Below are positions 1 to 64,000 of a stretch of DNA of 64,000 bases, one piece after another. The first letter of the stretch is position 1. The number at the start of each line of letters is the position of its first letter. The position numbers were made by a program, and so were the translations under genes. The notes beneath the pieces were generated by a model. That model was not told the DNA's origin and did no database searches. It saw only the letters and a list, made by a program, of their open reading frames with translations. Source of the DNA: Olsenella uli DSM 7084 (GTDB lineage: Bacteria > Actinomycetota > Coriobacteriia > Coriobacteriales > Atopobiaceae); NCBI RefSeq assembly GCF_000143845.1, contig NC_014363.1:791186-855185 (forward strand), given 5' to 3'.

Positions 1-2
1 TC

Positions 3-1499
3 AAGCTGACCAAGGTCGATGGTGACGACAACTCCATCCCGCTCAAGAATGCCGTGTTCACGGTGACCAGGCCCGACGGCACCACCTTCGAGCTCACCAC
101 GGGCGCCGACGGCACGGTGACCTCGGGCGTCCTTGTGCAGGGCACTTACAAGGTCAAGGAGAAGACCCCGCCTGACGGCTACGAGCTCAACGGCAACGAG
201 TACACGCTCGAGGTCACACCCACGGGCGGCGCGCTCAAGACTATCTGCGACAGGCCCATCAAGACCAGTGCCAGCGTCACGAAGAGGTGGGTCGGCCCCG
301 AGGGCGGCGAGGTGACCGCGCACCTGCTCGCCGACGGCGTCGACACCGGCAAGGAGCTCAAACTCAACGCCGGCAACAACTGGACCGGGTCCTTCGACAA
401 CCTGCGCAAGTACAAGGCCGGCACCGCCACCGAGATCGTCTACACCGTGAAGGAAGACCCGGTGGCGAACTACGATAGCGACGTCGTTGGCTCCATGTCC
501 TCCGGCTTCACCATCACCAACACCAACACCGAGACCGTGGAGGTCTCCGGCGCGAAGTCCTGGGACGACGATAACGACCGCGACGGCGTGCGCCCCGCGT
601 CCATCACGGTGAACCTGATGCGCGACGGCGCCAAGGCCGACTCCAAGACGGTGACGCCCGACCCCGCCGGCACGTGGGCCTATTCCTTCATGGGCCTTCC
701 CAAGTACGATCCCGCCGACGGCCACGAGTACGCCTACGCGGTGACCGAGGAGGCGGTCCCGAACTACGCCACCGAGGTGAACGACACCGACATCGTCAAC
801 TCCTACACGCCCGGCAAGACCTCGGTCACCGTCACCAAGGCATGGGCCGACGCGAACAACCGGGACGGGATCCGTCCCGCGAGCGTGAAGGCCCAGCTCT
901 ACGCGAACGGCAAGCCCCTGGGCGAGCCCGTGGAGCTCTCCGATGCCAACGGCTGGACCCACACCTGGACCGGCCTGTTCATGAAGGAAGCCGGCAAGGA
1001 CATCGCCTACGAGGTCAAGGAGGTCTCGGTCCCGAGGGGCTACGAGGCCTCGGTGGCCGGTGACGCCAAGGCGGGCTACACGCTCACCAACGCCCATGAG
1101 CCCGAGGCCGTGTCGATCCCCGTCGTCAAGAAGTGGGTCGGCGGCGAGGGCGGCGAGGTGACGATCCACCTGCTCGCCGACGGACATGATACGGGCAAGT
1201 CGCTGAAGCTCAACGCCGGCAACGGCTGGAAGGGCTCCTTCGACGGCCTTCCCGCCTTCGAGGGCGGCGAGCGGATCGCCTACACGGTCTCCGAGGACGC
1301 CGTGGAGGGCTACTCCTCCAAGATCGAGGGCGACGCCTCCAAGGGCTTCACCGTCACCAACGCCAGGGGCGACAAGCCCAAGGCCGCGACCAGGCTGCCC
1401 CAGACCGGCGACGCCGCCGACGCCTCCGCACTGGCCGCCCTCGCCGCCTCCGGCCTCGCCGTGGCCGCGGGCGCCCTCCTGCGCAGGCGCGAGGGGTAG
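3..1499 (+). CDS. CnaB-repeat LPXTG surface protein, 3' part
   Basis: This is the C-terminal part of a sortase-anchored surface protein. The frame is already open at the first full codon and has no ribosome binding site, so the 5' end lies outside the window. Five beta-sandwich modules follow each other: a SpaA/prealbumin-like one, then four CnaB-type modules. These begin with Lys-Xaa-Trp motifs (VTKRW, GAKSW, VTKAW, VKKW), carry a YTVKE-type Glu segment and end in TNT/TNA or VNSY. That is the Lys/Glu/Asn arrangement that forms intramolecular isopeptide bonds in this family. Modules 2 and 5 are close copies, as are modules 3 and 4. The C-terminus has LPQTG (codons 1395-1409), a hydrophobic segment and a basic RRREG tail, a standard sorting signal. 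The likely role is adhesion or pilus-type surface display; the ligand is unknown. Confidence 0.93.
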   Translation, partial: KLTKVDGDDNSIPLKNAVFTVTRPDGTTFELTTGADGTVTSGVLVQGTYKVKEKTPPDGYELNGNEYTLEVTPTGGALKTICDRPIKTSASVTKRWVGPEGGEVTAHLLADGVDTGKELKLNAGNNWTGSFDNLRKYKAGTATEIVYTVKEDPVANYDSDVVGSMSSGFTITNTNTETVEVSGAKSWDDDNDRDGVRPASITVNLMRDGAKADSKTVTPDPAGTWAYSFMGLPKYDPADGHEYAYAVTEEAVPNYATEVNDTDIVNSYTPGKTSVTVTKAWADANNRDGIRPASVKAQLYANGKPLGEPVELSDANGWTHTWTGLFMKEAGKDIAYEVKEVSVPRGYEASVAGDAKAGYTLTNAHEPEAVSIPVVKKWVGGEGGEVTIHLLADGHDTGKSLKLNAGNGWKGSFDGLPAFEGGERIAYTVSEDAVEGYSSKIEGDASKGFTVTNARGDKPKAATRLPQTGDAADASALAALAASGLAVAAGALLRRREG

Positions 1500-1532
1500 G
1501 TCCCCCGCCCCCACGCGCGGCAGGCCACCTGC

Positions 1533-1563
1533 CCGGGCGGCCCCATCGGGGCCGCCCGGCCCT
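1533..1563 (+). terminator. GC-rich hairpin after the adhesin gene
   Basis: A perfect 12-bp stem (1533-1544 with 1548-1559) has a 3-nt loop. It is followed by only a short CCCTTT run, so it is either a weak intrinsic terminator or a 3' stabilising hairpin. Confidence 0.65.
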
Positions 1564-1770
1564 TTGCGCATTGCCCACCCGCCATGCCCCATCCAGGGGA
1601 TATCGCGTAGTCCATCTGCCCTCAGGCGTCAAAACCGGTCTCAAACTTATGTTTATGCCCCTGCTGTCTGTCGTTATGAGGTAAGATGGTCCCTGTGATC
1701 GAGGGGTCACACTTGTAGCGCGCGAAAGCGCATTGTTTTCGCCCCTAGGGGCAAGAAAGAAAGGCACGAC

Positions 1771-1974
1771 ATGGCACAGGGTACTGTTAAGTGGTTCAAC
1801 CCGGACAAGGGCTACGGCTTCATCTCTCGTGAGGATGGCGACGATCTGTTCGTCCACTACTCTGAGATCCAGATGGATGGCTTCAAGACCCTGGACGAGG
1901 GCCAGGCCGTCGAGTTTGACATCACCACCGGTCAGAACGGCAAGCTGCAGGCTTCCAACGTCCGCAAGGCATAG
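1771..1974 (+). CDS. csp: Cold-shock protein (CspA family)
   Basis: This 67-residue single cold-shock domain is the normal family length. RNP1 reads KGYGFI and RNP2 reads LFVHY, the aromatic motifs that stack on single-stranded nucleic acid. It probably acts in the cytoplasm as an RNA chaperone and transcription antiterminator. The start is supported by an AAGAAAGAAAGG purine run 8 bases upstream. The gene is monocistronic: a GC-rich hairpin precedes it and a strong terminator follows. The roughly 80-base untranslated leader includes a small GCGC...GCGC hairpin near 1718-1732, as is usual for csp mRNAs, but I cannot show that it is thermosensitive. Confidence 0.95.
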
Positions 1975-2007
1975 GCAAGGCCAAGCCCTATTCCATAGAG
2001 CTGGCGG

Positions 2008-2035
2008 GAGAGTCGCTTCGGCGGCTCTCTTTTTC
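2008..2035 (+). terminator. Intrinsic terminator of csp
   Basis: A 9-bp stem (2008-2016 with 2021-2029, one G-U pair) closes a UUCG tetraloop and is followed directly by a run of six T. This is a textbook Rho-independent terminator. Confidence 0.92.
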
Positions 2036-2131
2036 TTTCCTATCTGCGGCGGGCAGGCCCCACCAAGGTGTCAGGGCGTGTACCATGACGTGGTCAACGA
2101 GATGCGCCGCAGGGCGCGGAAGGGGTGCCGC

Positions 2132-3565
2132 ATGACCGACGAAGAACTCAAGGTCCGCGTCGATGCCTACGTGAACGAGGTGTGGGAGAGTGTCGTCGAG
2201 GACATTCGCTCTCTCGTGAGGATCCGTTCCGTGGAGGATCTGGATGCGGCGCAGGAGGGAAGGCCCTATGGCCCGGCATGCCTCGAGGCGTTGGAACGGG
2301 GCCTTGAGATCGCCTCTCGCCTGGGCCTTGACGCCCACAACTGCGACGGGCACATCGGCTATGCCGACCTTGCCGGCTCCTCCGAGCGCTACCTTGCCAC
2401 CATCGCGCATACCGACGTGGTGCCCGAGGGGCTTGGCTGGAGCGTTGACCCCTACGACGTGACCCGTCGCGAGGGCTATCTGCTGGGTCGTGGCGTCCTG
2501 GACGACAAGGGTCCCTTCGTCCTGTCGCTCTATGCCGCCCACTTCCTCAAGCGCCTGGTCGACGAGACGGGAGAGAGGCTCCCGTACACCCTCCGTTGCA
2601 TCGTGGGCAACGAGGAGGAGACGAACATGGGCGACCTTGACTGGTACCTCGAGAACTACCCCGAGCCCGAGTTCGCCTTCACGCCCGATGCGGACTTCCC
2701 GCTCATCTGTGGCGAGAAGGGCGTCTTCCATGGGCGCTTCGGCATGGTGGGGAGCTCGGGCGGTGCGGGTGAGAGCCGTATAGTCGAGATGGACGGTGGC
2801 ACCGTGGCCAACGCCATCCCCGGCCTCGCCACGGCCGTCGTGCGCGCCGATGCCTCCAGCCTGCCCGCGCGCGCCAACATCGACGTCGAGCCGGCGGGAG
2901 ACGGCCTGGCACGGGTGCGTGCCCACGGCAGGGGAGGCCACGCCTCGCTTCCCGAGGGAACGCTCAACGCCATCGGCCTGCTTGCCGACTACCTCATGGA
3001 TCACGGCATCTGCTCAAAGGACGAGCGGCGCTTCCTGGTCCTCGAGCACGCCCTGTGCTCCTGCGGCCACGATGGGGCCGCCCTGGGCATCAAGGCATCC
3101 GACGAGCGCTTCGGCCCCCTCACCGTCATCGGTGGCACCGTCCGCATGGTGAACGGGCACCTGGTCCAGACTTGTGACGCGCGCTATCCCTCATCCACCG
3201 ACGACGAGAGGATCGCTCGCACGCTCACCTCGTTCGCGGAGGGTCACGGCTGCACGTTCGACGTCGATGCGGTGAAGGTCCCGTTCTACGTCGAGCCTGA
3301 CTCTCCCGAGATCAGGACCCTGCTTGACACCTACGACGAGTACACGGGCAGGCGCTCCGAGGCCTTCGTGATCGGCGGCGGTACCTACGCACGCAAGTTC
3401 AGGCGCGCATGCGCCTTCGGTCCGCACGAGCCCGACGAGGACGTGCCGAGCTGGGTCGGCCCGGAACACGGTGCGGACGAGGGGATAAGCGAGGCGAGTC
3501 TCCGCCGTGCGCTGAAGGTGTACATCGTCTCGATCTGGCGCCTGATGCAGCTGTCGTACCAGTAG
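2132..3565 (+). CDS. M20 family metallo-dipeptidase (PepV-like), copy 1
   Basis: A 477-residue cytoplasmic zinc peptidase of the M20/PepV type, which cleaves dipeptides and some N-terminal residues. The metal-site motifs are in order: AHTDVVPEG (His93, Asp95), GRGVLDDKGP (Asp124), GNEEET with the catalytic and ligand Glu pair (about 161-162), PDADFP (about 185-189), and a C-terminal PEHGADE His. The insert between them is the dimerisation/lid domain. The ATG at 2132 was chosen because GGAAGGGG lies just upstream and the N-terminus then aligns residue for residue with the paralogue at 4487. An in-frame ATG at 2102 would add ten arginine-rich residues. The substrate is not predictable. It is nearest in sequence to its own neighbour, so the pair looks like a local duplication. 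Confidence 0.92.
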   Translation: MTDEELKVRVDAYVNEVWESVVEDIRSLVRIRSVEDLDAAQEGRPYGPACLEALERGLEIASRLGLDAHNCDGHIGYADLAGSSERYLATIAHTDVVPEGLGWSVDPYDVTRREGYLLGRGVLDDKGPFVLSLYAAHFLKRLVDETGERLPYTLRCIVGNEEETNMGDLDWYLENYPEPEFAFTPDADFPLICGEKGVFHGRFGMVGSSGGAGESRIVEMDGGTVANAIPGLATAVVRADASSLPARANIDVEPAGDGLARVRAHGRGGHASLPEGTLNAIGLLADYLMDHGICSKDERRFLVLEHALCSCGHDGAALGIKASDERFGPLTVIGGTVRMVNGHLVQTCDARYPSSTDDERIARTLTSFAEGHGCTFDVDAVKVPFYVEPDSPEIRTLLDTYDEYTGRRSEAFVIGGGTYARKFRRACAFGPHEPDEDVPSWVGPEHGADEGISEASLRRALKVYIVSIWRLMQLSYQ

Positions 3566-3581
3566 GCCTCACGCCCGAGCC

Positions 3582-4274
3582 TCAGGCCCGAGGCCCGGGC
3601 GCGGCACCGGGGCCTATGTCTCGCCAGTCGTCCAGCCACAAGTCTGCGGCAGACCTGACCTCATCGACTCGCTGTACCGGGTCGAAGGACCTCACGCCGC
3701 AGGTGAGCATGCCCACCGATGAGGCGGAGTGCAGCCCCGTGGCGATGTCCTCGAACACGATGCAGTCGGTGGGCTCGACGCCCAGTCGACGTGCGGTCTC
3801 CAGGTAGATGTCGGGATGGTCCTTGGGACGTGCGACCTCGCCGCCGTACACGCATACCTCGAAGAGCGCCTCGACGTCCACGTGACGCAGGGACTTGAGG
3901 ACATCCCTGTCGTTGACGGTCGCAAGTGCGACGCGCACGCCCCTCTCGGTTAGGGCATGTACGTAGAGCTGCACTCCCGGACGTAGCGTGGCGTGACTCT
4001 CGAAGAGGGCTCGGCCCATGCGCTTCCACTCTTCGCAGACCTCCGCCACGGACTCCCTGAGACCGAAGGTCTCGATGGTGTAGCGTGCACCCGCATCGAA
4101 GCCGAGCGAGGAGAGCATGCGGGGGTACTCGTCGGTGTAGGGGAGGCCCCGCGAACTTAGGAAGGCCCGGTCGACCTCGTGCCAGATCGTGGCGGTATCC
4201 GATATGGTTCCATCGAAGTCGAAGATGGCGGCCTTGAACCGCGGCGGCCAGAGCGCGTGGGGGGTCTGCTGCAC
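3582..4274 (-). CDS. HAD superfamily phosphatase (beta-PGM/phosphatase-like)
   Basis: A haloacid-dehalogenase hydrolase of about 230 residues. Motif I DFDGT carries the nucleophile Asp and the acid/base Asp is replaced in position by Thr-Ile (DFDGTISD). Motif II is LATVND, motif III is the Lys of ARPKDHPD, and motif IV is VFEDIATG. The helical cap lies between motifs I and II, as in the beta-phosphoglucomutase/phosphatase subgroup. The start is set at the GTG at 4274 because AAGGAAGGG lies 6 bases upstream; an in-frame ATG at 4310 lacks such a site. It sits between two M20 dipeptidase copies on the opposite strand and shares no promoter with them. The substrate is a small phosphorylated metabolite of unknown identity. 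Confidence 0.85.
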   Translation of the reverse strand: MQQTPHALWPPRFKAAIFDFDGTISDTATIWHEVDRAFLSSRGLPYTDEYPRMLSSLGFDAGARYTIETFGLRESVAEVCEEWKRMGRALFESHATLRPGVQLYVHALTERGVRVALATVNDRDVLKSLRHVDVEALFEVCVYGGEVARPKDHPDIYLETARRLGVEPTDCIVFEDIATGLHSASSVGMLTCGVRSFDPVQRVDEVRSAADLWLDDWRDIGPGAAPGPRA

Positions 4275-4486
4275 CTGCGTCCCTTCCTTGGGGTGGGGGC
4301 GCATGATCATAGCACGTCCATGCGTGGGGCCCTGCCGTGGACGTCAGCTGTGCACAGCGTCTGCGCCCATCGCCTGCGGCTGACATGCTGCCGCAGGCGG
4401 AGCCCCGTCCCCGAAATGTTTCGTGAGCGTTACACTGTTCTCGCTATTCGAAAAAGCATCCCTTCTATGCGAAAGGAATCCGTCAC

Positions 4487-5899
4487 ATGGCAGATGAGGA
4501 ACTGAAGAGACAGGCGCATGACTTCGTCGAGGCCAACTGGGAAGACATCGTGAAGGACATCGAGGATCTCGTCGCCGTCCGCTCGGTCGAGGACATGGAG
4601 CACGCGACCGAGGGCATGCCCTATGGCCCTGCCCCATACGAGGCCCTGCGCAGGGGCGTCGAGATCGCCTCGCGCCTGGGACTTGACGCCCACAACTGCG
4701 ACGGGCACATCGGCTATGCCGATCTCGTCGGCAGGTCCGAGAGGCAGATCGCGATGATCGCCCACACGGATATCGTCCCCGAGGGCACGGGCTGGCACTT
4801 CGACCCGTTCAAGGTGACCCGCAAGGACGGCTACCTGATCGGCCGTGGCGTCCTGGACGACAAGGGCCCCTTCGTCCTCGAGCTCTATACGGCGAAGTTC
4901 TTTGCCGAGCAGGTTGCCCGCACGGGGGAGCGGCTGCCGTACACCCTCCGCTGCATCATCGGCAACAACGAGGAGACCGACATGCGCGATGTCGAGTGGT
5001 ACCTCGAGCGCTACGAGCAGCCGGAGTTCCTGTTCTCGCCCGACGCCGACTTCCCGCTCATCTGTGGGGAGAAGGGTGGCTTCTCGGCCACCATCCGCTC
5101 CGGCAAGGTGTCTGACGTGATCGTCGACTTCGATGGCGGTACCGTGGGCAACGCCGTTGCCGGAGAGGCCACGGCGACCGTCAGGGGTGACGCGCGGCTC
5201 CTCGCGGGGACCGACCGCATCGACGTCGAGGATGCCGGGGAGGGCCTTGTGAGGCTCACGGCCCATGGCATCGGGGCGCACGCCTCGACGCCCGAGGGAT
5301 CCGTCAACGCCATCGGCCTTCTGGTGGACTATCTCCTGGCGAACGGCCTCTACTCCGACGCCGAGAAGCCCTTCCTCGACATGGAGGGCCTCGTGTTTGG
5401 CTCCACGGACGGCTCGACGCTGGGCATCGCCGCCACCGATGACCTCTTCGACCCGTTGACCTGCATCGGTGGCACCATTCGTACCAGGGACGGAGTCTTC
5501 GAGCAGACCATCGACTCGCGCTACCCGACGTCGATCACCGGTGAGGAGATCGCCCGGCGCGTGGGCGCCCTCTGCGAGGCGCATGGCTGCACGCTGACGG
5601 TCGACCTCGACATGGTGCCCTTCTCCACCGACCCCGATTCCGAGGGCGTCCAGGCGCTGGTGGGCACCTACAACGAGTACACGGGTCGCAATGACCGGCC
5701 GTTCACCATCGGCGGCGGCACCTACGCCCGCCACTTCAAGGCCGGCGGCGCGTTCGGCCCCAACGACCCCAGCTTCCCGATGCCCGAATGGGTCGGTGCC
5801 GAGCACTCTGCGGACGAGGGCTTCTCCGAGGAGCAGTTCAAGCGGGCCCTGGAGATCTACATCGTCTCCGTCGCCCGCCTCATGAGGCTCTCGTTCTAA
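4487..5899 (+). CDS. M20 family metallo-dipeptidase (PepV-like), copy 2
   Basis: A 470-residue paralogue of the gene at 2132 with the same spacing of metal-site motifs: AHTDIVPEG (His93), GRGVLDDKGP (Asp124), GNNEETD with the catalytic Glu pair, PDADFP, and the C-terminal AEHSADE His. It should act as a cytoplasmic zinc dipeptidase that feeds imported peptides into amino-acid pools. AAAGGAA lies 8-9 bases before the ATG. The gene is monocistronic and closed by a strong hairpin. The two copies are colinear throughout but clearly diverged, notably around residues 200-230 after GEKG, so the duplication is old and both copies look functional. Confidence 0.93.
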   Translation: MADEELKRQAHDFVEANWEDIVKDIEDLVAVRSVEDMEHATEGMPYGPAPYEALRRGVEIASRLGLDAHNCDGHIGYADLVGRSERQIAMIAHTDIVPEGTGWHFDPFKVTRKDGYLIGRGVLDDKGPFVLELYTAKFFAEQVARTGERLPYTLRCIIGNNEETDMRDVEWYLERYEQPEFLFSPDADFPLICGEKGGFSATIRSGKVSDVIVDFDGGTVGNAVAGEATATVRGDARLLAGTDRIDVEDAGEGLVRLTAHGIGAHASTPEGSVNAIGLLVDYLLANGLYSDAEKPFLDMEGLVFGSTDGSTLGIAATDDLFDPLTCIGGTIRTRDGVFEQTIDSRYPTSITGEEIARRVGALCEAHGCTLTVDLDMVPFSTDPDSEGVQALVGTYNEYTGRNDRPFTIGGGTYARHFKAGGAFGPNDPSFPMPEWVGAEHSADEGFSEEQFKRALEIYIVSVARLMRLSF

Positions 5900-5913
5900 G
5901 CCGTCACGCTGTG

Positions 5914-5956
5914 CCCCGGTTCTCGTCCCGCCCGAGAACCGGGGTCACGTCCTTTT
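5914..5956 (+). terminator. Terminator after dipeptidase copy 2
   Basis: A perfect 12-bp stem (5914-5925 with 5933-5944) has a 7-nt loop. A TTTT run follows after a short TCACGTCC spacer. It lies between convergent genes and could also serve the gene ending at 6045. Confidence 0.78.
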
Positions 5957-6044
5957 GGGTTGCCAGCTCCTTGTCGAGCGCCGCCGCATTCTCGGGGGCA
6001 TCTGACAGGGACCCATTGTATGCGGGCGTGGCGATCCGTCGGGC

Positions 6045-8696
6045 CTAGCGGTCCGGCTCACCCTCTATCGAGCGGATGACGTTCATGATCACGTCATCTC
6101 CCGTGAAGGCCCCCAAAAGGCCGATGAAGTTCCGAGCCACGGGGAAGATCTCCGCATCGAGCGAGGCTCGTGCGCAGTCGTAGACGATTCCCGCCGTCTC
6201 GTCCGTCGGCGCGACGGGTATGTCGTGTGCCCTGAGGACCTCGACGATCTGCGTCCCGCTCAGCCCGTGCCGAAGGCTTCCCGGGTTCCGCATGGAAAGC
6301 ACGGCCATCTCCATCGAGACCGTCGGAGCCATGGACGGCATGAAGCGCAGGGCGCAGACATAGCACGCCTCGGCGGCCAGGAGGTTTCCCGCCTGCCACT
6401 GGAACGACGCCATACGGTAGTAGGCCAGGCCGAGCCCCTCGGGGTCGTGCGCGATGGAGAGGAGCTCCCTCAGCTCCTCGATGGCCTCGTCGGCCCTTCC
6501 GAGCTCCTCCAGGCACTTGACAAGGTGGAGGCGGGCACGGGCGCCCATAGGGGCAAGCTCGACGATGCGCCGTGCGCCTGCAAGCGCCTCCTCCTTACGG
6601 CCCTGGGACAGCTGTGCGAGCGAGAGCAGGAGGTGTGCCTCGAAGTAGGCGTTGGGCACCAGCATGAGGACCGTGTCGCCCCCGAACACGCGGTTGTGGA
6701 GCGCACGGTCGACGTAGCTCGAGAAGTAGCGCCACTCAGTCGTGGGCGTGTCACGATACAGGCCGGCGCGGTCGATGGGCCCGAGCGCCCGCGAGAGAAG
6801 CTCGGACGCTGCGGGAAGGTCCTTCTCGGCCAGGAGCCCCTTGGCCCTCGCCACGGCGCGGGAGAGCGCGTCGCCCGCCACGAAGTCCTCTCCGACGGAG
6901 GGCGCGTCGGAACCGATCGTACCCTCGACCAGGTGGCGGACGGTACGCACCGCGGCGTCACGCACGCTGGGGTCGGGGTCGTCGCCGGCCACGTCCATGA
7001 TCATGCGGACGTTCCTCTGGGTGGCGTCGGGCTCTGCGGCCGAGACGAGCCTGCCCATGATGCTTGCGGCGACGAGGCTGCGCTGGTCGCCCTCCTCGAT
7101 CGCGAGGCCGCTCACGTGGTCGGTGCCCAGCGCGCGGGCTATGTCTCCCGTCAAGCGCCGGTTGGAGAGCGAGACGCTCTCGTAGCGACGAGGTGGGCAG
7201 AAGCGCGGCTCGGACAGGGAGACGCTCTGTTCCACGGGACGCAGGATGTCGTTTTCGAGACGGATGTTGGGCACGAAGGGGCGCCAGGTGCGCGCAAGGT
7301 CGTCCACGTGCGCCATGTCGAGGCGGGAGAAGCGCCAGCGGTCGAAGTCCACCGTGAAGTAGCACCAGCGCCGCCGGGCGGTCTCGAGGGTGCCCACAAC
7401 CCAGACGTGCTTGACCTTGGTCGATGCGCGGAAGGCGAAGGCCGCCAGGAGCAGCGCGACCCTCCGGGCGTAGGCGGATGCCGCCTTGCGGCGCATCTCG
7501 CGCGAGCTGGAGACGATTCCCAGGCCCGGCACGAACATGGATGCGGGGAAGGCGTCCTCGGGCGTGAGGCTCAGCTCGAACGACACGTTGCCATCGGCTA
7601 CGTTCGTGCGGAAGCTTGCGTTCAGGCGGTAGGGAAGCTGGGCCGATTCCATGGCCGTGGAGATGGCGTTGCGTACGGCCCATTCGCCGTCGGAAGGTTC
7701 GGAGTCCCCGTGCGTGATGGGCTCGTCGATGTTGGGCGACTGTGCACAGACGGACTGCAACAGGCTCTGGTTCAGCTTGTAGGCGTCGGCCTCGGTCACG
7801 GTCGAGGGGTCGTCGAAGTAGGTGGTGGCGTAGCGCAGGGCGTTGAGGGCCGCCTCGAGCGCAATGACGCGGACCTTGGCGAGGTAGGGCAGGCGGGGAC
7901 TCGCCACGCGCAGGTAGAGCATGTGGGACGTGCGGGGGCGTACGATTCGCATGCGCGGCAGCTCGACGTCCTTGGCGAAGAGCCCCGCCTCCTCGAGCTG
8001 ACGTGCGGCATAGAGCTCGAGCTCGGAGGGGGCGACGAGGGCCTCGGCAAGAGGGTTCGCGTCAGATTGGGGCGTGGCGTCGGCCTCGCGCCTGGTGCCG
8101 TCCTCAGCCTCGGACGTCATGCCATTCTCGGACGTCGCGTTGGCCATCGCCTGGCGCGTGCGGATGTCACCCACGAAGAGCTTGAGCTCGGCCAGGGGGT
8201 CGTCCGTCGCACAGATGTGCTCGGCCAGTGCCTCGAAGTCGAGTCGTGACCTTGCGGGCTGGGGCTTTACGGGGGCGCTGGGCTGCCGCGCCCGATGCCC
8301 TTCTGCTGGGGAGGACTCTCCTGCGGTGGCGGCAGCCATGGCGGGAGCAGCCGTCTCGACTGTGGCGGAAGCCCTGGGGGAGGTCGTTGCGTCGTCCATG
8401 GGAGGGGTGGACATGGGGCCAGCGACTGTGGAGGGGGCGACAGACCCGTGCGCGGGTTCCCCTCGCCCCACGCCGCCGCACTCCCGGCGTAGCGTTCGGG
8501 CGAAGAGCGCCGTGGCGACAAGGACCCCCGTCGCCACAAGGGCGACGATCGACCAGGGTCCGCCTCCCTCCTCGACTGCGGATAGGAGGGACGTGGTGGT
8601 TGCAAGCAGAAGGGTCGCCTCGGCGAAAAGGATGACGAGGCCCTGTATCGTGGCCGTTGTCGTGCCTCGATGGTCTTTTGGGTGCTTCCTGCGCAT
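6045..8696 (-). CDS. Membrane-anchored TPR protein
   Basis: An 883-residue protein with two hydrophobic segments close to the N-terminus (about residues 18-38 and 48-66). An Ala/Pro/Ser-rich linker follows, then a large unrecognised soluble region of about 500 residues, and a C-terminal tetratricopeptide region (about 690-810, with LAQLSQGRKEEAL and LEELGRADEAIEEL helices). TPRs usually bind partner proteins. With only two membrane helices most of the mass should be cytoplasmic. The start at 8696 (MRRKHPKD) has GGGAG just upstream and lies at the first membrane segment; an upstream extension to 9014 has low-complexity, non-conserved character. A TATATA box on this strand at 8732-8737 could be its -10 element. 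I do not recognise the central domain. Confidence 0.75.
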   Translation of the reverse strand: MRRKHPKDHRGTTTATIQGLVILFAEATLLLATTTSLLSAVEEGGGPWSIVALVATGVLVATALFARTLRRECGGVGRGEPAHGSVAPSTVAGPMSTPPMDDATTSPRASATVETAAPAMAAATAGESSPAEGHRARQPSAPVKPQPARSRLDFEALAEHICATDDPLAELKLFVGDIRTRQAMANATSENGMTSEAEDGTRREADATPQSDANPLAEALVAPSELELYAARQLEEAGLFAKDVELPRMRIVRPRTSHMLYLRVASPRLPYLAKVRVIALEAALNALRYATTYFDDPSTVTEADAYKLNQSLLQSVCAQSPNIDEPITHGDSEPSDGEWAVRNAISTAMESAQLPYRLNASFRTNVADGNVSFELSLTPEDAFPASMFVPGLGIVSSSREMRRKAASAYARRVALLLAAFAFRASTKVKHVWVVGTLETARRRWCYFTVDFDRWRFSRLDMAHVDDLARTWRPFVPNIRLENDILRPVEQSVSLSEPRFCPPRRYESVSLSNRRLTGDIARALGTDHVSGLAIEEGDQRSLVAASIMGRLVSAAEPDATQRNVRMIMDVAGDDPDPSVRDAAVRTVRHLVEGTIGSDAPSVGEDFVAGDALSRAVARAKGLLAEKDLPAASELLSRALGPIDRAGLYRDTPTTEWRYFSSYVDRALHNRVFGGDTVLMLVPNAYFEAHLLLSLAQLSQGRKEEALAGARRIVELAPMGARARLHLVKCLEELGRADEAIEELRELLSIAHDPEGLGLAYYRMASFQWQAGNLLAAEACYVCALRFMPSMAPTVSMEMAVLSMRNPGSLRHGLSGTQIVEVLRAHDIPVAPTDETAGIVYDCARASLDAEIFPVARNFIGLLGAFTGDDVIMNVIRSIEGEPDR

Positions 8697-9145
8697 GAGA
8701 CTCCCGTGAAAAAGCCGACTGGTTGTCTGTGTATATACCCAAACGGGCTTGCGAGCGGAGTCCACCCGGATGTCCGACGCGGGTCGGGGGCGTGAGCCGG
8801 GCGCGTTGGTTGGGGGTCTGGGATCGCCAGATGGGAGCCATGAGGCTGCCACGGGTGCTACCAGGCGCATGTTTTCATTCGTCCGTTCGCCGACGAAATC
8901 AAACCGCTCGCACGTAGAGTCTGATTTCTTGTTGTCGGAATATGCCTCCGCATAGAATGCCACTTTCATACGTGCACATGGCAAGAAGGGAACAAGCCAT
9001 TCGGCAGGGCTCATAAACGACGATTAACTGCGGCGACTGCGAGGGCGAAAGCTCGCCCCAGAGCTTGAAACGCGTCGCGCCCGGCGTTACAACATGCTTG
9101 AGCGAGGTGTCGACGTGCAAGGCGGACCCCTGGTTGGAGGCTGGC
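8697..9145. other. Gene-free stretch of about 450 bases
   Basis: This is the divergent intergenic region between the TPR gene (minus) and the small membrane protein gene (plus). It is less GC-rich than its surroundings around 8880-9020. The minus-strand TATATA at 8732-8737 is a plausible -10 element. I see no RNA gene, no repeat and no convincing coding frame. Confidence 0.5.
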
Positions 9146-9328
9146 ATGAGTTCCTTCTCGGTTCCAATGGTACAGTTCATCGCCCTGACGCTGCTCTGGT
9201 ATGTTGCGGCGCTTGCTGCCCTCATGGTCGTTGCGGGTCTGTTGCGGCTTGCCGTGCGGAAGTTCCTGGGATCGCAGGAACCGGAGCCCAATGCCACGAC
9301 CTATCCCACGGAGGTCCCTTGGGTCTAG
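9146..9328 (+). CDS. Small single-pass membrane protein
   Basis: A 60-codon gene. An 8-residue N-terminus is followed by one long hydrophobic helix (about residues 9-35) containing LLWYVAALAALMVV, then a basic LAVRKF stop-transfer segment and a short acidic/Thr-rich tail. GGAGG lies 5 bases before the ATG, the main reason to believe it is translated. It stands alone, and the repeat array follows its stop codon directly. I do not recognise a family. Confidence 0.6.
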   Translation: MSSFSVPMVQFIALTLLWYVAALAALMVVAGLLRLAVRKFLGSQEPEPNATTYPTEVPWV

Positions 9329-9376
9329 CCGCGCACGCGGCAGGCGAGCCCTCGCGGGTGTCTCCGGAGTGCTTTT

Positions 9377-9645
9377 TCACAACAGTTTCCCTCCCGTCCG
9401 TTAACGGGAGCCCTTGGGATGGCAGGGGAGGTATTGTGAAAAGTTTCTTGTCCATTTTCACAGAAGCTCCCCTGTCATCCGCATCTCAGATGCCTGATGG
9501 ATGGCAGGGGAGGTATTGTGAGCGGCTGCCTGCTTCCGGCTCACACTAATTCACCTGTCGTCCGGAGGGCGTGCAGAGATGGACGGCAGGGCAACTTCTG
9601 TGAGCCGTGGCGGTAAAGAGACTCACAGAAGCCCGCCTGCCAGCC
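9377..9645. repeat. Array of seven alternating inverted 23-bp repeats
   Basis: Seven copies of a 23-bp unit related to TCACAGAAG..CCCCTGCC.TCC lie at 9377, 9417, 9458, 9499, 9541, 9581 and 9623. The 2nd, 4th and 6th are in reverse orientation. Start-to-start steps are 40, 41, 41, 42, 40 and 42 bases, so the same-strand period is about 82. Spacers of 17-19 bases separate the units and do not resemble each other. The reverse copies at 9417-9439 and 9499-9521 are identical, while forward copies differ by a few bases. Consecutive forward/reverse copies pair over 17-19 of 23 positions, giving three successive long hairpins plus an unpaired seventh arm. The array fills the gap between two convergent genes, so both transcripts would run into it. 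No cas, RAYT or transposase gene is nearby. Confidence 0.85.
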
Positions 9646-9700
9646 ACAGCTTGTCAGCCGAAAGGCTCGTGCCTGAGAGACCCCGAGAGGCGTCACAGGC

Positions 9701-11173
9701 CTAGTTGTCTCCAAGCTCGGTCGGCCAGACGGCGTCGGCGGGCATGGTTGCGTTGCCCGTCTTGATGTCGTCGGGAATCGAGCTGTCTGCCGCCATGAGC
9801 TCGTTGAGGGTGACGAGGGTGTAACCCTGGGACTGCAGCGAGCTGATGATGGTGGGCAGCGCCTGCACGTCTTGGCTGCGGTCCCCACCGCCGTCGTGCA
9901 TCAGGATGATGGACCCGTTCGTGATGCCCCTGAGGGAGTTCGCCACGATGGCGTCGACGCCCGGGCGGCGCCAGTCCTCGGAGTCCTGGTTCCACAGGAC
10001 GGAGGCGGATACGAGCCCCCCGGAGTTCAGCCAGGTGGACTCCTTGAATGCGCCGTAGGGCGGGCGGAAGATGGTCGTGGACACGCCCGTTGCGTCCTTG
10101 AGTGAGTCAAGGGAGTCGCCGAGCTCCTTCCGTAGCGCGGCCGCGTCGAGCTTGGTGAGCTCGGGATGCGTGTCGGAGTGGCTGGCGACCTGCATGCCGG
10201 CGTCGGCGACGGCCTTGGCGAGATCGGGGTACTCACGGATGTTGTTGCCCAGCTGGAAGAAGGTTGCCTTGGCGCCGTACTGCGCAAGGATGTCCAGGTA
10301 CTGCTGGGTGAACTCGCTGGGACCATCATCAAAGGTCAGCGCGACGAGCTTCTGGCCGTTGTCCGGGGTGAAGTTGTGCAGGAAGACGGTGCAGTTCTGG
10401 ACCTCCTGGACGGTGACCTCGGCCGTCTCGCCGGAATCCCTGCCCGTGCGCGTCTCGGTGATGCCAACCTTCCCCCACTGCTTGATGTAGGCGAAGGCGC
10501 CGTAGCCGCCCTCCATGACAAGCTTGGGCTGGACCTCCGAGGTGGTCGCGTCGTAGTCCTCGGTGGTGTCGCTGCCGTCACCGATCTCGATGGTCTCGCC
10601 GCCCCGGACGCCGTAGGCCCCGACATTCTCTGCGGAGAGGTCCTCTCCGTCGACTTTCGCCGAGAAGGGCGTGCCCCCGCCCTCTCGGATCACGTTGCCA
10701 AGGACGGAGACGTAGTTGCCCGCCGCCACCTGGATCTTGTTGTCGTCCTTGAGCTTCTCGAGGGACTCGCCCGGCTGGGCCTCGATCTGGTTGCCGTTGA
10801 GCGTGAGCTTGACCGGGCGATGGGCCCAAAGGTAGGCACCCCCGCCGATCATGGCGACGAGGAGCACCAGGGCTATGAGGGCGGGAGCCTTGCCGGACCT
10901 CCTGCGTCCGTTACCCCTCCTGCCGTGCCCCCCCTTCTCCGAGAGGGCATGCTGGCCGGTCTCGCCGCCCTGGCCGTAGACGGCGCTGGGGATGTAGTAG
11001 GCCTTCTTGACGGTGGGCTGTCCTTGGCCATGCGTCCCTGCGGTGCGGGAGTGATGCTTGCCTGTTCCATGCGCATGTGTCTGTCGGGCAGGCGCGACTC
11101 GCCGCGTCGGCCTGGATGGTGCCTCGCGCCGCGTTGAGCTGTCCGTTGGGCTGTCGTTCTCGTGCTCTGCCAT
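9701..11173 (-). CDS. Membrane-anchored polysaccharide deacetylase (NodB domain)
   Basis: A 490-residue protein. It has a basic cytoplasmic head of about 95 residues, one transmembrane helix (about 96-116), an extracellular beta-rich segment of about 150 residues, and a C-terminal NodB deacetylase domain (about 280-470). All five NodB motifs are present: TFDDGP with the catalytic Asp, HSDTH with two metal His residues, RPPYG, DSEDW and LMHDGGG with the catalytic His. It should therefore be active. It probably removes acetyl groups from peptidoglycan GlcNAc/MurNAc (PgdA-like) and so protects against lysozyme. GGGAG lies 5 bases before the ATG. It is monocistronic, and its 3' end abuts the alternating repeat array. 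Confidence 0.92.
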   Translation of the reverse strand: MAEHENDSPTDSSTRREAPSRPTRRVAPARQTHAHGTGKHHSRTAGTHGQGQPTVKKAYYIPSAVYGQGGETGQHALSEKGGHGRRGNGRRRSGKAPALIALVLLVAMIGGGAYLWAHRPVKLTLNGNQIEAQPGESLEKLKDDNKIQVAAGNYVSVLGNVIREGGGTPFSAKVDGEDLSAENVGAYGVRGGETIEIGDGSDTTEDYDATTSEVQPKLVMEGGYGAFAYIKQWGKVGITETRTGRDSGETAEVTVQEVQNCTVFLHNFTPDNGQKLVALTFDDGPSEFTQQYLDILAQYGAKATFFQLGNNIREYPDLAKAVADAGMQVASHSDTHPELTKLDAAALRKELGDSLDSLKDATGVSTTIFRPPYGAFKESTWLNSGGLVSASVLWNQDSEDWRRPGVDAIVANSLRGITNGSIILMHDGGGDRSQDVQALPTIISSLQSQGYTLVTLNELMAADSSIPDDIKTGNATMPADAVWPTELGDN

Positions 11174-11343
11174 GGTACTCCCGATCCATTCCGCCTTGTC
11201 GATGCCTCAGATGCATATGGCACAAGCATATCAGTTTGATCGGGGCTTAGGTTGTAGCCTCGTATAACTTCCGAGATACGAGCGCAGTCGTCCTCCCGCC
11301 TACGAGCGCAGGCGCCTCTGGAGTGGCCCTTTGGTGGAACGGA

Positions 11344-11425
11344 CAGGTTTCCGCAGGAAACTGCAAAACTTGCGACACGCCTACCTGGTGCTTCTCGAAA
11401 ACCGACAGGCTCCTGCGGAAAGCTG
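11344..11425. repeat. Pair of 20-bp palindromes, intergenic region 11174-11482
   Basis: Two related imperfect palindromes, CAGGTTTCCGCAGGAAACTG at 11344-11363 and CAGGCTCCTGCGGAAAGCTG at 11406-11425, lie 62 bases apart in the 309-base gap between the DUF1015 gene and the deacetylase gene, both on the minus strand. The first is a near-perfect 8-bp stem with a short loop. They could be regulator sites or small repeat-derived hairpins. Apart from these I see nothing else in the gap. Confidence 0.55.
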
Positions 11426-11482
11426 CTCAGTCCTGTAGACAGGTCAGGTCACCATCAGGCCGGATCGGCATCAGGCCAGAGG

Positions 11483-12841
11483 TCAGATCCGACGGATGAA
11501 GAGGCCGCTTCTGAGCTTGGGCTCGAACCAGGTGGACTTGGGTGGCATGAGAAGCCCCGCGTCGCCTACGGCCATCAGCTCATCGACGGAGGTCGGGAAG
11601 AGCGTGAAGGCGACGCCGCCATCCTTGGCCTGGCGTTCCAGCTCACCGGTGCCGTGTATGCCGCCGACGAAACTGATGCGCGGATCCTCGCGGGGGTCGG
11701 CAATGCCCAGGATGGGGCCCAGTATGCGCTCTTGCAGCAGGGAGACGTCGAGTGATGCGACGGGGCCGCCCGACCCTCCCTCGGGGGCGTTGCCGTCGGC
11801 TTTTCCAGCGAACGTGAGCTCACGCCAGCTGCCGTCCGCATAGAGTCCCATGCGCCCCTTGGTGTGGGGCTCGATGGGCGCAGCCTGGGGGGGACCGGCC
11901 TTAAAGCCCGCGGCCTCGATGCGGCCGACCAGCCCCTCGACGGAGAGCCCGCCCCTGTCTCGCACGACGCGGTTGTAGGGGAGCACACATAGCTGGCTGG
12001 CGGGGAACAGGACGGAGAGGAACAGGTCCCAGGGCCGTTCGGCCATCATGGCCTCGTCTGCGCCAGGGTCGGTGCCAGCGGTGGGGCCCGTGCCGATGTC
12101 ATCGCCGTCGGCGCGGGCGTCCCTTGGGACTGACTGCGACTCTCGGCCTTGCCCCCGCCCATGCGCACGACGGCGCTCGAGGCTCACGGCGACTGCGGAG
12201 GCAGCACGATGGTGGCCGTCGGCTATGTAGGCGCAAGGCACGGTGGCGAAGGCGGCCTGGATGGCTGCGACGGCATCGGGCCTGGCTATGCGCCATACCG
12301 TCTGGCGCACGCCTCCCTCGTCCGTGAAGTCATAGAGGGGACTTCCCGTGCATGCGGACCGCACCAGGACGTCCAGGGCATAGCTGTCGCGGTAGGTCAG
12401 GAAGATGGGGCCGCTCTGGGCACCCGTCGTGCGGATGTGCTCGATGCGGTCGCGCTCCTTCTCGTGACGGGTGCTCTCGTGGCGCCGTATGGTGCCGTCC
12501 AGGTACTCGTTGGCCGAGCAGGCGCAGACGATGCCGGTCTGGGAGTGGCCGCCCTGCTCCAGACGATAGATGTAATAGCAGGCCGTCTCGTCGCGGACGA
12601 GGGTCCCGTCGCTGGTGCGCAGGCGCATGAGCTCGGCTGCCTTGGCGTAGACTTCGGGTGCGTACATGTCCTGTGAGGGGCCGAAGGCGGTCTCGGGCCG
12701 GTCGATCTCAAGGAAGCAGCCAGGATGCGCCGCAACGTAGGATGCCGCCTGCCTTCGGTCGAACACGTCGTAGGGGGGCGAGGCGAAGTCGGCGGCCCTC
12801 TCGGGGGTCGGTCTCCAGCAGCTCAGGGGCTCTGCGCGCAT
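11483..12841 (-). CDS. DUF1015 family protein
   Basis: A 452-residue protein of the DUF1015 family, recognised from the N-terminal ASPPYDVF segment, the HPGCFLEIDRPE region, RRHESTRHEKERDRIEH, and ADGHHRAASAV. The biochemical function of this family is not established. It sits 41 bases behind the serA-like gene and is the last gene of a serC-serA-DUF1015 operon, the linkage seen in many anaerobes. That suggests a role tied to serine metabolism. A low-complexity charged insertion of about 45 residues follows ADGHHRAASAVAVSLERR (nucleotides about 12045-12190), so this copy is longer than a minimal family member. GGAGAGG precedes the ATG. Confidence 0.88.
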   Translation of the reverse strand: MRAEPLSCWRPTPERAADFASPPYDVFDRRQAASYVAAHPGCFLEIDRPETAFGPSQDMYAPEVYAKAAELMRLRTSDGTLVRDETACYYIYRLEQGGHSQTGIVCACSANEYLDGTIRRHESTRHEKERDRIEHIRTTGAQSGPIFLTYRDSYALDVLVRSACTGSPLYDFTDEGGVRQTVWRIARPDAVAAIQAAFATVPCAYIADGHHRAASAVAVSLERRRAHGRGQGRESQSVPRDARADGDDIGTGPTAGTDPGADEAMMAERPWDLFLSVLFPASQLCVLPYNRVVRDRGGLSVEGLVGRIEAAGFKAGPPQAAPIEPHTKGRMGLYADGSWRELTFAGKADGNAPEGGSGGPVASLDVSLLQERILGPILGIADPREDPRISFVGGIHGTGELERQAKDGGVAFTLFPTSVDELMAVGDAGLLMPPKSTWFEPKLRSGLFIRRI

Positions 12842-12882
12842 CGTGTGTCCTCTCCTCTAGTCGTTGTCCGGCCTCCGTCCCC

Positions 12883-14082
12883 CTAGGCCCGCGTGGCCTC
12901 GCGAGGGGGCTCCAGCACGCGGATGCGGTAGATGCCGGGTATGGGGCGCAGATCGGCAACGGCCCCGTCGTCCAGGCGTCCATCGAGGTCGATGAGGGTG
13001 TAGGCGCTGCCGTCCTGGGCCTCGTTGCTCATGCGACGGATGTTTGCATCATAGCGCGCAAGCACGGCGGTGATCTGCCCGATCATATTGGGCACGTTGT
13101 CGTGCAGAGCGGCGATGCGCAGGCCGCTCGTGACGGGCCCCAGGTCGCAGTCCGGGTAGTTGACGGAGTTACGGATGATGCCGCTCTCCAGGTAGTCCTT
13201 CATCTGGCTGACGGCCATGGCCGCGCAGTTCTCCTCGGCCTCGTTGGTGCAGGCGCCCATGTGCGGGGTGATCATGGTGCGGGGCATCCGCGTCGTCTTG
13301 GGCGTCGCGAAGTCGCACACGAGCGAGCCCAGCCGACCGTCCTTCAGCGCCGCGGCCACGGCGTCCTCGTCGATGATGTCGGCGCGGGCGTAGTTGACGA
13401 GCATGGCGCCCTCGTGCATGAGGGCAATCTGCCGGGCGCCGATCATGCGGACGGTGTCGTCCTTCGAGGGCACGTGCAGGCTCACGTAGTCGGCGTCGCG
13501 GCAGAGCTCATCGAGGCTGTCCACGCGCTTGACGCTGCGGGAGAGCTGCCAGGCATGCTCGACGGAGAGGTAGGGGTCATATCCGTGCACGTCCAGCCCG
13601 AGCGAGACGAGCGCATTTGCGACCTTGGAACCCACTGCCCCCAGCCCCACGACACCGACCTTGCGACCGATGGCCTCGTGCCCCACGAAGGCCTTCTTGT
13701 TCCTCTCGGCGTCCCTCACGATGTCAGGGTCCTGGGCGTTGTCCAGGACCCAGTTGATGCCGCCCAGGGTGCCGCGCGAGTTGACGAGGATCATGCCCAC
13801 GACGAGCTCCTTGACGGCGTTGGAGTTGCCACCTGGGGTGTTGAATACCACGATGCCCCTGCGGGCGCAGTCTTCGATGGGGATGTTGTTGTAGCCGGCT
13901 CCGGAGCGCGCGACGCAGCGCACGTTGGGGCCGAGGTCCATCCCGTGGATGTCGCTTGCGCGGACCAGGATGGCGTCCGCCCCGTTCACGTCCTCGTACC
14001 TCTCATAGCCCTCACCCAGGTCGACGATGCCGTCTCGGGTGATCTTCCTGCTGATGTTGTCCATGATCTTGACGTGACGCAC
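12883..14082 (-). CDS. serA: D-3-phosphoglycerate dehydrogenase-like protein
   Basis: A 399-residue member of the D-isomer-specific 2-hydroxyacid dehydrogenases. It would oxidise 3-phosphoglycerate with NAD+, the first step of serine synthesis. Visible are the Rossmann motif GLGAVGSKVA, the catalytic Arg in NYARADIIDE, and the His in ITPHMGA. A C-terminal ACT domain (NVPNMIGQITAVLARYDANI) is a possible serine-sensing site. The usual catalytic Glu region is replaced by the shorter LVCDFATP form, which groups it with the clostridial-type enzymes. The start is set at the GTG at 14082, because AGAGG lies 7 bases upstream; longer in-frame starts add a Pro/His/Arg-rich, unconserved leader. It lies between serC and the DUF1015 gene on one strand. 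Confidence 0.9.
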   Translation of the reverse strand: MRHVKIMDNISRKITRDGIVDLGEGYERYEDVNGADAILVRASDIHGMDLGPNVRCVARSGAGYNNIPIEDCARRGIVVFNTPGGNSNAVKELVVGMILVNSRGTLGGINWVLDNAQDPDIVRDAERNKKAFVGHEAIGRKVGVVGLGAVGSKVANALVSLGLDVHGYDPYLSVEHAWQLSRSVKRVDSLDELCRDADYVSLHVPSKDDTVRMIGARQIALMHEGAMLVNYARADIIDEDAVAAALKDGRLGSLVCDFATPKTTRMPRTMITPHMGACTNEAEENCAAMAVSQMKDYLESGIIRNSVNYPDCDLGPVTSGLRIAALHDNVPNMIGQITAVLARYDANIRRMSNEAQDGSAYTLIDLDGRLDDGAVADLRPIPGIYRIRVLEPPREATRA

Positions 14083-14206
14083 GGGGATTCCTCTCTGTGA
14101 GCGCATGGCCCTCCAGGGCGGAGGGCTTGCGTGCGGGTGCGGACGGGCTGCCTGCGGGTGTGCGGGCACGCGGGCGCGGATGGGTCGAGGGCCGGCGTGC
14201 TGCCGG

Positions 14207-15385
14207 CTAGCCAGATCGGACGCCCTTGGGGTCCGTCGGGCTTCCCGACGTCACCTGAGTCGGCGTTGCACCGGCCCTCGTCGCGTTTTCAGGCGCCGCG
14301 CCCGCATGGGTGGCCTCGAAGTCCGCCATGCATGTGACGAGCTCTTGCACGGAGGCTGGCGAGACCGCGTTGTAGCAGCTCGCGCGCATGCCGCCCACCA
14401 GACGGTGCCCCCTGACGTTGACGATGCCCCTCTCGGCCGCAGCCTCCACAAAGGAGTCGTCGAGTTCGGGAGAGGAGGTGCGGAAGGTGACGTTGGCGAT
14501 CGAGCGGTCCCCTGCGCGTACCGTCCCACAGAAGAGGCCGCTCTGGTCCAGGTAGTCGTAGAGGAGCCGCACCTTGTCCCAGTTGCTCCGCTCCATGGCC
14601 TTCAGGCCCCCCTGGTCCTCGATCCAGTGGAAGACCTTGCCGCACACGTAGATGGCCCAGCAGTTGGGGGTGTTGAGCAGGGAGCCCTTGTCCGCCTCGA
14701 CGCGGAGGTCCAGGTAGGTGGGGCAGATGTCGGCGAGCGCCGGTCCCTGGGCGATGAGGTCGTCGCGCACGATGACCACAGCGGTGCCGGCGGGTCCCGC
14801 GTTCTTCTGCACGCCGGCATAGACGAGCCCGAAGGCGCCCACGTCGAGCGGCTGGGACAAGAAGCAGCTGGACACGTCCGCGACCAGGGGCACGTCGTCC
14901 GTCTGGGGGAAGTCCCTCATCATGTTGCCGAAGACCGTCTCGTTCTGGCAGACATAGACGTAGTCGAGGGTCTGGTCCACGGAGTCGGGGAAGGCGGGCA
15001 CGCGGTCGAAGGAGCTGTCCTCGCTCGAGGCGATGACGATGGCGTCACCGTACCTGCGCGCCTCCTGCCAGGCCCTCTTCGACCAGTTGCCGCTCACGAC
15101 GTAGCCGGCGCGCCTCGTGCGCATGAGGTTGAGGGGCACGCCCGCAAACTGCAGCGTCGCCCCACCCTGCAGAAAGAGCACGCGGTAGTTCTCCGGTATG
15201 TCCAGCAGGCGCCTGAGCGTGGCCTCGGCATCGTCCATGATGGACTGGAAGGCACCGGAGCGGTGGCTCATCTCCATGACCGACATCCCGCAGCCGCGGT
15301 AGTCGAGCATCTCGGCGGCACACTCGCGCAGCACGCACTCCGGCAGGGTCGCGGGGCCGGCGGAGAAGTTGTGGACTCGGGCCAT
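14207..15385 (-). CDS. serC: Phosphoserine aminotransferase
   Basis: A PLP enzyme of about 392 residues that converts 3-phosphohydroxypyruvate and glutamate to phosphoserine in serine synthesis. The family signature HNFSAGPATLPECVL is at the N-terminus. The MSVMEMSHRSG segment, GGATLQF phosphate/PLP loop and active-site Lys in GVQKNAGPAG follow. The C-terminus has an extra tail of about 30 Ala/Thr/Pro-rich residues. The start is ambiguous: GGGAGG is followed by closely spaced ATG codons at 15388 and 15385, with another at 15397 overlapping the site. The last leaves the most normal spacing. It is the first gene of the serC-serA-DUF1015 operon. No separate phosphoserine phosphatase is in the operon, but a HAD phosphatase is transcribed divergently. 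Confidence 0.94.
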   Translation of the reverse strand: MARVHNFSAGPATLPECVLRECAAEMLDYRGCGMSVMEMSHRSGAFQSIMDDAEATLRRLLDIPENYRVLFLQGGATLQFAGVPLNLMRTRRAGYVVSGNWSKRAWQEARRYGDAIVIASSEDSSFDRVPAFPDSVDQTLDYVYVCQNETVFGNMMRDFPQTDDVPLVADVSSCFLSQPLDVGAFGLVYAGVQKNAGPAGTAVVIVRDDLIAQGPALADICPTYLDLRVEADKGSLLNTPNCWAIYVCGKVFHWIEDQGGLKAMERSNWDKVRLLYDYLDQSGLFCGTVRAGDRSIANVTFRTSSPELDDSFVEAAAERGIVNVRGHRLVGGMRASCYNAVSPASVQELVTCMADFEATHAGAAPENATRAGATPTQVTSGSPTDPKGVRSG

Positions 15386-15404
15386 CATGCCTCCCATCCT
15401 GGTC

Positions 15405-15418
15405 TGTTGGAACCAACA
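15405..15418. promoter_or_regulatory. Inverted repeat between serC and HAD gene
   Basis: TGTTGGAACCAACA has 6-bp arms around two central bases. It lies 20 bases upstream of the serC start in the divergent serC/HAD promoter region. Its size and place fit a regulator binding site; the regulator is unknown. Confidence 0.4.
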
Positions 15419-15488
15419 TAGCGCCTGGATGTTTCAGGCAGGCTACGGGGCCGGCTTTTGGGCCCTCGCGGTTAGGGAGGACAGACGC

Positions 15489-16181
15489 ATGGACGGCATG
15501 GGCGAGGGGGACGCGCTCTCACGGGCCGTTGCGGCCGAGCGTACGGTGGTGGTGTTCGACTTCGATGGCACGCTCGCCGATACGATGGGCGGCATCGTCG
15601 AGGTGGCGTCGGGGGTCCTGCGCGACTTCGGTCTGGACGAGGAGTGTCTGGCGGATTGTCCCAAGCTGGTGGGTCCGCCCTTCCCCGAGGCCTTCTCGGA
15701 GGTCTTCGGCCTCTCCCTTGCGGACGCACAGCTCGTGACGGATCGCTTCCGCGAGCGCTACAACGGTCGCGGACTGGTGAACTGGCCCAACTTCCCTGGC
15801 ATTCCCGAGCTGGTCAGGGAACTGTCCCGGGCAGGCAGGACGGTCGCCGTGGCGAGTTCCAAGCGCGAGGAGACCCTGCGTGTGGCACTGAGGCAGGAGG
15901 GCATCCACGACCTCTTCGACCGGGTGCGGGGCAAGCGCCGCGAGCTGGGACACGACAAGGCCGACACCCTGCGCGAGCTCATCGGCGAGCTGGGCGTCGC
16001 ACCCGACGACGTCGTGATGGTGGGGGACCGCTTCTACGACGTGGATGCCGCGCTCGCGTGCGGGCTGCCCTGCGTGGGCGTCACCTACGGCAGGACGGCG
16101 CCGGCGGGCGAGCTCGAGCGGGCGGGCGCCTGCAGCGTGGCCGAATCCGTCGAGGAGCTGGGGCGCGTCCTTCTCGGCTGA
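15489..16181 (+). CDS. HAD phosphatase (phosphoglycolate phosphatase-like)
   Basis: A 230-residue HAD hydrolase with complete motifs: FDFDGTLADT (both catalytic Asp), AVASSKRE (motif II Ser), a Lys in GHDKADT, and MVGDRFYDVDAA (motif IV). A four-helix cap follows motif I, as in the Gph/PpaX group. AGGGAGG lies 8 bases before the ATG. It is transcribed divergently from serC, sharing a 100-base control region. It could supply the missing phosphoserine phosphatase activity of the serine pathway, but the sequence alone fits phosphoglycolate or pyrophosphate chemistry equally well. Confidence 0.85.
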   Translation: MDGMGEGDALSRAVAAERTVVVFDFDGTLADTMGGIVEVASGVLRDFGLDEECLADCPKLVGPPFPEAFSEVFGLSLADAQLVTDRFRERYNGRGLVNWPNFPGIPELVRELSRAGRTVAVASSKREETLRVALRQEGIHDLFDRVRGKRRELGHDKADTLRELIGELGVAPDDVVMVGDRFYDVDAALACGLPCVGVTYGRTAPAGELERAGACSVAESVEELGRVLLG

Positions 16182-16299
16182 CGGGAACTTCCGTCACCGA
16201 TCGGGCCAGACGTGATAGCCGCTTCCGGTGTGGGGTAGAAGGGGCAACAGGGAGCCAACGGACGTAGCGCTGCGGCGCGTATCACGAAAGGGGTCTGCC

Positions 16300-16671
16300 A
16301 TGGCCGGTTTTGGCGATCTGGGCGAGGGTGTCTACAAGATGTTCCTGGCGGGCGTCGGCGCGGTCGCGATGGGTGCCGAGAAGTCCCAGGAGATCGTGGG
16401 CGAGCTGGTCAAGAAGGGCGAGCTCACGGTCGAGCAGGGCAAGATCGTCAACGAGGAGCTCAGGCACCGGTTCGAGGGCGTTGCCAACGACACCTCGGAC
16501 TCGCTCCTTCGCGCCAAGCTCAGGGGCATGACGCCCGAGGAGCGTGCGGCCTGGATCAGGCATGCCCAGCAGGTGAGTGACGACCTCGAGGCCCAGGTCA
16601 CCAAGGTGGAGGTCGAGGAGGGGCCCGCGACAGACGAGCCGTCCCCTTCCGCTGACACCACGACCGAGTAG
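16300..16671 (+). CDS. Phasin-family protein
   Basis: A 123-residue protein with the phasin-like amphipathic helix pattern: a hydrophobic MFLAGVGAVAMGAEKS start, VGELVKKGELTVEQGK, a helical Glu/Arg-rich middle, and an acidic Ser/Thr/Pro tail. Proteins of this family (PhaF/PhaI type) coat storage granules or act as small scaffolds. GAAAGGGG lies 6-7 bases before the ATG. The gene ends 17 bases before the ABC1-kinase gene and is clearly cotranscribed with it. No polyhydroxyalkanoate synthase is in the window, so a granule role is not supported by context. Confidence 0.8.
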   Translation: MAGFGDLGEGVYKMFLAGVGAVAMGAEKSQEIVGELVKKGELTVEQGKIVNEELRHRFEGVANDTSDSLLRAKLRGMTPEERAAWIRHAQQVSDDLEAQVTKVEVEEGPATDEPSPSADTTTE

Positions 16672-16688
16672 CGCCCGGGCGGGGATGC

Positions 16689-18437
16689 ATGGCCGGCAAG
16701 GGCGGCGGGAGCCAGCCGAGCGGGGACCTCGACGAAGGTGAGGTCCTGCGCGGCCTCTACGATGACATGCTTGGGGAGCGACCCAGGGGCGAGGCCGACA
16801 CGATCGGCCTGTTCGGCGCACGCTCCGATGCCATCGCGGGTCTTGACATCTCGCGGCGCAGCAAGCTCGCGCGCCTGCGCGAGATGGTCGCGATCGCAAG
16901 CCACTACGACGTCTTCCACGGTCTCACGCCCTACACCTTCCGCAAGCTCTTGGAGGAGCTGGGCCCGACCTTCGTGAAGGCCGGCCAGATCCTCTCCATG
17001 CGCTCGGAGATACTCCCCCAGAGCTTCTGCGACGAGCTGGCCAGGCTTCGCACGGACGTGGAGCCGATGGACCGCGACCTGGTGCTCGAGACGCTGCGCG
17101 CCGAGTATGACATGCCGATAGAGGAGATCTTCGACGCCATCGACGACGTGCCTCTGGGTTCGGCCTCGGTCGCTCAGGTCCACAAGGCGCGGCTCGCAAC
17201 CGGCGAACTCGTGGCCGTGAAGGTCCAGCGCCCGCACGTGCGTGAGATCATGGCCCAAGACATCTCCATCGTGCGTTCGCTGGCGCGTCGGGCCGAGCGC
17301 TTCATGGGCGACGAGCAGTTCCTGGACCTGCAGTCGGTCGTAGACGAGCTCTGGCAGTCCTTCAAGGAGGAGACGGACTTCTTGGTGGAGGCCCGCAGCC
17401 TCGAGGAGTTCCGCCGCAACAACGCGGACTGCCGTTTCGTGGACTGCCCGCGCCCCTATCCCAGGCTCTGCACCGAGCACGTCGTCGTGATGGACTACGT
17501 CGAGGGACTCTCCGTGAGTGATGCCGCCGCCTTGTTGTCCTGTGGCTACGACCTCGAGGAGATCGGCACCAAGCTCGTCGACAACTATGCCCAGCAGATG
17601 CTCGACGACGGCCTCTTCCATGCGGACCCACATCCCGGCAACCTCGTGGTGCGGGGAGGCAAGATCGTCTACCTCGACCTGGGCATCATGGGTCGCCTGT
17701 CGGCCCATGACCGCTCGGCCCTCTCGGACATGGTCTTTGCTGTGGCCGAGAAGGACGCAGCGCGTCTCAAGGACGGGCTCCTTCGCTTCTCGGTGGGCGA
17801 CGTGGCCGACGTCGACCACCCTCAGCTGCTTGCGGACCTTGACTCGATCATCGACGAGTTTGGCACCGCCGGCCTCGCCGACCTCGACATCGGGGCGTTC
17901 GTGAACGCGCTCGTCTCCATGGCGCGCAAGAACGGCATCGAGCTGCCGGGCACCGTCATGATGTTGGGGCGCGCGCTGGTCACCCTCGAGGGGGTGGTGG
18001 ACGGACTCCTTCCGGGCACCTCCATCGTGGAGATCATCTCGCGTCACGTGAGGAGCCATACGGAGCCGGGCGAGTTCGCCCGCAGCGAGGGGAAGCGCCT
18101 TGTTCGGGAGTCGGTCCGCGCGACCCATGGCCTCCTCGGCGCCGCCGCGCAGGCGAACCTCGCGATGGGCATGCTCACGCGCGGCCAGCTTCGCGTGAAC
18201 CTGGACCTCCCCGGCACCAAGGACCCCGTCAGCGACCTGGCCCATGCGGCCGACCGCCTGACCATGGGCATCATCATCGCGGGCCTCTTCATCGGCTCGT
18301 CGGTGGTCTACTACGCCCGCATCCAGCCGGTCATCTTCGGCATTCCCGTCATAGGCTTCGTGGGCTACCTCATCGCCCTCATCATGGGCCTTCAGGTCGT
18401 GCGCCAGGTCATGGGCGAGTCACGCCGAAGGCGATAG
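16689..18437 (+). CDS. ABC1/UbiB atypical protein kinase-like membrane protein
   Basis: A 582-residue UbiB/ADCK-family protein. The family N-terminal motif KxGQ (FVKAGQILSMR) is followed by LGSASVAQVHKA, the Ala/Ser-rich loop that replaces the Gly-rich loop of kinases. Then come VAVKVQRPHV with the ATP-site Lys, HADPHPGN (catalytic segment) and YLDLGIMG (metal-binding Asp). Two hydrophobic helices close the protein (about residues 520-575). Family members are ATPases that support quinone or isoprenoid-lipid metabolism in membranes. The host appears anaerobic and no quinone genes are nearby, so a lipid-related role together with the phasin partner is more likely than ubiquinone synthesis. GGGCGGGG precedes the ATG. 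Confidence 0.9.
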   Translation: MAGKGGGSQPSGDLDEGEVLRGLYDDMLGERPRGEADTIGLFGARSDAIAGLDISRRSKLARLREMVAIASHYDVFHGLTPYTFRKLLEELGPTFVKAGQILSMRSEILPQSFCDELARLRTDVEPMDRDLVLETLRAEYDMPIEEIFDAIDDVPLGSASVAQVHKARLATGELVAVKVQRPHVREIMAQDISIVRSLARRAERFMGDEQFLDLQSVVDELWQSFKEETDFLVEARSLEEFRRNNADCRFVDCPRPYPRLCTEHVVVMDYVEGLSVSDAAALLSCGYDLEEIGTKLVDNYAQQMLDDGLFHADPHPGNLVVRGGKIVYLDLGIMGRLSAHDRSALSDMVFAVAEKDAARLKDGLLRFSVGDVADVDHPQLLADLDSIIDEFGTAGLADLDIGAFVNALVSMARKNGIELPGTVMMLGRALVTLEGVVDGLLPGTSIVEIISRHVRSHTEPGEFARSEGKRLVRESVRATHGLLGAAAQANLAMGMLTRGQLRVNLDLPGTKDPVSDLAHAADRLTMGIIIAGLFIGSSVVYYARIQPVIFGIPVIGFVGYLIALIMGLQVVRQVMGESRRRR

Positions 18438-18440
18438 GAA

Positions 18441-18471
18441 ATCGGCTCGGGTGGTTGGGACTCGAGCCGAT
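18441..18471. terminator. Hairpin between convergent genes
   Basis: ATCGGCTCG (18441-18449) pairs perfectly with CGAGCCGAT (18463-18471) around a 13-nt loop, directly after the kinase stop codon. There is no T run. It may be a Rho-assisted or bidirectional 3' end. Confidence 0.5.
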
Positions 18472-18517
18472 CTGGCCTTGGGATTGCCTTGGGTCTGGTG
18501 ACCCGAGAGGTCCCCGG

Positions 18518-19591
18518 CTACCCTATGACACGATAGCCCACGGTGCCCACGCCGTCGAAGCCCAGGGCATGCGCGACGGCCGGCTGCAGGTCGATCTCGC
18601 GTCCTGCGATGTAGGGGCCACGGTCGTTCACGACGGCGGTGGTGGTGCGTCCGTTATAGGTGATCTCGATGACCGTTCCGAGGGGCATGGTCTTCATGGC
18701 GACGCCCATCGAGGTCGGTGTGACGACGTCGCCCGAGGCGGTGGCGCTGTACATGAGGCCGTCGCCCTCGCCGTAAGTCGATGCGCCGACGTAGGTGTAC
18801 GAGCCACTCGGTGCACTGGGGCTCGGATTGGGGTCCGAGCTGGCGTTCGAGCCCGAGCCGTCTGCCGAACTGGAGTCGCTGGCACTGTCGTTGGCATTGT
18901 TGGAGGAGTCGTTGCTGCCACCGCTTACGCCGCCGTTGGTGCCGCTGGTGGCTGCGGCAACCTCGGTCGCGGTGCTGTCCTGCTGGCCTGCCGCCTGCTG
19001 GGCCTCATAGGCGGCCTGGGCGGCCGCGGCGTTCTCCATGGCCTTGCGCTCTGCGGTCTTTCGCGCGGACTCCGCAGACTCATAGGCGCTCTGGGCCTCT
19101 GCGACCTTGGCATCGATGGCGGCCTTCTGCGACGTGAGGTCGGCCCTGGTCGCCTGGAGCTCGGCCTCGGTCTTAGCGAGTCCCTGGATGGCATCCATGT
19201 TGGACTGCGTCACCGTGTCGAGGTACATGAGAGAGGCGACGAACTGGTTGAAGTCCTCTGACGAGAGGAGCAGCGTGAGGAGGTTTGCCTGGTCCTGCGA
19301 CATCTTGTACGAGGCGCGGATGGCGGTGGACGCCTTCGCCTTCTGCTCCGGGAGCGCCGCCTCGAGCTCGTCGATGCGCTGCTGGTTGTCGTCGATCTGC
19401 TGCTGGAGCTGGGTCGCCTGATCCTGTGCCTGCTGATAGGCGTCGGCAGCGGTGATGGCTGCGTTCTGGAGGCTCTCCAGGCTCTCGTCCGCAAGCGCGG
19501 GGAGCGGGGTGGCCCAGCAGAGGGTGGCCGCCGTGATGATGGCTACGGCGTCGCGGCCGAATCGCAGGGCGGGGCGCGTCGGTGTGATCAT
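18518..19591 (-). CDS. Secreted coiled-coil protein with C-terminal 3D/RlpA-like domain
   Basis: A 357-residue exported protein. The signal peptide (about 1-34, ending PALADE) is followed by a long Gln/Ala-rich coiled coil (about 36-195) of the type in PcsB/CwlO peptidoglycan hydrolase regulators. A Ser/Asn/Gly-rich linker (about 200-265) and a C-terminal double-psi beta-barrel domain come next. That domain has SATASGD, MGVAMKTMPLGTVIEI and VVNDRGPYIAGREIDL, with Asp residues typical of 3D/RlpA-like lytic transglycosylases. It is probably a cell-wall remodelling factor in the envelope. A perfect AGGAGG lies 3-4 bases before the ATG. It converges on the kinase gene and is monocistronic. Confidence 0.88.
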   Translation of the reverse strand: MITPTRPALRFGRDAVAIITAATLCWATPLPALADESLESLQNAAITAADAYQQAQDQATQLQQQIDDNQQRIDELEAALPEQKAKASTAIRASYKMSQDQANLLTLLLSSEDFNQFVASLMYLDTVTQSNMDAIQGLAKTEAELQATRADLTSQKAAIDAKVAEAQSAYESAESARKTAERKAMENAAAAQAAYEAQQAAGQQDSTATEVAAATSGTNGGVSGGSNDSSNNANDSASDSSSADGSGSNASSDPNPSPSAPSGSYTYVGASTYGEGDGLMYSATASGDVVTPTSMGVAMKTMPLGTVIEITYNGRTTTAVVNDRGPYIAGREIDLQPAVAHALGFDGVGTVGYRVIG

Positions 19592-19778
19592 GGTCCTCCT
19601 GAGGTTGCGTCAACGAAGGTCTTCCGTGACGGCGCTACAGACCCCTCTATCATAAGGCCTTGTCGGGTGCCGTGGGCAAACTACACGAAACGGACCATGC
19701 GGGCGAACCGATGGCGGCCGGCATCGAGCGGCACGCGAGGGCGGTCGTGTGGCGTCCGAGGTTGGCGCCGAGCGGGGA

Positions 19779-20504
19779 CTAGTCGACCATTGCCATGGAC
19801 GTGATGCGCGGCTGCTGGTCCTTGGGGACGGTGCCGTTCGAGTCGGTGGGCACGATCTTCTCGCATATGGCATCGATGACCTCGAGACCGCTGGTGACCC
19901 TGCCGAAGGCGGCGTACTTGCCGTCAAGCGAGCTCGAGTCCGCGTGCATGATGAAGAACTGGGAGCTGGCAGAGTTCGCGTCGTTCGAGCGCGCCATGGA
20001 GATGACCCCGCGCTTATGCTGGATGGCGTTGACAATGCCATTCTCGGAGAACTCGCCCTTGATCCTTCTGGCGGAGCCGCCGGTGCCGTCCCCGTTTGGA
20101 TCGCCGCCTTGGACCATGAAGCCACCGATGATGCGATGGAAGGTGAGGCCATCGTAGAAGCCGCTCTGAACGAGGTCGGCGAAGTTGCTGACCGTGATAG
20201 GCGTGTTGTTGGCGTTGAGTTCGAGTTCGATGGTGCCGAAGTCCGCCACCTCGATCGTCGCATGGTGCATGCCTGAGCCGAAGCCGTTCTCGAGGGGCCT
20301 CGTGAGCAGCTCGGGCTCGCTGGAGGAGGGCGTGCCGGCGGAGGAGCCATCGGAGGAGCTGTCGGACGAGTCGGAGGATGATCCGTCAGATGCCGTCGGG
20401 TCGGAGCCGGGGGCAAGCCTGCACCCGGAAAGCCCCAGCATTCCGTTCACGCCGAAGGTTGCCGTCAATCCAAGGAAGGCCTTGCGGCTCATCGATGCGC
20501 TCAT
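19779..20504 (-). CDS. Lipoprotein cyclophilin-type peptidyl-prolyl isomerase
   Basis: A 241-residue protein. The lipoprotein signal ends in LGLSGC, with Cys the lipid-modified residue. A Ser/Asp-rich linker of about 45 residues follows, then a cyclophilin domain (about 90-240). Its active-site motifs are present: FHRIIGGFMVQGGDP (catalytic Arg), SSQFFI and AFGRVTSG. It should assist folding of exported proteins at the outer face of the membrane. GGAG lies 5 bases before the ATG; the arginine-bearing MSRKAFLG might be an internal alternative start. A 7-bp hairpin (20534-20540 with 20552-20558) lies in the leader. Confidence 0.92.
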   Translation of the reverse strand: MSASMSRKAFLGLTATFGVNGMLGLSGCRLAPGSDPTASDGSSSDSSDSSSDGSSAGTPSSSEPELLTRPLENGFGSGMHHATIEVADFGTIELELNANNTPITVSNFADLVQSGFYDGLTFHRIIGGFMVQGGDPNGDGTGGSARRIKGEFSENGIVNAIQHKRGVISMARSNDANSASSQFFIMHADSSSLDGKYAAFGRVTSGLEVIDAICEKIVPTDSNGTVPKDQQPRITSMAMVD

Positions 20505-20770
20505 ATCTTCTCCTCTGTGCCGAACTGTGGAAAGCTGCGTGGTCCCTAGCTACGCAGCCCCTAACTTGTCGTGTGCCGTGAGGCCGTTTGCACCGACGAT
20601 GCGGGACGTGGGCGGGAGATCATCGCATGCGCCGTGCGGTCGCTCCCGATTATAGCGGTCGACGGGTGCGGGCAGGGGAGGGCCCCGTGCCCATCGAAGC
20701 GGAAGCGCCTCGGGCGCACCTCGAGATACGCTCGTGCCCCTGTCGATTGCCCGGGAGTGAGCGGTGGCTG

Positions 20771-20995
20771 ACCGGAAGTGTGCGCCAGTTCGCCAGAGTT
20801 GGCCAGAAGTGTGCACCATTTAGCCAGAAGTGTGTACCAGTGCTCACTTCTGATGATTTTGGCAAGCGTTGTACCTGCGGCGTTGCCGAGAGATGCATGC
20901 TTGTCGAACGTTGCAGGCCTTCGGAGACCCTAAAAAGTACTCACTTCTGGAGGTCAGAGACATCTAACGGCCAGGGGTCAGACATTTAACGGCTG
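20771..20995. repeat. Cluster of short direct and inverted repeats (transposon-end-like)
   Basis: This is the notable part of the 575-base gene-free gap 20505-21079. CAGAAGTG (or CGGAAGTG) occurs in direct orientation near 20773, 20804 and 20825 within a longer GCCAGAAGTGTGCACC-like unit. It occurs inverted at 20845-20852 and 20942-20949, each preceded by AGTGCT or AGTACT. Next to it GTCAGACATTTAACGGC (20978-20994) repeats an imperfect copy at about 20953-20971. Multiple short repeats at one end, in this arrangement, are typical of IS21-like or related element ends. No transposase is left, so this would be a footprint. The rest of the gap shows no gene. Confidence 0.55.
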
Positions 20996-21079
20996 CCGAG
21001 GGAACGACCGCCGAGGGGAATGCTTGACGGTGACGCCGCAACCGGCGGACGGCACCACATCGCGCCTTTGCCCGGCTGC

Positions 21080-23062
21080 CTACTCCAGCTCGAACGCGCC
21101 GGTGTAGAGCTGGTAGTAGGTGCCCCTCTGGGTGATGAGCTCGTCGTGGGTGCCACGCTCGATGATGCGGCCGTGGTCCAGGACGATGATCACGTCGGAG
21201 TTGCGGACCGTGGAGAGGCGGTGGGCGATCACGAAGGTCGTACGGCCCTGCATGAGGGCGTCCATGCCACGCTGGACGATGGCCTCGGTGCGCGTGTCGA
21301 TCGAGGACGTTGCTTCGTCGAGGATCATCGCGGGGGGGTTGGCCACGGCAGCGCGGGCGATGGAGAGCAGCTGGCGCTGGCCCTGGGAGAGGGAGGCCGC
21401 ATTGTCCGTGAGCATGGTGTCGTACCCCTCGGGCAGGCGTTCGATGAAGGAGTCCGCACCGGCGAGCTTGGCGGCGGCGATGCACTCGCCGTCCGAGGCA
21501 GTGAGACGCCCGTAGCGGATGTTGTCCATGACGGTGCCGGTGAAGAGGTTGACGTCCTGCAGGACGATGCCCAGCGAGCGCCGCAGGTCGGCCTTCCTGA
21601 TCTTGTTGATGTTGATGCCGTCGTAGCGGATCTTTCCGTCGGCTATGTCGTAGAAGCGGTTGATGAGGTTGGTGATCGTGGTCTTGCCGGCTCCCGTCGC
21701 CCCCACGAAGGCGACCTTCTGGCCGGGCTTCGCGAAGAGCGAGACGCCATGCAGGACGGTGTGGTCGGGCGTGTAGCCAAAGTCGACGTCGGTCAGGCGT
21801 ACGTCACCCTTGAGCGGGGTGTAGGTGACGCTGCCGTCGTGGTGCGGGTGCTTCCAGGCCCACAGGTCGGTGCGCTCGCCCGTCTCGACCAGCTCGCCCT
21901 GCGCGTCGCGCCGTGCGTTCACCAGGGTGACGTAACCCTCGTCGGACTCCGGTTCCTCGCCCATGAGGCCAAAGATGCGCTCCGCTCCCGCGAGGCCCAT
22001 GACCACGAAGTTGATCTGCTGGGACACCTGCCCGATGGACCCCGCGAAGCGCTTGGTCAGGTTGAGGTAGGGGACCACGATGTCGATGGTGAGCGCCAGC
22101 CCGCTGATTGAGAGGTTGGGAACCGAGAGGGACATGAAGACACTGCCCGCCAGCGCCACCAGGACGTAGGCGAGGTTGCCGATGTTGAAGAGGATCGGTC
22201 CGAGCGTGTTGCCATAGATGTTCGCGGCCTTCGAGGCCTGGAAGAGCTCCTCGTTGACCTTGTCGAAGTCGCGCTCCATCTGAGGCTCGTGTGTGAAGAC
22301 CTTGACGACCTTCTGACCGTTCATGGACTCCTCGGCAAAGCCCTCGGCCTTGGCGATGCTGACCTGCTGTGCAAGGAAGAAGTGCGCGGAACGCCCTCCC
22401 ATGAGGCGCACCAGCCAGCCCATGAAGGCGACCATGGCGAGCACGACGAGTGACAGGGGGACCGAGTACCACAGCATGATGAACAGGACGGAGGCCATCT
22501 GCAGGAACATGGTCAGCAGGTTGGGGAGGGCCTGGCTGATGAGCTGCCTCAGCGTGTCGACGTCGTTGGTGTAGTGCGACATGATGTCGCCGTGCTTGTT
22601 GGTGTCGAAGTAGCTGATGGGCAGGTCCTCCATGTGGTCGAACATGGCGTTCCTGGTCTTCATCAGGGTGCCCTGGGTGACGACGGCGGAGAGCTGCGTT
22701 TGGACGACGTTGCACGTGATCGCTACCGCGTAGATGATCACGAGCTGGGTCATGAGGGGCGTAAGCTCGACGAGCGCGCTTGCCCAGTCGCCTGCCTGCC
22801 AGTACTTTCCTACGACGACGAGGGCCTGCTGCATGTAGATCGAAGGCAGCGAGGTCAGGATTGCCGCGGCGACGATACAGATGACGATGACGATGGTCTG
22901 CGCGGGGTAAAACGAGAAGACCATTCCCATGACCTTGCGAAGCGTCGCCATCGGATTGGACGGTCCGCGGCCCTTGCCGCCCCGGGGGGCCTGCGCCTCG
23001 GTTGCGCCTCGCTTTGCGGTGGCGCCCGCCTCGCCCGTCGTCCTCTTGGGGTCGTCTGCCAT
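21080..23062 (-). CDS. ABC exporter half-transporter, catalytically complete subunit
   Basis: A 660-residue fused membrane/ATPase protein: a 40-residue basic, Ala/Gly-rich cytoplasmic head, six transmembrane helices (about 55-340) and a C-terminal nucleotide-binding domain. Walker A is GATGAGKTT, the Q-loop GIVLQDVNLF, the signature LSQGQRQLL, Walker B MILDEATSSID with the catalytic Glu, and the switch His is in IVIAHRLST. About 60 extra residues (ESDEGYVTL... to VTYTPLKGD) sit before the ATPase. Its ATG overlaps the stop of the upstream partner (TAATG), so the two are translationally coupled and probably form one heterodimeric exporter. Under the MarR gene it is a candidate drug or peptide exporter. 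Confidence 0.94.
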   Translation of the reverse strand: MADDPKRTTGEAGATAKRGATEAQAPRGGKGRGPSNPMATLRKVMGMVFSFYPAQTIVIVICIVAAAILTSLPSIYMQQALVVVGKYWQAGDWASALVELTPLMTQLVIIYAVAITCNVVQTQLSAVVTQGTLMKTRNAMFDHMEDLPISYFDTNKHGDIMSHYTNDVDTLRQLISQALPNLLTMFLQMASVLFIMLWYSVPLSLVVLAMVAFMGWLVRLMGGRSAHFFLAQQVSIAKAEGFAEESMNGQKVVKVFTHEPQMERDFDKVNEELFQASKAANIYGNTLGPILFNIGNLAYVLVALAGSVFMSLSVPNLSISGLALTIDIVVPYLNLTKRFAGSIGQVSQQINFVVMGLAGAERIFGLMGEEPESDEGYVTLVNARRDAQGELVETGERTDLWAWKHPHHDGSVTYTPLKGDVRLTDVDFGYTPDHTVLHGVSLFAKPGQKVAFVGATGAGKTTITNLINRFYDIADGKIRYDGININKIRKADLRRSLGIVLQDVNLFTGTVMDNIRYGRLTASDGECIAAAKLAGADSFIERLPEGYDTMLTDNAASLSQGQRQLLSIARAAVANPPAMILDEATSSIDTRTEAIVQRGMDALMQGRTTFVIAHRLSTVRNSDVIIVLDHGRIIERGTHDELITQRGTYYQLYTGAFELE

Positions 23063-24879
23063 TACGCCTCGCCTCCTTTCAGTCTTTCCGCACCCTCGTC
23101 TTCGATCTCGCCCATCTTCACGTCGTGGGACTGCTTGTTCTGGGACGTGTAGGTCTCGCGGTAGATGGAGCTCGTGCGCAGGAGCTCGTCGTGCGTGCCG
23201 ATGGCGCTCACCTTTCCGTCGTCCAGGACGACGATACGGTCCGCATCCTCGACCGAGCTGGTGCGCTGGGCGATGATGAACTTGGTGGTCTCGGGGATGA
23301 AGCTACGGAATCCTTGTCGGATGAGCTTGTCGGTCTTGGTGTCGACGGCCGAGGTGGAGTCGTCCAGGATCAGGATCTTGGGACGCTTCAGGAGGGCGCG
23401 CGCAATGCAGAGGCGCTGCTTCTGGCCACCCGAGACGTTGGTGCCGCCCTGCTCGATGTAGGTGTCGTACTGCTGGGGGAGTTGCTGGATGAACTCGTCG
23501 GCCTGGGCGAGCCTGCAGGCCTCGACGAGCTCCTCGTCGGTGGCGTCCGCCTTGCCCCAGCGCAGGTTCTCCTTGATGGTTCCCGAGAAGAGGACGTTTC
23601 TCTGCAGCACGACGGCCACCTCGTTACGCAGGGTGTCGAGGTCGTACTCGCGGACATCGTGCCCACCGACTTTGACCGATCCCCTGGAAGTGTCGTACAG
23701 GCGGCAGATGAGCTGGACGAGCGTCGACTTAGAGGAGCCCGTGCCACCGATGATGCCGACGACCTCGCCGCTCTTGACGTGGAGGTCTATGTCGTCGAGG
23801 GCCATGCGCTCGGCGTCTTCCGAGTACTCGAAGCTGACGTGGTCGAAGTCGACGGAGCCGTCGACGACGGTGTAGAGGGGATTGTCGGGGTCCGTGAGGT
23901 CGGGGACCTCGAGGAGCACCTCGCAGATGCGGCGCGCGCTCTCCTCTGACATGGTGACCATGACGAAGATCATGGAGAACATCATGAGCGAGATGAGCAT
24001 GGAGAAACCGTAGGTGATGAGGGCCGAGATCTGGCCGACGTTCATCGCGGCGCCCTGGCTCTGCACGATGGCGCGCGAGCCGAAGAAGATGACGAAGGCA
24101 TAGATCACGTCGATGGCCAGAGACATGAGGGGCATGTTGAAGGCGAGGATGCGCTCCACATGGACGAAGTCGTGGTAGAGGGCGCCGGAGGCGGCGTTGA
24201 ACTTCTCCTTCTCGTGGTCCTCCCGCACGAACGACTTGACCACGCGGATGCCGCTAACGTTCTCCTCGACGGAGTCGTTGAGCTTGTCGTACTTCCTGAA
24301 GATGCGACGGAACATCGGCATGACCTTGATGGCGACGCCAAAGAGGATGGCGCCCAGCACCACGGAGACGATCACGTAGATGACCGCCATGGGGCCGCCT
24401 GTGACGAAGGCCATCACGATTGCGAAGACGATCATCATGGGCGCACGCAGGGCGGTGCGGATGATCATCATGTAGGACTGCTGGACGTTGTTGGTGTCGG
24501 TCGTCAGGCGCGTCACGAGCGAGCTCGTCGAGAAGCGGTCGATGTTGCTGAACGAGAAGCGCTGGATCGTCGCGAACATGTCATGGCGCAGGTTCTTGGC
24601 GAACCCGGTTGCCGCAACGGAGCAGGTGACGCCTGCGAGCGCCCCGCACGCAAGCGACAGGAGGGCGAGCGCGAGCAGCACGAGGCTGTAGTGGACGACC
24701 ACGTCCATGCCGGCACCCATCTGCATCCGGTCGATCAGCTGCGCGGTGATGAAGGGCAGGATGCACTCGATGACGACCTCGCCTGTCACGAGCAGGGGGG
24801 TCAGGAGCGAGTCCCTCCTGTGTTCGCGAACGCTTCCGCCGAGCGTCGAGAGAATCTGCCGATACGTCAGTTCTTGCAT
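23062..24879 (-). CDS. ABC exporter half-transporter, degenerate-site subunit
   Basis: A 605-residue six-helix ABC exporter subunit with a C-terminal ATPase: Walker A GGTGSSKST, Q-loop VVLQRNVLFSG, signature VSGGQKQR, Walker B ILILDDSTSAVD. The residue after the Walker B Asp is Asp, not the catalytic Glu, and the switch region reads IIAQRTSS with Gln in place of His. These two substitutions are the hallmark of the non-hydrolysing site in heterodimeric exporters such as TM287/288, where the partner keeps the canonical residues, as here. The start overlaps the 3' end of the MarR gene by 13 bases, and it is coupled to the next gene through TAATG. Confidence 0.94.
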   Translation of the reverse strand: MQELTYRQILSTLGGSVREHRRDSLLTPLLVTGEVVIECILPFITAQLIDRMQMGAGMDVVVHYSLVLLALALLSLACGALAGVTCSVAATGFAKNLRHDMFATIQRFSFSNIDRFSTSSLVTRLTTDTNNVQQSYMMIIRTALRAPMMIVFAIVMAFVTGGPMAVIYVIVSVVLGAILFGVAIKVMPMFRRIFRKYDKLNDSVEENVSGIRVVKSFVREDHEKEKFNAASGALYHDFVHVERILAFNMPLMSLAIDVIYAFVIFFGSRAIVQSQGAAMNVGQISALITYGFSMLISLMMFSMIFVMVTMSEESARRICEVLLEVPDLTDPDNPLYTVVDGSVDFDHVSFEYSEDAERMALDDIDLHVKSGEVVGIIGGTGSSKSTLVQLICRLYDTSRGSVKVGGHDVREYDLDTLRNEVAVVLQRNVLFSGTIKENLRWGKADATDEELVEACRLAQADEFIQQLPQQYDTYIEQGGTNVSGGQKQRLCIARALLKRPKILILDDSTSAVDTKTDKLIRQGFRSFIPETTKFIIAQRTSSVEDADRIVVLDDGKVSAIGTHDELLRTSSIYRETYTSQNKQSHDVKMGEIEDEGAERLKGGEA

Positions 24880-25349
24880 GTGCCTTCCTTCGTCCCATCA
24901 CCGTACGTGCGCCAGTGGTCGGCAACCTTGTCGAGCATGTCGGCGAGCTGTTCCCTCTCGTCGACCGTCAGTGGCGAGAGGGATGCCTCCTGGAAGGCGA
25001 GCTTCTGCCGCACGATCTGCTCGGCCCGACGCGTCCCCCCCTCCGTGAGGGCGATGTCGAGCTGCCTCCTGTCCCGAGCGGAGCGTGTCCGCAGGACCAG
25101 TCCCTCCGTCTCGAGCTTTGCGAGCACTTCCGAGAGCGCCGCGGCCGTGACGTGGGCGTGCTCCTGGAGCTCCCGCTGCGTCATGGCCCCGCCGCTTCTC
25201 AGCAGCCGGGACAGTATGTACTGCTTGCCGCCTCGTCCCCCCGCATGGACGTGGAGGAAGTGCCCGAAGAAGCCAAGGTCGCGCAGGACCCGGGCCTCCG
25301 TCGCACGACTGGCCCGCTCCATGCGCTTTTCCAGCCCCTCGTCCCTCAA
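24867..25349 (-). CDS. MarR-family transcriptional regulator
   Basis: A 160-residue winged-helix regulator. The recognition helix (TQRELQEHAHVTAAALSEVLAKLETEGLV) and the wing RSARDRRQLDIALTEGG are typical of MarR. The start is set at the TTG at 25349 because GGAAGGAGG lies 4-5 bases before it; no ATG upstream has a ribosome binding site, and the upstream frame runs through the promoter region. It is the first gene of the operon with the two ABC exporter subunits, so it most likely represses its own operon and is released by an exported compound. The imperfect dyad at 25422-25449 is the likely operator. Confidence 0.88.
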   Translation of the reverse strand: MRDEGLEKRMERASRATEARVLRDLGFFGHFLHVHAGGRGGKQYILSRLLRSGGAMTQRELQEHAHVTAAALSEVLAKLETEGLVLRTRSARDRRQLDIALTEGGTRRAEQIVRQKLAFQEASLSPLTVDEREQLADMLDKVADHWRTYGDGTKEGTCKN

Positions 25350-25421
25350 GGCCCCTCCTTCCGTGTGTAGGATCGTGAAACTCGGTCTATGAGACGGTAG
25401 GTGCTTGGGGAGAGGAACGCA

Positions 25422-25449
25422 AGGTACTTGACAAAATTGAAAGGTACCT
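25422..25449 (-). promoter_or_regulatory. Candidate MarR operator/promoter dyad
   Basis: AGGTACTTGACAA and TTGAAAGGTACCT form an imperfect 28-bp palindrome about 75 bases upstream of the MarR start, in a locally AT-rich patch. The size and symmetry fit a MarR dimer site. Which bases are -10 and -35 is not clear. Confidence 0.55.
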
Positions 25450-25568
25450 AACGGAATCTGCACACAAAGATGCCCTCCCCGCGGCCCGCATGCCACGAGT
25501 CCGCATGCCACGAGTGGGTGCATCGGGGCAGGTGGGAGTGGCGGAGGGGTCTGGGTCTGACCCTGACG

Positions 25569-26429
25569 TCATCCTATCGGCAACTCGGCTCGCCCCAGCG
25601 TGCGCAGGAGCTCATCGCACACCTCGTCCGGGACCTCCTTGGGAAGCGTGTGACCCGCACCGGCAACTATGCGGAGTCGCGCGCCGGGGATGGACCGTGC
25701 GATCGTATGCGTCTCCTGTGGCCTGACGCAGTCGAACTCGCCCGCCATCACCGTCGTGGGACAGGAGATGCACCCTAGGCCCTCGGCGTCGATGTGGGGC
25801 TCCCGGAGCATGAGGTCCAGCAGCTCCGCAGTCTGGCGTGCCTCGGCGGCGCTGGGCGTGACAAGCGTCGCGTCGACGTCCCCGCCCGCCTGGCCCTCGA
25901 GCCAGTCAGCCCAGGCCCTGCAGGTCGCCACGGTTCCCGCGACGTCCCAGTCCTCGTCCTCGATGATGCCCTCGGGCGTGAGGTTCGCGCCCAGGACGGT
26001 GAGCGAGCGGACCCGTTCGGGATGGTCGCGTGCCAGCACCAGCGCCTCGATGCCGCCGTCGGAGAACCCCAGGATGTGTGCGCAGGCCATGTCCAGCCGA
26101 TCCATCACGTCGAGGGCATCTCGTGCCATGAGCTCGTAGCTGAGCCTCTCGGCATCCCCGCGCGTCGATCGGCCCTGCGCCCTGGAGTCTATCCCCACGG
26201 CCCTGTGCCCCCGTGCCACGACGGCGTCGACCATAGGACCGAAGATCCCGTGCTCCTCCCCGTTGCCGTGGAGGAAGACCACGTCATCCCGCCCACCTGC
26301 CCGTCCGTACACGAAGGCGGCGATCCGGGCCCCGTCGTCCGTCGTGACATGCCCCGCCCAGCACGGCGCCGTCTGGGGACGACGGTAGGGGCTGGGGAAA
26401 TGGGGCTGCGGTGGCCTGGGTGCGTCCAT
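25569..26429 (-). CDS. Alpha/beta hydrolase
   Basis: A 286-residue alpha/beta-hydrolase fold protein. HGNGEEHGIFG is the oxyanion-hole segment, GFSDGG holds the nucleophile Ser, GEFDCV the acid and GAGHTLPK the His. No signal peptide is seen, so it is cytoplasmic. The gene starts 3 bases after the stop codon of the MetRS-like gene and is cotranscribed with it. The substrate is unknown: an esterase, lactonase or C-C hydrolase would look the same. Confidence 0.85.
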   Translation of the reverse strand: MDAPRPPQPHFPSPYRRPQTAPCWAGHVTTDDGARIAAFVYGRAGGRDDVVFLHGNGEEHGIFGPMVDAVVARGHRAVGIDSRAQGRSTRGDAERLSYELMARDALDVMDRLDMACAHILGFSDGGIEALVLARDHPERVRSLTVLGANLTPEGIIEDEDWDVAGTVATCRAWADWLEGQAGGDVDATLVTPSAAEARQTAELLDLMLREPHIDAEGLGCISCPTTVMAGEFDCVRPQETHTIARSIPGARLRIVAGAGHTLPKEVPDEVCDELLRTLGRAELPIG

Positions 26430-26432
26430 GGG

Positions 26433-28490
26433 CTACTTCTGCCGAATCTGGCTGGGGTGCCTCTCGAAGAAGTCGAAGCGCGGTGGGAGCCCCACCGTCT
26501 GGTGCGTTGCGGGCGTGGTGCCCTGTGCCTGGCAGAGCTGTGCGATCGAGTCGAAGGCGTGCTCCCAGTCGAAGAAGAGGTCGCTGTCGAAGCCCAGATG
26601 CTCGCAGACCTTCTCGCAGCCCGACGGCGTCGCTGGGTGCATCAGCAGCGTCACCGTGCGAAGCGCCTGGAAGGCGTCGGCGAGCGCCTGCTCGTAGGCG
26701 ACGTCGTCACCCTGGGCCGCCTTCGAGGCCTCGCCCCAGCGCTTGTTGGCCGCCCGTGCGAACGCGTCCACTGCTGCCAGGGCGTTGTGCGCGTCGAAGC
26801 CGTGGGCGAGGCGCTCGAAGCGGAGGGTCACCTCCCTGCAGGCAGCCATGACGTCGTCGTGCGCGGCAAGTGTCGGCAGGTGGCCCGCGCACGCGCTCTG
26901 CGTGCCGTAGAGGCAGCTGCGGGCCAGGCGGTTGAAGATGTTCGTGAGGAACGCCGACTCCTTGAGGGCTGGGTCGACCACGCGTGGGTCGTCCCTCACC
27001 AGGACGTCCCTGCCGGTCTTCCTGTCCCTGTGGCTGACGCTCGTGTCATAGGGCTTGGGCGAGAAGGACACCGCCCTCTGGTCGAGGCCCAGGCTCAGCC
27101 AGTGGCATCGCAGCTGCTCGGCACTGTAGTGGTCCAGGAGTTCGGTGGCCATGGGCGGCTTGATGGCGCCTGAGCTCGACGCCTTCCTGTTCATGAACAG
27201 GATGTGGTAGTTGGCGACGGGGACGTCCTGAGAGAGCCCCCAGTCGAGCGCGTCCCACAGCGCGGGCTGTGCGACGCAGTAGAAGTAGATGTTGTCCTGA
27301 CCGATGAACTGGTAGACCTTGGCGTCGTCCGCGCACCACCAGTCGCGCCAGTCGTCGCTCGAGTAGCGCATGCCACCGGAGCGTGCGTCTGCGTCGAGCA
27401 GCGCCTGCGTGAAGGAGATGGGTGCCCACAGGGACTCCGGCCAGCACCAGACGGTGAGGTCGCGGACGTCTTCCAGCACGGGTGCCGGGACGCCCCAGTC
27501 GATGTTGCCGGTGATGCGGAATGGCAGGAGCGTCTTGCCCGTGCGGAAGCGGACGTGCGCTTCCTCCAGGACGCTGCGGGCCTGGTCGCGCTGCTCCCAG
27601 TCGGCAAACTCCACCGAGAAGGACTGCTGCCCCCTCTCGGGCTCGCGCAGCGCGTGTGCGGGGAGCCTGTCCGCGATGGCGTCGAACTCGTCGCGGAACT
27701 TGTCCTGTATGTACATAACCGGTGCGGCGAGGGACTCGCGGACGGTCTTGGTGACGACGGGGCGCACCTGCTCGTCTGTGTCCCATGCGTCCACGAGGCC
27801 CTCGAGCCGTCCCTTGAACGCAGGAAGGTCGAAGTACCAGTTGTCGACCGGACGCAGCTCGGGCGTGGTGCCCGTGAGCTGTGACACGGGGGAGATGAGC
27901 TCCTCGGGCTCGAACTGGTGTCCCAGGTCGCACTCGTCGGCGTAGGCCCTCTCGGACTTGCACCCGCGCACCGGGCAGCGCCCGATGACCTGTCGGCCGT
28001 TCAGGAACTGGTTGGCCTCGACGTCGAAGAACTGTCTCGTCGACATCCTGTGGAGGTGACCCCGCTCGTACAGGCGCGCTATGACCTCCGAGGTCAGGCG
28101 CTCGTGGTAGGGTGCCGCGTCCTTAGTGCCCGATCCCGCGAAGAGGTCGAGGCTGATTCCATAGGCATCGAGTGCGGCCCTCTGCGCGTCGTGGTTGGCG
28201 CCCACATAGTCGACGATGCTGCCCGTGTAGCCGTCATCCTCGACCTTCTTGCGGTAGCCCTCCATGATGGGTGAGCCATAGCAGTCGGTCCCCGAGACAA
28301 AGACGACGTTGTCGGCCCCCAGGCGGTCGCGCAGGAAGCGCGCGAAGAAGTCGGCGGGGACGAAGACGCCCCCGATGTGGCCGAAGTGGAGGTTCTTGTT
28401 GCCATAGGGCATGCCGCCGGTGATGACGGCACGCCGGGGGAAGCTGGGACGCCCCGCAGTGGGGGTGCTGGTGTCTGCCATGTGACTCAC
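26433..28490 (-). CDS. Divergent methionyl-tRNA synthetase-like class I ligase
   Basis: A 685-residue class I aminoacyl-tRNA synthetase of the MetRS type. The HIGH motif is HFGHIGG (about 35-41), preceded by ITGGMPYGN. The fold continues through the connective-peptide/zinc region (CPVRGC, then ECDLGH, about residues 170-195), FRITGNIDWGVP, and the anticodon-binding helical domain. Two key places are unusual. The KMSKS loop reads KASSS in FMNRKASSSGA, and the zinc site keeps only part of the usual Cys set, with a His in one position. It may charge tRNA-Met with altered kinetics or have another role; from the window I cannot tell whether a standard metG exists elsewhere. The GTG start has AAGGA 4-5 bases upstream. 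Confidence 0.82.
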   Translation of the reverse strand: MSHMADTSTPTAGRPSFPRRAVITGGMPYGNKNLHFGHIGGVFVPADFFARFLRDRLGADNVVFVSGTDCYGSPIMEGYRKKVEDDGYTGSIVDYVGANHDAQRAALDAYGISLDLFAGSGTKDAAPYHERLTSEVIARLYERGHLHRMSTRQFFDVEANQFLNGRQVIGRCPVRGCKSERAYADECDLGHQFEPEELISPVSQLTGTTPELRPVDNWYFDLPAFKGRLEGLVDAWDTDEQVRPVVTKTVRESLAAPVMYIQDKFRDEFDAIADRLPAHALREPERGQQSFSVEFADWEQRDQARSVLEEAHVRFRTGKTLLPFRITGNIDWGVPAPVLEDVRDLTVWCWPESLWAPISFTQALLDADARSGGMRYSSDDWRDWWCADDAKVYQFIGQDNIYFYCVAQPALWDALDWGLSQDVPVANYHILFMNRKASSSGAIKPPMATELLDHYSAEQLRCHWLSLGLDQRAVSFSPKPYDTSVSHRDRKTGRDVLVRDDPRVVDPALKESAFLTNIFNRLARSCLYGTQSACAGHLPTLAAHDDVMAACREVTLRFERLAHGFDAHNALAAVDAFARAANKRWGEASKAAQGDDVAYEQALADAFQALRTVTLLMHPATPSGCEKVCEHLGFDSDLFFDWEHAFDSIAQLCQAQGTTPATHQTVGLPPRFDFFERHPSQIRQK

Positions 28491-28671
28491 TGGTTCCTTC
28501 GGTTGCTCCGGGGGTGCTCTGGGGGAAGTGAACGCCCGCGATTATCCCACAACGCGTCAGGCGTCGCGGCGCGGGCCATGCATGCGCGTCGTTTCGGTGC
28601 AGGCCCCTCGGCGTTGCTAGAATGGTGCGCGCCAGCGAACTAGGGTCTCGCGTCATGACGGGAGGGGACGG

Positions 28672-29319
28672 ATGTCCGAGAAGAGCGCGGCCACGCCGCT
28701 CCTGCTGCATGCCTGCTGCGGTCCGTGCTCGCTCGAGCCCGTCAAGTACCTGCGGCGCGAGGGCTTCGAGCCCACGATCTGCTGGACGAATCCCAACATC
28801 CAGCCCCTCGCGGAGCATGACCGGCGCCTCGCCGTCCTGAGGGACTGGGCGTCTCGCGTCGCACACGTCGACCTCATAGTGGCAGACGACCAGCGCGAGC
28901 TGTGGGAGCGCACGGTCGCCCCCGCAGGCCTCGACCGTGCCCGTCGCTGCCGGCTCTGCTATGCCCTGCGCCTGGCCGAGAGCTGCCGCGTCGCGCGCGA
29001 GAGGGGCTTCTCGCACATCTCCACCACGCTCGCCGTCTCCCCCTACCAGCTCTTCGATGACTGCTGCGACGTGTTGGCCTCCCTCGCCGCGCGCAACGGC
29101 CTCACACCTGTCTGGCGTGACTTCAGGCCCTACTACGCCGAGTCCGTGAGCGACTCGCGCGAGCTGGGGATGTATCGCCAGAACTACTGTGGCTGCCGCT
29201 TCTCGGCCGCCGAGGCCGCACTCGAGCGCCATGAGGCCCGCGACTGGCGCAAGGCCGCGAAGGCCGCCCGACGCGCGGGCAAGGAACCGCCTCCTCGTTC
29301 TGGGTACCTGCCAGGATAG
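28672..29319 (+). CDS. queH: Epoxyqueuosine reductase QueH
   Basis: A 215-residue QueH/DUF208 protein, the non-cobalamin epoxyqueuosine reductase that makes the final step to queuosine in tRNA. The N-terminal HACCGPCS motif binds the iron-sulfur cluster and iron. TNPNIQP, CRLCYALRL and the C-terminal MYRQNYCGC complete the conserved Cys set. GGGAGGGG lies 4-5 bases before the ATG. queA follows after 55 bases on the same strand, and tgt is 3 kb further on, so queuosine genes cluster here. Confidence 0.93.
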   Translation: MSEKSAATPLLLHACCGPCSLEPVKYLRREGFEPTICWTNPNIQPLAEHDRRLAVLRDWASRVAHVDLIVADDQRELWERTVAPAGLDRARRCRLCYALRLAESCRVARERGFSHISTTLAVSPYQLFDDCCDVLASLAARNGLTPVWRDFRPYYAESVSDSRELGMYRQNYCGCRFSAAEAALERHEARDWRKAAKAARRAGKEPPPRSGYLPG

Positions 29320-29374
29320 CGCAGCTCCGACGAGCCCATCCACAGACGATCCCCCGCCATGCGGGAAAGGAAGC

Positions 29375-30541
29375 ATGATGCGTACCGATGACTTCGACTA
29401 CCCGCTGCCCGACTCACTCATCGCCCAGGTGCCCTGCGAGCCCCGCGACGCCTGCCGCCTGCTGGTCCTCGACCGGAAGGACGGCTCCGTCGAGCACCGC
29501 AGATTCACGGACCTCGTCGACTACCTCGAGCCGGGGGACCTCCTGGTCGCCAACAGGACCCGCGTACTGCCCGCGCGCCTCATGGGCCACAAGCGCGGCA
29601 CCGGCGGCGTGTCTGAGACGCTGCTGCTCGCGCGTCGCGAGGACGTCGACGCGCTAGGCCATGTGTGGGAGTGCCTCGTCAAGCCCGGCAAACGCCTCAA
29701 GCAGGGCGCCGTGGTGGAGTACCGCGAGGGTGGCATCCATGCGCCGATGGACTGGCCCGTCGTCCTGACCGGCGAGGTCATCGACTACGTGGACGAGAGC
29801 CGTGGCGGACGCCTGGTGCGCTTCGAGCCCGTGGGCGGCCTTTCGCTGGACGAGGCCATCCACAGGGCCGGTCACGTGCCCCTGCCCCCCTACATAACCG
29901 ACTACGAGGGTGATCCCGAGAGGTACCAGACCGTCTATTCCATGCGAGAGGAGCACTCAGCCGCGGCCCCCACGGCCGGCCTCCACTTCACGCCCGAGCT
30001 CATCAAGCGCATCCGCGGGCGGGACATCGACTTCAGGACCGTCGAGCTCGAGGTCGGCATCGACACCTTCCGCCTGGTCGAGGAGGACGACCCCACGCAG
30101 CATGCCATGCACACCGAGCGCTATCACGTGGGAAGAGGCGTCGTCGACGCCGTCCATGCGACCAAGGCGGCGGGACATCGCGTCATCGCCGTCGGCACCA
30201 CGTCCGTGCGCTCTCTGGAGAGCGCCTTCGACCCGGACGTTCCCGCCTGGGGCACCCCCGTCTGCGCACGGCGCTTCGAGGGCGCCCGGGACTCCGCCCG
30301 CCTTCTCGGCAGAGGGGACATCGTCGAGCGCGTGGACGCCACGACCGACCTCTACCTCATGCCCGGCTCCACCTTCCACGTGGTCGATGCCATGATCACC
30401 AACTTCCACGTGCCACGCTCGACCCTCATGATGCTCGTCTCCGCCTTTGCGACGCGCGAGCAGATCATGGGAGCCTATCAGGCCGCTATGAACGAGGGCT
30501 ACCGCTTCCTCAGCTTCGGTGACGCCATGCTCATAGAGTAG
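29375..30541 (+). CDS. queA: S-adenosylmethionine:tRNA ribosyltransferase-isomerase QueA
   Basis: A 388-residue QueA. It transfers and isomerises the ribose of S-adenosylmethionine onto preQ1-modified tRNA to give epoxyqueuosine, the substrate of QueH encoded just upstream. Conserved segments include FDYPLPDSLIAQ, LVANRTRVLPARL, PLPPYI, SAAAPTAGLHF, VELEVGIDTF and TNFHVPRSTLMMLV. GGAAAGGA precedes two adjacent ATG codons at 29375 and 29378; the first is given. An insert (SAFDPDVPAWGTP to RLLGRGD) before the substrate loop is slightly longer than usual. Confidence 0.95.
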   Translation: MMRTDDFDYPLPDSLIAQVPCEPRDACRLLVLDRKDGSVEHRRFTDLVDYLEPGDLLVANRTRVLPARLMGHKRGTGGVSETLLLARREDVDALGHVWECLVKPGKRLKQGAVVEYREGGIHAPMDWPVVLTGEVIDYVDESRGGRLVRFEPVGGLSLDEAIHRAGHVPLPPYITDYEGDPERYQTVYSMREEHSAAAPTAGLHFTPELIKRIRGRDIDFRTVELEVGIDTFRLVEEDDPTQHAMHTERYHVGRGVVDAVHATKAAGHRVIAVGTTSVRSLESAFDPDVPAWGTPVCARRFEGARDSARLLGRGDIVERVDATTDLYLMPGSTFHVVDAMITNFHVPRSTLMMLVSAFATREQIMGAYQAAMNEGYRFLSFGDAMLIE

Positions 30542-30573
30542 AAGGCGGAGGGCCGGGGGATGGGAGGGACGTC

Positions 30574-31758
30574 CTACCAGCGAAGGAAGAGCGTGATGGC
30601 CACGATCACGATGACGATGACGGCAACTGTCGCCGCCACCATGAGGGTGTAGCGCTGGCGACGGGTGCTCAGGCGTAGCTCGCGTTCCTCGTGGGCAAGC
30701 TCCTCGACGGTCGCCTGCCGCTGCTCGAGGTCCCTCATCTGGGCGTCGACCTTCTCCTGGAGCTGACGGGTAAGCTCTGGGGTCGTGTGGATGTCACGCG
30801 CCTCGTCCAGGAGCCGCTGCGCCGCAGACATGCGCCCCTCGGCGGCCTCGCGCCCCTTTGCCGCCTCCTCGGCCTCCTGCCTGCATCGTGCGATCTCGTC
30901 GGAGAGGTCCTTCTCCCTGCCCATGGCCTCGTTGTAGAGCCGTTCGTACTCCTCGCGCCTGCCATCGGCCTCGTGCTTGGCGTCATCGGCCTGGCGCTCC
31001 ACGGTCTCGAGAGACTGTCTCTGGGTCCAGAGGTGGGTCTGGGCGTTGTCGACGAGGAGCTGGCACTCCGCCGTCACACGCGTGACCTCCTCGCGGGCCG
31101 CATCCAGATGGGCCTGTTCCGCGACCGCCTCGCTCTGCATCTTCGAGATGGCACCAGGGGCCGCGGAGGGGTTCGTCTGCAGCGCGTGGAGGTCCGACTG
31201 TACCTTGCGCAGACGCTCCTGGGCGTTGTCCACCGAGCGATTCGCCGCCGCAATGCGCTGTTCGCGCCGCTTTGCGGCATCGCTGACCTGCTGATCTGCG
31301 CCCTTGATGGCACGCTTGAGCTCCGAGAGCGACTTTGCTGCGTCATCGGAGCGGCCCTTGGTCGTCTCCATGAGGTCACGGTATGGCCGCAGCTGCCCCT
31401 CGTGCTTCTCCTTCATGGCGGCGAGCTGCCCCTCGAGCGCGCCTCGCTTTTCCTCCGCCTGGTCGATGGCGCCCTGCGTGGCCTGACGCTCGGACGTCGC
31501 GGCCCCAAGCTCGGCACCCTGGTCGGACACTATCTGCTCGAAGTTGCGCTCTATGTCGAGACGATGCGCGAGGACGCCCCTGCTCTCGTCGAGCGCGTCC
31601 TGGGCCGATTTCAGCTGGGCGCGCGCTTCTGCATGCTGGCGGGCGGCACCGCGCACCGCGGCAATGGCGCCGATGCCGGCCCTGAGCGCTCCGATCGTCG
31701 CTTGCTGACCCCGCCCGGCGTCGCCTTCGCCGTCCTGTGCCGTGGGCTCGTCTGCCAT
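30574..31758 (-). CDS. Tail-anchored coiled-coil protein
   Basis: A 394-residue protein that is almost all predicted coiled coil (about 30-360, rich in Ala, Glu, Gln and Arg with long heptad stretches). It ends in one transmembrane helix (TLMVAATVAVIVIVIVAITLF) and a two-residue tail, with no signal peptide. It would thus sit in the membrane by its C-terminus with a long cytoplasmic rod, as do some division and membrane-organising factors. GGGAGGAG lies 5-7 bases before the ATG. It is transcribed towards queA and away from ptsH. I do not recognise a specific family. Confidence 0.8.
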   Translation of the reverse strand: MADEPTAQDGEGDAGRGQQATIGALRAGIGAIAAVRGAARQHAEARAQLKSAQDALDESRGVLAHRLDIERNFEQIVSDQGAELGAATSERQATQGAIDQAEEKRGALEGQLAAMKEKHEGQLRPYRDLMETTKGRSDDAAKSLSELKRAIKGADQQVSDAAKRREQRIAAANRSVDNAQERLRKVQSDLHALQTNPSAAPGAISKMQSEAVAEQAHLDAAREEVTRVTAECQLLVDNAQTHLWTQRQSLETVERQADDAKHEADGRREEYERLYNEAMGREKDLSDEIARCRQEAEEAAKGREAAEGRMSAAQRLLDEARDIHTTPELTRQLQEKVDAQMRDLEQRQATVEELAHEERELRLSTRRQRYTLMVAATVAVIVIVIVAITLFLRW

Positions 31759-31986
31759 GGGTGCTCCTCCCGCTCTCGCCTGACCTCATGACGGTACAAC
31801 ATCTTCGTTGCCGGAAGGCCCCGCCCGCGCCGACTCCTCCGTGCCGTCATGTGCGAGAGGCCCCGGGGAGAAGAAATGTCCGATGGAATCATGCATAATC
31901 GCCGTAGTTTGTTACTATGGACGGAGTTCTTGGTGCAGTAGGGGGGAGCCGTCGGCTTCTCACAAAGGGACGCAAAGGAGTGCGTT

Positions 31987-32268
31987 ATGGTTTCCAAGCA
32001 AGTGACTATCGTCAGCGCAACTGGTCTTCATGCCCGTCCGGCCTCTCAGTTCGTCCAGGTTGCCAAGGGCTTCCAGAGCGACGTCAAGATCTCGGACGTC
32101 GACAAGGGCACCGCTCCCGTCAACGCCAAGTCGATCATGATGATCCTCGCAGCAGGCCTCGGCACCGGCTCCAAGGTCGAGATCACCTGCGAGGGTCCCG
32201 ACGAGCAGGACGCCCCGGGCGCGCTCCTCGCCATCAAGGACAACGACGAGAACCTCTTCTCCGAGTAG
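31987..32268 (+). CDS. ptsH: HPr phosphocarrier protein
   Basis: A 93-residue HPr of the phosphotransferase system, which passes phosphate from EI to sugar-specific EIIA domains. TGLHARPASQFVQ carries the phosphorylated His. The regulatory Ser region reads NAKSIMMILAAG, matching the HPr-kinase site of Gram-positives, so Ser phosphorylation is possible. AAAGGAG lies 6 bases before the ATG. The gene is isolated from ptsI and ends in a terminator, as expected for a highly expressed single gene. Confidence 0.96.
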   Translation: MVSKQVTIVSATGLHARPASQFVQVAKGFQSDVKISDVDKGTAPVNAKSIMMILAAGLGTGSKVEITCEGPDEQDAPGALLAIKDNDENLFSE

Positions 32269-32304
32269 CCCGCTGCGCGCAGGCCTCGCCTCGGCGTGAC
32301 TCCA

Positions 32305-32336
32305 GGGCCCGGCACCCAAGGTGTCGGGCCCGTTTG
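32305..32336 (+). terminator. Terminator of ptsH
   Basis: GGGCCCGGCAC (32305-32315) pairs with GTGTCGGGCCC (32321-32331) with one G-U pair and a 5-nt loop, then GTTTG. The stem is strong but the T run is short. Confidence 0.75.
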
Positions 32337-32396
32337 CGTGGCGTGGCCGTTTCCGGGCGCGTCGCATCGAACACCACCAGGCTGGAAGGCAGCACC

Positions 32397-33557
<1,161 letters not shown>

Positions 33558-33626
33558 GCAAGTGGTCTATCATGAACGGGTTAAACCAGCCGGGGCCCAT
33601 GCGCCCCCAACTCAGGAGAGTCAGCC

Positions 33627-35150
33627 ATGGCACGAGACACCAAGTCCTCGGAGCCCAGGACCGGCGTTGAGCGTTGGAACGCCTCCGAGGGCGCGGGAGC
33701 GACCGCGAAAGGTGGCCGCGCGGTACGGAAGGGCAAGCGGACCAAGCCCAAGAGGGGGTGGGGCAGGCGCATGGCTCCCCAGGTGAGGCGCTACGTCAGT
33801 ACCCTAGTGGTGCTCGCGGTCGTGCTCGTGGCGGCAGCGGTCGGCTTCACTCCGCTGGGCGAGCGCATCACGCAGGGCCTCGACATACAGGGCGGCGTCT
33901 CGGTCATCATGGCGGCAAACAAGGCGGACGGGTCCACCCCCAGCTCCGACGACATGGCGACCGCCACGACGATCGTCCAGAACCGCGTCAACTCGCTCGG
34001 TGCCTCGGAGACGTCCGTCCAGCAGCAGGGGACCAACTCCATCCTGATTCAGATTCCCGGTGCGACCAACGCGGACGCCGCCATCCAGACCATCGGCCAG
34101 ACCGGTCACCTCGAGTTCGTCCGTCTCGACGAGATCGGCGATGCCGATGCGCTTGCCAAGATCAAGGCGGGCACGCAGGGTGTCAGCCTGCAGGACGGCA
34201 GCTACACCGCCTTCATGGACGGAAGCCACATCTCCTCGGTCAACGTTGCCCAGGACAGCTCGTCCGCAACGGGGCAGTATGCCGTCAACGTCACCCTTGA
34301 CGGCGAGGGTACCAAGACCTTCGCGGACGTCACCAGGGAGCTCGCCCCCACCCACGGTCGCATCGCCATCGTCCTTGACGGCGTCATCAACTCCGCCCCC
34401 GCCGTCCAGAGCGAGATCACGGGGGGGCAGGTCTCCATCACGGGTGGCTTCACCCTCGAGCAGGCCAAGAGCCTCAAGACCGTCCTCGACTCCGGCTCCC
34501 TGCCCGTGACCCTGACCTACTCCGAGAGCCGCGTCGTCGGCCCGACGCTGGGGCAGGACTCCCTCAACCAGGGCGTGTTCGCCATCGCCATAGGCGTCGC
34601 CATCGTCGTGGCCTACCTGTTTGTCTTCTACCGGGGCCTGGGCCTTCTGACCATGGGCTCACTGGGAGTATTCGCAGTCCTCTACCTGGGACTCCTCGCT
34701 CTGCTCTCGCACTTCGACGCCTTTGCGCTGACGCTGCCGGGACTTGCCGGCATCGTGCTCACCACAGGCTCTGCGGCGGACTCCTCCATCCTCGTCCTCG
34801 AACGCTTCCGCGAGGAGATACGCATGGGCCGCTCGGTCAGGACGGCGTCCGTCTCGGGCGCCAAGCATGGCATCACCACCTCGCTTGACGCCGATGCCGT
34901 CACCCTGGTGACGGCCCTCGCCCTCTTCTTCGTTGCCGTCGGCAGCGTCAAGGGCTTCGGATTGACCCTTGCCCTCGGCATCGTGTGCGACATCGTGACC
35001 ATGTTCTGCTTCAAGGCGCCCGCGCTGCGCCTGCTCGCCCTGGGCACCATCCAGAGGCATCCTCGCTTCTGGGGGATCGACCAGGACGTCGAGGAGGCGG
35101 AGCGCGAGAGGGACGCAGCTGGCGTGAAGGGGGGTGTCCGCAATGCGTAG
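33627..35150 (+). CDS. secD: Protein translocase subunit SecD
   Basis: A 507-residue SecD, six transmembrane helices with a large extracytoplasmic P1 domain between helices 1 and 2. It uses the proton gradient to help SecYEG export proteins. A basic 50-residue head precedes helix 1 (about 55-75). GLDIQGGVSVIMAAN is the family motif after helix 1, and LPVTLTYSESRVVGPTLGQ and the helix 4 segment FALTLPGLAGIVLTTG are conserved. AGGAGAG lies 6 bases before the ATG. It ends inside the start of secF, giving translational coupling. Confidence 0.95.
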   Translation: MARDTKSSEPRTGVERWNASEGAGATAKGGRAVRKGKRTKPKRGWGRRMAPQVRRYVSTLVVLAVVLVAAAVGFTPLGERITQGLDIQGGVSVIMAANKADGSTPSSDDMATATTIVQNRVNSLGASETSVQQQGTNSILIQIPGATNADAAIQTIGQTGHLEFVRLDEIGDADALAKIKAGTQGVSLQDGSYTAFMDGSHISSVNVAQDSSSATGQYAVNVTLDGEGTKTFADVTRELAPTHGRIAIVLDGVINSAPAVQSEITGGQVSITGGFTLEQAKSLKTVLDSGSLPVTLTYSESRVVGPTLGQDSLNQGVFAIAIGVAIVVAYLFVFYRGLGLLTMGSLGVFAVLYLGLLALLSHFDAFALTLPGLAGIVLTTGSAADSSILVLERFREEIRMGRSVRTASVSGAKHGITTSLDADAVTLVTALALFFVAVGSVKGFGLTLALGIVCDIVTMFCFKAPALRLLALGTIQRHPRFWGIDQDVEEAERERDAAGVKGGVRNA

Positions 35151-36120
35151 CCACTTCAGTCGCGAGATCCCCATCATCTACCATCGCAGGCAGTTCCTCG
35201 CCATCTCGGGCATGCTGGTGGTCCTCGCCATCGTCGGCCTCGTGGCCCGAGGACTCGTGTTCGGCATCGAGTTCAAGGGCGGTACCGAGATAGACTTCCA
35301 CGACACGGGCTCCATCAGCATCGGGCAGATGCGCTCGGCCCTCGTCTCTGCGGGTGAGGAGGACCCCACGGTCCAGACGAGCGTGACCGAGGGCGCCCAG
35401 GGCTTCCTCGTCCGCTCCGACACCATCGACCCCAAGACCGCCAACCAGCATGCCGCTGCCGCCGCGAGTTCGCTTGGGTTGGGTGGGGAGTCCTACACCG
35501 TCACCACCATCGGTCCCGACTGGGGCGCCGACGTGACACGCTCCTCGGCCATGGCCTTTGGCGTCGCAATCCTCCTCATCATCGCCTACGTCTCTGTGCG
35601 CTACGAGTTCAAGATGTCCATCACGGCCGTCATCGCCCTGCTCCACGACCTGCTGATCACGCTGGGCGTCTACGCGTGGACCCAGACGGCCATCACCCCC
35701 AACGTCGTCGCCGCGCTGCTCACGATCATGGGCTACTCTCTCTACGACACGGTCGTCGAGTTCAATCGCATGAACGAGAATGCCAAGCAGCTCAAGGACG
35801 GGGTGCATCGCACCTACTACCAGATCTGCAACTTCTCCATCAACGAGGTCTTCGTCCGTACGATCAACACCACCATCACCTCGCTCGTCCCCGTCGTCGC
35901 AATGCTGCTCCTGGGTGGCGCCACCCTGAAGGACTTCGCCTTCGCCATGCTCGTCGGCGAGCTGTTGGGGACGTGGTCGAGCTTTGCCGTCGCATCGCCC
36001 TTGCTTGCGATCTGGAAGACGCGCGAGAAGAGGTGGGCGCGCCTCGAGGCCAAGTACGGACCTGGTGCTACGGACACTGCCAAGATGGAGGACGACGCGG
36101 CTCCCGAAGGGGCCGAGTAG
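35143..36120 (+). CDS. secF: Protein translocase subunit SecF
   Basis: A 325-residue SecF, the partner of SecD in Sec-dependent export. FGIEFKGGTEIDF is the motif after helix 1. VSVRYEFKMSITAVIALLHDLL and DTVVEFNRMNEN are the conserved helix 4-5 segments, and NTTITSLVPVVAMLLLGG is helix 5. The ATG at 35143 overlaps the secD stop by 8 bases, with AAGGGGGG upstream. A short charged cytoplasmic tail ends the protein, and recJ starts 2 bases after the stop. Confidence 0.95.
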   Translation: MRSHFSREIPIIYHRRQFLAISGMLVVLAIVGLVARGLVFGIEFKGGTEIDFHDTGSISIGQMRSALVSAGEEDPTVQTSVTEGAQGFLVRSDTIDPKTANQHAAAAASSLGLGGESYTVTTIGPDWGADVTRSSAMAFGVAILLIIAYVSVRYEFKMSITAVIALLHDLLITLGVYAWTQTAITPNVVAALLTIMGYSLYDTVVEFNRMNENAKQLKDGVHRTYYQICNFSINEVFVRTINTTITSLVPVVAMLLLGGATLKDFAFAMLVGELLGTWSSFAVASPLLAIWKTREKRWARLEAKYGPGATDTAKMEDDAAPEGAE

Positions 36121-36122
36121 CC

Positions 36123-39100
36123 GTGCCTGGCCTGCTGGGAAGCAGGAGGTGGGAGCTGCTGCCGCAGGACGCGGCCGCCGAGAGGTGCCTGCGTGAGGGC
36201 TGTGGCGTCTCATCCCTCGTCGCGCGCACCCTCGCCGCGCGCGGTGTCAAGGACGTGGACGAGGCCCGTCGCTTCCTCACGCCCTCGCTCGAGCGCGACT
36301 GGGCGGACCCCTTGCTCATTCCCGGCATGGAGGGGGCGGCGCAGCGCGTGGGCGCCGCGCTCGACCGTCACGAGACCATAGCCGTCTTCGGTGACTTCGA
36401 CGTCGACGGCATGTCCGCGACCTGCCTGCTCACGCTTGCGCTGCGCAAGCTGGGCGGTGACGTCCACCCTTACATACCGTACCGCTTCGGCGAGGGGTAC
36501 GGCCTCTCCGACGAGGCCCTCTCCCGTGTGATAGAGGGCTGTGACCCCGACCTCATCGTCACCGTGGACAACGGCATCGCCGCCCGTGAAGAGGTCTCCC
36601 ATCTCGGGGAGCGCGGGATCGACGTCGTCGTGACCGACCACCACGAGCCAGCCGAGCTCGTGCCCGTCGGCGTTCCCGTGACGGATCCCAAGATCGATCC
36701 CGCCTGCGTCTCGCGGGAGCTGGCGGGCGCAGGCGTCGCGCTCAAGCTCGTCCAGGTGCTCGGCGAGCGGCGAGGCCAGCCGGACCTCTGGCGGCGCTAC
36801 ACGGAGGTCGCCACGCTCGGCACCATCTCGGACATGATGCTGCTGGAGGGCGAGAACCGCGCCCTCGTGGCGGACGGCATCGCCCAGATGCGCCAGACCA
36901 GGCGTCCCGGAATCGTGGCGCTTGCGGCCACGTCCGGCGTGGACCTGTCCTCCATCACGGCCGACGAGCTGCCGTTCTCCCTGATCCCGCGACTCAACGC
37001 GGCTGGTCGCATGGGTACGACGGACGTCGCCTTCGACCTGCTCCTGACCGATGACGCCGCCGTGGCGGCCGTGCTCGCCGGTCGCCTCGAGCGCACCAAT
37101 GCCGAGCGCCGCGAGATAGAGTCGCGGCTCACGGACGAGGCCATGGAGAAGGTCGAGGCAACCTACGACGGCGGTCGCGTCGTCGTGGTCGGTGGCGAGG
37201 GTTGGCACGAGGGGGTCAAGGGCATAGTCGCGAGTCGCATAGCCAATCGCTACCACGTCCCGTCCATCCTCTTCACGATCTCCGATGGCGTGGCTCGGGG
37301 CTCGGGCCGCTCAGTCGGCACCGTCGACCTCTTCCGTGCGGTCGAACGGTGCTCCGACGTGCTGGTCCGCTTTGGCGGACATGCCGGGGCGGTGGGGGTG
37401 ACCTGCGCTGCCTCCAACCTCGATGCCTTCAGGTCCCGCCTCGGGGAGGTCATGGGCCAGCTGCCAGAGGAACAGTTCGTCGACAGGGGAGAGGTAAGCG
37501 CCCCCGTCGGCCTCTCCGAGATGAGCGTGGAGGCCATCGACTCGCTCGAGGTGCTCCAACCCTTTGGCCAGGGCAACAAGAAACCCCTGTTCGCAGTGCA
37601 TGGTGTCTGCATGCGCAACCGCACCCGCGTCGGCGCGTCAGGCAACCACCTGCGCTTCGTGGCGACCGACGGCGTGAACCCCGTCCCGGCCATCATGTTC
37701 CGCACCCCCCAGATCGAGCGCGCCTGCGACTGCGAGGCGGCGGTCGACTTGGTGTTCGAGCCAGTCAACGAGACCTGGCAGGGGCGAACCAAGCCCAAAC
37801 TCATGGTCCGTGACATCCTGTATCGGGACGCGGTCGACCTCTGCGGCGATGCATGCGAGGCTGCCACGTCCCTCTCGGACGACCTGTTCTCACGTGCCGG
37901 CGAGACCCTCTCGCATGACGCCCAAGGGGACGCAGTACCGTCTGACGCGCCCGCCCGTAGGGCGCAGCTGGGGCGCCTGGGCACAGACGAGCTCACCGAC
38001 GAGCTGCGGCGCGCCATGATCGGCGACCATGCGCTCCTGCCCGCGCAGAGGGAGGCCCTCGACCGCCTGGCTGCCGGCAAGTCGGTGCTCTGCGTCATGG
38101 CGACAGGGCGTGGCAAGTCGCTGATCTTCCACATCCACGCCGCCCGTGAGGCCATCGGTCGCGGCAGGGCGAGCGTCTTCGTGTACCCGTTGCGCGCGCT
38201 CGTCGCCGACCAGTCGTATCATCTGGCTGGTTCCTTCGGGAGGCTGGGCATGAGCGTGCGCGTGCTCACGGGCGAGACGCCCTTGGACGAGAGGGACGAC
38301 AGCTTTGCGGACCTGGCCCTAGGCTCGGTCGACGTGCTGCTCACGACCCCCGAGTTTCTGGCCATCCATGCCGAGCGCTTCGCGAGCTCGGGGCGCGTCG
38401 GGTTCGTGGTCGTGGACGAGGCCCACCACGCGGGTGTGGCCAAGGGGGGGAGCCGCAGCTCCTACACTGCGCTGCCCAGGGTCCTGGAACGCCTGGGAGG
38501 CCCGGTGGCGCTTGCCGTGACGGCGACCGCCGAGGAGGGTGTGGCCCGCGAGATCTGCCGCCTCCTCTCCATCAATGCCGATGACGGGGTCGTCGTGGAC
38601 CGGAGCGTCCGGGAGAACCTCCACGTCGTAGACTACCGCGGGCTGCACGACCGCGAGGCCGCGCTCGTGTCAGTCGTCGCGACGGGCATGAAGACCGTGG
38701 TCTATGTCAACTCGCGCGAGCGATCGGTGTCACTCGCGCGCATGTTGCGCAAGAACGTGCCCGAACTGGGGCAGCGCATAGCCTTCTACAACGCCGGCCT
38801 CACGCGCGAGGATCGCTTTCGCGTGGAGGCGGCCTTCCGGGACGGGCGCCTGAGCTGCATCGTATCCACCAGCGCCTTTGGCGAGGGCGTGAACCTTCCG
38901 GACATCAGGAATGTCGTGCTCTACCACATGCCCTTCGGCTCGATCGAGTTCAACCAGATGAGCGGCCGGGCGGGACGCGATGGCGACGACGCCTGGGTCT
39001 ATCTGCTCTTTGGCAGCAGAGACGCGCGTATCAACGAGAGGATCATCTGCTCGGCGGCCCCAGGGCGCGATGATCTGGTGGTGCTCTACCGGACCCTGAT

Positions 39101-39476
39101 GACCCTGGCGGGACGCGCGGGCGCACGCGACGGCGAGACGCCCCTCTCGATGGGCAATGCTGACATTGCCCAGGTCGCCCTTGACGTCGATCCCACGGCG
39201 CGTCTGGACGAGCATTCCGTGTCCTGCGGCATCTCGATCTTTCGCGAGCTGGGCTTCCTGGGCGTCAGTGGCTACGGGCCGACCCGTCGGATCTCCATGG
39301 CCCCCTCACCCGAGCGCATGCGGCTCGAGCGGTCGATACGCTATCTCGAGGGGCTACGCTCGCGCGATGCGTTTTCGGCCTTCCGCGATTGGGTACTTAC
39401 TAGCGGCCAACAGGAGATGTTGGAGCGTATCAACAAGCCGATCACGCCCGGCTTCGGCTGCGTCGTAGATCGATAG
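36123..39476 (+). CDS. recJ: RecJ exonuclease fused to a RecQ-like superfamily 2 helicase
   Basis: An 1117-residue fusion. Residues about 1-560 are RecJ, the 5'-3' single-strand exonuclease: DHH motifs FGDFDVDG, VTVDNG, VTDHHEPA, GTISDMM, then the DHHA1 motif GGHAGAVG and an OB-like region. Residues about 630-1000 are a superfamily 2 helicase: Walker A MATGRGKSLIF (about 658), DEAHH (about 764), TATAEEG and QMSGRAGRDG (about 945). The C-terminal 120 residues carry an unrecognised helical domain. The start GTG at 36123 follows secF by 2 bases; AAGGGG lies about 10 bases upstream. RecJ alone is normally 560-600 residues, so this is a true gain of a helicase. Both halves look complete. Confidence 0.92.
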   Translation: MPGLLGSRRWELLPQDAAAERCLREGCGVSSLVARTLAARGVKDVDEARRFLTPSLERDWADPLLIPGMEGAAQRVGAALDRHETIAVFGDFDVDGMSATCLLTLALRKLGGDVHPYIPYRFGEGYGLSDEALSRVIEGCDPDLIVTVDNGIAAREEVSHLGERGIDVVVTDHHEPAELVPVGVPVTDPKIDPACVSRELAGAGVALKLVQVLGERRGQPDLWRRYTEVATLGTISDMMLLEGENRALVADGIAQMRQTRRPGIVALAATSGVDLSSITADELPFSLIPRLNAAGRMGTTDVAFDLLLTDDAAVAAVLAGRLERTNAERREIESRLTDEAMEKVEATYDGGRVVVVGGEGWHEGVKGIVASRIANRYHVPSILFTISDGVARGSGRSVGTVDLFRAVERCSDVLVRFGGHAGAVGVTCAASNLDAFRSRLGEVMGQLPEEQFVDRGEVSAPVGLSEMSVEAIDSLEVLQPFGQGNKKPLFAVHGVCMRNRTRVGASGNHLRFVATDGVNPVPAIMFRTPQIERACDCEAAVDLVFEPVNETWQGRTKPKLMVRDILYRDAVDLCGDACEAATSLSDDLFSRAGETLSHDAQGDAVPSDAPARRAQLGRLGTDELTDELRRAMIGDHALLPAQREALDRLAAGKSVLCVMATGRGKSLIFHIHAAREAIGRGRASVFVYPLRALVADQSYHLAGSFGRLGMSVRVLTGETPLDERDDSFADLALGSVDVLLTTPEFLAIHAERFASSGRVGFVVVDEAHHAGVAKGGSRSSYTALPRVLERLGGPVALAVTATAEEGVAREICRLLSINADDGVVVDRSVRENLHVVDYRGLHDREAALVSVVATGMKTVVYVNSRERSVSLARMLRKNVPELGQRIAFYNAGLTREDRFRVEAAFRDGRLSCIVSTSAFGEGVNLPDIRNVVLYHMPFGSIEFNQMSGRAGRDGDDAWVYLLFGSRDARINERIICSAAPGRDDLVVLYRTLMTLAGRAGARDGETPLSMGNADIAQVALDVDPTARLDEHSVSCGISIFRELGFLGVSGYGPTRRISMAPSPERMRLERSIRYLEGLRSRDAFSAFRDWVLTSGQQEMLERINKPITPGFGCVVDR

Positions 39477-39485
39477 GAGGCTTTC

Positions 39486-41831
39486 ATGGGCGAGGCTACC
39501 GGTGGCTTGGGGAGTGTCCGACGAAGGGCCGTGCCGCAGGCCGATAACTGGCGCGTGCTGAGGAACACCTGTGTCACGTACCTGGATGCCGAGGCATTGG
39601 CCAAAATCGACGCCGCCTACTCGTTCGCCGCGGACTTCCACCGCGACCAGCGTCGACGCTCTGGCGAGCCCTACATCAACCATCCGGTCGAGGTCGCGCT
39701 CATCCTGGCCAAGGACCTCAAGATGGACGAGGATCCCATCTGCGCGGCCCTTCTGCACGACACGGTGGAGGACACCTCGGCGACCCTGGATGACCTGACG
39801 GAGCGCTTTGGTGCCACGGTGGCGGAGCTGGTCGACGGCGTCACCAAGCTGACCTCCATCGAGGTCTCCTCGATGGACGAGAAGCAGGCCCTCAACCTGC
39901 GCAAGATGTTCCTGGCCATGTCCAAGGACATCCGCGTGGTCATCATCAAGCTCGCCGACCGCCTGCACAACATGCGCACCCTCGCGGCCCTGCCCCCCGA
40001 CAGGCGCGTGTTCAAGGCCCGTGAGACGATGGACGTCTACGCGCCGCTTGCGGATCGCCTGGGCATCAGCTCCATCAAGTGGGAGCTCGAGGACCTGGCC
40101 TTCTTCTATCTGAACCCCGACGAGTACGAGCGCATCGCCCGCATGGTGCAGGAGTCGCGCGCCCAGCGCGAGCAGAACACCGACGAGGCCATCAAGACGC
40201 TTGGAGACGAGCTCGCCCGCGTGGGGATCACGGGCTTTCAGATCCACGGTCGTCCCAAGCACCTGTGGTCCATCTATCAGAAGATGACGCGCAAGGGGAA
40301 GAAGTTCACCGACATCTACGACCTGATCGCCATTCGCGTCCTGACGGAGTCCGTGGGAGACTGCTACTCCACGCTGGGTGCGGTCCATACCGTCTGGCAT
40401 CCCCTGCCCGGCCGCTTCAAGGATTACATCGCCATGCCGAAGCCCAACGGCTACCAGTCGCTTCACACCACGGTCATCGGCTTCGACGCGCGGCCCATCG
40501 AGATCCAGATCAGGACCTTCGAGATGCACAGCCAGGCGGAGTACGGCATCGCCGCACACTGGCTGTACAAGAAGTCCGGCAACTCGAGCGGGCGCATGTC
40601 GCGCGACGAGGCTGACGTGGACAGCCAGATCAACTGGATACGGCGCAGCCTCGACTGGGCCACCGACGAGGAGATGGGCGATCCCCACGAGTACCTCAAC
40701 AGCCTGAGGGTGGAGCTCTTCGAGGACGAGATCTTCGTGTTCACCCCCAAGGGCGAGGTCATGAGCCTCAGGCGCGACTCCACACCGCTCGACTTCGCCT
40801 ATGCGGTCCATACCGAGGTCGGCAACCACTGCGTCGGAGCCAAGGTGAACGGCTCGGTCGCACCCCTGACCTACCGCCTCCAGAGCGGGGATCGCATCGA
40901 GATCCTGACCAACAAGAACGCAAGGCCGAGCCATGACTGGCTCAACGTCGTCGTGACCCCTTCGGCCAAGGCCAAGATACGCAAGTATTTCACCACGGTC
41001 TCGAAGGTCGACGATGCCGAGCAGGGCAGGAGCGACATCGCCCACGAGCTTCGCAAGCGAGGCTACGGCATCTCCAACCAGCGCACCACCAAGGCGATCG
41101 AGCGTGTCACCGCGCTGCTCGACTACGTCCGCACCAACGACCTCTTTGCCGCCGTGGGGACGGGAAAGATCTCGCCAAAGCAGGTGGCCAATCGCATAGA
41201 GGCCATCCTCGAGGAGAACTCGCCCGAGCGCCTGGCCGAGCAGGAGCGCGCCGCCGCACGAAAGGCCGCCCACGAGAGGGCCATGACCGAGAACCGCCCC
41301 CTGGTCAACGTCTCCGCGAAGTCGGCATCGGACCGCAGGAGGCGCAACAACTGCGGCGTCGTCGCGAAGGGGGACCCCGATCTCCTTGTCCACCTGGCCC
41401 ACTGCTGCAACCCCGTGGCCGGCGACGAGATCGTTGGTTTCGTCACCCGGGGCCGTGGCGTCTCCGTGCATCGGGCGAGCTGTCCCAACTGCAAGGACCT
41501 CCTGAACCACCCGGAGCGCATGATCGATGTGGAGTGGGACGCCACCGGTGCGACCGAGTTCCAGGTCGAGATCGTGGTCGAGGCCACGGATCGCATGGGC
41601 CTCCTCAAGGACGTCACCATCGCGCTGGGCGACGCGGGCGGCAACATCCTCTCGGCGGCCACCCAGACGACTTCGACCGGTGTCGCGCGCCTGCGCTTCC
41701 TGGTCGCCATATCCGACGCGTCGCGCCTGGGCCCACTGCTCGCTACGGTCAACAAGGTCCCCTCCGTCTATGATGCGCGTCGTATCATGCCGGGGGAGGG
41801 CGGAAACGAGATGAAAAGGAGGACCCGATGA
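39486..41831 (+). CDS. rel: Bifunctional (p)ppGpp synthetase/hydrolase Rel
   Basis: A 781-residue Rel/SpoT protein with the full domain order. The HD hydrolase (HPVEVALILA, LLHDTVEDT) comes first. The synthetase (HGRPKHLWSIYQKM, GFDARPIEIQIRT, AEYGIAAHWLYK), TGS (IFVFTPKGEVMSL), a helical/zinc-finger segment (LAHCCNPV, HRASCPNC) and a C-terminal ACT domain follow. It makes and degrades the stringent-response alarmones. The intact HD residues suggest that hydrolysis is retained. TAGGAGG precedes the ATG and overlaps the end of the recJ fusion gene. The stop codon overlaps the next start (ATGA), so the downstream hydrolase is coupled. Confidence 0.95.
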   Translation: MGEATGGLGSVRRRAVPQADNWRVLRNTCVTYLDAEALAKIDAAYSFAADFHRDQRRRSGEPYINHPVEVALILAKDLKMDEDPICAALLHDTVEDTSATLDDLTERFGATVAELVDGVTKLTSIEVSSMDEKQALNLRKMFLAMSKDIRVVIIKLADRLHNMRTLAALPPDRRVFKARETMDVYAPLADRLGISSIKWELEDLAFFYLNPDEYERIARMVQESRAQREQNTDEAIKTLGDELARVGITGFQIHGRPKHLWSIYQKMTRKGKKFTDIYDLIAIRVLTESVGDCYSTLGAVHTVWHPLPGRFKDYIAMPKPNGYQSLHTTVIGFDARPIEIQIRTFEMHSQAEYGIAAHWLYKKSGNSSGRMSRDEADVDSQINWIRRSLDWATDEEMGDPHEYLNSLRVELFEDEIFVFTPKGEVMSLRRDSTPLDFAYAVHTEVGNHCVGAKVNGSVAPLTYRLQSGDRIEILTNKNARPSHDWLNVVVTPSAKAKIRKYFTTVSKVDDAEQGRSDIAHELRKRGYGISNQRTTKAIERVTALLDYVRTNDLFAAVGTGKISPKQVANRIEAILEENSPERLAEQERAAARKAAHERAMTENRPLVNVSAKSASDRRRRNNCGVVAKGDPDLLVHLAHCCNPVAGDEIVGFVTRGRGVSVHRASCPNCKDLLNHPERMIDVEWDATGATEFQVEIVVEATDRMGLLKDVTIALGDAGGNILSAATQTTSTGVARLRFLVAISDASRLGPLLATVNKVPSVYDARRIMPGEGGNEMKRRTR

Positions 41832-42622
41832 CGTGCAGGGACGAGAGGGACGAGTCCTGTTGTCGTGACGGCCACGGACACGGCGGCTGCGGCGGTCACG
41901 CCCATGGGCACGGGCACGACGACTGCCGCGATGGCCACGGGCACCACCGTGAGGGTGACGGCTGCTGCGGGGGCTGCGAGGGAGGCCGTCGCGGGCGCGA
42001 CCAGATCGCCATGTTCGTCGTGGGTCCGCTCGAGACGGACTGCTACGCATACCTCTCCGGCGGAGAGTGCATGGTCGTCGATCCCGGAAACTCGGGGGCA
42101 AAGATCGCCGAGCATCTCCCCGTGGGCGCGACGGTGAGGTACATAGTCGCGACCCACGGGCACGGAGACCATGTGGGCGGCGTGAAGGCCCTGCGTGAGA
42201 TCACGGGTGGCAGCTACGCCATCCATGCGGCTGACGCCGAGCTGGCCCGACACGCCGGCGAGCCCAGCGAGCAGGGGCGCTCCTACGACGACAATGCCCC
42301 GGACCCCGACCTGACCTTGGCGGAGGGTGACGTGCTCGAGCTGGGCAGCGCCCGCTTCAAGGTGCTCGAGGCACCGGGGCACACGCCAGGGGGCATCGTC
42401 CTTCTCGGCGAGGGTAGCGCCCGGGGCGTGGCCTTCGTGGGTGACACCCTGTTCAAGGGCTCGTGCGGCAGGACCGATCTTGGGGGAGGCGACGAGAGGG
42501 CCATGCGCAGGACGCTCGCACGTCTCAAGAGGGAGATCCCCGCCCACACAAACCTCTTCTGCGGGCATGGCGACCCCACGACCATGGAGGACGAGCTTGT
42601 GACGAACCCTGCGCTTCAATAG
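41828..42622 (+). CDS. Metallo-beta-lactamase-fold hydrolase with His/Cys-rich N-terminus
   Basis: A 264-residue protein. Residues about 60-264 are a glyoxalase-II-like MBL hydrolase: THGHGDHVGG (metal-site HxHxDH), APGHTPGG, GDTLF and CGHGDPTT. Residues 1-55 are exceptional, made almost only of His, Gly, Cys, Asp and Arg, a metal-binding composition. The ATG overlaps the rel stop (ATGA) and has AAAAGGAGG 5 bases upstream, so the extension is very probably translated. It could bind or buffer zinc, iron or copper for the active site. Internal Met at residue 62 (AMFVVGPLE) would be the start of a standard-size enzyme but lacks such a strong site. Confidence 0.9.
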   Translation: MTCRDERDESCCRDGHGHGGCGGHAHGHGHDDCRDGHGHHREGDGCCGGCEGGRRGRDQIAMFVVGPLETDCYAYLSGGECMVVDPGNSGAKIAEHLPVGATVRYIVATHGHGDHVGGVKALREITGGSYAIHAADAELARHAGEPSEQGRSYDDNAPDPDLTLAEGDVLELGSARFKVLEAPGHTPGGIVLLGEGSARGVAFVGDTLFKGSCGRTDLGGGDERAMRRTLARLKREIPAHTNLFCGHGDPTTMEDELVTNPALQ

Positions 42623-42632
42623 TGCCGTTTTC

Positions 42633-42641
42633 TGATATATT
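42633..42641 (+). promoter_or_regulatory. Candidate extended -10 element of tRNA-Leu
   Basis: TGATATATT reads as an extended -10 (TG then TATATT) 33 bases before the mature tRNA 5' end. No good -35 box is seen. Confidence 0.45.
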
Positions 42642-42673
42642 CTCCTTGCTGCGGCGTGGATGTTCGCAGCCGA

Positions 42674-42760
42674 GCCCGAGTGGTGGAATTGGCAGACACG
42701 GCAGACTCAAAATCTGCTGCCGGCAACGGCGTGTGGGTTCGAGTCCCACCTCGGGCACCA
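42674..42760 (+). tRNA. tRNA-Leu (CAA)
   Basis: An 87-base tRNA with encoded CCA. The acceptor GCCCGAG/CTCGGGC is perfect. The anticodon stem GCAGA/TCTGC closes the loop CTCAAAA, giving anticodon CAA (UUG codons). The long variable arm and the GGTTCGAGTCC T-arm are class II features, as required for leucine. Confidence 0.95.
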
Positions 42761-43096
42761 GCTCACTATATGGGGGACTGCCTCGGGTCGCCATTCCTCT
42801 GCCAGACTTCCGAGGCTCCTCTCGATCACAGCGATATCGCTGATGACAGGGGACCCTCGACGGGTCGCAACAACCTGCAGCCTCAGAGGGTGTACCCCGG
42901 CAGAGGCGTGCCGCGATCCATCGTCATCGTAGTGTCTATCATCCCTCGTGTCGCAGTCTGCGACCCCGTCGACTGCCGGTTGACCCAGCTCGTCCAAAGT
43001 CGACGAGCCATCCGTTGTCTCAACCGGTGAGAGACTTGATACTGGATTTGGGGGCGACCTGAGGCGTGCGCCCGCGCCGCGAGGGAGGGTGTCGAC
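42761..43096. other. Gene-free stretch of 336 bases
   Basis: This lies between tRNA-Leu and the XRE/TPR gene. Apart from a small inverted repeat GCTCGTC...GACGAGC near 42988-43010 and a TTGACC box at about 42980 I see no RNA gene or coding frame. Confidence 0.45.
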
Positions 43097-44293
43097 ATGG
43101 AACCGACCGTCAGCATCGGCAGCGTCATCGCTCGTGAGCGGCGCTTGCGCGGCGACACGCAGCAGGAGCTCGCGGAGCGGCTCGGGGTTTCGAAGGCCGC
43201 AGTCTCGAAGTGGGAAGTCGGTCAGAGCATACCCGACGTCACGCTCCTGCCTCGCATAGCGGCCTACTTCTCACTTACGCTCGACGAGCTCTTCGGCTAT
43301 CGCTCCGTGCTCTCCAACGAGGAGGTGGCGACCCTCTACGCCGAGCTGCGCGCCAAAGCGGCTCGGGACCAGTCCTCTGCGCTCGACCGCCTGCGCGAGG
43401 CCGTCCAGGATCACTATGCGGACTGTCGGCTCCTGGTCATGATGGCGTCGCTGCTCTTCGAGTGGGCGACCGTGGGGCCGGACCCACTCGGGCAGGCGGG
43501 GGATGAGGTTCCCCGCCTGGCTGCCGAAGATGGCCCCGACATGCTGATGGCCGAGGCGGTCGACCTCCTCGACCACGTGATCGACGAGGGTTCCGATTCC
43601 GTGGCGGTACGGCAGGCAGCCCAGATGAAGGCCGCGACACTCGTCCAGTCGGGGTCATATGCGAAGGCGGTGGCGCTCCTGGAGCCTGTGGTCTCCCCGC
43701 AGGGGATATCGCAGGTGATGCTTCTGGTCATGGCCTATAGGGGGCTGGGGCGCAAGGATGACGCCTGGAAGCTCATGCAGGGGGAATGCCTGCGCTCGGC
43801 CTCGCTCGTCGAAGCGCTCCTGCTGCAGGAGGTCGGCATGGCGGAGGATGCCGAGCATGTCAGGTGTGCCGCCCGGGCGGCGAGCGCGCTTCACGGGGCG
43901 CTTGACATGGATGGGGTCAACCCGTGCTACCGCGCGACGGTCGCCCTCGAGCTCGCAGGCACGCTTCGTCGGATGGGCGATACGGACGGCGCCCTCGAGG
44001 CGCTTGGGGATGCGGTCGACCTTGCGCGGGAACTTGCGCCGGCCGTGCCCTTCTCGTCCCAGAGCTCACCGCTCTATGACCGCATCGCCCCCGACGCCGA
44101 CCCCGGGCAGTTTGGGGCAGCGTGGGCCGGGCATAAGGAGGGGCAGGCGTCCGACCTCGTCCGCGCCTTGAGGGAAGCCGTCGCCGCCGCGGTGGCCGAC
44201 CCCGCGTGGGGCGGACTCGCGGACGACGAGCGCTTCCGGAAGCTCGCCACCTCCGCTGCTGCCCTCACGAGCGGCGGGCTGGACATGAGGTGA
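43097..44293 (+). CDS. XRE-family regulator with TPR-like C-terminus
   Basis: A 398-residue protein. An N-terminal Cro/C1 helix-turn-helix (about 6-60: TQQELAERLGVSKAAVSKWEVGQSIPD) is followed by about 320 residues of Ala/Leu-rich helical pairs resembling tetratricopeptide repeats, for example QVMLLVMAYRGLGRKDDAWKL. Regulators of this build often sense a peptide or protein with the helical part. GAGGGAGGG precedes the ATG by 8 bases. It is unlinked to obvious targets, with the IS30 remnant immediately downstream. Confidence 0.85.
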   Translation: MEPTVSIGSVIARERRLRGDTQQELAERLGVSKAAVSKWEVGQSIPDVTLLPRIAAYFSLTLDELFGYRSVLSNEEVATLYAELRAKAARDQSSALDRLREAVQDHYADCRLLVMMASLLFEWATVGPDPLGQAGDEVPRLAAEDGPDMLMAEAVDLLDHVIDEGSDSVAVRQAAQMKAATLVQSGSYAKAVALLEPVVSPQGISQVMLLVMAYRGLGRKDDAWKLMQGECLRSASLVEALLLQEVGMAEDAEHVRCAARAASALHGALDMDGVNPCYRATVALELAGTLRRMGDTDGALEALGDAVDLARELAPAVPFSSQSSPLYDRIAPDADPGQFGAAWAGHKEGQASDLVRALREAVAAAVADPAWGGLADDERFRKLATSAAALTSGGLDMR

Positions 44294-44356
44294 GGGGCTG
44301 GCTCTCGGCGGCGCTGCACCTGGCGAGCGCCAGCGCGTATTCCCGGCGTCGGCGAT

Positions 44357-44875
44357 TCGTTGGCGCACTACTCAGTACGCTTAACGCCCCCCAGGACGGA
44401 GGACCTCTCGATGAGCTCGTGGTCAGGACTCGCTGCCGTTATCGGTGAGAAGAGGTGCGAAGAGCCCCTTGAAGCCGTCTGTGCCTACGATCCTCTCAAG
44501 TGCATCGAGCGTGCGCACCACCCCGTCTAGGGTCTTCTCCTCGAGAAGCAACATGAGCTGGAACTTACAGGATCTGAGATAGAGCGCGAGCAGGCACTTC
44601 GAGTCGCGCACTATGCCTGTGACTGCGTCCATCTCACATGCTGAGTCTCGCTCCTCCTCCGGGAGCTCGACGAAGGCCGCATGGGAGCGCGTGGGACCGT
44701 GGCTGGCGCCCTTACGGGTTATACCCTTCTTTCTCAGCCTATGGGAGACCCTTCGCCTGAGCTCTAGGTGGGCTGCGTCTGCATATCTCAAATCTATCCA
44801 GCGATAGATCGTAGGGACGCTCACGGAAAGCTAGCACATGAGGTTGTTGATTGACTCGTATGCGGAGGGTGTGTG
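44357..44875 (-). pseudogene. IS30-family transposase remnant
   Basis: A decayed IS30-type transposase. The frame includes SVPTIYRWID (helix-turn-helix region), then CEMDAVTG as the DDE segment, LLALYLRSCKFQLMLLLEEKT, and ends at LLTDNGSE. Damage is visible. There is an in-frame TAG 5 codons before the SVPTIYRW segment, with AYESINNLMC readable upstream of it. A TGA directly follows DNGSES, then a shifted frame continues as PRAHR and RTE(stop)CANES, which matches the usual continuation after DNGSE in this family. Both ends are missing and no inverted repeat was found. It lies just upstream of the infC promoter. Confidence 0.82.
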
Positions 44876-44903
44876 GCCGGTGGTGTGCCCCAAGGGTCGC
44901 GCC

Positions 44904-44932
44904 TTGCGTCACAAGGGTCATCCGTCTACAAT
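44904..44932 (+). promoter_or_regulatory. Promoter of the infC-rpmI-rplT operon
   Basis: TTGCGT (44904-44909) and TACAAT (44927-44932) are spaced by exactly 17 bases and lie about 170 bases before infC. Transcription should begin near 44939. Confidence 0.8.
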
Positions 44933-45034
44933 AGTCCCCGCAAAGAGGGGTGGTTCCTGTGCCCCCACCTACACGGCGCCCTCGGCAGCTGTCTGGTCAG
45001 ACAACGTAGTGCCCCGCCTCCTGGCGGTTACTGT

Positions 45035-45065
45035 CTCCTGGATGCTGTCGCGCCGGGAGTTTTTT
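45035..45065 (+). terminator. Attenuator hairpin in the infC leader
   Basis: CTCCTGG (45035-45041) pairs with CCGGGAG (45053-45059), with one G-U pair, followed at once by six T. This is an intrinsic terminator placed inside the leader, 42 bases before the infC start. Confidence 0.78.
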
Positions 45066-45086
45066 GTATCGCACGTTCTGCGATAC
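45066..45086 (+). promoter_or_regulatory. Hairpin before the infC ribosome binding site
   Basis: GTATCGCA (45066-45073) pairs perfectly with TGCGATAC (45079-45086) around CGTTC. It immediately follows the attenuator T run, and its 3' end is 7 bases from the purine-rich ribosome binding site. Confidence 0.6.
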
Positions 45087-45106
45087 GCGAAGGGAAGGTG
45101 TAGAAG

Positions 45107-45676
45107 ATAGCCAAGAACGAGGGTCCTCGCATCAACAACGAGATTACCGCACGTACCTGCCGCCTGATCGGAGTCGATGGCTCGCAGCTTGGTCTGTTTG
45201 GCGTGCGTGACGCACAGCGCATCGCAGACGAGCAGAACCTTGACCTCGTGGAGATCGCACCCAACGCGGAGCCTCCCGTCTGCAAGGTCATGGACTACCG
45301 CAAGTTCAAGTACGAGCAGGATCGCAAGGCCAAGGCCGCCCGCAAGAAGCAGGTCAGGGTCGAGGTCAAGGAGATGAAGTTCCGCCCGAAGATCGATGTG
45401 GGGGACTACACCACCAAGAAGAACCACGTCATGCGCTTCCTGAGGAAGGGCGCGCGCGTCAAGGTCACCATCATGTTCCGCGGCCGCGAGATGGCCCATC
45501 CCGAGCAGGGTCTCAACGTCCTCGAGAGGCTCGCGCAGGACCTGAAGCCCTACGCCACCGTTGAGCAGCAGCCCAAGATGGAGGGCCGCAACATGCACAT
45601 GCTCGTCGCCCCGATCAAGGGCGCCTTCGATGAGAAGGCGGTTGAGGGTGACGCCGAGAGCGAGAAGGAGAACTAG
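45107..45676 (+). CDS. infC: Translation initiation factor IF-3 (ATA start)
   Basis: A 189-residue IF-3, which keeps ribosomal subunits apart and proofreads the initiator codon. The N-domain segment [15 protein letters not shown] and the linker motif [25 protein letters not shown] are conserved, and the C-domain includes [17 protein letters not shown] and FRGREMAH. No ATG, GTG or TTG lies between the in-frame stop at 45101 and the GTG at 45203, which would remove 32 conserved residues. ATA at 45107, with AAGGTG upstream, is therefore the start. Rare starts are a known way for infC to limit its own translation. It is the first gene of infC-rpmI-rplT. The C-terminal tail is Glu/Lys-rich. Confidence 0.9.
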
Positions 45677-45677
45677 C

Positions 45678-45872
45678 ATGCCCAAGATGAAGACTCACAA
45701 GGGTTCGGCAAAGCGCTTCCGCCGCACCGGCACCGGCAAGATCATGCGTGCCAAGGCTTTCAAGAGCCACATCCTGACCAAGAAGTCTCAGAAGCGCATT
45801 CGTGCGTTCCGCAAGGAGACCGTGCTCACCCCAAGTGATGCCCAGGTCGTCTCCCAGCGCATGGGCAAGTAA
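45678..45872 (+). CDS. rpmI: Ribosomal protein bL35
   Basis: A 64-residue bL35 of the large ribosomal subunit. The [13 protein letters not shown] start and [13 protein letters not shown] core are conserved. The start ATG follows the infC stop by 1 base, with AAGGAG upstream inside infC, so it is translationally linked to infC. Confidence 0.97.
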
Positions 45873-45918
45873 GCGCCCTCGCGTCCCCGAATCGTATTTC
45901 TCAAGGAGTTGATTAGAT

Positions 45919-46284
45919 ATGGCACGTGTCAAGCGCGCAGTCGCCGGTCGCAAGAAGCGTCAGACGCTGGTCGAGCGTACCAAGGGATACTACGGCACCT
46001 CCTCCCGCACCTTCCGCGGGATGAAGGAGCAGGCACAGCACTCCATGCAGTACCAGTACCGCGACCGTCGTAACAAGAAGCGTGACATCCGCGCCCTCTG
46101 GATCCAGCGCATCAACGCTGCCGCCCGCATGAACGACCTCTCCTACAGCAAGTTCATGCATGGCCTGAAGCTCGCTGGCGTCGATCTCGACCGCAAGGTC
46201 CTGGCCCAGATCGCCTACGACGATGACACTGCGTTCAGGGACCTGGCCGAGGTCGCCAGAAAGGCCCTCGCCGAGGAGAACTAG
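45919..46284 (+). CDS. rplT: Ribosomal protein bL20
   Basis: A 121-residue bL20 for early assembly of the large subunit. The basic N-terminal extension ([25 protein letters not shown]) and globular C-domain ([31 protein letters not shown]) are both present. In some bacteria bL20 represses its operon through the leader, and the leader here has an attenuator. AAGGAG precedes the ATG by 10 bases. A strong terminator ends the operon. Confidence 0.97.
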
Positions 46285-46325
46285 GGCCGGACGTCCTGAA
46301 GTCCCTCACCCTCACGGGCGAGCTG

Positions 46326-46363
46326 AGAGGTTCCGGTCCGGTGGGATCGGAACCTCTTTTTTT
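46326..46363 (+). terminator. Terminator of infC-rpmI-rplT
   Basis: AGAGGTTCCG (46326-46335) pairs perfectly with CGGAACCTCT (46348-46357), followed by a run of T to 46363. It lies between convergent genes and may serve both directions. Confidence 0.92.
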
Positions 46364-46373
46364 GCCAAACCGC

Positions 46374-46784
46374 TCAGATGCCGTACTCGTCCATGAGCTT
46401 CTCGAGGTGACTGCGGTCCTGCATCGCGGGAGGCAGCAGCTCGAGCCCTCCCTTCTCATCGAGGGCCGACACCAAAGTCGACATACGGTCAAATTCCGCC
46501 TCTCTGGCACGATCTTCCCTCCTCTCGCACTCATCCTCGATGAGGGCGGCGAAATCGGGGAAGCCTGCGTAGACGTCGTCCATCTCGTCCGGGTATCCAT
46601 CCAAGCGCGAGCCCGACGGCCGTTCGCCACATGGCCTGCCAGCGCCACGGCCTTCGGCAAAGAGTCTCCCAATCAGCTCCCCACGCAGCCTGTCGGTCAT
46701 GACCTCCCTCATGATGAGCTCATCATGGTCCAGTATGGCCTGGACGATCGTCGGGGTCGCGCAGTCATCAAAGCAGATGTCCAT
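46374..46784 (-). CDS. Hypothetical acidic protein
   Basis: A 136-residue protein, acidic and mainly helical, without signal peptide or membrane segment. Start MDICFDDC, with AAGGGAG 6-7 bases upstream. The middle has GRPCGERPSG, and the end is charged (IEDECERREDRAREAEFDRM). I recognise no domain. It is monocistronic and converges on rplT. The open frame continues upstream to 47141, but that part is Arg/Pro-rich and antisense to the next gene, so it is probably not coding. Confidence 0.65.
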   Translation of the reverse strand: MDICFDDCATPTIVQAILDHDELIMREVMTDRLRGELIGRLFAEGRGAGRPCGERPSGSRLDGYPDEMDDVYAGFPDFAALIEDECERREDRAREAEFDRMSTLVSALDEKGGLELLPPAMQDRSHLEKLMDEYGI

Positions 46785-46894
46785 GGTCGTGCTCCCTTCT
46801 CGTTGCTGGTGGGGGGGAGCATAGGACAGTGCGCTTGCGTGGCCTGCCGCGCCCGTTTGCGGCGTACTTGCATCGAAAGGCGACGTTCGGCGTG

Positions 46895-48082
46895 TCAGCC
46901 GTTGGGGTGGTGTGTCCTCTCGAACTTGCGCTCCTCTTGGTCGAAGGCGGCATCTTGGGGGCATACGAGCTCGTCGTCGCCCGTCTGGGGGTTCCTGTGG
47001 TGCAGCAAGACCGGCCGGAAGAGGTGCAGGCGTGCCGCGAGGCCTCCAGATAGGGCAAGCAGGAGACAGAAGATGGCGATGCGTGGGATGACGCCGACCT
47101 GCGTCATGACAAAGGTCCCCAGGCAGAGCGCCGCCGTCCATGCGTACATCAGCAGCACGGCCTGAAGCTGGTCGAAGCCTTCGTCAATGAGGCGGTGATG
47201 GATGTGCCCGCGGTCAGCGGAACCGATGCTCACGTGGGCGCGCCTGCGCCGCACTATCGCGGAGAACGTGTCGATGATGGGTATGCCCGCTATGACCAGA
47301 GGGACGATGATCGTCGTGAGGCCAGCGACGCGGGTGACTGAGAGCAGAGAGACGGCCCCAAGGGCGTATCCCAAGAGCAGGGATCCCGAGTCACCCAGGA
47401 AGATGGACGCGGGGTTGAAGTTGTAGCGCAAGAAGCCGAGGGTCGATCCCGCGAGGGCGATGGCGAGGCTGGCCGCGTCCATGCGTCCCGCCATGACCGA
47501 GAGCGTGAACATCGTCACGCCAGCGATGCACGCAATGCCTGACGCCAGGCCGTCGAGACCGTCTATCAGGTTGAAGATGTTTACGTAGGAGACCAGGTAG
47601 ATGACGGTGATGGGGTAAGCGAGCCAGGAAAGCTCAAGGGCATCCCCCGTAAGGGGGTTGACGATGGTGCCGATGACAAGACCGCCCGCGACGGCGACCG
47701 CCGCGGCGATGACCTGGCCCAAGAGCTTCTGGAGTGGTTTGAGCTGGAAGATGTCATCGAGGACGCCAGTGAGGAAGATCACGCAGAAGCCCACCACGAG
47801 CATCTGGTAGCTCATGGATGCGAAGTGGGGGGCCGGGGTGAGGACGACGGGCCAATCGAGCCGGGTGGTGCCCAGGTACTGGATGACAAAGGCCGCAATG
47901 ATCCCCAGGAAGACCGCTATACCGCCCATACGGGGGATGGGGCGTCTGTTGATGCGCCTCTTGTTGGGATAATCGACGGCCCCAACCTTCCAGGCGATCC
48001 TTCCGGCAAGGGGGGTTGCCACGAGAGCAACGAGCAGTGCCGTGACAAAGAGGCAGAGGTATGGCATCCATGGCCTGAACAT
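46895..48082 (-). CDS. Undecaprenyl-phosphate GlcNAc-1-phosphate transferase (WecA/TagO type)
   Basis: A 395-residue polytopic protein of the MraY/WecA family with about ten transmembrane helices. It transfers a sugar-1-phosphate from UDP-sugar to undecaprenyl phosphate at the inner membrane face, the first step of teichoic acid or cell-surface glycan synthesis. Family motifs are DYPNKRRINRRPIPRMGG, FLTGVLDDIF (metal-site Asp pair), NLIDGLDGLASG, FLGDSGSLLLGY and GHIHHRL with the nucleotide-binding His. The start MFRPWMPYL was chosen because the frame upstream is Arg/Pro-rich and unconserved. The C-terminal cytoplasmic tail is long, acidic and not conserved. Confidence 0.93.
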   Translation of the reverse strand: MFRPWMPYLCLFVTALLVALVATPLAGRIAWKVGAVDYPNKRRINRRPIPRMGGIAVFLGIIAAFVIQYLGTTRLDWPVVLTPAPHFASMSYQMLVVGFCVIFLTGVLDDIFQLKPLQKLLGQVIAAAVAVAGGLVIGTIVNPLTGDALELSWLAYPITVIYLVSYVNIFNLIDGLDGLASGIACIAGVTMFTLSVMAGRMDAASLAIALAGSTLGFLRYNFNPASIFLGDSGSLLLGYALGAVSLLSVTRVAGLTTIIVPLVIAGIPIIDTFSAIVRRRRAHVSIGSADRGHIHHRLIDEGFDQLQAVLLMYAWTAALCLGTFVMTQVGVIPRIAIFCLLLALSGGLAARLHLFRPVLLHHRNPQTGDDELVCPQDAAFDQEERKFERTHHPNG

Positions 48083-48275
48083 CCCCGCCTCACACCCTCC
48101 TGCCGCAAGCGAACCCCTCCAAGGAGGCAATGATACAGGAAGAGGGGGACGTGCACTCCGTGCAGCGAGGCGTCTCTCCAAAAGGACCCCGGCAGCTGGC
48201 GTGGGGCCAGACGCAACCTCAACTGTTACTCATAGAGGAGAGCAAGTCAAGACTGGTATCGCTGCGTCACTCCCG

Positions 48276-48281
48276 TATAGT
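48276..48281 (+). promoter_or_regulatory. -10 element of the 6S-like RNA
   Basis: TATAGT lies 6-7 bases before the proposed RNA start. The -35 region is weak (ACTGGTA, 17-18 bases upstream). Confidence 0.5.
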
Positions 48282-48286
48282 GTGAG

Positions 48287-48432
48287 GTGTCGTCCCCCTG
48301 CGGTAACAACTGGGTGAACCGACAAGCGTTTTGAGGGAGCCCGTATTTCGTTTCCCAGTACAGAGATCCTCCCTTGTTGAGGAAGCTGGAACAGACGATG
48401 AGGGCACCCACCTTATGAAGGTGGGTTCATTT
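48287..48432 (+). ncRNA. ssrS: Structured RNA, probably 6S RNA
   Basis: A gene-free block with its own -10 (TATAGT) and its own terminator-like end. GGTGTCGTCC at the 5' end can pair with GACGA...GGCACC near the 3' end (about 48394-48408). Inside, GAGGGAG pairs with CTCCC, and CCCTGCGG marks the central loop region. The end is the 8-bp hairpin CCCACCTT/AAGGTGGG (48407-48425) followed by TTCATTT. The 145-base size, the closing stem, the large internal loop and the GGGCACCCACCTT end resemble 6S RNA, the regulator of sigma-70 polymerase. It was not verified with a covariance model. Confidence 0.5.
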
Positions 48433-48493
48433 CGCGGCCGCAGGGGGCGACTTCTCTGGGTGACGCCAAATCTCCGTATGTCATGGCGGGCGG

Positions 48494-48522
48494 TTGACAC
48501 TGCAGTTGTTAATTGCGATACT
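48494..48522 (+). promoter_or_regulatory. Promoter of tRNA-Ala
   Basis: TTGACA (48494-48499) is a perfect -35 box; GATACT (48517-48522) follows after a 17-base spacer and lies 21 bases before the tRNA. Confidence 0.88.
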
Positions 48523-48543
48523 ACTCCTCGCGCAAATTTGCTT

Positions 48544-48619
48544 GGGGATGTAGCTCAGCTGGGAGAGCGCTGCCTTCGCAAGGCAGAGGCCGAGGGTTCG
48601 AATCCCTTCATCTCCACCA
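48544..48619 (+). tRNA. tRNA-Ala (CGC)
   Basis: A 76-base tRNA with encoded CCA. The acceptor GGGGATG/CATCTCC includes G3-U70, the alanine identity element. The anticodon stem CTGCC/GGCAG closes TTCGCAA, giving anticodon CGC (GCG codons). D- and T-arms are regular. Confidence 0.96.
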
Positions 48620-48729
48620 TGAGCGTGAGCGCCGGGCCCTTCTCTGCCAGGGATGGGCCCTGCGTCTGACATAGGTTCGTGGACGGATAGAGTCCACGAG
48701 GAGGTGCTCCGAGAGCGCCCTCGGGACTC

Positions 48730-48757
48730 CGCCCGAATAGATTCGGGCGGGGTCTTT
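48730..48757 (+). terminator. Terminator after tRNA-Ala
   Basis: CGCCCGAAT (48730-48738) and ATTCGGGCG (48741-48749) form a perfect hairpin followed by GGGTCTTTT. Two smaller hairpins precede it (48679-48699, and about 48709-48725). It ends the tRNA transcript just before the acetyltransferase gene. Confidence 0.8.
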
Positions 48758-48778
48758 TCATTGTGGAGGAATCATCAG

Positions 48779-49216
48779 GTGGTCAGAGAAATCTCCGAAA
48801 GCGAGCTGAGCGCACTGCTCAATCTGTATCTGCATTTGCACGGAGAACCCGTACCGCAAATGACCGAGCATTTAAAAGGCGCGTGGGACACCATCACCAA
48901 AGACGAGAACCATCACATCATCGTTAACGAGATAGATGGTGACCTCGTGTCCTCCTGCGTTTGTGTAATTATTCCAAATCTAACGAGAAATGCCAGGCCA
49001 TATGCATTTATCGAAAATGTTGTTACTCATGTCGACTTTCGTGGAAAAGGATATGCAACCGAGTGCCTGAACCGCGCCAAAGAGATAGCCCAGAAAGCCA
49101 ATTGTTACAAAATGATGTTGCTCACAAGTTCGAGGGAAGAGGCGACACTGCACTTTTACAGTGATGCGGGATACAGCAACACTGATAAGACCGCATTCGT
49201 TCAATGGCTGCAGTAG
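48779..49216 (+). CDS. GNAT-family acetyltransferase
   Basis: A 145-residue Gcn5-related acetyltransferase. The acetyl-CoA loop is in VTHVDFRGKGYATECLNRA (R-G-K-G-Y-A), preceded by the beta-strand pair FIENVVTHV. The C-terminus includes ATLHFYSDAGYSN, the usual last strand region. The GTG start has GGAGG about 8 bases upstream. The gene is visibly richer in A and T than its neighbours (for example 48960-49180), which suggests acquisition from another genome. The substrate is unknown; small amines, amino acids and antibiotics are all possible. Confidence 0.85.
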   Translation: MVREISESELSALLNLYLHLHGEPVPQMTEHLKGAWDTITKDENHHIIVNEIDGDLVSSCVCVIIPNLTRNARPYAFIENVVTHVDFRGKGYATECLNRAKEIAQKANCYKMMLLTSSREEATLHFYSDAGYSNTDKTAFVQWLQ

Positions 49217-49299
49217 CCTCAGAAAGGCAGGGGCCGCGCGACTGCGGGCCTGCCAGGTGACAAGGGGCAAAGGCGATTAGTTCGCACGAGGAGGGGCGA

Positions 49300-50268
49300 T
49301 TGGGGCCCATGAACATCGATGCGGGGTCCTACGAGGCCTGCGAGCTCTGCCCTCGTCGCTGTCGCGCCGCGCGCGCCCAGGGCGAGGCGGGGTTCTGCGG
49401 GGCAGGTGCGACGTTGCGCGTCGCACGCTCCGCACTGCACTTCTGGGAGGAGCCCCCCATCTCGGGCGAGTCCGGCTCGGGTGCCATCTTCTTCACGGGT
49501 TGCCCGTTACGTTGCGTGTTCTGCCAGAACCATGAGATCTCGCAGGAGGGCTTCGGCCTCGCCGTCACGACCGGACGCCTCGCGCGGATGATGCTTGAGC
49601 TGAGGGATCAGGGCGCACTCAACATAAACCTGGTCACCCCGCTGCACTTCGCACCCCAGGTTCGCGAGGCGATCATCCTGGCCAGGGGAGAGGGGCTTGC
49701 CCTGCCGATCGTCTGCAACACCTCCGGTTACGAACGTCCTGAGGTCGTCGCGGCCATGGGCGACGTCATCGATGTCTGGCTCACGGACTTCAAGTACGGC
49801 TCGACGAGACTTGCGGGGAGGCTCTCGAAGGCGAGGGACTATCCGGACGTCGCAGCCGGGGCCCTCTCGGCCATGCTGAGCTCCCTGCGTTCCCGGGGCG
49901 GCCGTGCCCAGGGCGAGGATGGGCGCATGTTGAGGGGCATCATCGTTCGCCATCTGGTGCTTCCCGGTCACTCGTGCGACTCCAAGGACGTGCTGGACCG
50001 TGTCTGGGAACTCTGTGGCAACGAGGTCGACCTGTCGGTCATGAACCAGTACACGCCCAACGGGGACTGTCGCAGCGAGGGTGGGGCCCTTGCTCGTGGC
50101 GTGACGGACGACGAGTACGAGTCGGTCCTCGACCACGCCGACGATCTGGGCTTCGAGAGGCTCTGGTGGCAGCAGGGCGGCACCGTCTCCGAGAGTTTCG
50201 TGCCCGCCTTCGATGCGACGGGAGTGCGCGGCCCCGAGCTGTACGACTCGGAAAAGCGGCTACGATAG
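49300..50268 (+). CDS. Radical SAM protein (PflX/PflA-like)
   Basis: A 322-residue radical SAM enzyme. FFTGCPLRCVFCQNHEIS holds the CxxxCxxC cluster motif that binds [4Fe-4S] and S-adenosylmethionine. An additional Cys-rich head (CELCPRRCR, GFCGAG) resembles the PflX-type proteins. It contains NTSGYERPEV and VWLTDFKYGS, typical of the pyruvate-formate-lyase activating group. It may activate a glycyl radical enzyme, but none is nearby. The TTG at 49300 has GGAGGGG 5 bases upstream, and an ATG at 49309 is the alternative start. Confidence 0.88.
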   Translation: MGPMNIDAGSYEACELCPRRCRAARAQGEAGFCGAGATLRVARSALHFWEEPPISGESGSGAIFFTGCPLRCVFCQNHEISQEGFGLAVTTGRLARMMLELRDQGALNINLVTPLHFAPQVREAIILARGEGLALPIVCNTSGYERPEVVAAMGDVIDVWLTDFKYGSTRLAGRLSKARDYPDVAAGALSAMLSSLRSRGGRAQGEDGRMLRGIIVRHLVLPGHSCDSKDVLDRVWELCGNEVDLSVMNQYTPNGDCRSEGGALARGVTDDEYESVLDHADDLGFERLWWQQGGTVSESFVPAFDATGVRGPELYDSEKRLR

Positions 50269-50370
50269 GGTCCGTGCGCAACCGAAGGGCGCCCTTCCGT
50301 GGACGTCCGCCTCGGGTGGGAGGGCGCCTGGACCCACAGGGATCCACGTGCGTACGGGATGGAGAGAGAC

Positions 50371-50685
50371 ATGGCTGATTCGTCTGCACCGCTGAGCGAC
50401 GAGGAGCGCGCCGAGCTCGAGACGCTGCGCGCCGAGAAGTCCCGGGAGGAGGAGCTGCGACGTGCCCAGCGCGAGCGCGCGGAGCTTGCCCGGCTCAAGG
50501 CCGAGAGGGAGCGTGCCCTGCGCGACGCGCAGGCGTCTGCGCGCGCGAGAGAGATCCGCGAGCGCAACTCCAAGCTCATGGAGCCGGATGACGATCTCAG
50601 GATGCCCCTGGGCCAGAGGGCCGTGCTCGTCGTCCTTACTGTCCTGGCCGTCGCCATCGTCGCGTCCATGATGGTGGGGCGCTAG
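50371..50685 (+). CDS. Small coiled-coil membrane protein
   Basis: A 104-residue protein. The first 70 residues are a highly charged Glu/Arg helix (LSDEERAELETLRAEKSREEELRRAQRE), then one transmembrane helix (about 80-100, AVLVVLTVLAVAIVASMMV) near the C-terminus. The ATG at 50371 has GGAGAG 4 bases upstream, with an alternative ATG at 50359. I do not recognise a family; its build parallels the tail-anchored protein at 30574. Confidence 0.65.
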   Translation: MADSSAPLSDEERAELETLRAEKSREEELRRAQRERAELARLKAERERALRDAQASARAREIRERNSKLMEPDDDLRMPLGQRAVLVVLTVLAVAIVASMMVGR

Positions 50686-50834
50686 CCGCATGATCGCCAT
50701 CCCCTCCGCAACAGGGTCCCATGCCGACGGTCGAGGGCGACTTTGGGACGCGCTGCCTTGGCATAGTGTTACGCTGGCACCAGGGCGGGCATCGTCTCCG
50801 CCTTCCGTCACCAGCGAGTTGGGAGGATCTCCCC

Positions 50835-52319
50835 ATGGCTCTGACTGACATCACGAGGCCGTCGGACGTCGCGTTGAACACAGACCTGTACGAACTTACG
50901 ATGGCCCAGGGCTTCTGGGAGTCGGGACTGGTCGACGTAGAGGGCTGCTTCAACGTGTTCTTCCGGGACAACCCCTTTGGCGGTGGCTATGCCGTTGCCT
51001 GTGGCATGGGTCAGATCGCCGACCTGGTCGAGAGCTTCCTCTTCGACGACGATTCCATAGCCTACCTCGAGTCCGTGCAGGCTCCGGGCGGCGGCCCCAT
51101 GTTTAAGCGGGGCTTCCTCGACTACCTGGGCGGCTTCAGGATGCGCGTCAGCGTCTGGGCGGTTCCCGAGGGCGACCTCGTGTTTCCGCGCGAGCCGATG
51201 GTTCGCGTCGAGGGTCCCATCATTGACTGCCAGCTGCTTGAGACGGCACTCCTGAACCTCGTGAACTTCCAGACGCTCGTTGCGACCAAGGCCGCACGCG
51301 TGGTGCATGCAGCCGAGGGCCATCCCGTCTCCGACTTCGGCCTTCGCCGCGCCCAGGGCCCTGATGGCGGCCTTGCCGTGGCGCGCGCCTCGTACGTGGG
51401 GGGCGCCTCGTCCACGTCGAACGTCCTTGCGGGCAAGGTCTACGGCATTCCCGTGTTCGGCACCCACGCACACTCCTGGGTGATGGCGTTTCCAACGGAG
51501 CTTGACGCCTTCCGCGCGTTCGCTCGCTCCAGCCCCAAGAACTGCGTCCTCCTCCTCGACACCTATGACGTGCACCAGGGCATACGTAACGCGATCGTCG
51601 TGGCGAAGGAGATGGAGGCCGCAGGGGAGCGCCTCGCGGCCATCCGCATCGACTCGGGCGACCTCGCCAGGCTCTCGAAGGAGACCCGCGCCGCGTTCGA
51701 CGCCGAGGGCCTTGGCTACGTGAGGATCTCGGCTTCCAACGACCTGGACGAGTACACCATCCAGTCGCTCTTTGCACAGGGCGCTCCCATCGACTCGTTT
51801 GGCGTGGGCACCAAGCTTGCGACATGCGACCCCCAGCCGTCTCTGGGTGGCGTGTACAAACTCTCCGCCACGCGCTCGCAGGACGGAACCTGGGAGCCCG
51901 TCATTAAGCTGTCCGAGATGGCCTACAAACGCACGATCCCTGGCGTGCAGCATGTCAGGCGCTACGTCGATGCCGCCGGTTGCCCCGTGGGCGACATGAT
52001 CGTGGACGATGCCGTGGACGCGGGCGATGATTCCACGATCGTGGACGTCCTGGACGACCTCACGACCTACGACGTCTCGGGCGCCACCTCGCGTGAGCTC
52101 CTGGAGCGGGTGGTCGAGAGGGGTGTGCGCTCCAAGGAGCCGGACTCCCTCGAACTGGCCCGTTCCCGCTGTCGCGAGGCGCTCATGCACCTCGACCCTG
52201 CGGTCAGGCGCTTTCTCAACCCGCAGATCTATCCCGTGGGCCTGGAGAGCGGCCTTGCGCGCCTGCGCGGCGAGCTCGCACGTTCGGAGCGCTGCGGGTC
52301 GGGTCGTCGTAGCGGGTAG
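50835..52319 (+). CDS. pncB: Nicotinate phosphoribosyltransferase
   Basis: A 494-residue NAPRTase, which makes nicotinate mononucleotide from nicotinate and PRPP in the NAD salvage pathway. ALNTDLYELTMAQGFW is the N-terminal signature. DFGLRRAQGPDGGLAVARASYVGG holds the catalytic region, GTHAHSWVMAF the substrate His, and IRIDSGDL and GVGTKLATC the phosphate-binding strands. The C-terminal 60 residues are Arg-rich and unconserved. GGGAGG lies 8 bases before the ATG. argS follows with its own ribosome binding site. Confidence 0.95.
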   Translation: MALTDITRPSDVALNTDLYELTMAQGFWESGLVDVEGCFNVFFRDNPFGGGYAVACGMGQIADLVESFLFDDDSIAYLESVQAPGGGPMFKRGFLDYLGGFRMRVSVWAVPEGDLVFPREPMVRVEGPIIDCQLLETALLNLVNFQTLVATKAARVVHAAEGHPVSDFGLRRAQGPDGGLAVARASYVGGASSTSNVLAGKVYGIPVFGTHAHSWVMAFPTELDAFRAFARSSPKNCVLLLDTYDVHQGIRNAIVVAKEMEAAGERLAAIRIDSGDLARLSKETRAAFDAEGLGYVRISASNDLDEYTIQSLFAQGAPIDSFGVGTKLATCDPQPSLGGVYKLSATRSQDGTWEPVIKLSEMAYKRTIPGVQHVRRYVDAAGCPVGDMIVDDAVDAGDDSTIVDVLDDLTTYDVSGATSRELLERVVERGVRSKEPDSLELARSRCREALMHLDPAVRRFLNPQIYPVGLESGLARLRGELARSERCGSGRRSG

Positions 52320-52473
52320 AAGACTTCGCAGGGGGGGCATGAAAAGGGCGACATTGCGTCTCTCGTGCGATGCCAGCGCGAGCGACGTGCCACTCTGCTA
52401 GACTTCAGCGAAGGTGTGTCGGGCCAGTGGGTTCGGCGGCAGGCACAGAGCGATGAGGCACAAAGGAGAAAGC

Positions 52474-54318
52474 ATGCCCGAGACGATCGAGGAGCTTGTC
52501 AAGCAAGCAATCGCCGCCGCACAGTCGGCTGGCGCCCTTCCGGAGTTCGAGATCGAGGACTATGGCCTTGAGCGTCCGGCTGACACCTCAAACGGCGACT
52601 GGTCCTCGACCGTCGCCATGCGTTCCGCCCGTCTCGCGCGGATGGCCCCTGCCAAGATCGCAAAGGCAATCGTCGACAACATGCCCCCCGACCCCGCCAT
52701 CACCAGGGTCGAGGTTGCCGGTCCCGGCTTCATCAACTTCTACCTGAGCACCTCCGCACACAACGAGGTCTTCCGCACCGTCCGCGAGGCCGGCTCCGAC
52801 TGGGGCAAGAGCAACGTCGGCGACGGCCTCAAGGTCAACTACGAGTTCATCTCGGCCAATCCCACCGGTCCCCTGCATGTCGGCCATGGTCGCTGGGCCG
52901 CCCTGGGCGACTCCATGTGCAACGTCTTCGAACACACGAACCACAAGGTCACGCGCGAGTACTACATCAATGACCATGGTAGCCAGATGGACGTCTTCGG
53001 CCGCTCCGTCGCCATGCGCTACCTGCAGCTGGACCAAGCGATCAAGGCCGAGGGCTTTGGTCTGGAGGACGCCGTCAGGCTCCTCCTGCAGGATCGCGAG
53101 AGCTACGTTGACGACGAGCAGGACGAGCATCCCGAGCTCCATCCCTACATGGACGCCTTCAACGAGGTCCTCGGCGGCAACTCCTATGGCGGCGACTACA
53201 TCATCCAGATCGCCAGGGAGTTCTACGAGGCCGACGGCGACAAGTGGGTCTCGGCAGAGCCAGAGGAGCGCGACCCCGAGTTCCGTGAGCGTGCGTACCA
53301 GGCCATGCTCAGGCGCATAAAGGCGACCTGCCATACCGTTCGCTGCGACTTCGACCTGTGGTTCTCGGAGCGCTCGCTCTACAGGAAAGACACCGACGGC
53401 ACCTCGCAGGTCGATCGTGCCTTCAGGCGCCTGGACGAGATGGGCTACCTCTACAAGACCGATGACGGTGCGCTCTGGTTCAAGTCCACGGCCTTCGGCG
53501 ACGACAAGGACCGCGTGCTCGTCAAGAGCAACGGCGAGTACACCTACTTCGCCTCGGACGTCGCGTACCACTGGAACAAGTTCCAGCGTGACGAGTACTC
53601 CATCGACCTATGGGGGGCCGACCACCACGGCTACATTGCGCGCGTCACCAACGTCTGCGACGCGCTTGGGTACCCCGGCAAGTTCGAGGTCGACCTCGGC
53701 CAGTTTGTCAACCTGCTGAGGGATGGCGAGCCTGTCCGCATGTCCAAGCGCAAAGGCACCATGGTGTCCTTCGACGAGCTCATCGCCGAGGTGGGCGTTG
53801 ACGCCACGCGCTATACGCTCATCAGCCGTTCGTCCAACCAGACCATCGACTTCGACATCGAGGCCGTCAAGCAGAAGGACAACGCCAACCCCGTGTACTA
53901 CGTGCAGTACGCGCACGCTCGCATCTGCTCCATTCTACGCAAGGCCGCCGGCGTCGGCGAGGACGAGGCGGTGGAGATGGGCATGGACGAGGTCGCCAAG
54001 CGCGCCATCGGTCCCGCATACGACCTCTCGCTCCTGACGGACGCGACCGAGGCCTCCCTCGCCCGCAAGCTCTCCGAGTTCCCTGAGCTCGTCGCCGGTT
54101 GCGCCCGCGACCGTGCCCCGTTCCGCATCACTCACTTCTGCGAGGAGCTCGCCGCCGCCTTCCATGGCTTCTACGCTAGCTGCCAGGTGCTTCCCAGCGA
54201 GGGACGTCCCGTCGACGCCGAGCTCTCCCGCGCCCGCCTTGCCGCCTGCGATGCCGTGCGCGTGAACCTCGAAGTCGCCCTGAGGCTCATCGGCGTCTCG
54301 GCACCGGATGTGATGTAG
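52474..54318 (+). CDS. argS: Arginyl-tRNA synthetase
   Basis: A 614-residue class I ArgRS that charges tRNA-Arg. The N-terminal Add1 domain binds the tRNA D-loop. The HIGH motif is HVGHGRWAALGDSM (about 138), WGADHHGYIARVTN is the active-site loop, and VRMSKRKGTMVSFDEL is the KMSKS loop. The C-terminal DALR anticodon domain begins at QYAHARICSIL. AAAGGAG lies 7-8 bases before the ATG, so the start at MPETIEEL is well supported. It follows pncB after a 154-base gap. Confidence 0.96.
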   Translation: MPETIEELVKQAIAAAQSAGALPEFEIEDYGLERPADTSNGDWSSTVAMRSARLARMAPAKIAKAIVDNMPPDPAITRVEVAGPGFINFYLSTSAHNEVFRTVREAGSDWGKSNVGDGLKVNYEFISANPTGPLHVGHGRWAALGDSMCNVFEHTNHKVTREYYINDHGSQMDVFGRSVAMRYLQLDQAIKAEGFGLEDAVRLLLQDRESYVDDEQDEHPELHPYMDAFNEVLGGNSYGGDYIIQIAREFYEADGDKWVSAEPEERDPEFRERAYQAMLRRIKATCHTVRCDFDLWFSERSLYRKDTDGTSQVDRAFRRLDEMGYLYKTDDGALWFKSTAFGDDKDRVLVKSNGEYTYFASDVAYHWNKFQRDEYSIDLWGADHHGYIARVTNVCDALGYPGKFEVDLGQFVNLLRDGEPVRMSKRKGTMVSFDELIAEVGVDATRYTLISRSSNQTIDFDIEAVKQKDNANPVYYVQYAHARICSILRKAAGVGEDEAVEMGMDEVAKRAIGPAYDLSLLTDATEASLARKLSEFPELVAGCARDRAPFRITHFCEELAAAFHGFYASCQVLPSEGRPVDAELSRARLAACDAVRVNLEVALRLIGVSAPDVM

Positions 54319-54366
54319 GAGGGCATCTGGTTACATTTGTATTGCAGGACAAGTTTATGTTGCGAC

Positions 54367-54395
54367 TTGTGCCCTGTGTGATGGGGTATCATACT
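54367..54395 (+). promoter_or_regulatory. Candidate promoter upstream of the winged-helix gene
   Basis: TTGTGC (54367-54372) and CATACT (54390-54395) are 17 bases apart. They would produce a leader of only about 80 bases that contains the terminator at 54430-54461. Confidence 0.45.
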
Positions 54396-54429
54396 TGCAG
54401 CGTTGGTCGTGCATGACATGTATGCGTGC

Positions 54430-54461
54430 GCCCCACCATCCCCATGGTGGGGCATTTTTTT
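54430..54461 (+). terminator. Terminator between argS and winged-helix gene
   Basis: GCCCCACCA (54430-54438) pairs perfectly with TGGTGGGGC (54445-54453), followed by A and seven T. It is 112 bases after argS and only 18 bases before the next start codon. It may end argS or act as an attenuator of the regulator gene. Confidence 0.9.
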
Positions 54462-54479
54462 GAGGGGTGGGTGAGCGCT

Positions 54480-55157
54480 ATGGAGCTTCGCGAGTACCTG
54501 TCGATACGTCGAGCCTACAACCTGGTCAGGAAGTCGATGGACTCTCCGGAAAGGCTGACGTTTGCCGAGTTTGCGATTCTCTGTAGGTTGGATCTGTCCC
54601 AGAGCTGCCTGAGGACCTCAGAGATCGCCGACTATCAGGGCTCCTTGCGCCCGACGACCACACACAGGACCAAGCATCTGGCGTCCCTCGGCCTCATCGA
54701 GCGCCAGAAGGGCAGCGCCGACAGGCGCAACGTCGTGTGCGCCATAACCGATGGCGGTCATGACTATGCGGCAAGGCTGTGCACCATGACCTGTGACAGG
54801 ATCTCCTCGACGCAGCCCCTCGGCCGCACGTCTCCCGAGCGCGTTCAGCGCTACGTCGACGCAATGGGGGCAATCAGCTACATGGCCGGCGACCTGACGC
54901 TGCTGGGGCTCTACAGCTTCAAGGGGGAGCCCACATCCATCTCCGAGATCGTCACTACGCTGGGGCTTCTCCAACCCACGGTCTCCATGTCCGTGGCGGC
55001 GCTCGAGGAGGAGGGCCTCGTCGAGAGGACCGAGGCCATCTCCCCCGCAGGCACCCATGTCACGAACGTGACGCTGACAGACGGCGGACAGGATGCCGCA
55101 AGGAGGCTTGTGAGCCAGATCGCGAAGACCATCGTGCGCCGCCGTCCGCGTTCATAG
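54480..55157 (+). CDS. Tandem winged-helix (MarR-like) regulator
   Basis: A 225-residue protein with two MarR-like winged-helix units in one chain. Unit 1 (about 10-100) has the helix-turn-helix RTSEIADYQGSLRPTTTHRTKHLASLGLIER and the wing DRRNVVCAITDGG. Unit 2 (about 130-225) has TSISEIVTTLGLLQPTVSMSVAALEEEGLVER and the wing THVTNVTLTDGG. A helical linker with Tyr/Met-rich VDAMGAISYMAG joins them. A single chain could thus mimic a MarR dimer. GAGGGGTGGG precedes the ATG. It lies between argS and rho, with a terminator just upstream. Confidence 0.83.
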   Translation: MELREYLSIRRAYNLVRKSMDSPERLTFAEFAILCRLDLSQSCLRTSEIADYQGSLRPTTTHRTKHLASLGLIERQKGSADRRNVVCAITDGGHDYAARLCTMTCDRISSTQPLGRTSPERVQRYVDAMGAISYMAGDLTLLGLYSFKGEPTSISEIVTTLGLLQPTVSMSVAALEEEGLVERTEAISPAGTHVTNVTLTDGGQDAARRLVSQIAKTIVRRRPRS

Positions 55158-55253
55158 CGTTAGGGGCCGGTGGCCCTTCGCAGATTCCGCCGGTCCTCCT
55201 GGTCGATTGCGAGCCATTTTTATTTTCCCGTCGTCATCATGCGTCATGCCTGC

Positions 55254-55259
55254 TATAGT
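55254..55259 (+). promoter_or_regulatory. Extended -10 element of rho
   Basis: TGC-TATAGT reads as an extended -10 about 190 bases before rho, implying a leader of about 180 bases. A -35 box is weak. Rho mRNA leaders are known sites of Rho autoregulation. Confidence 0.55.
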
Positions 55260-55445
55260 TACAGCAGCCAAGGTACCGCGAGCGGTTGCCTTTTGGCAGA
55301 CGGCCACTCTCAACACACTACGGGCATGTCCTTCTCCTTCCGCGTCTTTTGAGCGTGTGGGAAGGCGTTTCGGCTGGCCGTCATCTCCAACAGGTCATAT
55401 GCGGCGCAAGCGCCGTGTGTCATTCGCTTGAGAAAGGCAGTCTGA

Positions 55446-57497
55446 ATGACGAAGGATACCGCAGATCCCGCCCAAGAGGCCATGGCGCTCCCAACAGGGG
55501 AGGCGGAGGCACCCAAGCGTCGGCGTCGTACCGCCAGGAAGAAGGCCCAGGAGGAAGCGGCCGCGCCCCTCTCGCCCGAGCCTCCCCTCGCGTCGGGCGA
55601 GGTTGCCGAGAAGCCTAAGCCCCGCCGCAGGCGCGCGAAGTCGGCCGCCGCGGTCGAGGAACAGGTCGTGTCGGGTGCGGCTCAGCCCGAGGCGACCCCA
55701 GCGATCCCCACCTCGCCCTTGCCCGAGGCGCCCATGACGCCCCCGCGCGAGATTCCCGCCGCCAGCAAAGACGGACAGGCGGGACAGCAGTCGCCGTCCG
55801 AGGAGGCCGCCAAGCCCAAGCGCCGCCGCGGCCGCCCTCGCAAGAGCGAACAGCTGCAGGCCGATGCGGGTGAGGCGGCCAGGCCGTCTCAGGGGGTGAC
55901 CCCATCCACGGCGACTGTCCTTGCCGCTCCCGCCGCGACGCTGGCCGAGGCCGATGCCGCAGCCGAACGTCTGGGCGACCAGCATGTGGGAGGCCAGGGC
56001 GTCCCGGCTTCGCGCGGCGCGGATCAGCGCAGCGCAGACCAGCACGATGACGAGGCGACCCCTCGCCATCGGCGTCGGCGCGAGCGCGCCCACAGCCAGA
56101 ACGGCGAGGCAGCCGATGGTCGTGGCGGGAACGGCTATGGTGGCTACGGCAGCAATCGCCCGGGCCGCAACCAGAAGCGCCGCGGGCGTCGCGGCCAGAA
56201 CGACGCGAATCTCGAGCCCTCCCTCACCCGTGACGCACTTGCCGAGATGAAGGTTGCCGAGCTGCGCGTCAAGGCGCAGGAGCTCCACGTGGACTACGTC
56301 GGTGTCCGCAAGAAGGCCCTTGCCGAGGCCATCTACCAGGCTGCGGCGCGCGCCGAGGGGTTCAGGTCCGTCGAGGGCGTGCTCGAGATCCAAAACGAGG
56401 GTTACGGCTTCCTCCGCACTGGTAACTACATGGTGGGCGAGGACGACGCCTTCGTGCACCAACAGCTCATTCGCCAGTACGGCCTGCGTGCCGGCGACAA
56501 GGTGGCCGGCTCCGTCGCACCGGCCCGCAACGGCAACAGCAAGTTCCCGCCCTTGCACAAGGTCGAGGCAATCAATGGCGCCGAGCCCGAGAAGATGCGG
56601 TCTCGCCCCCGCTTCCGCGACCTCACGCCCATCTATCCCAACGAGCGTCTCGTCATGGAGCATGGCAAGGAGTCGGTTACCGGTCGTGCCATCGACCTCG
56701 TCGCGCCCATTGGCAAGGGTCAGCGCGGCCTCATCGTGAGTCCCCCCAAGGCTGGCAAGACGACGGTCCTCAAGCACATCTGCCAGTCGATAACGGCCAA
56801 CAATCCTGAGGTGCACCTCTTCTGCCTTTTGGTGGACGAGCGTCCCGAGGAGGTCACCGACATGGAGCGCTCCATCAGGGGCGAGGTCGTGGCCTCCACG
56901 TTCGACATGCCTGCCTCCAACCACACGGCCGTCGCGGAGCTTGTGATCGAGCGCGCCAAGCGCTTGGTCGAGCTGGGCGAGGACGTCGTCGTGGTCCTTG
57001 ACTCCATCACACGTTTGGCGCGTGCCTACAACCTCGCCGCGCCCGCGAGCGGGCGCATCCTGTCGGGCGGCGTCGACTCCGCCGCATTGTACCCACCCAA
57101 GAAGTTCCTGGGTGCCGCCCGCAACATCGAGGGCGGCGGGTCGCTCACCATCCTCGCCTCCGCCCTCGTCGATACGGGGTCCAAGATGGACGAGGTCATC
57201 TTCGAGGAGTTCAAGGGTACCGGTAACATGGAGCTCAAGCTCGATCGCGACTTGGCGGACAGGCGCATCTTCCCGGCCATCGATCCCGTCGCCTCGGGTA
57301 CGCGCAACGAGGACCTGCTGCTCGACACGGGGCTCCAGCCGTTCGTCTGGGGGATTCGCCGCGTGCTCGCCAACATGAACAACACCGAGCGCGCCGCTTC
57401 GGCCCTGGTGAAGGGCCTCAGGGGCACCAAGGACAACGAGGAGTTCCTCATCCGCTCCGCCAAGAAGGCACAGCAGAGCGACTATTTCCAAGGCTAG
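55446..57497 (+). CDS. rho: Transcription termination factor Rho
   Basis: A 683-residue Rho, an RNA-dependent hexameric ATPase that ends transcription. The first about 255 residues are a basic/Ala/Pro/Glu-rich insert (KRRRRTARKK, KPRRRRAKSAAA, then Gly/Asn/Arg-rich RNQKRRGRRGQ) not present in the 419-residue E. coli enzyme but typical of Actinobacteria. The helical N-domain (about 258-300) and the cold-shock-like RNA-binding fold (YGFLRTGNYMVGEDDAFVH) follow. The ATPase domain has SPPKAGKTTVLK, LVDERPEEVTDM, VVVLDSITRLARAYN and the Q/R-loop region. GAAAGG lies 7 bases before the ATG. Confidence 0.96.
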   Translation: MTKDTADPAQEAMALPTGEAEAPKRRRRTARKKAQEEAAAPLSPEPPLASGEVAEKPKPRRRRAKSAAAVEEQVVSGAAQPEATPAIPTSPLPEAPMTPPREIPAASKDGQAGQQSPSEEAAKPKRRRGRPRKSEQLQADAGEAARPSQGVTPSTATVLAAPAATLAEADAAAERLGDQHVGGQGVPASRGADQRSADQHDDEATPRHRRRRERAHSQNGEAADGRGGNGYGGYGSNRPGRNQKRRGRRGQNDANLEPSLTRDALAEMKVAELRVKAQELHVDYVGVRKKALAEAIYQAAARAEGFRSVEGVLEIQNEGYGFLRTGNYMVGEDDAFVHQQLIRQYGLRAGDKVAGSVAPARNGNSKFPPLHKVEAINGAEPEKMRSRPRFRDLTPIYPNERLVMEHGKESVTGRAIDLVAPIGKGQRGLIVSPPKAGKTTVLKHICQSITANNPEVHLFCLLVDERPEEVTDMERSIRGEVVASTFDMPASNHTAVAELVIERAKRLVELGEDVVVVLDSITRLARAYNLAAPASGRILSGGVDSAALYPPKKFLGAARNIEGGGSLTILASALVDTGSKMDEVIFEEFKGTGNMELKLDRDLADRRIFPAIDPVASGTRNEDLLLDTGLQPFVWGIRRVLANMNNTERAASALVKGLRGTKDNEEFLIRSAKKAQQSDYFQG

Positions 57498-57540
57498 GCG
57501 TCCCTGGTCGCCAGGATCGCGATTCCCTCGCCGCGGACGG

Positions 57541-57572
57541 GCCTGCCCGGCAGATATTTTTGCCGGACAGGC
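57541..57572 (+). terminator. Hairpin after rho
   Basis: GCCTGCCCGGCA (57541-57552) pairs with TGCCGGACAGGC (57561-57572) at 11 of 12 positions around an A/T-rich loop. There is no T run after the stem. It is a probable 3' end signal of rho. Confidence 0.6.
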
Positions 57573-57777
57573 TTGCAATCGGGACGAATCGAGCTAACAT
57601 CAAAGCAGTCTGAGGATTTCTGTCTCGGACGCATATAGCGACGGTACATGAAGATGAGACGAAGCAAGCCGTTGTCGCAGCCAGGTGCCATGGCTTCCTG
57701 GCGTCTATGCGCAGCTGATGTCACCACTCCTCCCGTATCGCGCGATGTGCGTCGGGTACAACGGGAGGTGGGTCGCG

Positions 57778-58977
57778 ATGATTCGGGAGAAGAGGAACCC
57801 GGCCGTGGTGGCAGGGCTTCTGGGTGTGGTGACGTTTGCCGCACCTAAGGTCGCCCTCGCCATCTCTCCCGACATGGGCCTGATCGGCAGCCCCTTCGCA
57901 CAGTTCGTCATAGGCTGCGCCACGGGGTCGATCGTGACGGGCGTCGCCTGCGCCCTTGCCATCCATGCCTCGCGCGTCCGAGAGCTGCGCGATCTTGAGG
58001 GCGGCACCCTGCAGGCCACATCCTCCCTCATGCGTCAGGGAACTGCGAGCTGCGTTACGGCCACATCGCAAGGCGCGGCCGATGATACCTCGCGGCTCTC
58101 CCGCGATCCCGGAGTCCGTCATGACCATGTGGCCGCCGGTCACATAGCGACCGACTACGAGGACGTCGCCGAGAACTACGTGCGCCGCGAGACCTTCCGC
58201 GAGCGCATGGCATCGCGGGCGCGTGGTGTTGCCGACGTGCTGTCCGAGCGCCTTGGGGCTAGCCGCTTCGATGACCTCCCCGTCATCGAGCGTGCCGACG
58301 GCAGCGTAGGTGACGTCGGAACCGGTTGGTGGGAGGCACGTGTGGGCGGCTCGGTCCGTCACGTTGGCGACAGGACCGACCTTGCCGGCGAGCTGGCAGT
58401 GCCCTCGTGGATGGGTGACGTCTCCCCTCAGCCCCAGACCTCTCGGTCCCAGGCCCGCCCCGGTGCAGACGTCGCGCCACGGCCTCGCGAGGCCGTGCGC
58501 CCACAGCCGTCCCATGCCGCCGTCATCGCGCGTCGTGTCGCCGAGGTCGACCAAGGAAAGTACCCTGCGCGCCGTACGTCGGCCGAGCTGGATCACGACG
58601 ACATGTGGGATGCCGCGCTCGCGGCAATGGGGGAGAGGATCGACCAGATGCAGTCCTCCCCCGTCTTCCACGACACGGTTGGCGGGGTCGATTCCATCGA
58701 TGAGCCCGAGGGCCTCGAGTCTCCCACGCGCTTCATCCCGTTCAGGACCCCAGCGGGCCATCCGGAGGTCGTCGACACGGAGTCCTATGTCGACTATCTC
58801 ATCGGCGAGGAGTTCTCACGCAACTCCTCCCAGGCCGTGCGGCGTCAGTCGCGTGAGTACCTGCGCGTCTTGCGGGGCGGAAGCCAGGACCTCCGTGCCA
58901 CCGCGCGCCATCGGACCGTTCGTAGCGGCGATTACAGGCCTAGGCATATGGCCGTGCCCACAGCGAGGGAGGCATAG
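57778..58977 (+). CDS. Hypothetical membrane protein
   Basis: A 399-residue protein. Two hydrophobic helices lie near the N-terminus (about 10-30 VVAGLLGVVTFAAPKVALA, about 42-65 FAQFVIGCATGSIVTGVACALAIH). A long hydrophilic cytoplasmic-type tail with low-complexity Asp/Arg/Pro-rich stretches follows, then a more regular stretch with Arg-Gln/Tyr helices (SYVDYLIGEEFSRNSSQAVRRQSREYLRVL). GGGAGG lies 10 bases before the ATG. I recognise no domain. It lies alone between rho and the liv operon. Confidence 0.65.
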   Translation: MIREKRNPAVVAGLLGVVTFAAPKVALAISPDMGLIGSPFAQFVIGCATGSIVTGVACALAIHASRVRELRDLEGGTLQATSSLMRQGTASCVTATSQGAADDTSRLSRDPGVRHDHVAAGHIATDYEDVAENYVRRETFRERMASRARGVADVLSERLGASRFDDLPVIERADGSVGDVGTGWWEARVGGSVRHVGDRTDLAGELAVPSWMGDVSPQPQTSRSQARPGADVAPRPREAVRPQPSHAAVIARRVAEVDQGKYPARRTSAELDHDDMWDAALAAMGERIDQMQSSPVFHDTVGGVDSIDEPEGLESPTRFIPFRTPAGHPEVVDTESYVDYLIGEEFSRNSSQAVRRQSREYLRVLRGGSQDLRATARHRTVRSGDYRPRHMAVPTAREA

Positions 58978-59076
58978 CTGTTCGAGGGCTTGGGCGTGCG
59001 CGACGTCGCCGCGATGGAGTTCGAACGCGCGCCACCGCGCCCGTCTCGGGGCCGACGGGACGACGCTCTTTTTGAT

Positions 59077-59090
59077 TGGAATTATTTCCA
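59077..59090. promoter_or_regulatory. Dyad upstream of livK
   Basis: TGGAATTATTTCCA has TGGAA/TTCCA arms in an AT-rich patch about 130 bases before livK, with TTGATT directly before it. It is a plausible operator. Confidence 0.4.
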
Positions 59091-59122
59091 TTCTGTATGC
59101 GATGTTACAGGATTGATAAGCC

Positions 59123-59143
59123 TGGCACCCACCGTGCCATTTT
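59123..59143 (+). terminator. Weak terminator-like hairpin upstream of livK
   Basis: TGGCAC (59123-59128) pairs with GTGCCA (59134-59139), 5-nt loop, then TTTT. It may attenuate the livK transcript or end the upstream gene. Confidence 0.45.
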
Positions 59144-59220
59144 CGTTGGACGCGCTCCTAAAGTATGTCAACAAGCAACCGGCGAGCGGTTGCCATCGAC
59201 TGATCCCAAGGAGGGTGGAC

Positions 59221-60420
59221 ATGGCTAACGCAATCAGCAGGCGCGACTTTGTCAAGCTGAGCGGCATCACTGCCGCCGGACTGGGTGGCGCCTCCATCAT
59301 TACCGCGTGCGGTGGCTCTTCCTCGTCGTCATCCAACAGCGACTCCATCAAGGTCGGCCTCATGGGGCCGTACTCCGGTGACGTCGCGCAGTATGGCCTG
59401 GCCGTGCGCCATGGCGCGGAGCTCTACGTCAAGGAACTCAACGAGGCGGGCGGCATCGGTGGCAGGAACGTCGAGCTCAACACCCAGGACGAGAAGGGCG
59501 ACGCCACCGAGGCCGTCAACGTCTACAACAAGATGGCTGAGGATGGCGTCGTGGCCATCATCGGCGACGTGACTTCCACGCCCTCCATCGCCGTTGCCCA
59601 GGCGTCGGTGAAGGACAACATGCCGTTGGTCTCCGCCTCCACGACTGCGGCAGACTTCATCTCCTACGGACCCAATGCCTTCCGCGCCTGCGTCACCGAT
59701 CCCTACCAGGGCAAGCTCATGGCCGACTTCGCCGCCACCCAGGGTTACAAGACCGTGGGCGTCATCTTCAACTCCGGTGGCGACTACGAGGTCGGCGTCA
59801 AGGACGCCTTCGTCGAGGAGGCGAAGGCCAAGGGCATCACCGTCCTCGACCCTCAGGGCTACGCTGCCGGCGACGTCGACTTCAATGCCCAGCTCACCAC
59901 CATCATTGCCGGCAACCCCGATGCCGTGCTCGCCCCCAACTACTACCAGGATGACGGCAAGATCGTCACCCAGGCCCGCCAGCTCGGCTACAAGGGCGTC
60001 TTCCTGGGTGCGGATGGCTGGTCCAACATCCTCGGCGGCGACGAGGAGTATGCCTCGGCCACAGACCTCGAGGGCTGCTACTATGACTGCTCCTTCATCC
60101 TCGAGAATGATGACGAGGGGGTCCAGAAGTTCGTCAAGGCCTACAAGGACGAGTACGGCGAGAGTCCGACCAACTTCTGCGCCTTGGGCTACGATGCGGC
60201 CATGGTCATGATGAACGGCATCAAGACTGCCGTCGAGGGTGGTGCCGACCTCTCGAGCGATGACGGCAGGCAGGCCATCATCGACGGCATCGCAAAGGGC
60301 TCCGTCGAAGGCGTCACGGGCACCATCAAGTACGATGGCACGGGCGACCCGGTAAAGCCCACGCTCGTAATCACCTTCAAGGACGGCGCTCAGAAGGTCT
60401 TCGACACCATCGAGGCGTAG
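59221..60420 (+). CDS. livK: Branched-chain amino acid ABC transporter, substrate-binding lipoprotein
   Basis: A 399-residue periplasmic-type binding protein (LivK family) for leucine, isoleucine, valine or related compounds. The N-terminus has a Tat motif SRRDFVKLSG followed by a lipobox ITAC (Cys lipidated), so it is probably exported folded. The mature domain runs KVGLMGPYSGDVAQYGLAVRHGAELYV, then GDVTSTPSIAVAQASV, VFLGADGW and a C-terminal hinge. AAGGAGGG lies 5-6 bases before the ATG. It is the first gene of livK-H-M-G-F. It is separated from livH by two GC-rich hairpins that may allow higher expression of the binding protein. Confidence 0.94.
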   Translation: MANAISRRDFVKLSGITAAGLGGASIITACGGSSSSSSNSDSIKVGLMGPYSGDVAQYGLAVRHGAELYVKELNEAGGIGGRNVELNTQDEKGDATEAVNVYNKMAEDGVVAIIGDVTSTPSIAVAQASVKDNMPLVSASTTAADFISYGPNAFRACVTDPYQGKLMADFAATQGYKTVGVIFNSGGDYEVGVKDAFVEEAKAKGITVLDPQGYAAGDVDFNAQLTTIIAGNPDAVLAPNYYQDDGKIVTQARQLGYKGVFLGADGWSNILGGDEEYASATDLEGCYYDCSFILENDDEGVQKFVKAYKDEYGESPTNFCALGYDAAMVMMNGIKTAVEGGADLSSDDGRQAIIDGIAKGSVEGVTGTIKYDGTGDPVKPTLVITFKDGAQKVFDTIEA

Positions 60421-60443
60421 CAGACCCTCCAGGCATCGTCCCA

Positions 60444-60477
60444 CGAGGCGCCGGGAGCGGTCGCTCCCGGCGCCTCG
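60444..60477 (+). promoter_or_regulatory. Perfect 16-bp hairpin after livK
   Basis: CGAGGCGCCGGGAGCG (60444-60459) pairs perfectly with 60462-60477 around a two-base centre, 24 bases after the livK stop. No T run follows. It probably stabilises livK mRNA or reduces read-through into livH. Confidence 0.8.
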
Positions 60478-60550
60478 CCTGTGGAACCGGCCTGGCGCCG
60501 CCCGCCCGCCGTCCGTCGTGGAGGCCGGCGCCCGCTCGCATTCGTGTACG

Positions 60551-60575
60551 CGCCGCAGGCCTGTGGCCTGCGGCG
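60551..60575 (+). promoter_or_regulatory. Second hairpin upstream of livH
   Basis: CGCCGCAGGCC (60551-60561) pairs with GGCCTGCGGCG (60565-60575) around TGT, ending 18 bases before the livH start. It could affect ribosome access or RNA end formation. Confidence 0.75.
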
Positions 60576-60593
60576 GAGAGCTGAAGAGAGGAA

Positions 60594-61478
60594 GTGTTTG
60601 CCGTGACGTTTTTGACGCAGGTGCTGAACGGCCTCCAGCTGGGCAGCATTTACGCGCTCGTCGCCCTGGGCTACACGATGGTGTACGGCATCATCCTGTT
60701 GCTGAACTTCGCCCATGGCGACATCATCATGGTGGGCGCGTACATCTCCTGGATCGTGATGGCCCAGCTGGGCCTCAACCCCATCCTTGCGGTCATCCTT
60801 TCCGTTGCTGGCTGCACCCTCCTCGGCGTCCTCATCGACAAGGTCGCCTATGCGCCCCTGCGCAACGCCCCGCGCCTTTCGATCCTGATCACCGCGATCG
60901 GTGTCTCCTACTTCCTGGAGAACGGCGCCCAGCTCGTCTTCGGCGCCGACGCCAAGGTCGTCCCGTCATACTTTGACGCCACGCCGATCACCTTCGCGGA
61001 CCTTCAGCTCTCGCCGATCGCCTTGCTGACCATCGTGGTCACCGTCGTCTCCACGGCCATCCTGACCTTCCTGGTCCAGAGGACCAAGCTTGGCAAGGCC
61101 ATGCGTGCCGTGTCCGAGGACATGGGTGCCGCCCGCCTCATGGGCATCAACGTGAACACGACGATCTCGTTCACCTTTGCGGTGGGCTCGGCGCTCGCCG
61201 GCATCGGCGCCGTGCTCTACTCGATGGCCTACACCCAGGCCACGCCGACCATGGGCATCATGCTCGGCACCAAGGCCTTCGTCGCGGCCGTCTTGGGCGG
61301 CATCGGCTCCATCCCCGGTGCCGTCATCGGCGGCCTGCTCGTCGGCTTCGCCGAGGTGCTCGTCTCGGCCATCGGCCTGTCCGTCTGGAAGGACGCCGTC
61401 GTGTTCCTGCTCCTGATCATCGTGCTGATCGTCAAGCCCACGGGCATCCTCGGCCGCACCATGAACGAGAAAGTGTAA
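60594..61478 (+). CDS. livH: Branched-chain amino acid ABC transporter, permease LivH
   Basis: A 294-residue integral membrane permease, LivH type, with about eight helices. LNGLQLGSIYALVALGYTMVYGIILLLNFAHGD is the N-terminal signature. The EAA-like loop region is RAVSEDMGAARLMGIN. It forms the channel with LivM. The GTG start at 60594 is only 2 bases after AGAGAGG, which is unusually close, while an in-frame GTG at 60603 has normal-to-long spacing, so the exact start is uncertain by three residues. livM follows after 12 bases. Confidence 0.94.
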   Translation: MFAVTFLTQVLNGLQLGSIYALVALGYTMVYGIILLLNFAHGDIIMVGAYISWIVMAQLGLNPILAVILSVAGCTLLGVLIDKVAYAPLRNAPRLSILITAIGVSYFLENGAQLVFGADAKVVPSYFDATPITFADLQLSPIALLTIVVTVVSTAILTFLVQRTKLGKAMRAVSEDMGAARLMGINVNTTISFTFAVGSALAGIGAVLYSMAYTQATPTMGIMLGTKAFVAAVLGGIGSIPGAVIGGLLVGFAEVLVSAIGLSVWKDAVVFLLLIIVLIVKPTGILGRTMNEKV

Positions 61479-61490
61479 GGAGGCGATACC

Positions 61491-62624
61491 ATGGAAGAGA
61501 AGACCGCTTTCGAGAAGAAGCCCATCATCTCGCTCGGCGGCTCCGTCGGCGGCGGGAGGAGAAAGACGCTCTCGACCCCGGTTCGCTACGTCATCAACGC
61601 CGTGCTTGTCGCAGCCTTCATCGCCATCGGCGAGCTCATGATCGACGGCGGCGCCATAACGCGCTACCAGACTTCCGTGCTCGAGCAGGTCGGCATCTAC
61701 GTCATCATGGCCGTCTCTCTCAACATCGCAACTGGCTACCTCGGACAGCTGCCGCTGGGTCACGCGGGCTTCATGTCCGTCGGCGGCTACTCCTGCGCCA
61801 TCTTCATCATGCGCATGAGCGACGTCATGGGCGTGGGCGCCCGCGACTTCGTCACGGGGGCCCCGGCCGCCATGGCGCTCTTTGTCTGTGGCCTCGCCTT
61901 CGGTGGCGTCTGCGCAGCCATCTGCGGCGTCATCATCGGCATACCGGCCCTGCGCCTCAAGGGCGATTACCTTGCCATCATCACCCTGGGCTTTGCCGAG
62001 ATCATTCGTGTGATCATGCTCAACATCGACGGCGTCCTGGGCTTCGACCTCACGGGTGGCGCCAAGGGTCTCACGGGCATCCCGTCCTACACCAGCTTCG
62101 TCAACACCTTCGTGATCGTCGCCATATCGCTCTTCCTCATCCACACGATGATGAAGTCGCGCCACGGCCGCGCCATCCTGGCCATCCGCGACAACGAGAT
62201 CGCGGCCGAGGCATCGGGTGTCCACACCACCTACTACAAGACCCTCGCCTTCGTCGTCTCGGCGTTCTTCGCCGGCATCGCGGGCGGCCTCTATGCCGGT
62301 TGCATAGGCGTCATGGCGCCCGCGAAGTTCGGCTTCATGAAGTCCATCGAGGTCCTGGTCATGGTCGTTCTTGGTGGCATGGGTTCCATGCTTGGCTCCG
62401 TCGTCTCGGCGACCGTCCTAACCGTCCTGCCGGAGGCCCTGCGCGCCTTCGCGGACTACCGCATGGTCGTCTATGCCGTCGTCCTGATCATCGTCATGAT
62501 CTTCCGCCCGCAGGGCTTCATGGGCACCTACGACTTCTCCCTCACCGGCGTCGTGGAGAAGCTCATGAACGGCTCGCTCCCCTGGAAGAGGGAGTCTGCG
62601 GAGGAGGTGGACGTCGATGCCTAA
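61491..62624 (+). CDS. livM: Branched-chain amino acid ABC transporter, permease LivM
   Basis: A 377-residue permease of the LivM family, with about nine helices and a 40-residue cytoplasmic head. YVIMAVSLNIATGYLGQLPLGHAGFMSVGGY is the conserved helix 2-3 segment and AIRDNEIAAEASGVHTTYYK the cytoplasmic coupling loop. AAGGAGG lies 7 bases before the ATG. The 3' end overlaps the start of livG by 8 bases. Confidence 0.95.
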   Translation: MEEKTAFEKKPIISLGGSVGGGRRKTLSTPVRYVINAVLVAAFIAIGELMIDGGAITRYQTSVLEQVGIYVIMAVSLNIATGYLGQLPLGHAGFMSVGGYSCAIFIMRMSDVMGVGARDFVTGAPAAMALFVCGLAFGGVCAAICGVIIGIPALRLKGDYLAIITLGFAEIIRVIMLNIDGVLGFDLTGGAKGLTGIPSYTSFVNTFVIVAISLFLIHTMMKSRHGRAILAIRDNEIAAEASGVHTTYYKTLAFVVSAFFAGIAGGLYAGCIGVMAPAKFGFMKSIEVLVMVVLGGMGSMLGSVVSATVLTVLPEALRAFADYRMVVYAVVLIIVMIFRPQGFMGTYDFSLTGVVEKLMNGSLPWKRESAEEVDVDA

Positions 62625-63474
62625 CGGCAAGAGCAAGAGGAAGCGCTCCGTCCTCGTCCAGATGGAGACGCCCAACCTCATCCCCGAGCGCGATCTGGGC
62701 TCCATCCCCGTCCTGCAGGCCGAGCACCTTGGCATCGACTTCGGCGGCCTGACTGCCGTCGACGACTTCAACATCGCCATGGGCCGCACGGAGATCTCGG
62801 GCCTCATCGGGCCCAACGGCGCCGGCAAGACCACCATCTTCAACCTGCTGACCAACGTCTACGCACCCACGCGTGGCACCGTCCTGATCGACGGCTACGA
62901 CACGGCGGGCCTCAGCATGGTGCAGGTCAACAAGATGGGCATCGCCCGCACCTTCCAAAACATCCGCCTCTTCAACCAGATGACGGTCGAGGAGAACATA
63001 CTCGTCGGGCTCGGCAACTCCATGTCCACAAGCCTCGTGACCGACCTGCTGCGCCTTCCCAAGCACTGGCGCCAGGAGGCGGAGTTCCACGATCAGGCCA
63101 TGGACCTTCTCGGCATCTTCGACATGCAGAGGTATGCCAAGACCCAGGCCGGCAACCTCCCGTATGGAGCCCAGCGCCGCCTCGAGATCCTGCGCGCCCT
63201 GGGCACGCATCCCAAGGTGTTGCTGCTCGACGAGCCTGCCGCCGGCATGAACCCCGCGGAGACCGAGGAGCTGATGGAGAACATCCAGAGGATCCGCGAC
63301 GAGTTCCAGATCGCCATCCTGCTCATCGAGCACGACATGAGCCTGGTCATGGGCGTCTGCGAGGTCGTCGGCGTCCTCGACTACGGCAGGATCATCGCCA
63401 AGGGCACTCCCGACGAGATCCAGAACGACCCCAGGGTCATCGAGGCCTACCTGGGCAAGCGGGAGGTGGACTAA
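62617..63474 (+). CDS. livG: Branched-chain amino acid ABC transporter, ATPase LivG
   Basis: A 285-residue ABC ATPase. Walker A is GPNGAGKTT, Q-loop ARTFQNIRLF, signature NLPYGAQRR (an LSYGQ-type variant common in LivG), Walker B VLLLDEPAAGM, switch His in LIEHDMSLV. An extra 32-residue basic head (PNGKSKRKRSVLVQME) precedes the ABC domain. GGAGG lies 8 bases before the ATG inside livM. livF starts one codon after its stop. Confidence 0.95.
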   Translation: MPNGKSKRKRSVLVQMETPNLIPERDLGSIPVLQAEHLGIDFGGLTAVDDFNIAMGRTEISGLIGPNGAGKTTIFNLLTNVYAPTRGTVLIDGYDTAGLSMVQVNKMGIARTFQNIRLFNQMTVEENILVGLGNSMSTSLVTDLLRLPKHWRQEAEFHDQAMDLLGIFDMQRYAKTQAGNLPYGAQRRLEILRALGTHPKVLLLDEPAAGMNPAETEELMENIQRIRDEFQIAILLIEHDMSLVMGVCEVVGVLDYGRIIAKGTPDEIQNDPRVIEAYLGKREVD

Positions 63475-64000
63475 ATGGCACTGCTCGCCGTCAAGGACCT
63501 GTACGTCTCCTACGGTGCCATCAAGGCCGTCAAGGGCATCGACTTCGAGATCAACGAGGGCGAGATCGTCACGCTGATCGGCGCCAACGGGGCGGGGAAG
63601 TCATCGACGCTCAACACCATCGCGGGACTCATCAAGCCCGAGCGTGGCGACATCGACTTCAAGGGCGACAGCCTGGTGGGCATCAGGCCCCACCGGATCG
63701 TCGAGAAGGGCTTGGCCCTCTGCCCCGAGGGGCGACGCGTCTTCACGCAGATGAGCGTTGCCGAGAACCTCGACATGGGCGGCTACACCCGCACCGATGC
63801 CGAGAACGCCGAGACGATCAAGGGCATCTACGAGCACTTCCCTCGCCTGAGGGAACGCATCGGCCAGTCTGCCGGCACCATGTCCGGTGGCGAGCAGCAG
63901 ATGCTCGCCATGGGGCGCGCCCTCATGAGCAAGCCAGACCTCCTGATGCTCGACGAGCCCTCGATGGGCCTCGCCCCCATCCTCGTCCAGGAGATCTTCG
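63475..64000 (+). CDS. livF: Branched-chain amino acid ABC transporter, ATPase LivF, 5' part
   Basis: The first 175 codons of LivF, cut by the window end. Walker A is GANGAGKSS, Q-loop CPEGRRVFTQM, signature TMSGGEQQML, Walker B LLMLDEPSMGL. It pairs with LivG to power the transporter. The ATG directly follows the livG stop, with GGGAGG upstream. Confidence 0.95.
   Translation, partial: MALLAVKDLYVSYGAIKAVKGIDFEINEGEIVTLIGANGAGKSSTLNTIAGLIKPERGDIDFKGDSLVGIRPHRIVEKGLALCPEGRRVFTQMSVAENLDMGGYTRTDAENAETIKGIYEHFPRLRERIGQSAGTMSGGEQQMLAMGRALMSKPDLLMLDEPSMGLAPILVQEIF

Follow-up and report, generated by a model that had tools for sequence, protein, structure and literature searches.

Dispersed, helically phased inverted-repeat arrays in the Olsenella uli chromosome as putative multi-site protein-binding platforms

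Seven copies of a 23-bp sequence, set in alternating orientation, occupy an intergenic gap of Olsenella uli DSM 7084, whose published genome comprises 2,051,896 bp with a G+C content of 64.7% (PMC3035265). The array lies in a 64,000-nt stretch of the chromosome (hereafter the window; NC_014363.1, positions 791,186–855,185), the G+C content of which is similar to the genome-wide value. What maintains such an array, and whether it acts as RNA, as DNA bound by a protein or as a relic of some repeated element, is the question that the locus raises. A preliminary description made from the letters of the window had named a protein-binding array as one option among several and had proposed selection on structure; here the array is compared with its counterparts throughout the chromosome and with known repeat families.

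The copies begin at window positions 9377, 9417, 9458, 9499, 9541, 9581 and 9623, and their strict alternation and spacers of 17–19 bp (17, 18, 18, 19, 17, and 19) are as first described. Six of them, U1 to U6, make up a 227-bp core (9377–9603) with an architecture common to 22 intact arrays. The core opens with the forward unit U1 (9377–9399; TCACAACAGTTTCCCTCCCGTCC) and a 17-bp spacer (9400–9416) in which the usual Rn-TTTT tract is weak (GTTAACGGGAGCCCTTG), followed by the reverse unit U2 (9417–9439), a spacer containing the AT-rich element AAAGTTTCTTGTCCATTT (9440–9457) and the forward unit U3 (9458–9480). The central spacer between U3 and U4 (9481–9498) measures 18 bp here and 17, 18, or 28 bp in other arrays. 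The reverse unit U4 (9499–9521) has the same sequence as U2, bearing out the reported identity of two reverse copies, and is separated by 19 bp (9522–9540) from the forward unit U5 (9541–9563); a 17-bp spacer that lacks the usual terminal A-tract (9564–9580) then leads to the reverse unit U6 (9581–9603). Beyond the core, and 19 bp away (9604–9622), stands an optional outer forward unit, U7 (9623–9645), with a score of 20.9, the lowest of the seven copies. To the left of the array, a probable 60-residue membrane protein with a single span (9146–9328) lies inside a longer listed open reading frame (9065–9328); it has no Pfam match.

Motif and architecture of the arrays

A sequence model of two neighbouring units, together with a weight-matrix scan, identified 26 dispersed arrays comprising 164 units in the single 2,051,896-bp contig searched, which represents one genome of the species. 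Twenty-two arrays are intact, with six to eight units, and four, with two to four units, are apparently decayed. The preliminary description had looked to a consensus search of this and related genomes for similar arrays; within this genome such arrays exist, and their spacers are unlike. The unit is an asymmetric 23-bp motif, TCACAnnnnnTnnnnnnnCRTCC, in which positions 1–5, 11, 19, and 21–23 are near-invariant and position 20 is a purine (R). A strict search of the whole chromosome with this motif returned 141 sites, of which 140 fall inside arrays; the sole exception, at 1726446, was read as a chance match, and a reversed control pattern returned no site. Sites of the motif thus do not exist independently of arrays, and the array as a whole is the functional unit. 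Because the strict motif is nearly confined to arrays, and because the window array reaches a motif-free dyad-chain score of 93, whereas shuffled O. uli loci do not exceed 63, the window array is far beyond chance. A one-off local duplication of a 23-bp sequence, which the identical units U2 and U4 might have suggested, is ruled out by the recurrence of the same register in 26 arrays genome-wide; units within an array are, moreover, no more alike than units from different arrays, leaving this explanation with a negligible probability.

The core of every intact array follows a single, mirror-symmetric plan (forward unit, 17 bp, reverse, 18–19 bp, forward, 17–18 bp, reverse, 18–19 bp, forward, 17 bp, reverse), spacers lengthened by a whole turn apart, and an optional extra unit may follow 18–19 bp past either end. 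Core length is 226–227 bp in 17 of the 22 intact arrays and 237–238 bp, one DNA turn more, in the other five. When all arrays are tallied, tail-to-tail spacers measure 17 bp (56 times), 18 bp (12), or 28 bp (3) and head-to-head spacers 18 bp (30), 19 bp (32), or 29 bp (3), so that large changes correspond to a single B-DNA turn (+10 or +11 bp). In the array at chromosome position 696454 the fourth unit is shifted by about one turn, with flanking spacers of 28 and 8 bp in place of the usual 18 or so on each side, and the core is still 227 bp long. The only off-phase spacer, of 12 bp, belongs to an array that has decayed (734101). The lengths of the inner spacers offset one another: in 14 of the 16 arrays free of whole-turn changes the three of them total 55 bp, against 7.1 arrays expected on reassortment (permutation p = 0.0007). 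Whole-turn spacing changes within a conserved overall geometry are the pattern of helically phased multi-site protein-binding arrays in general, and the O. uli arrays show it.

The spacers between U1 and U2 and between U5 and U6 are 17 bp long in all 22 intact arrays, and most of them, read inward from the outer ends, carry a T-tract at positions 3–6, with T at position 4 in 39 of 44. Spacer sequences are indeed unlike each other, as first noted; they are not featureless, given their fixed lengths and the conserved T- or A-tracts in two of them. An AT-rich element resembling AAARTTTTkcAACtaTTT, present in the window array at 9440–9457, recurs in inner head-to-head spacers of about nine arrays and never occupies more than one inner spacer of an array; in several of the arrays that lack it, an AT-rich stretch lies just beyond an end unit.

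Short repeats with unlike spacers recall CRISPR arrays. The O. uli arrays are distinguished by strictly alternating rather than direct repeats, by 17–19-bp spacers of compensated length and by their dispersal as arrays of six to eight units, and their exclusion from the CRISPR class in the preliminary description is upheld. Two other systems bear comparison. The sopC locus of the F plasmid, a centromere-like partition array of ~43-bp repeats, also places several protein sites about four DNA turns apart for one large complex (in O. uli a putative one), but its repeats are direct and confined to one locus per replicon, whereas the O. uli sites alternate and occupy 26 chromosomal loci. The res site of Tn3-family elements consists of three pairs of inverted half-sites, with phasing between pairs being important, and O. 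uli arrays could by analogy be recombination or resolution sites at which six alternating half-sites are bound by recombinase dimers. Six alternating sites and whole-turn spacing changes follow the logic of res, and the genome encodes tyrosine recombinases; however, 23-bp units with 17–19-bp spacers are far larger than resolvase half-sites and differently spaced, no common crossover sequence stands out at the centre, the 26 copies have no linked recombinase as far as tyrosine recombinases are concerned, and recombination among so many sites of both orientations would lead to chromosomal rearrangement. Of the complete tyrosine recombinases, the third (at about 1,912,487) adjoins an hsdS-like gene fragment, suggesting another role, and by eye the locus recalls a phase-variable type I restriction locus. 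A res-type function is accordingly improbable, and both res sites and plasmid partition arrays resemble the O. uli arrays in working principle only.

Pairing, covariation and folding

Inverted neighbours would fold into long hairpins in either transcript, which might serve as a terminator, a processing site or an sRNA, and the 281-nt stretch holding the window array does fold better than its shuffled versions (z = −7.0). Such folding is expected of any inverted repeat. The claim that pairing between neighbours survives the drift of the copies is correct, since every unit carries the same motif, but it is not a sign of structure: arm pairs are standard in 78.0% of cases as observed and in 78.0% when shuffled, with covariation scores of 0.130 and 0.136, respectively, and over all 66 tail-to-tail and 63 head-to-head neighbour pairs the observed and shuffled pairing means agree (p = 0.40–0.86). 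The similarity of neighbouring units does not exceed that of non-neighbours or of units from other arrays. The bases just outside the arms, said to have changed together, appear to do so significantly in a subset of 31 pairs and not in all 66 (p = 0.36). Selection on RNA structure, for which the preliminary description had proposed a covariation test, is thus not supported in either kind of neighbour pair, and an RNA hairpin under covariation is rejected, pairing and covariation being at the shuffled level.

Other observations agree on this point. Single units fold, and match their own complement, no better than shuffled sequences and have no stem-loop of their own. Spacing is held in DNA turns, a constraint for which hairpin loops have no use, and neither terminator-like nor promoter-like sites were found. 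Twelve other array loci matched no Rfam family at the gathering threshold, and in the window, searched with E-values up to 1, the sole matches were at chance level and involved two miRNA families, falling well short of their gathering scores. The unit is a DNA motif, not RNA, and a function in RNA is very improbable.

Genomic setting, age and origin

All arrays are intergenic, and by approximate gene calls their neighbours stand in all orientations; the convergent setting of the window array is not general, since tandem genes flank many arrays and divergent genes about three. Adjacent proteins (read by eye, with Pfam applied to some only) include DnaK, LeuS, MetG, HisS, pyruvate kinase, HisF, a glycerol-kinase-like protein and transporters, and have no common theme. 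Since these neighbours read as unrelated and mostly housekeeping, the arrays are not a regulon. Some regulators have multi-site phased operators, and the arrays might by that precedent be operators through which a transcription regulator controls the adjoining genes; against this, most arrays lie outside divergent promoter regions, no isolated motif site occurs in promoters elsewhere, and the neighbours read as unrelated and often housekeeping genes, so that control of this kind is very improbable. Among neighbour genes of low third-position GC, no DNA-binding candidate was found except a TetR.

Imperfect tandem repeats, unlike each other in sequence, flank most arrays (for example L087:4299–4390, L094:3791–3902, L093:8329–8398, and L079:4351–4418) and are about five-fold denser per base there than in array-free gaps (p = 0.0005); they could be duplications formed at a replication obstacle, where replication stalls, or simply relaxed sequence. 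When position 1 is used as the origin, because a ParB match lies at ~1 kb, 23 of the 26 arrays fall 300–900 kb from it (p = 0.001, with bounds picked after inspection). Arrays are sparse near this presumed origin and absent within ~125 kb of the point opposite, a distribution that is not required of a general organiser of the chromosome and counts against one. The only ParB_N match in the genome (930–1196) is not beside an array. Some arrays cluster within 4–16 kb (696454, 706276, 718088, and 734101; 1589705 and 1593884; 1648933 and 1652888). Decayed arrays are found at 90723, 734101, 1155589, and 1307531, and a single unit stands near 1818830; between one and four units can still be recognised at these places, which could help to show the order in which parts of an array disappear.

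Identity between cores is 0.75 for the best pair and has a median of 0.64. With the best core identity only 75%, there are no recent copies. Units within one array differ from each other as much as units of separate arrays do, and as much as sequences drawn independently from the motif would; non-motif positions are near saturation, with motif, tracts and lengths intact. Such intactness amid saturated drift is the mark of an old set of sites under purifying selection.

The array type is so far confined to O. uli, of which one genome was examined and which is the only species of its GTDB genus in the set searched. With the sequence model, no related array was found in 39 relatives or, under stricter filters, in 139 other genomes of the family. 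Two exact patterns detected nothing comparable among ~85,000 GTDB species genomes and no arrays in IMG/VR; none were found in plasmids or phages. The sole GTDB pattern match, in a Nitrospira MAG, was rejected as a lone pair without an array. A motif-free detector of the architecture reached at most 69 over 800 kb from eight relatives, the level of shuffled sequence, where most intact O. uli arrays score 70–93; it scores turn-lengthened arrays low, and its sensitivity is thus incomplete. A dyad detector located, in one relative, alternating inverted repeats of 11 bp (CCGCACAGGTT / AACCTGTGCGG) with ~18-base spacers (L130:2050–2190), possibly another intergenic repeat family. No description of such arrays was found in the open-access literature.

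Dispersal and confinement to one species leave some probability for an old mobile-element origin. The arrays could be non-autonomous elements of MITE-like or BIME-like type, carrying the sites of a transposase or recombinase supplied in trans, which spread in the past and are now mostly fossil or slowly active: copies are scattered in unrelated intergenic gaps, few of them between divergent genes, some are partly decayed (two to four units), and the alternation of sites recalls BIMEs (PMC2817692). BIMEs are the nearest known system in layout, being extragenic, present in many copies and built of regularly spaced units in alternating orientation, with protein binding and chromosome organisation suggested as roles (PMC2817692), and the O. 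uli arrays share the extragenic location, multiple copies, regular spacing and alternation. REP units are, however, imperfect palindromes with their own stem-loop, whereas the O. uli unit is not palindromic, and their cognate RAYT protein has no counterpart in O. uli, where Y1_Tnp (PF01797) found no match (5 of 14 control genomes matched). The arrays are therefore not plain REP/BIME, as the preliminary description had held, and differ further in their fixed architecture of six to eight units, whole-turn spacing, lack of recent copies and lack of isolated units. MITEs such as Correia and RUP are likewise small, dispersed intergenic elements with inverted sequence; the O. uli arrays have no constant terminal inverted repeats (6, 7, or 8 units, with unlike flanks), bear six to eight putative binding sites throughout, and have diverged between copies to saturation.

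These ends, varying among 6, 7, and 8 units, leave no fixed termini for a mobile element, and the absence of near-identical copies (best core identity 0.75), together with saturation outside a motif and spacing that are intact, is unlike a dead element. Of the transposase domains tested, the genome lacks rve (PF00665; Mu/Tn7/IS3 type) as well as Y1_Tnp. A mobile origin is on this evidence unlikely, at a probability well above that of the recombination, operator and RNA readings.

Possible roles of the arrays

A fixed core length, changes by whole turns, spacers that compensate one another, tracts placed symmetrically and a motif found only in arrays together argue for a single nucleoprotein complex on six to eight sites, a well-supported step in the argument. 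The arrays are very probably multi-site protein-binding platforms for a putative protein, the phased geometry and array-only motif favouring that option among those first listed. The protein would be sequence-specific, would probably be particular to the lineage and might form dimers. Bound at six to eight sites, all on the same face of the DNA, it would build a single complex that bends or wraps the 227-bp core, assisted by the T- and A-tracts of the two fixed 17-bp spacers.

That the neighbours are unrelated, that isolated sites are absent and that the arrays have long been maintained all favour a role at the level of the chromosome over gene regulation. We put the probability that the arrays are chromosomal multi-site protein-binding platforms with an architectural or otherwise host-serving role at roughly 55%. 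What such platforms would do can be guessed at: they may anchor, bridge or insulate the chromosome at intergenic points dispersed along it, instead of controlling adjacent genes. Chromosome architecture is our first guess and a fossil mobile element our second, the former being held only tentatively; dispersal to 26 places needed some copying process, which counts against the platform as pure structure. On the same tentative footing, the arrays may constitute a lineage-specific chromosome-structuring system, in which a putative protein would form about two dozen complexes of the same geometry on six-site, 227-bp cores in both arms of the chromosome. Such a system would correspond, in a bacterium, to anchoring or insulator sites spread along a chromosome and would be unrelated to parS, matS, REP/BIME or any family tested.

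The arrays match none of the known repeat families tested. That their copies have drifted to saturation and yet keep the motif positions, the tracts and the precise lengths shows that three-dimensional geometry is under strong selection, and the set predicts an abundant sequence-specific protein with ~160 sites in one small genome. The arrays also offer a clean test system, open to alteration site by site, spacer by spacer and turn by turn. If their role is architectural, O. uli would possess a chromosome-organising system outside those known; if they are mobile, they would belong to an unusual kind of transposition system, one with a multi-site platform as its recognition region.
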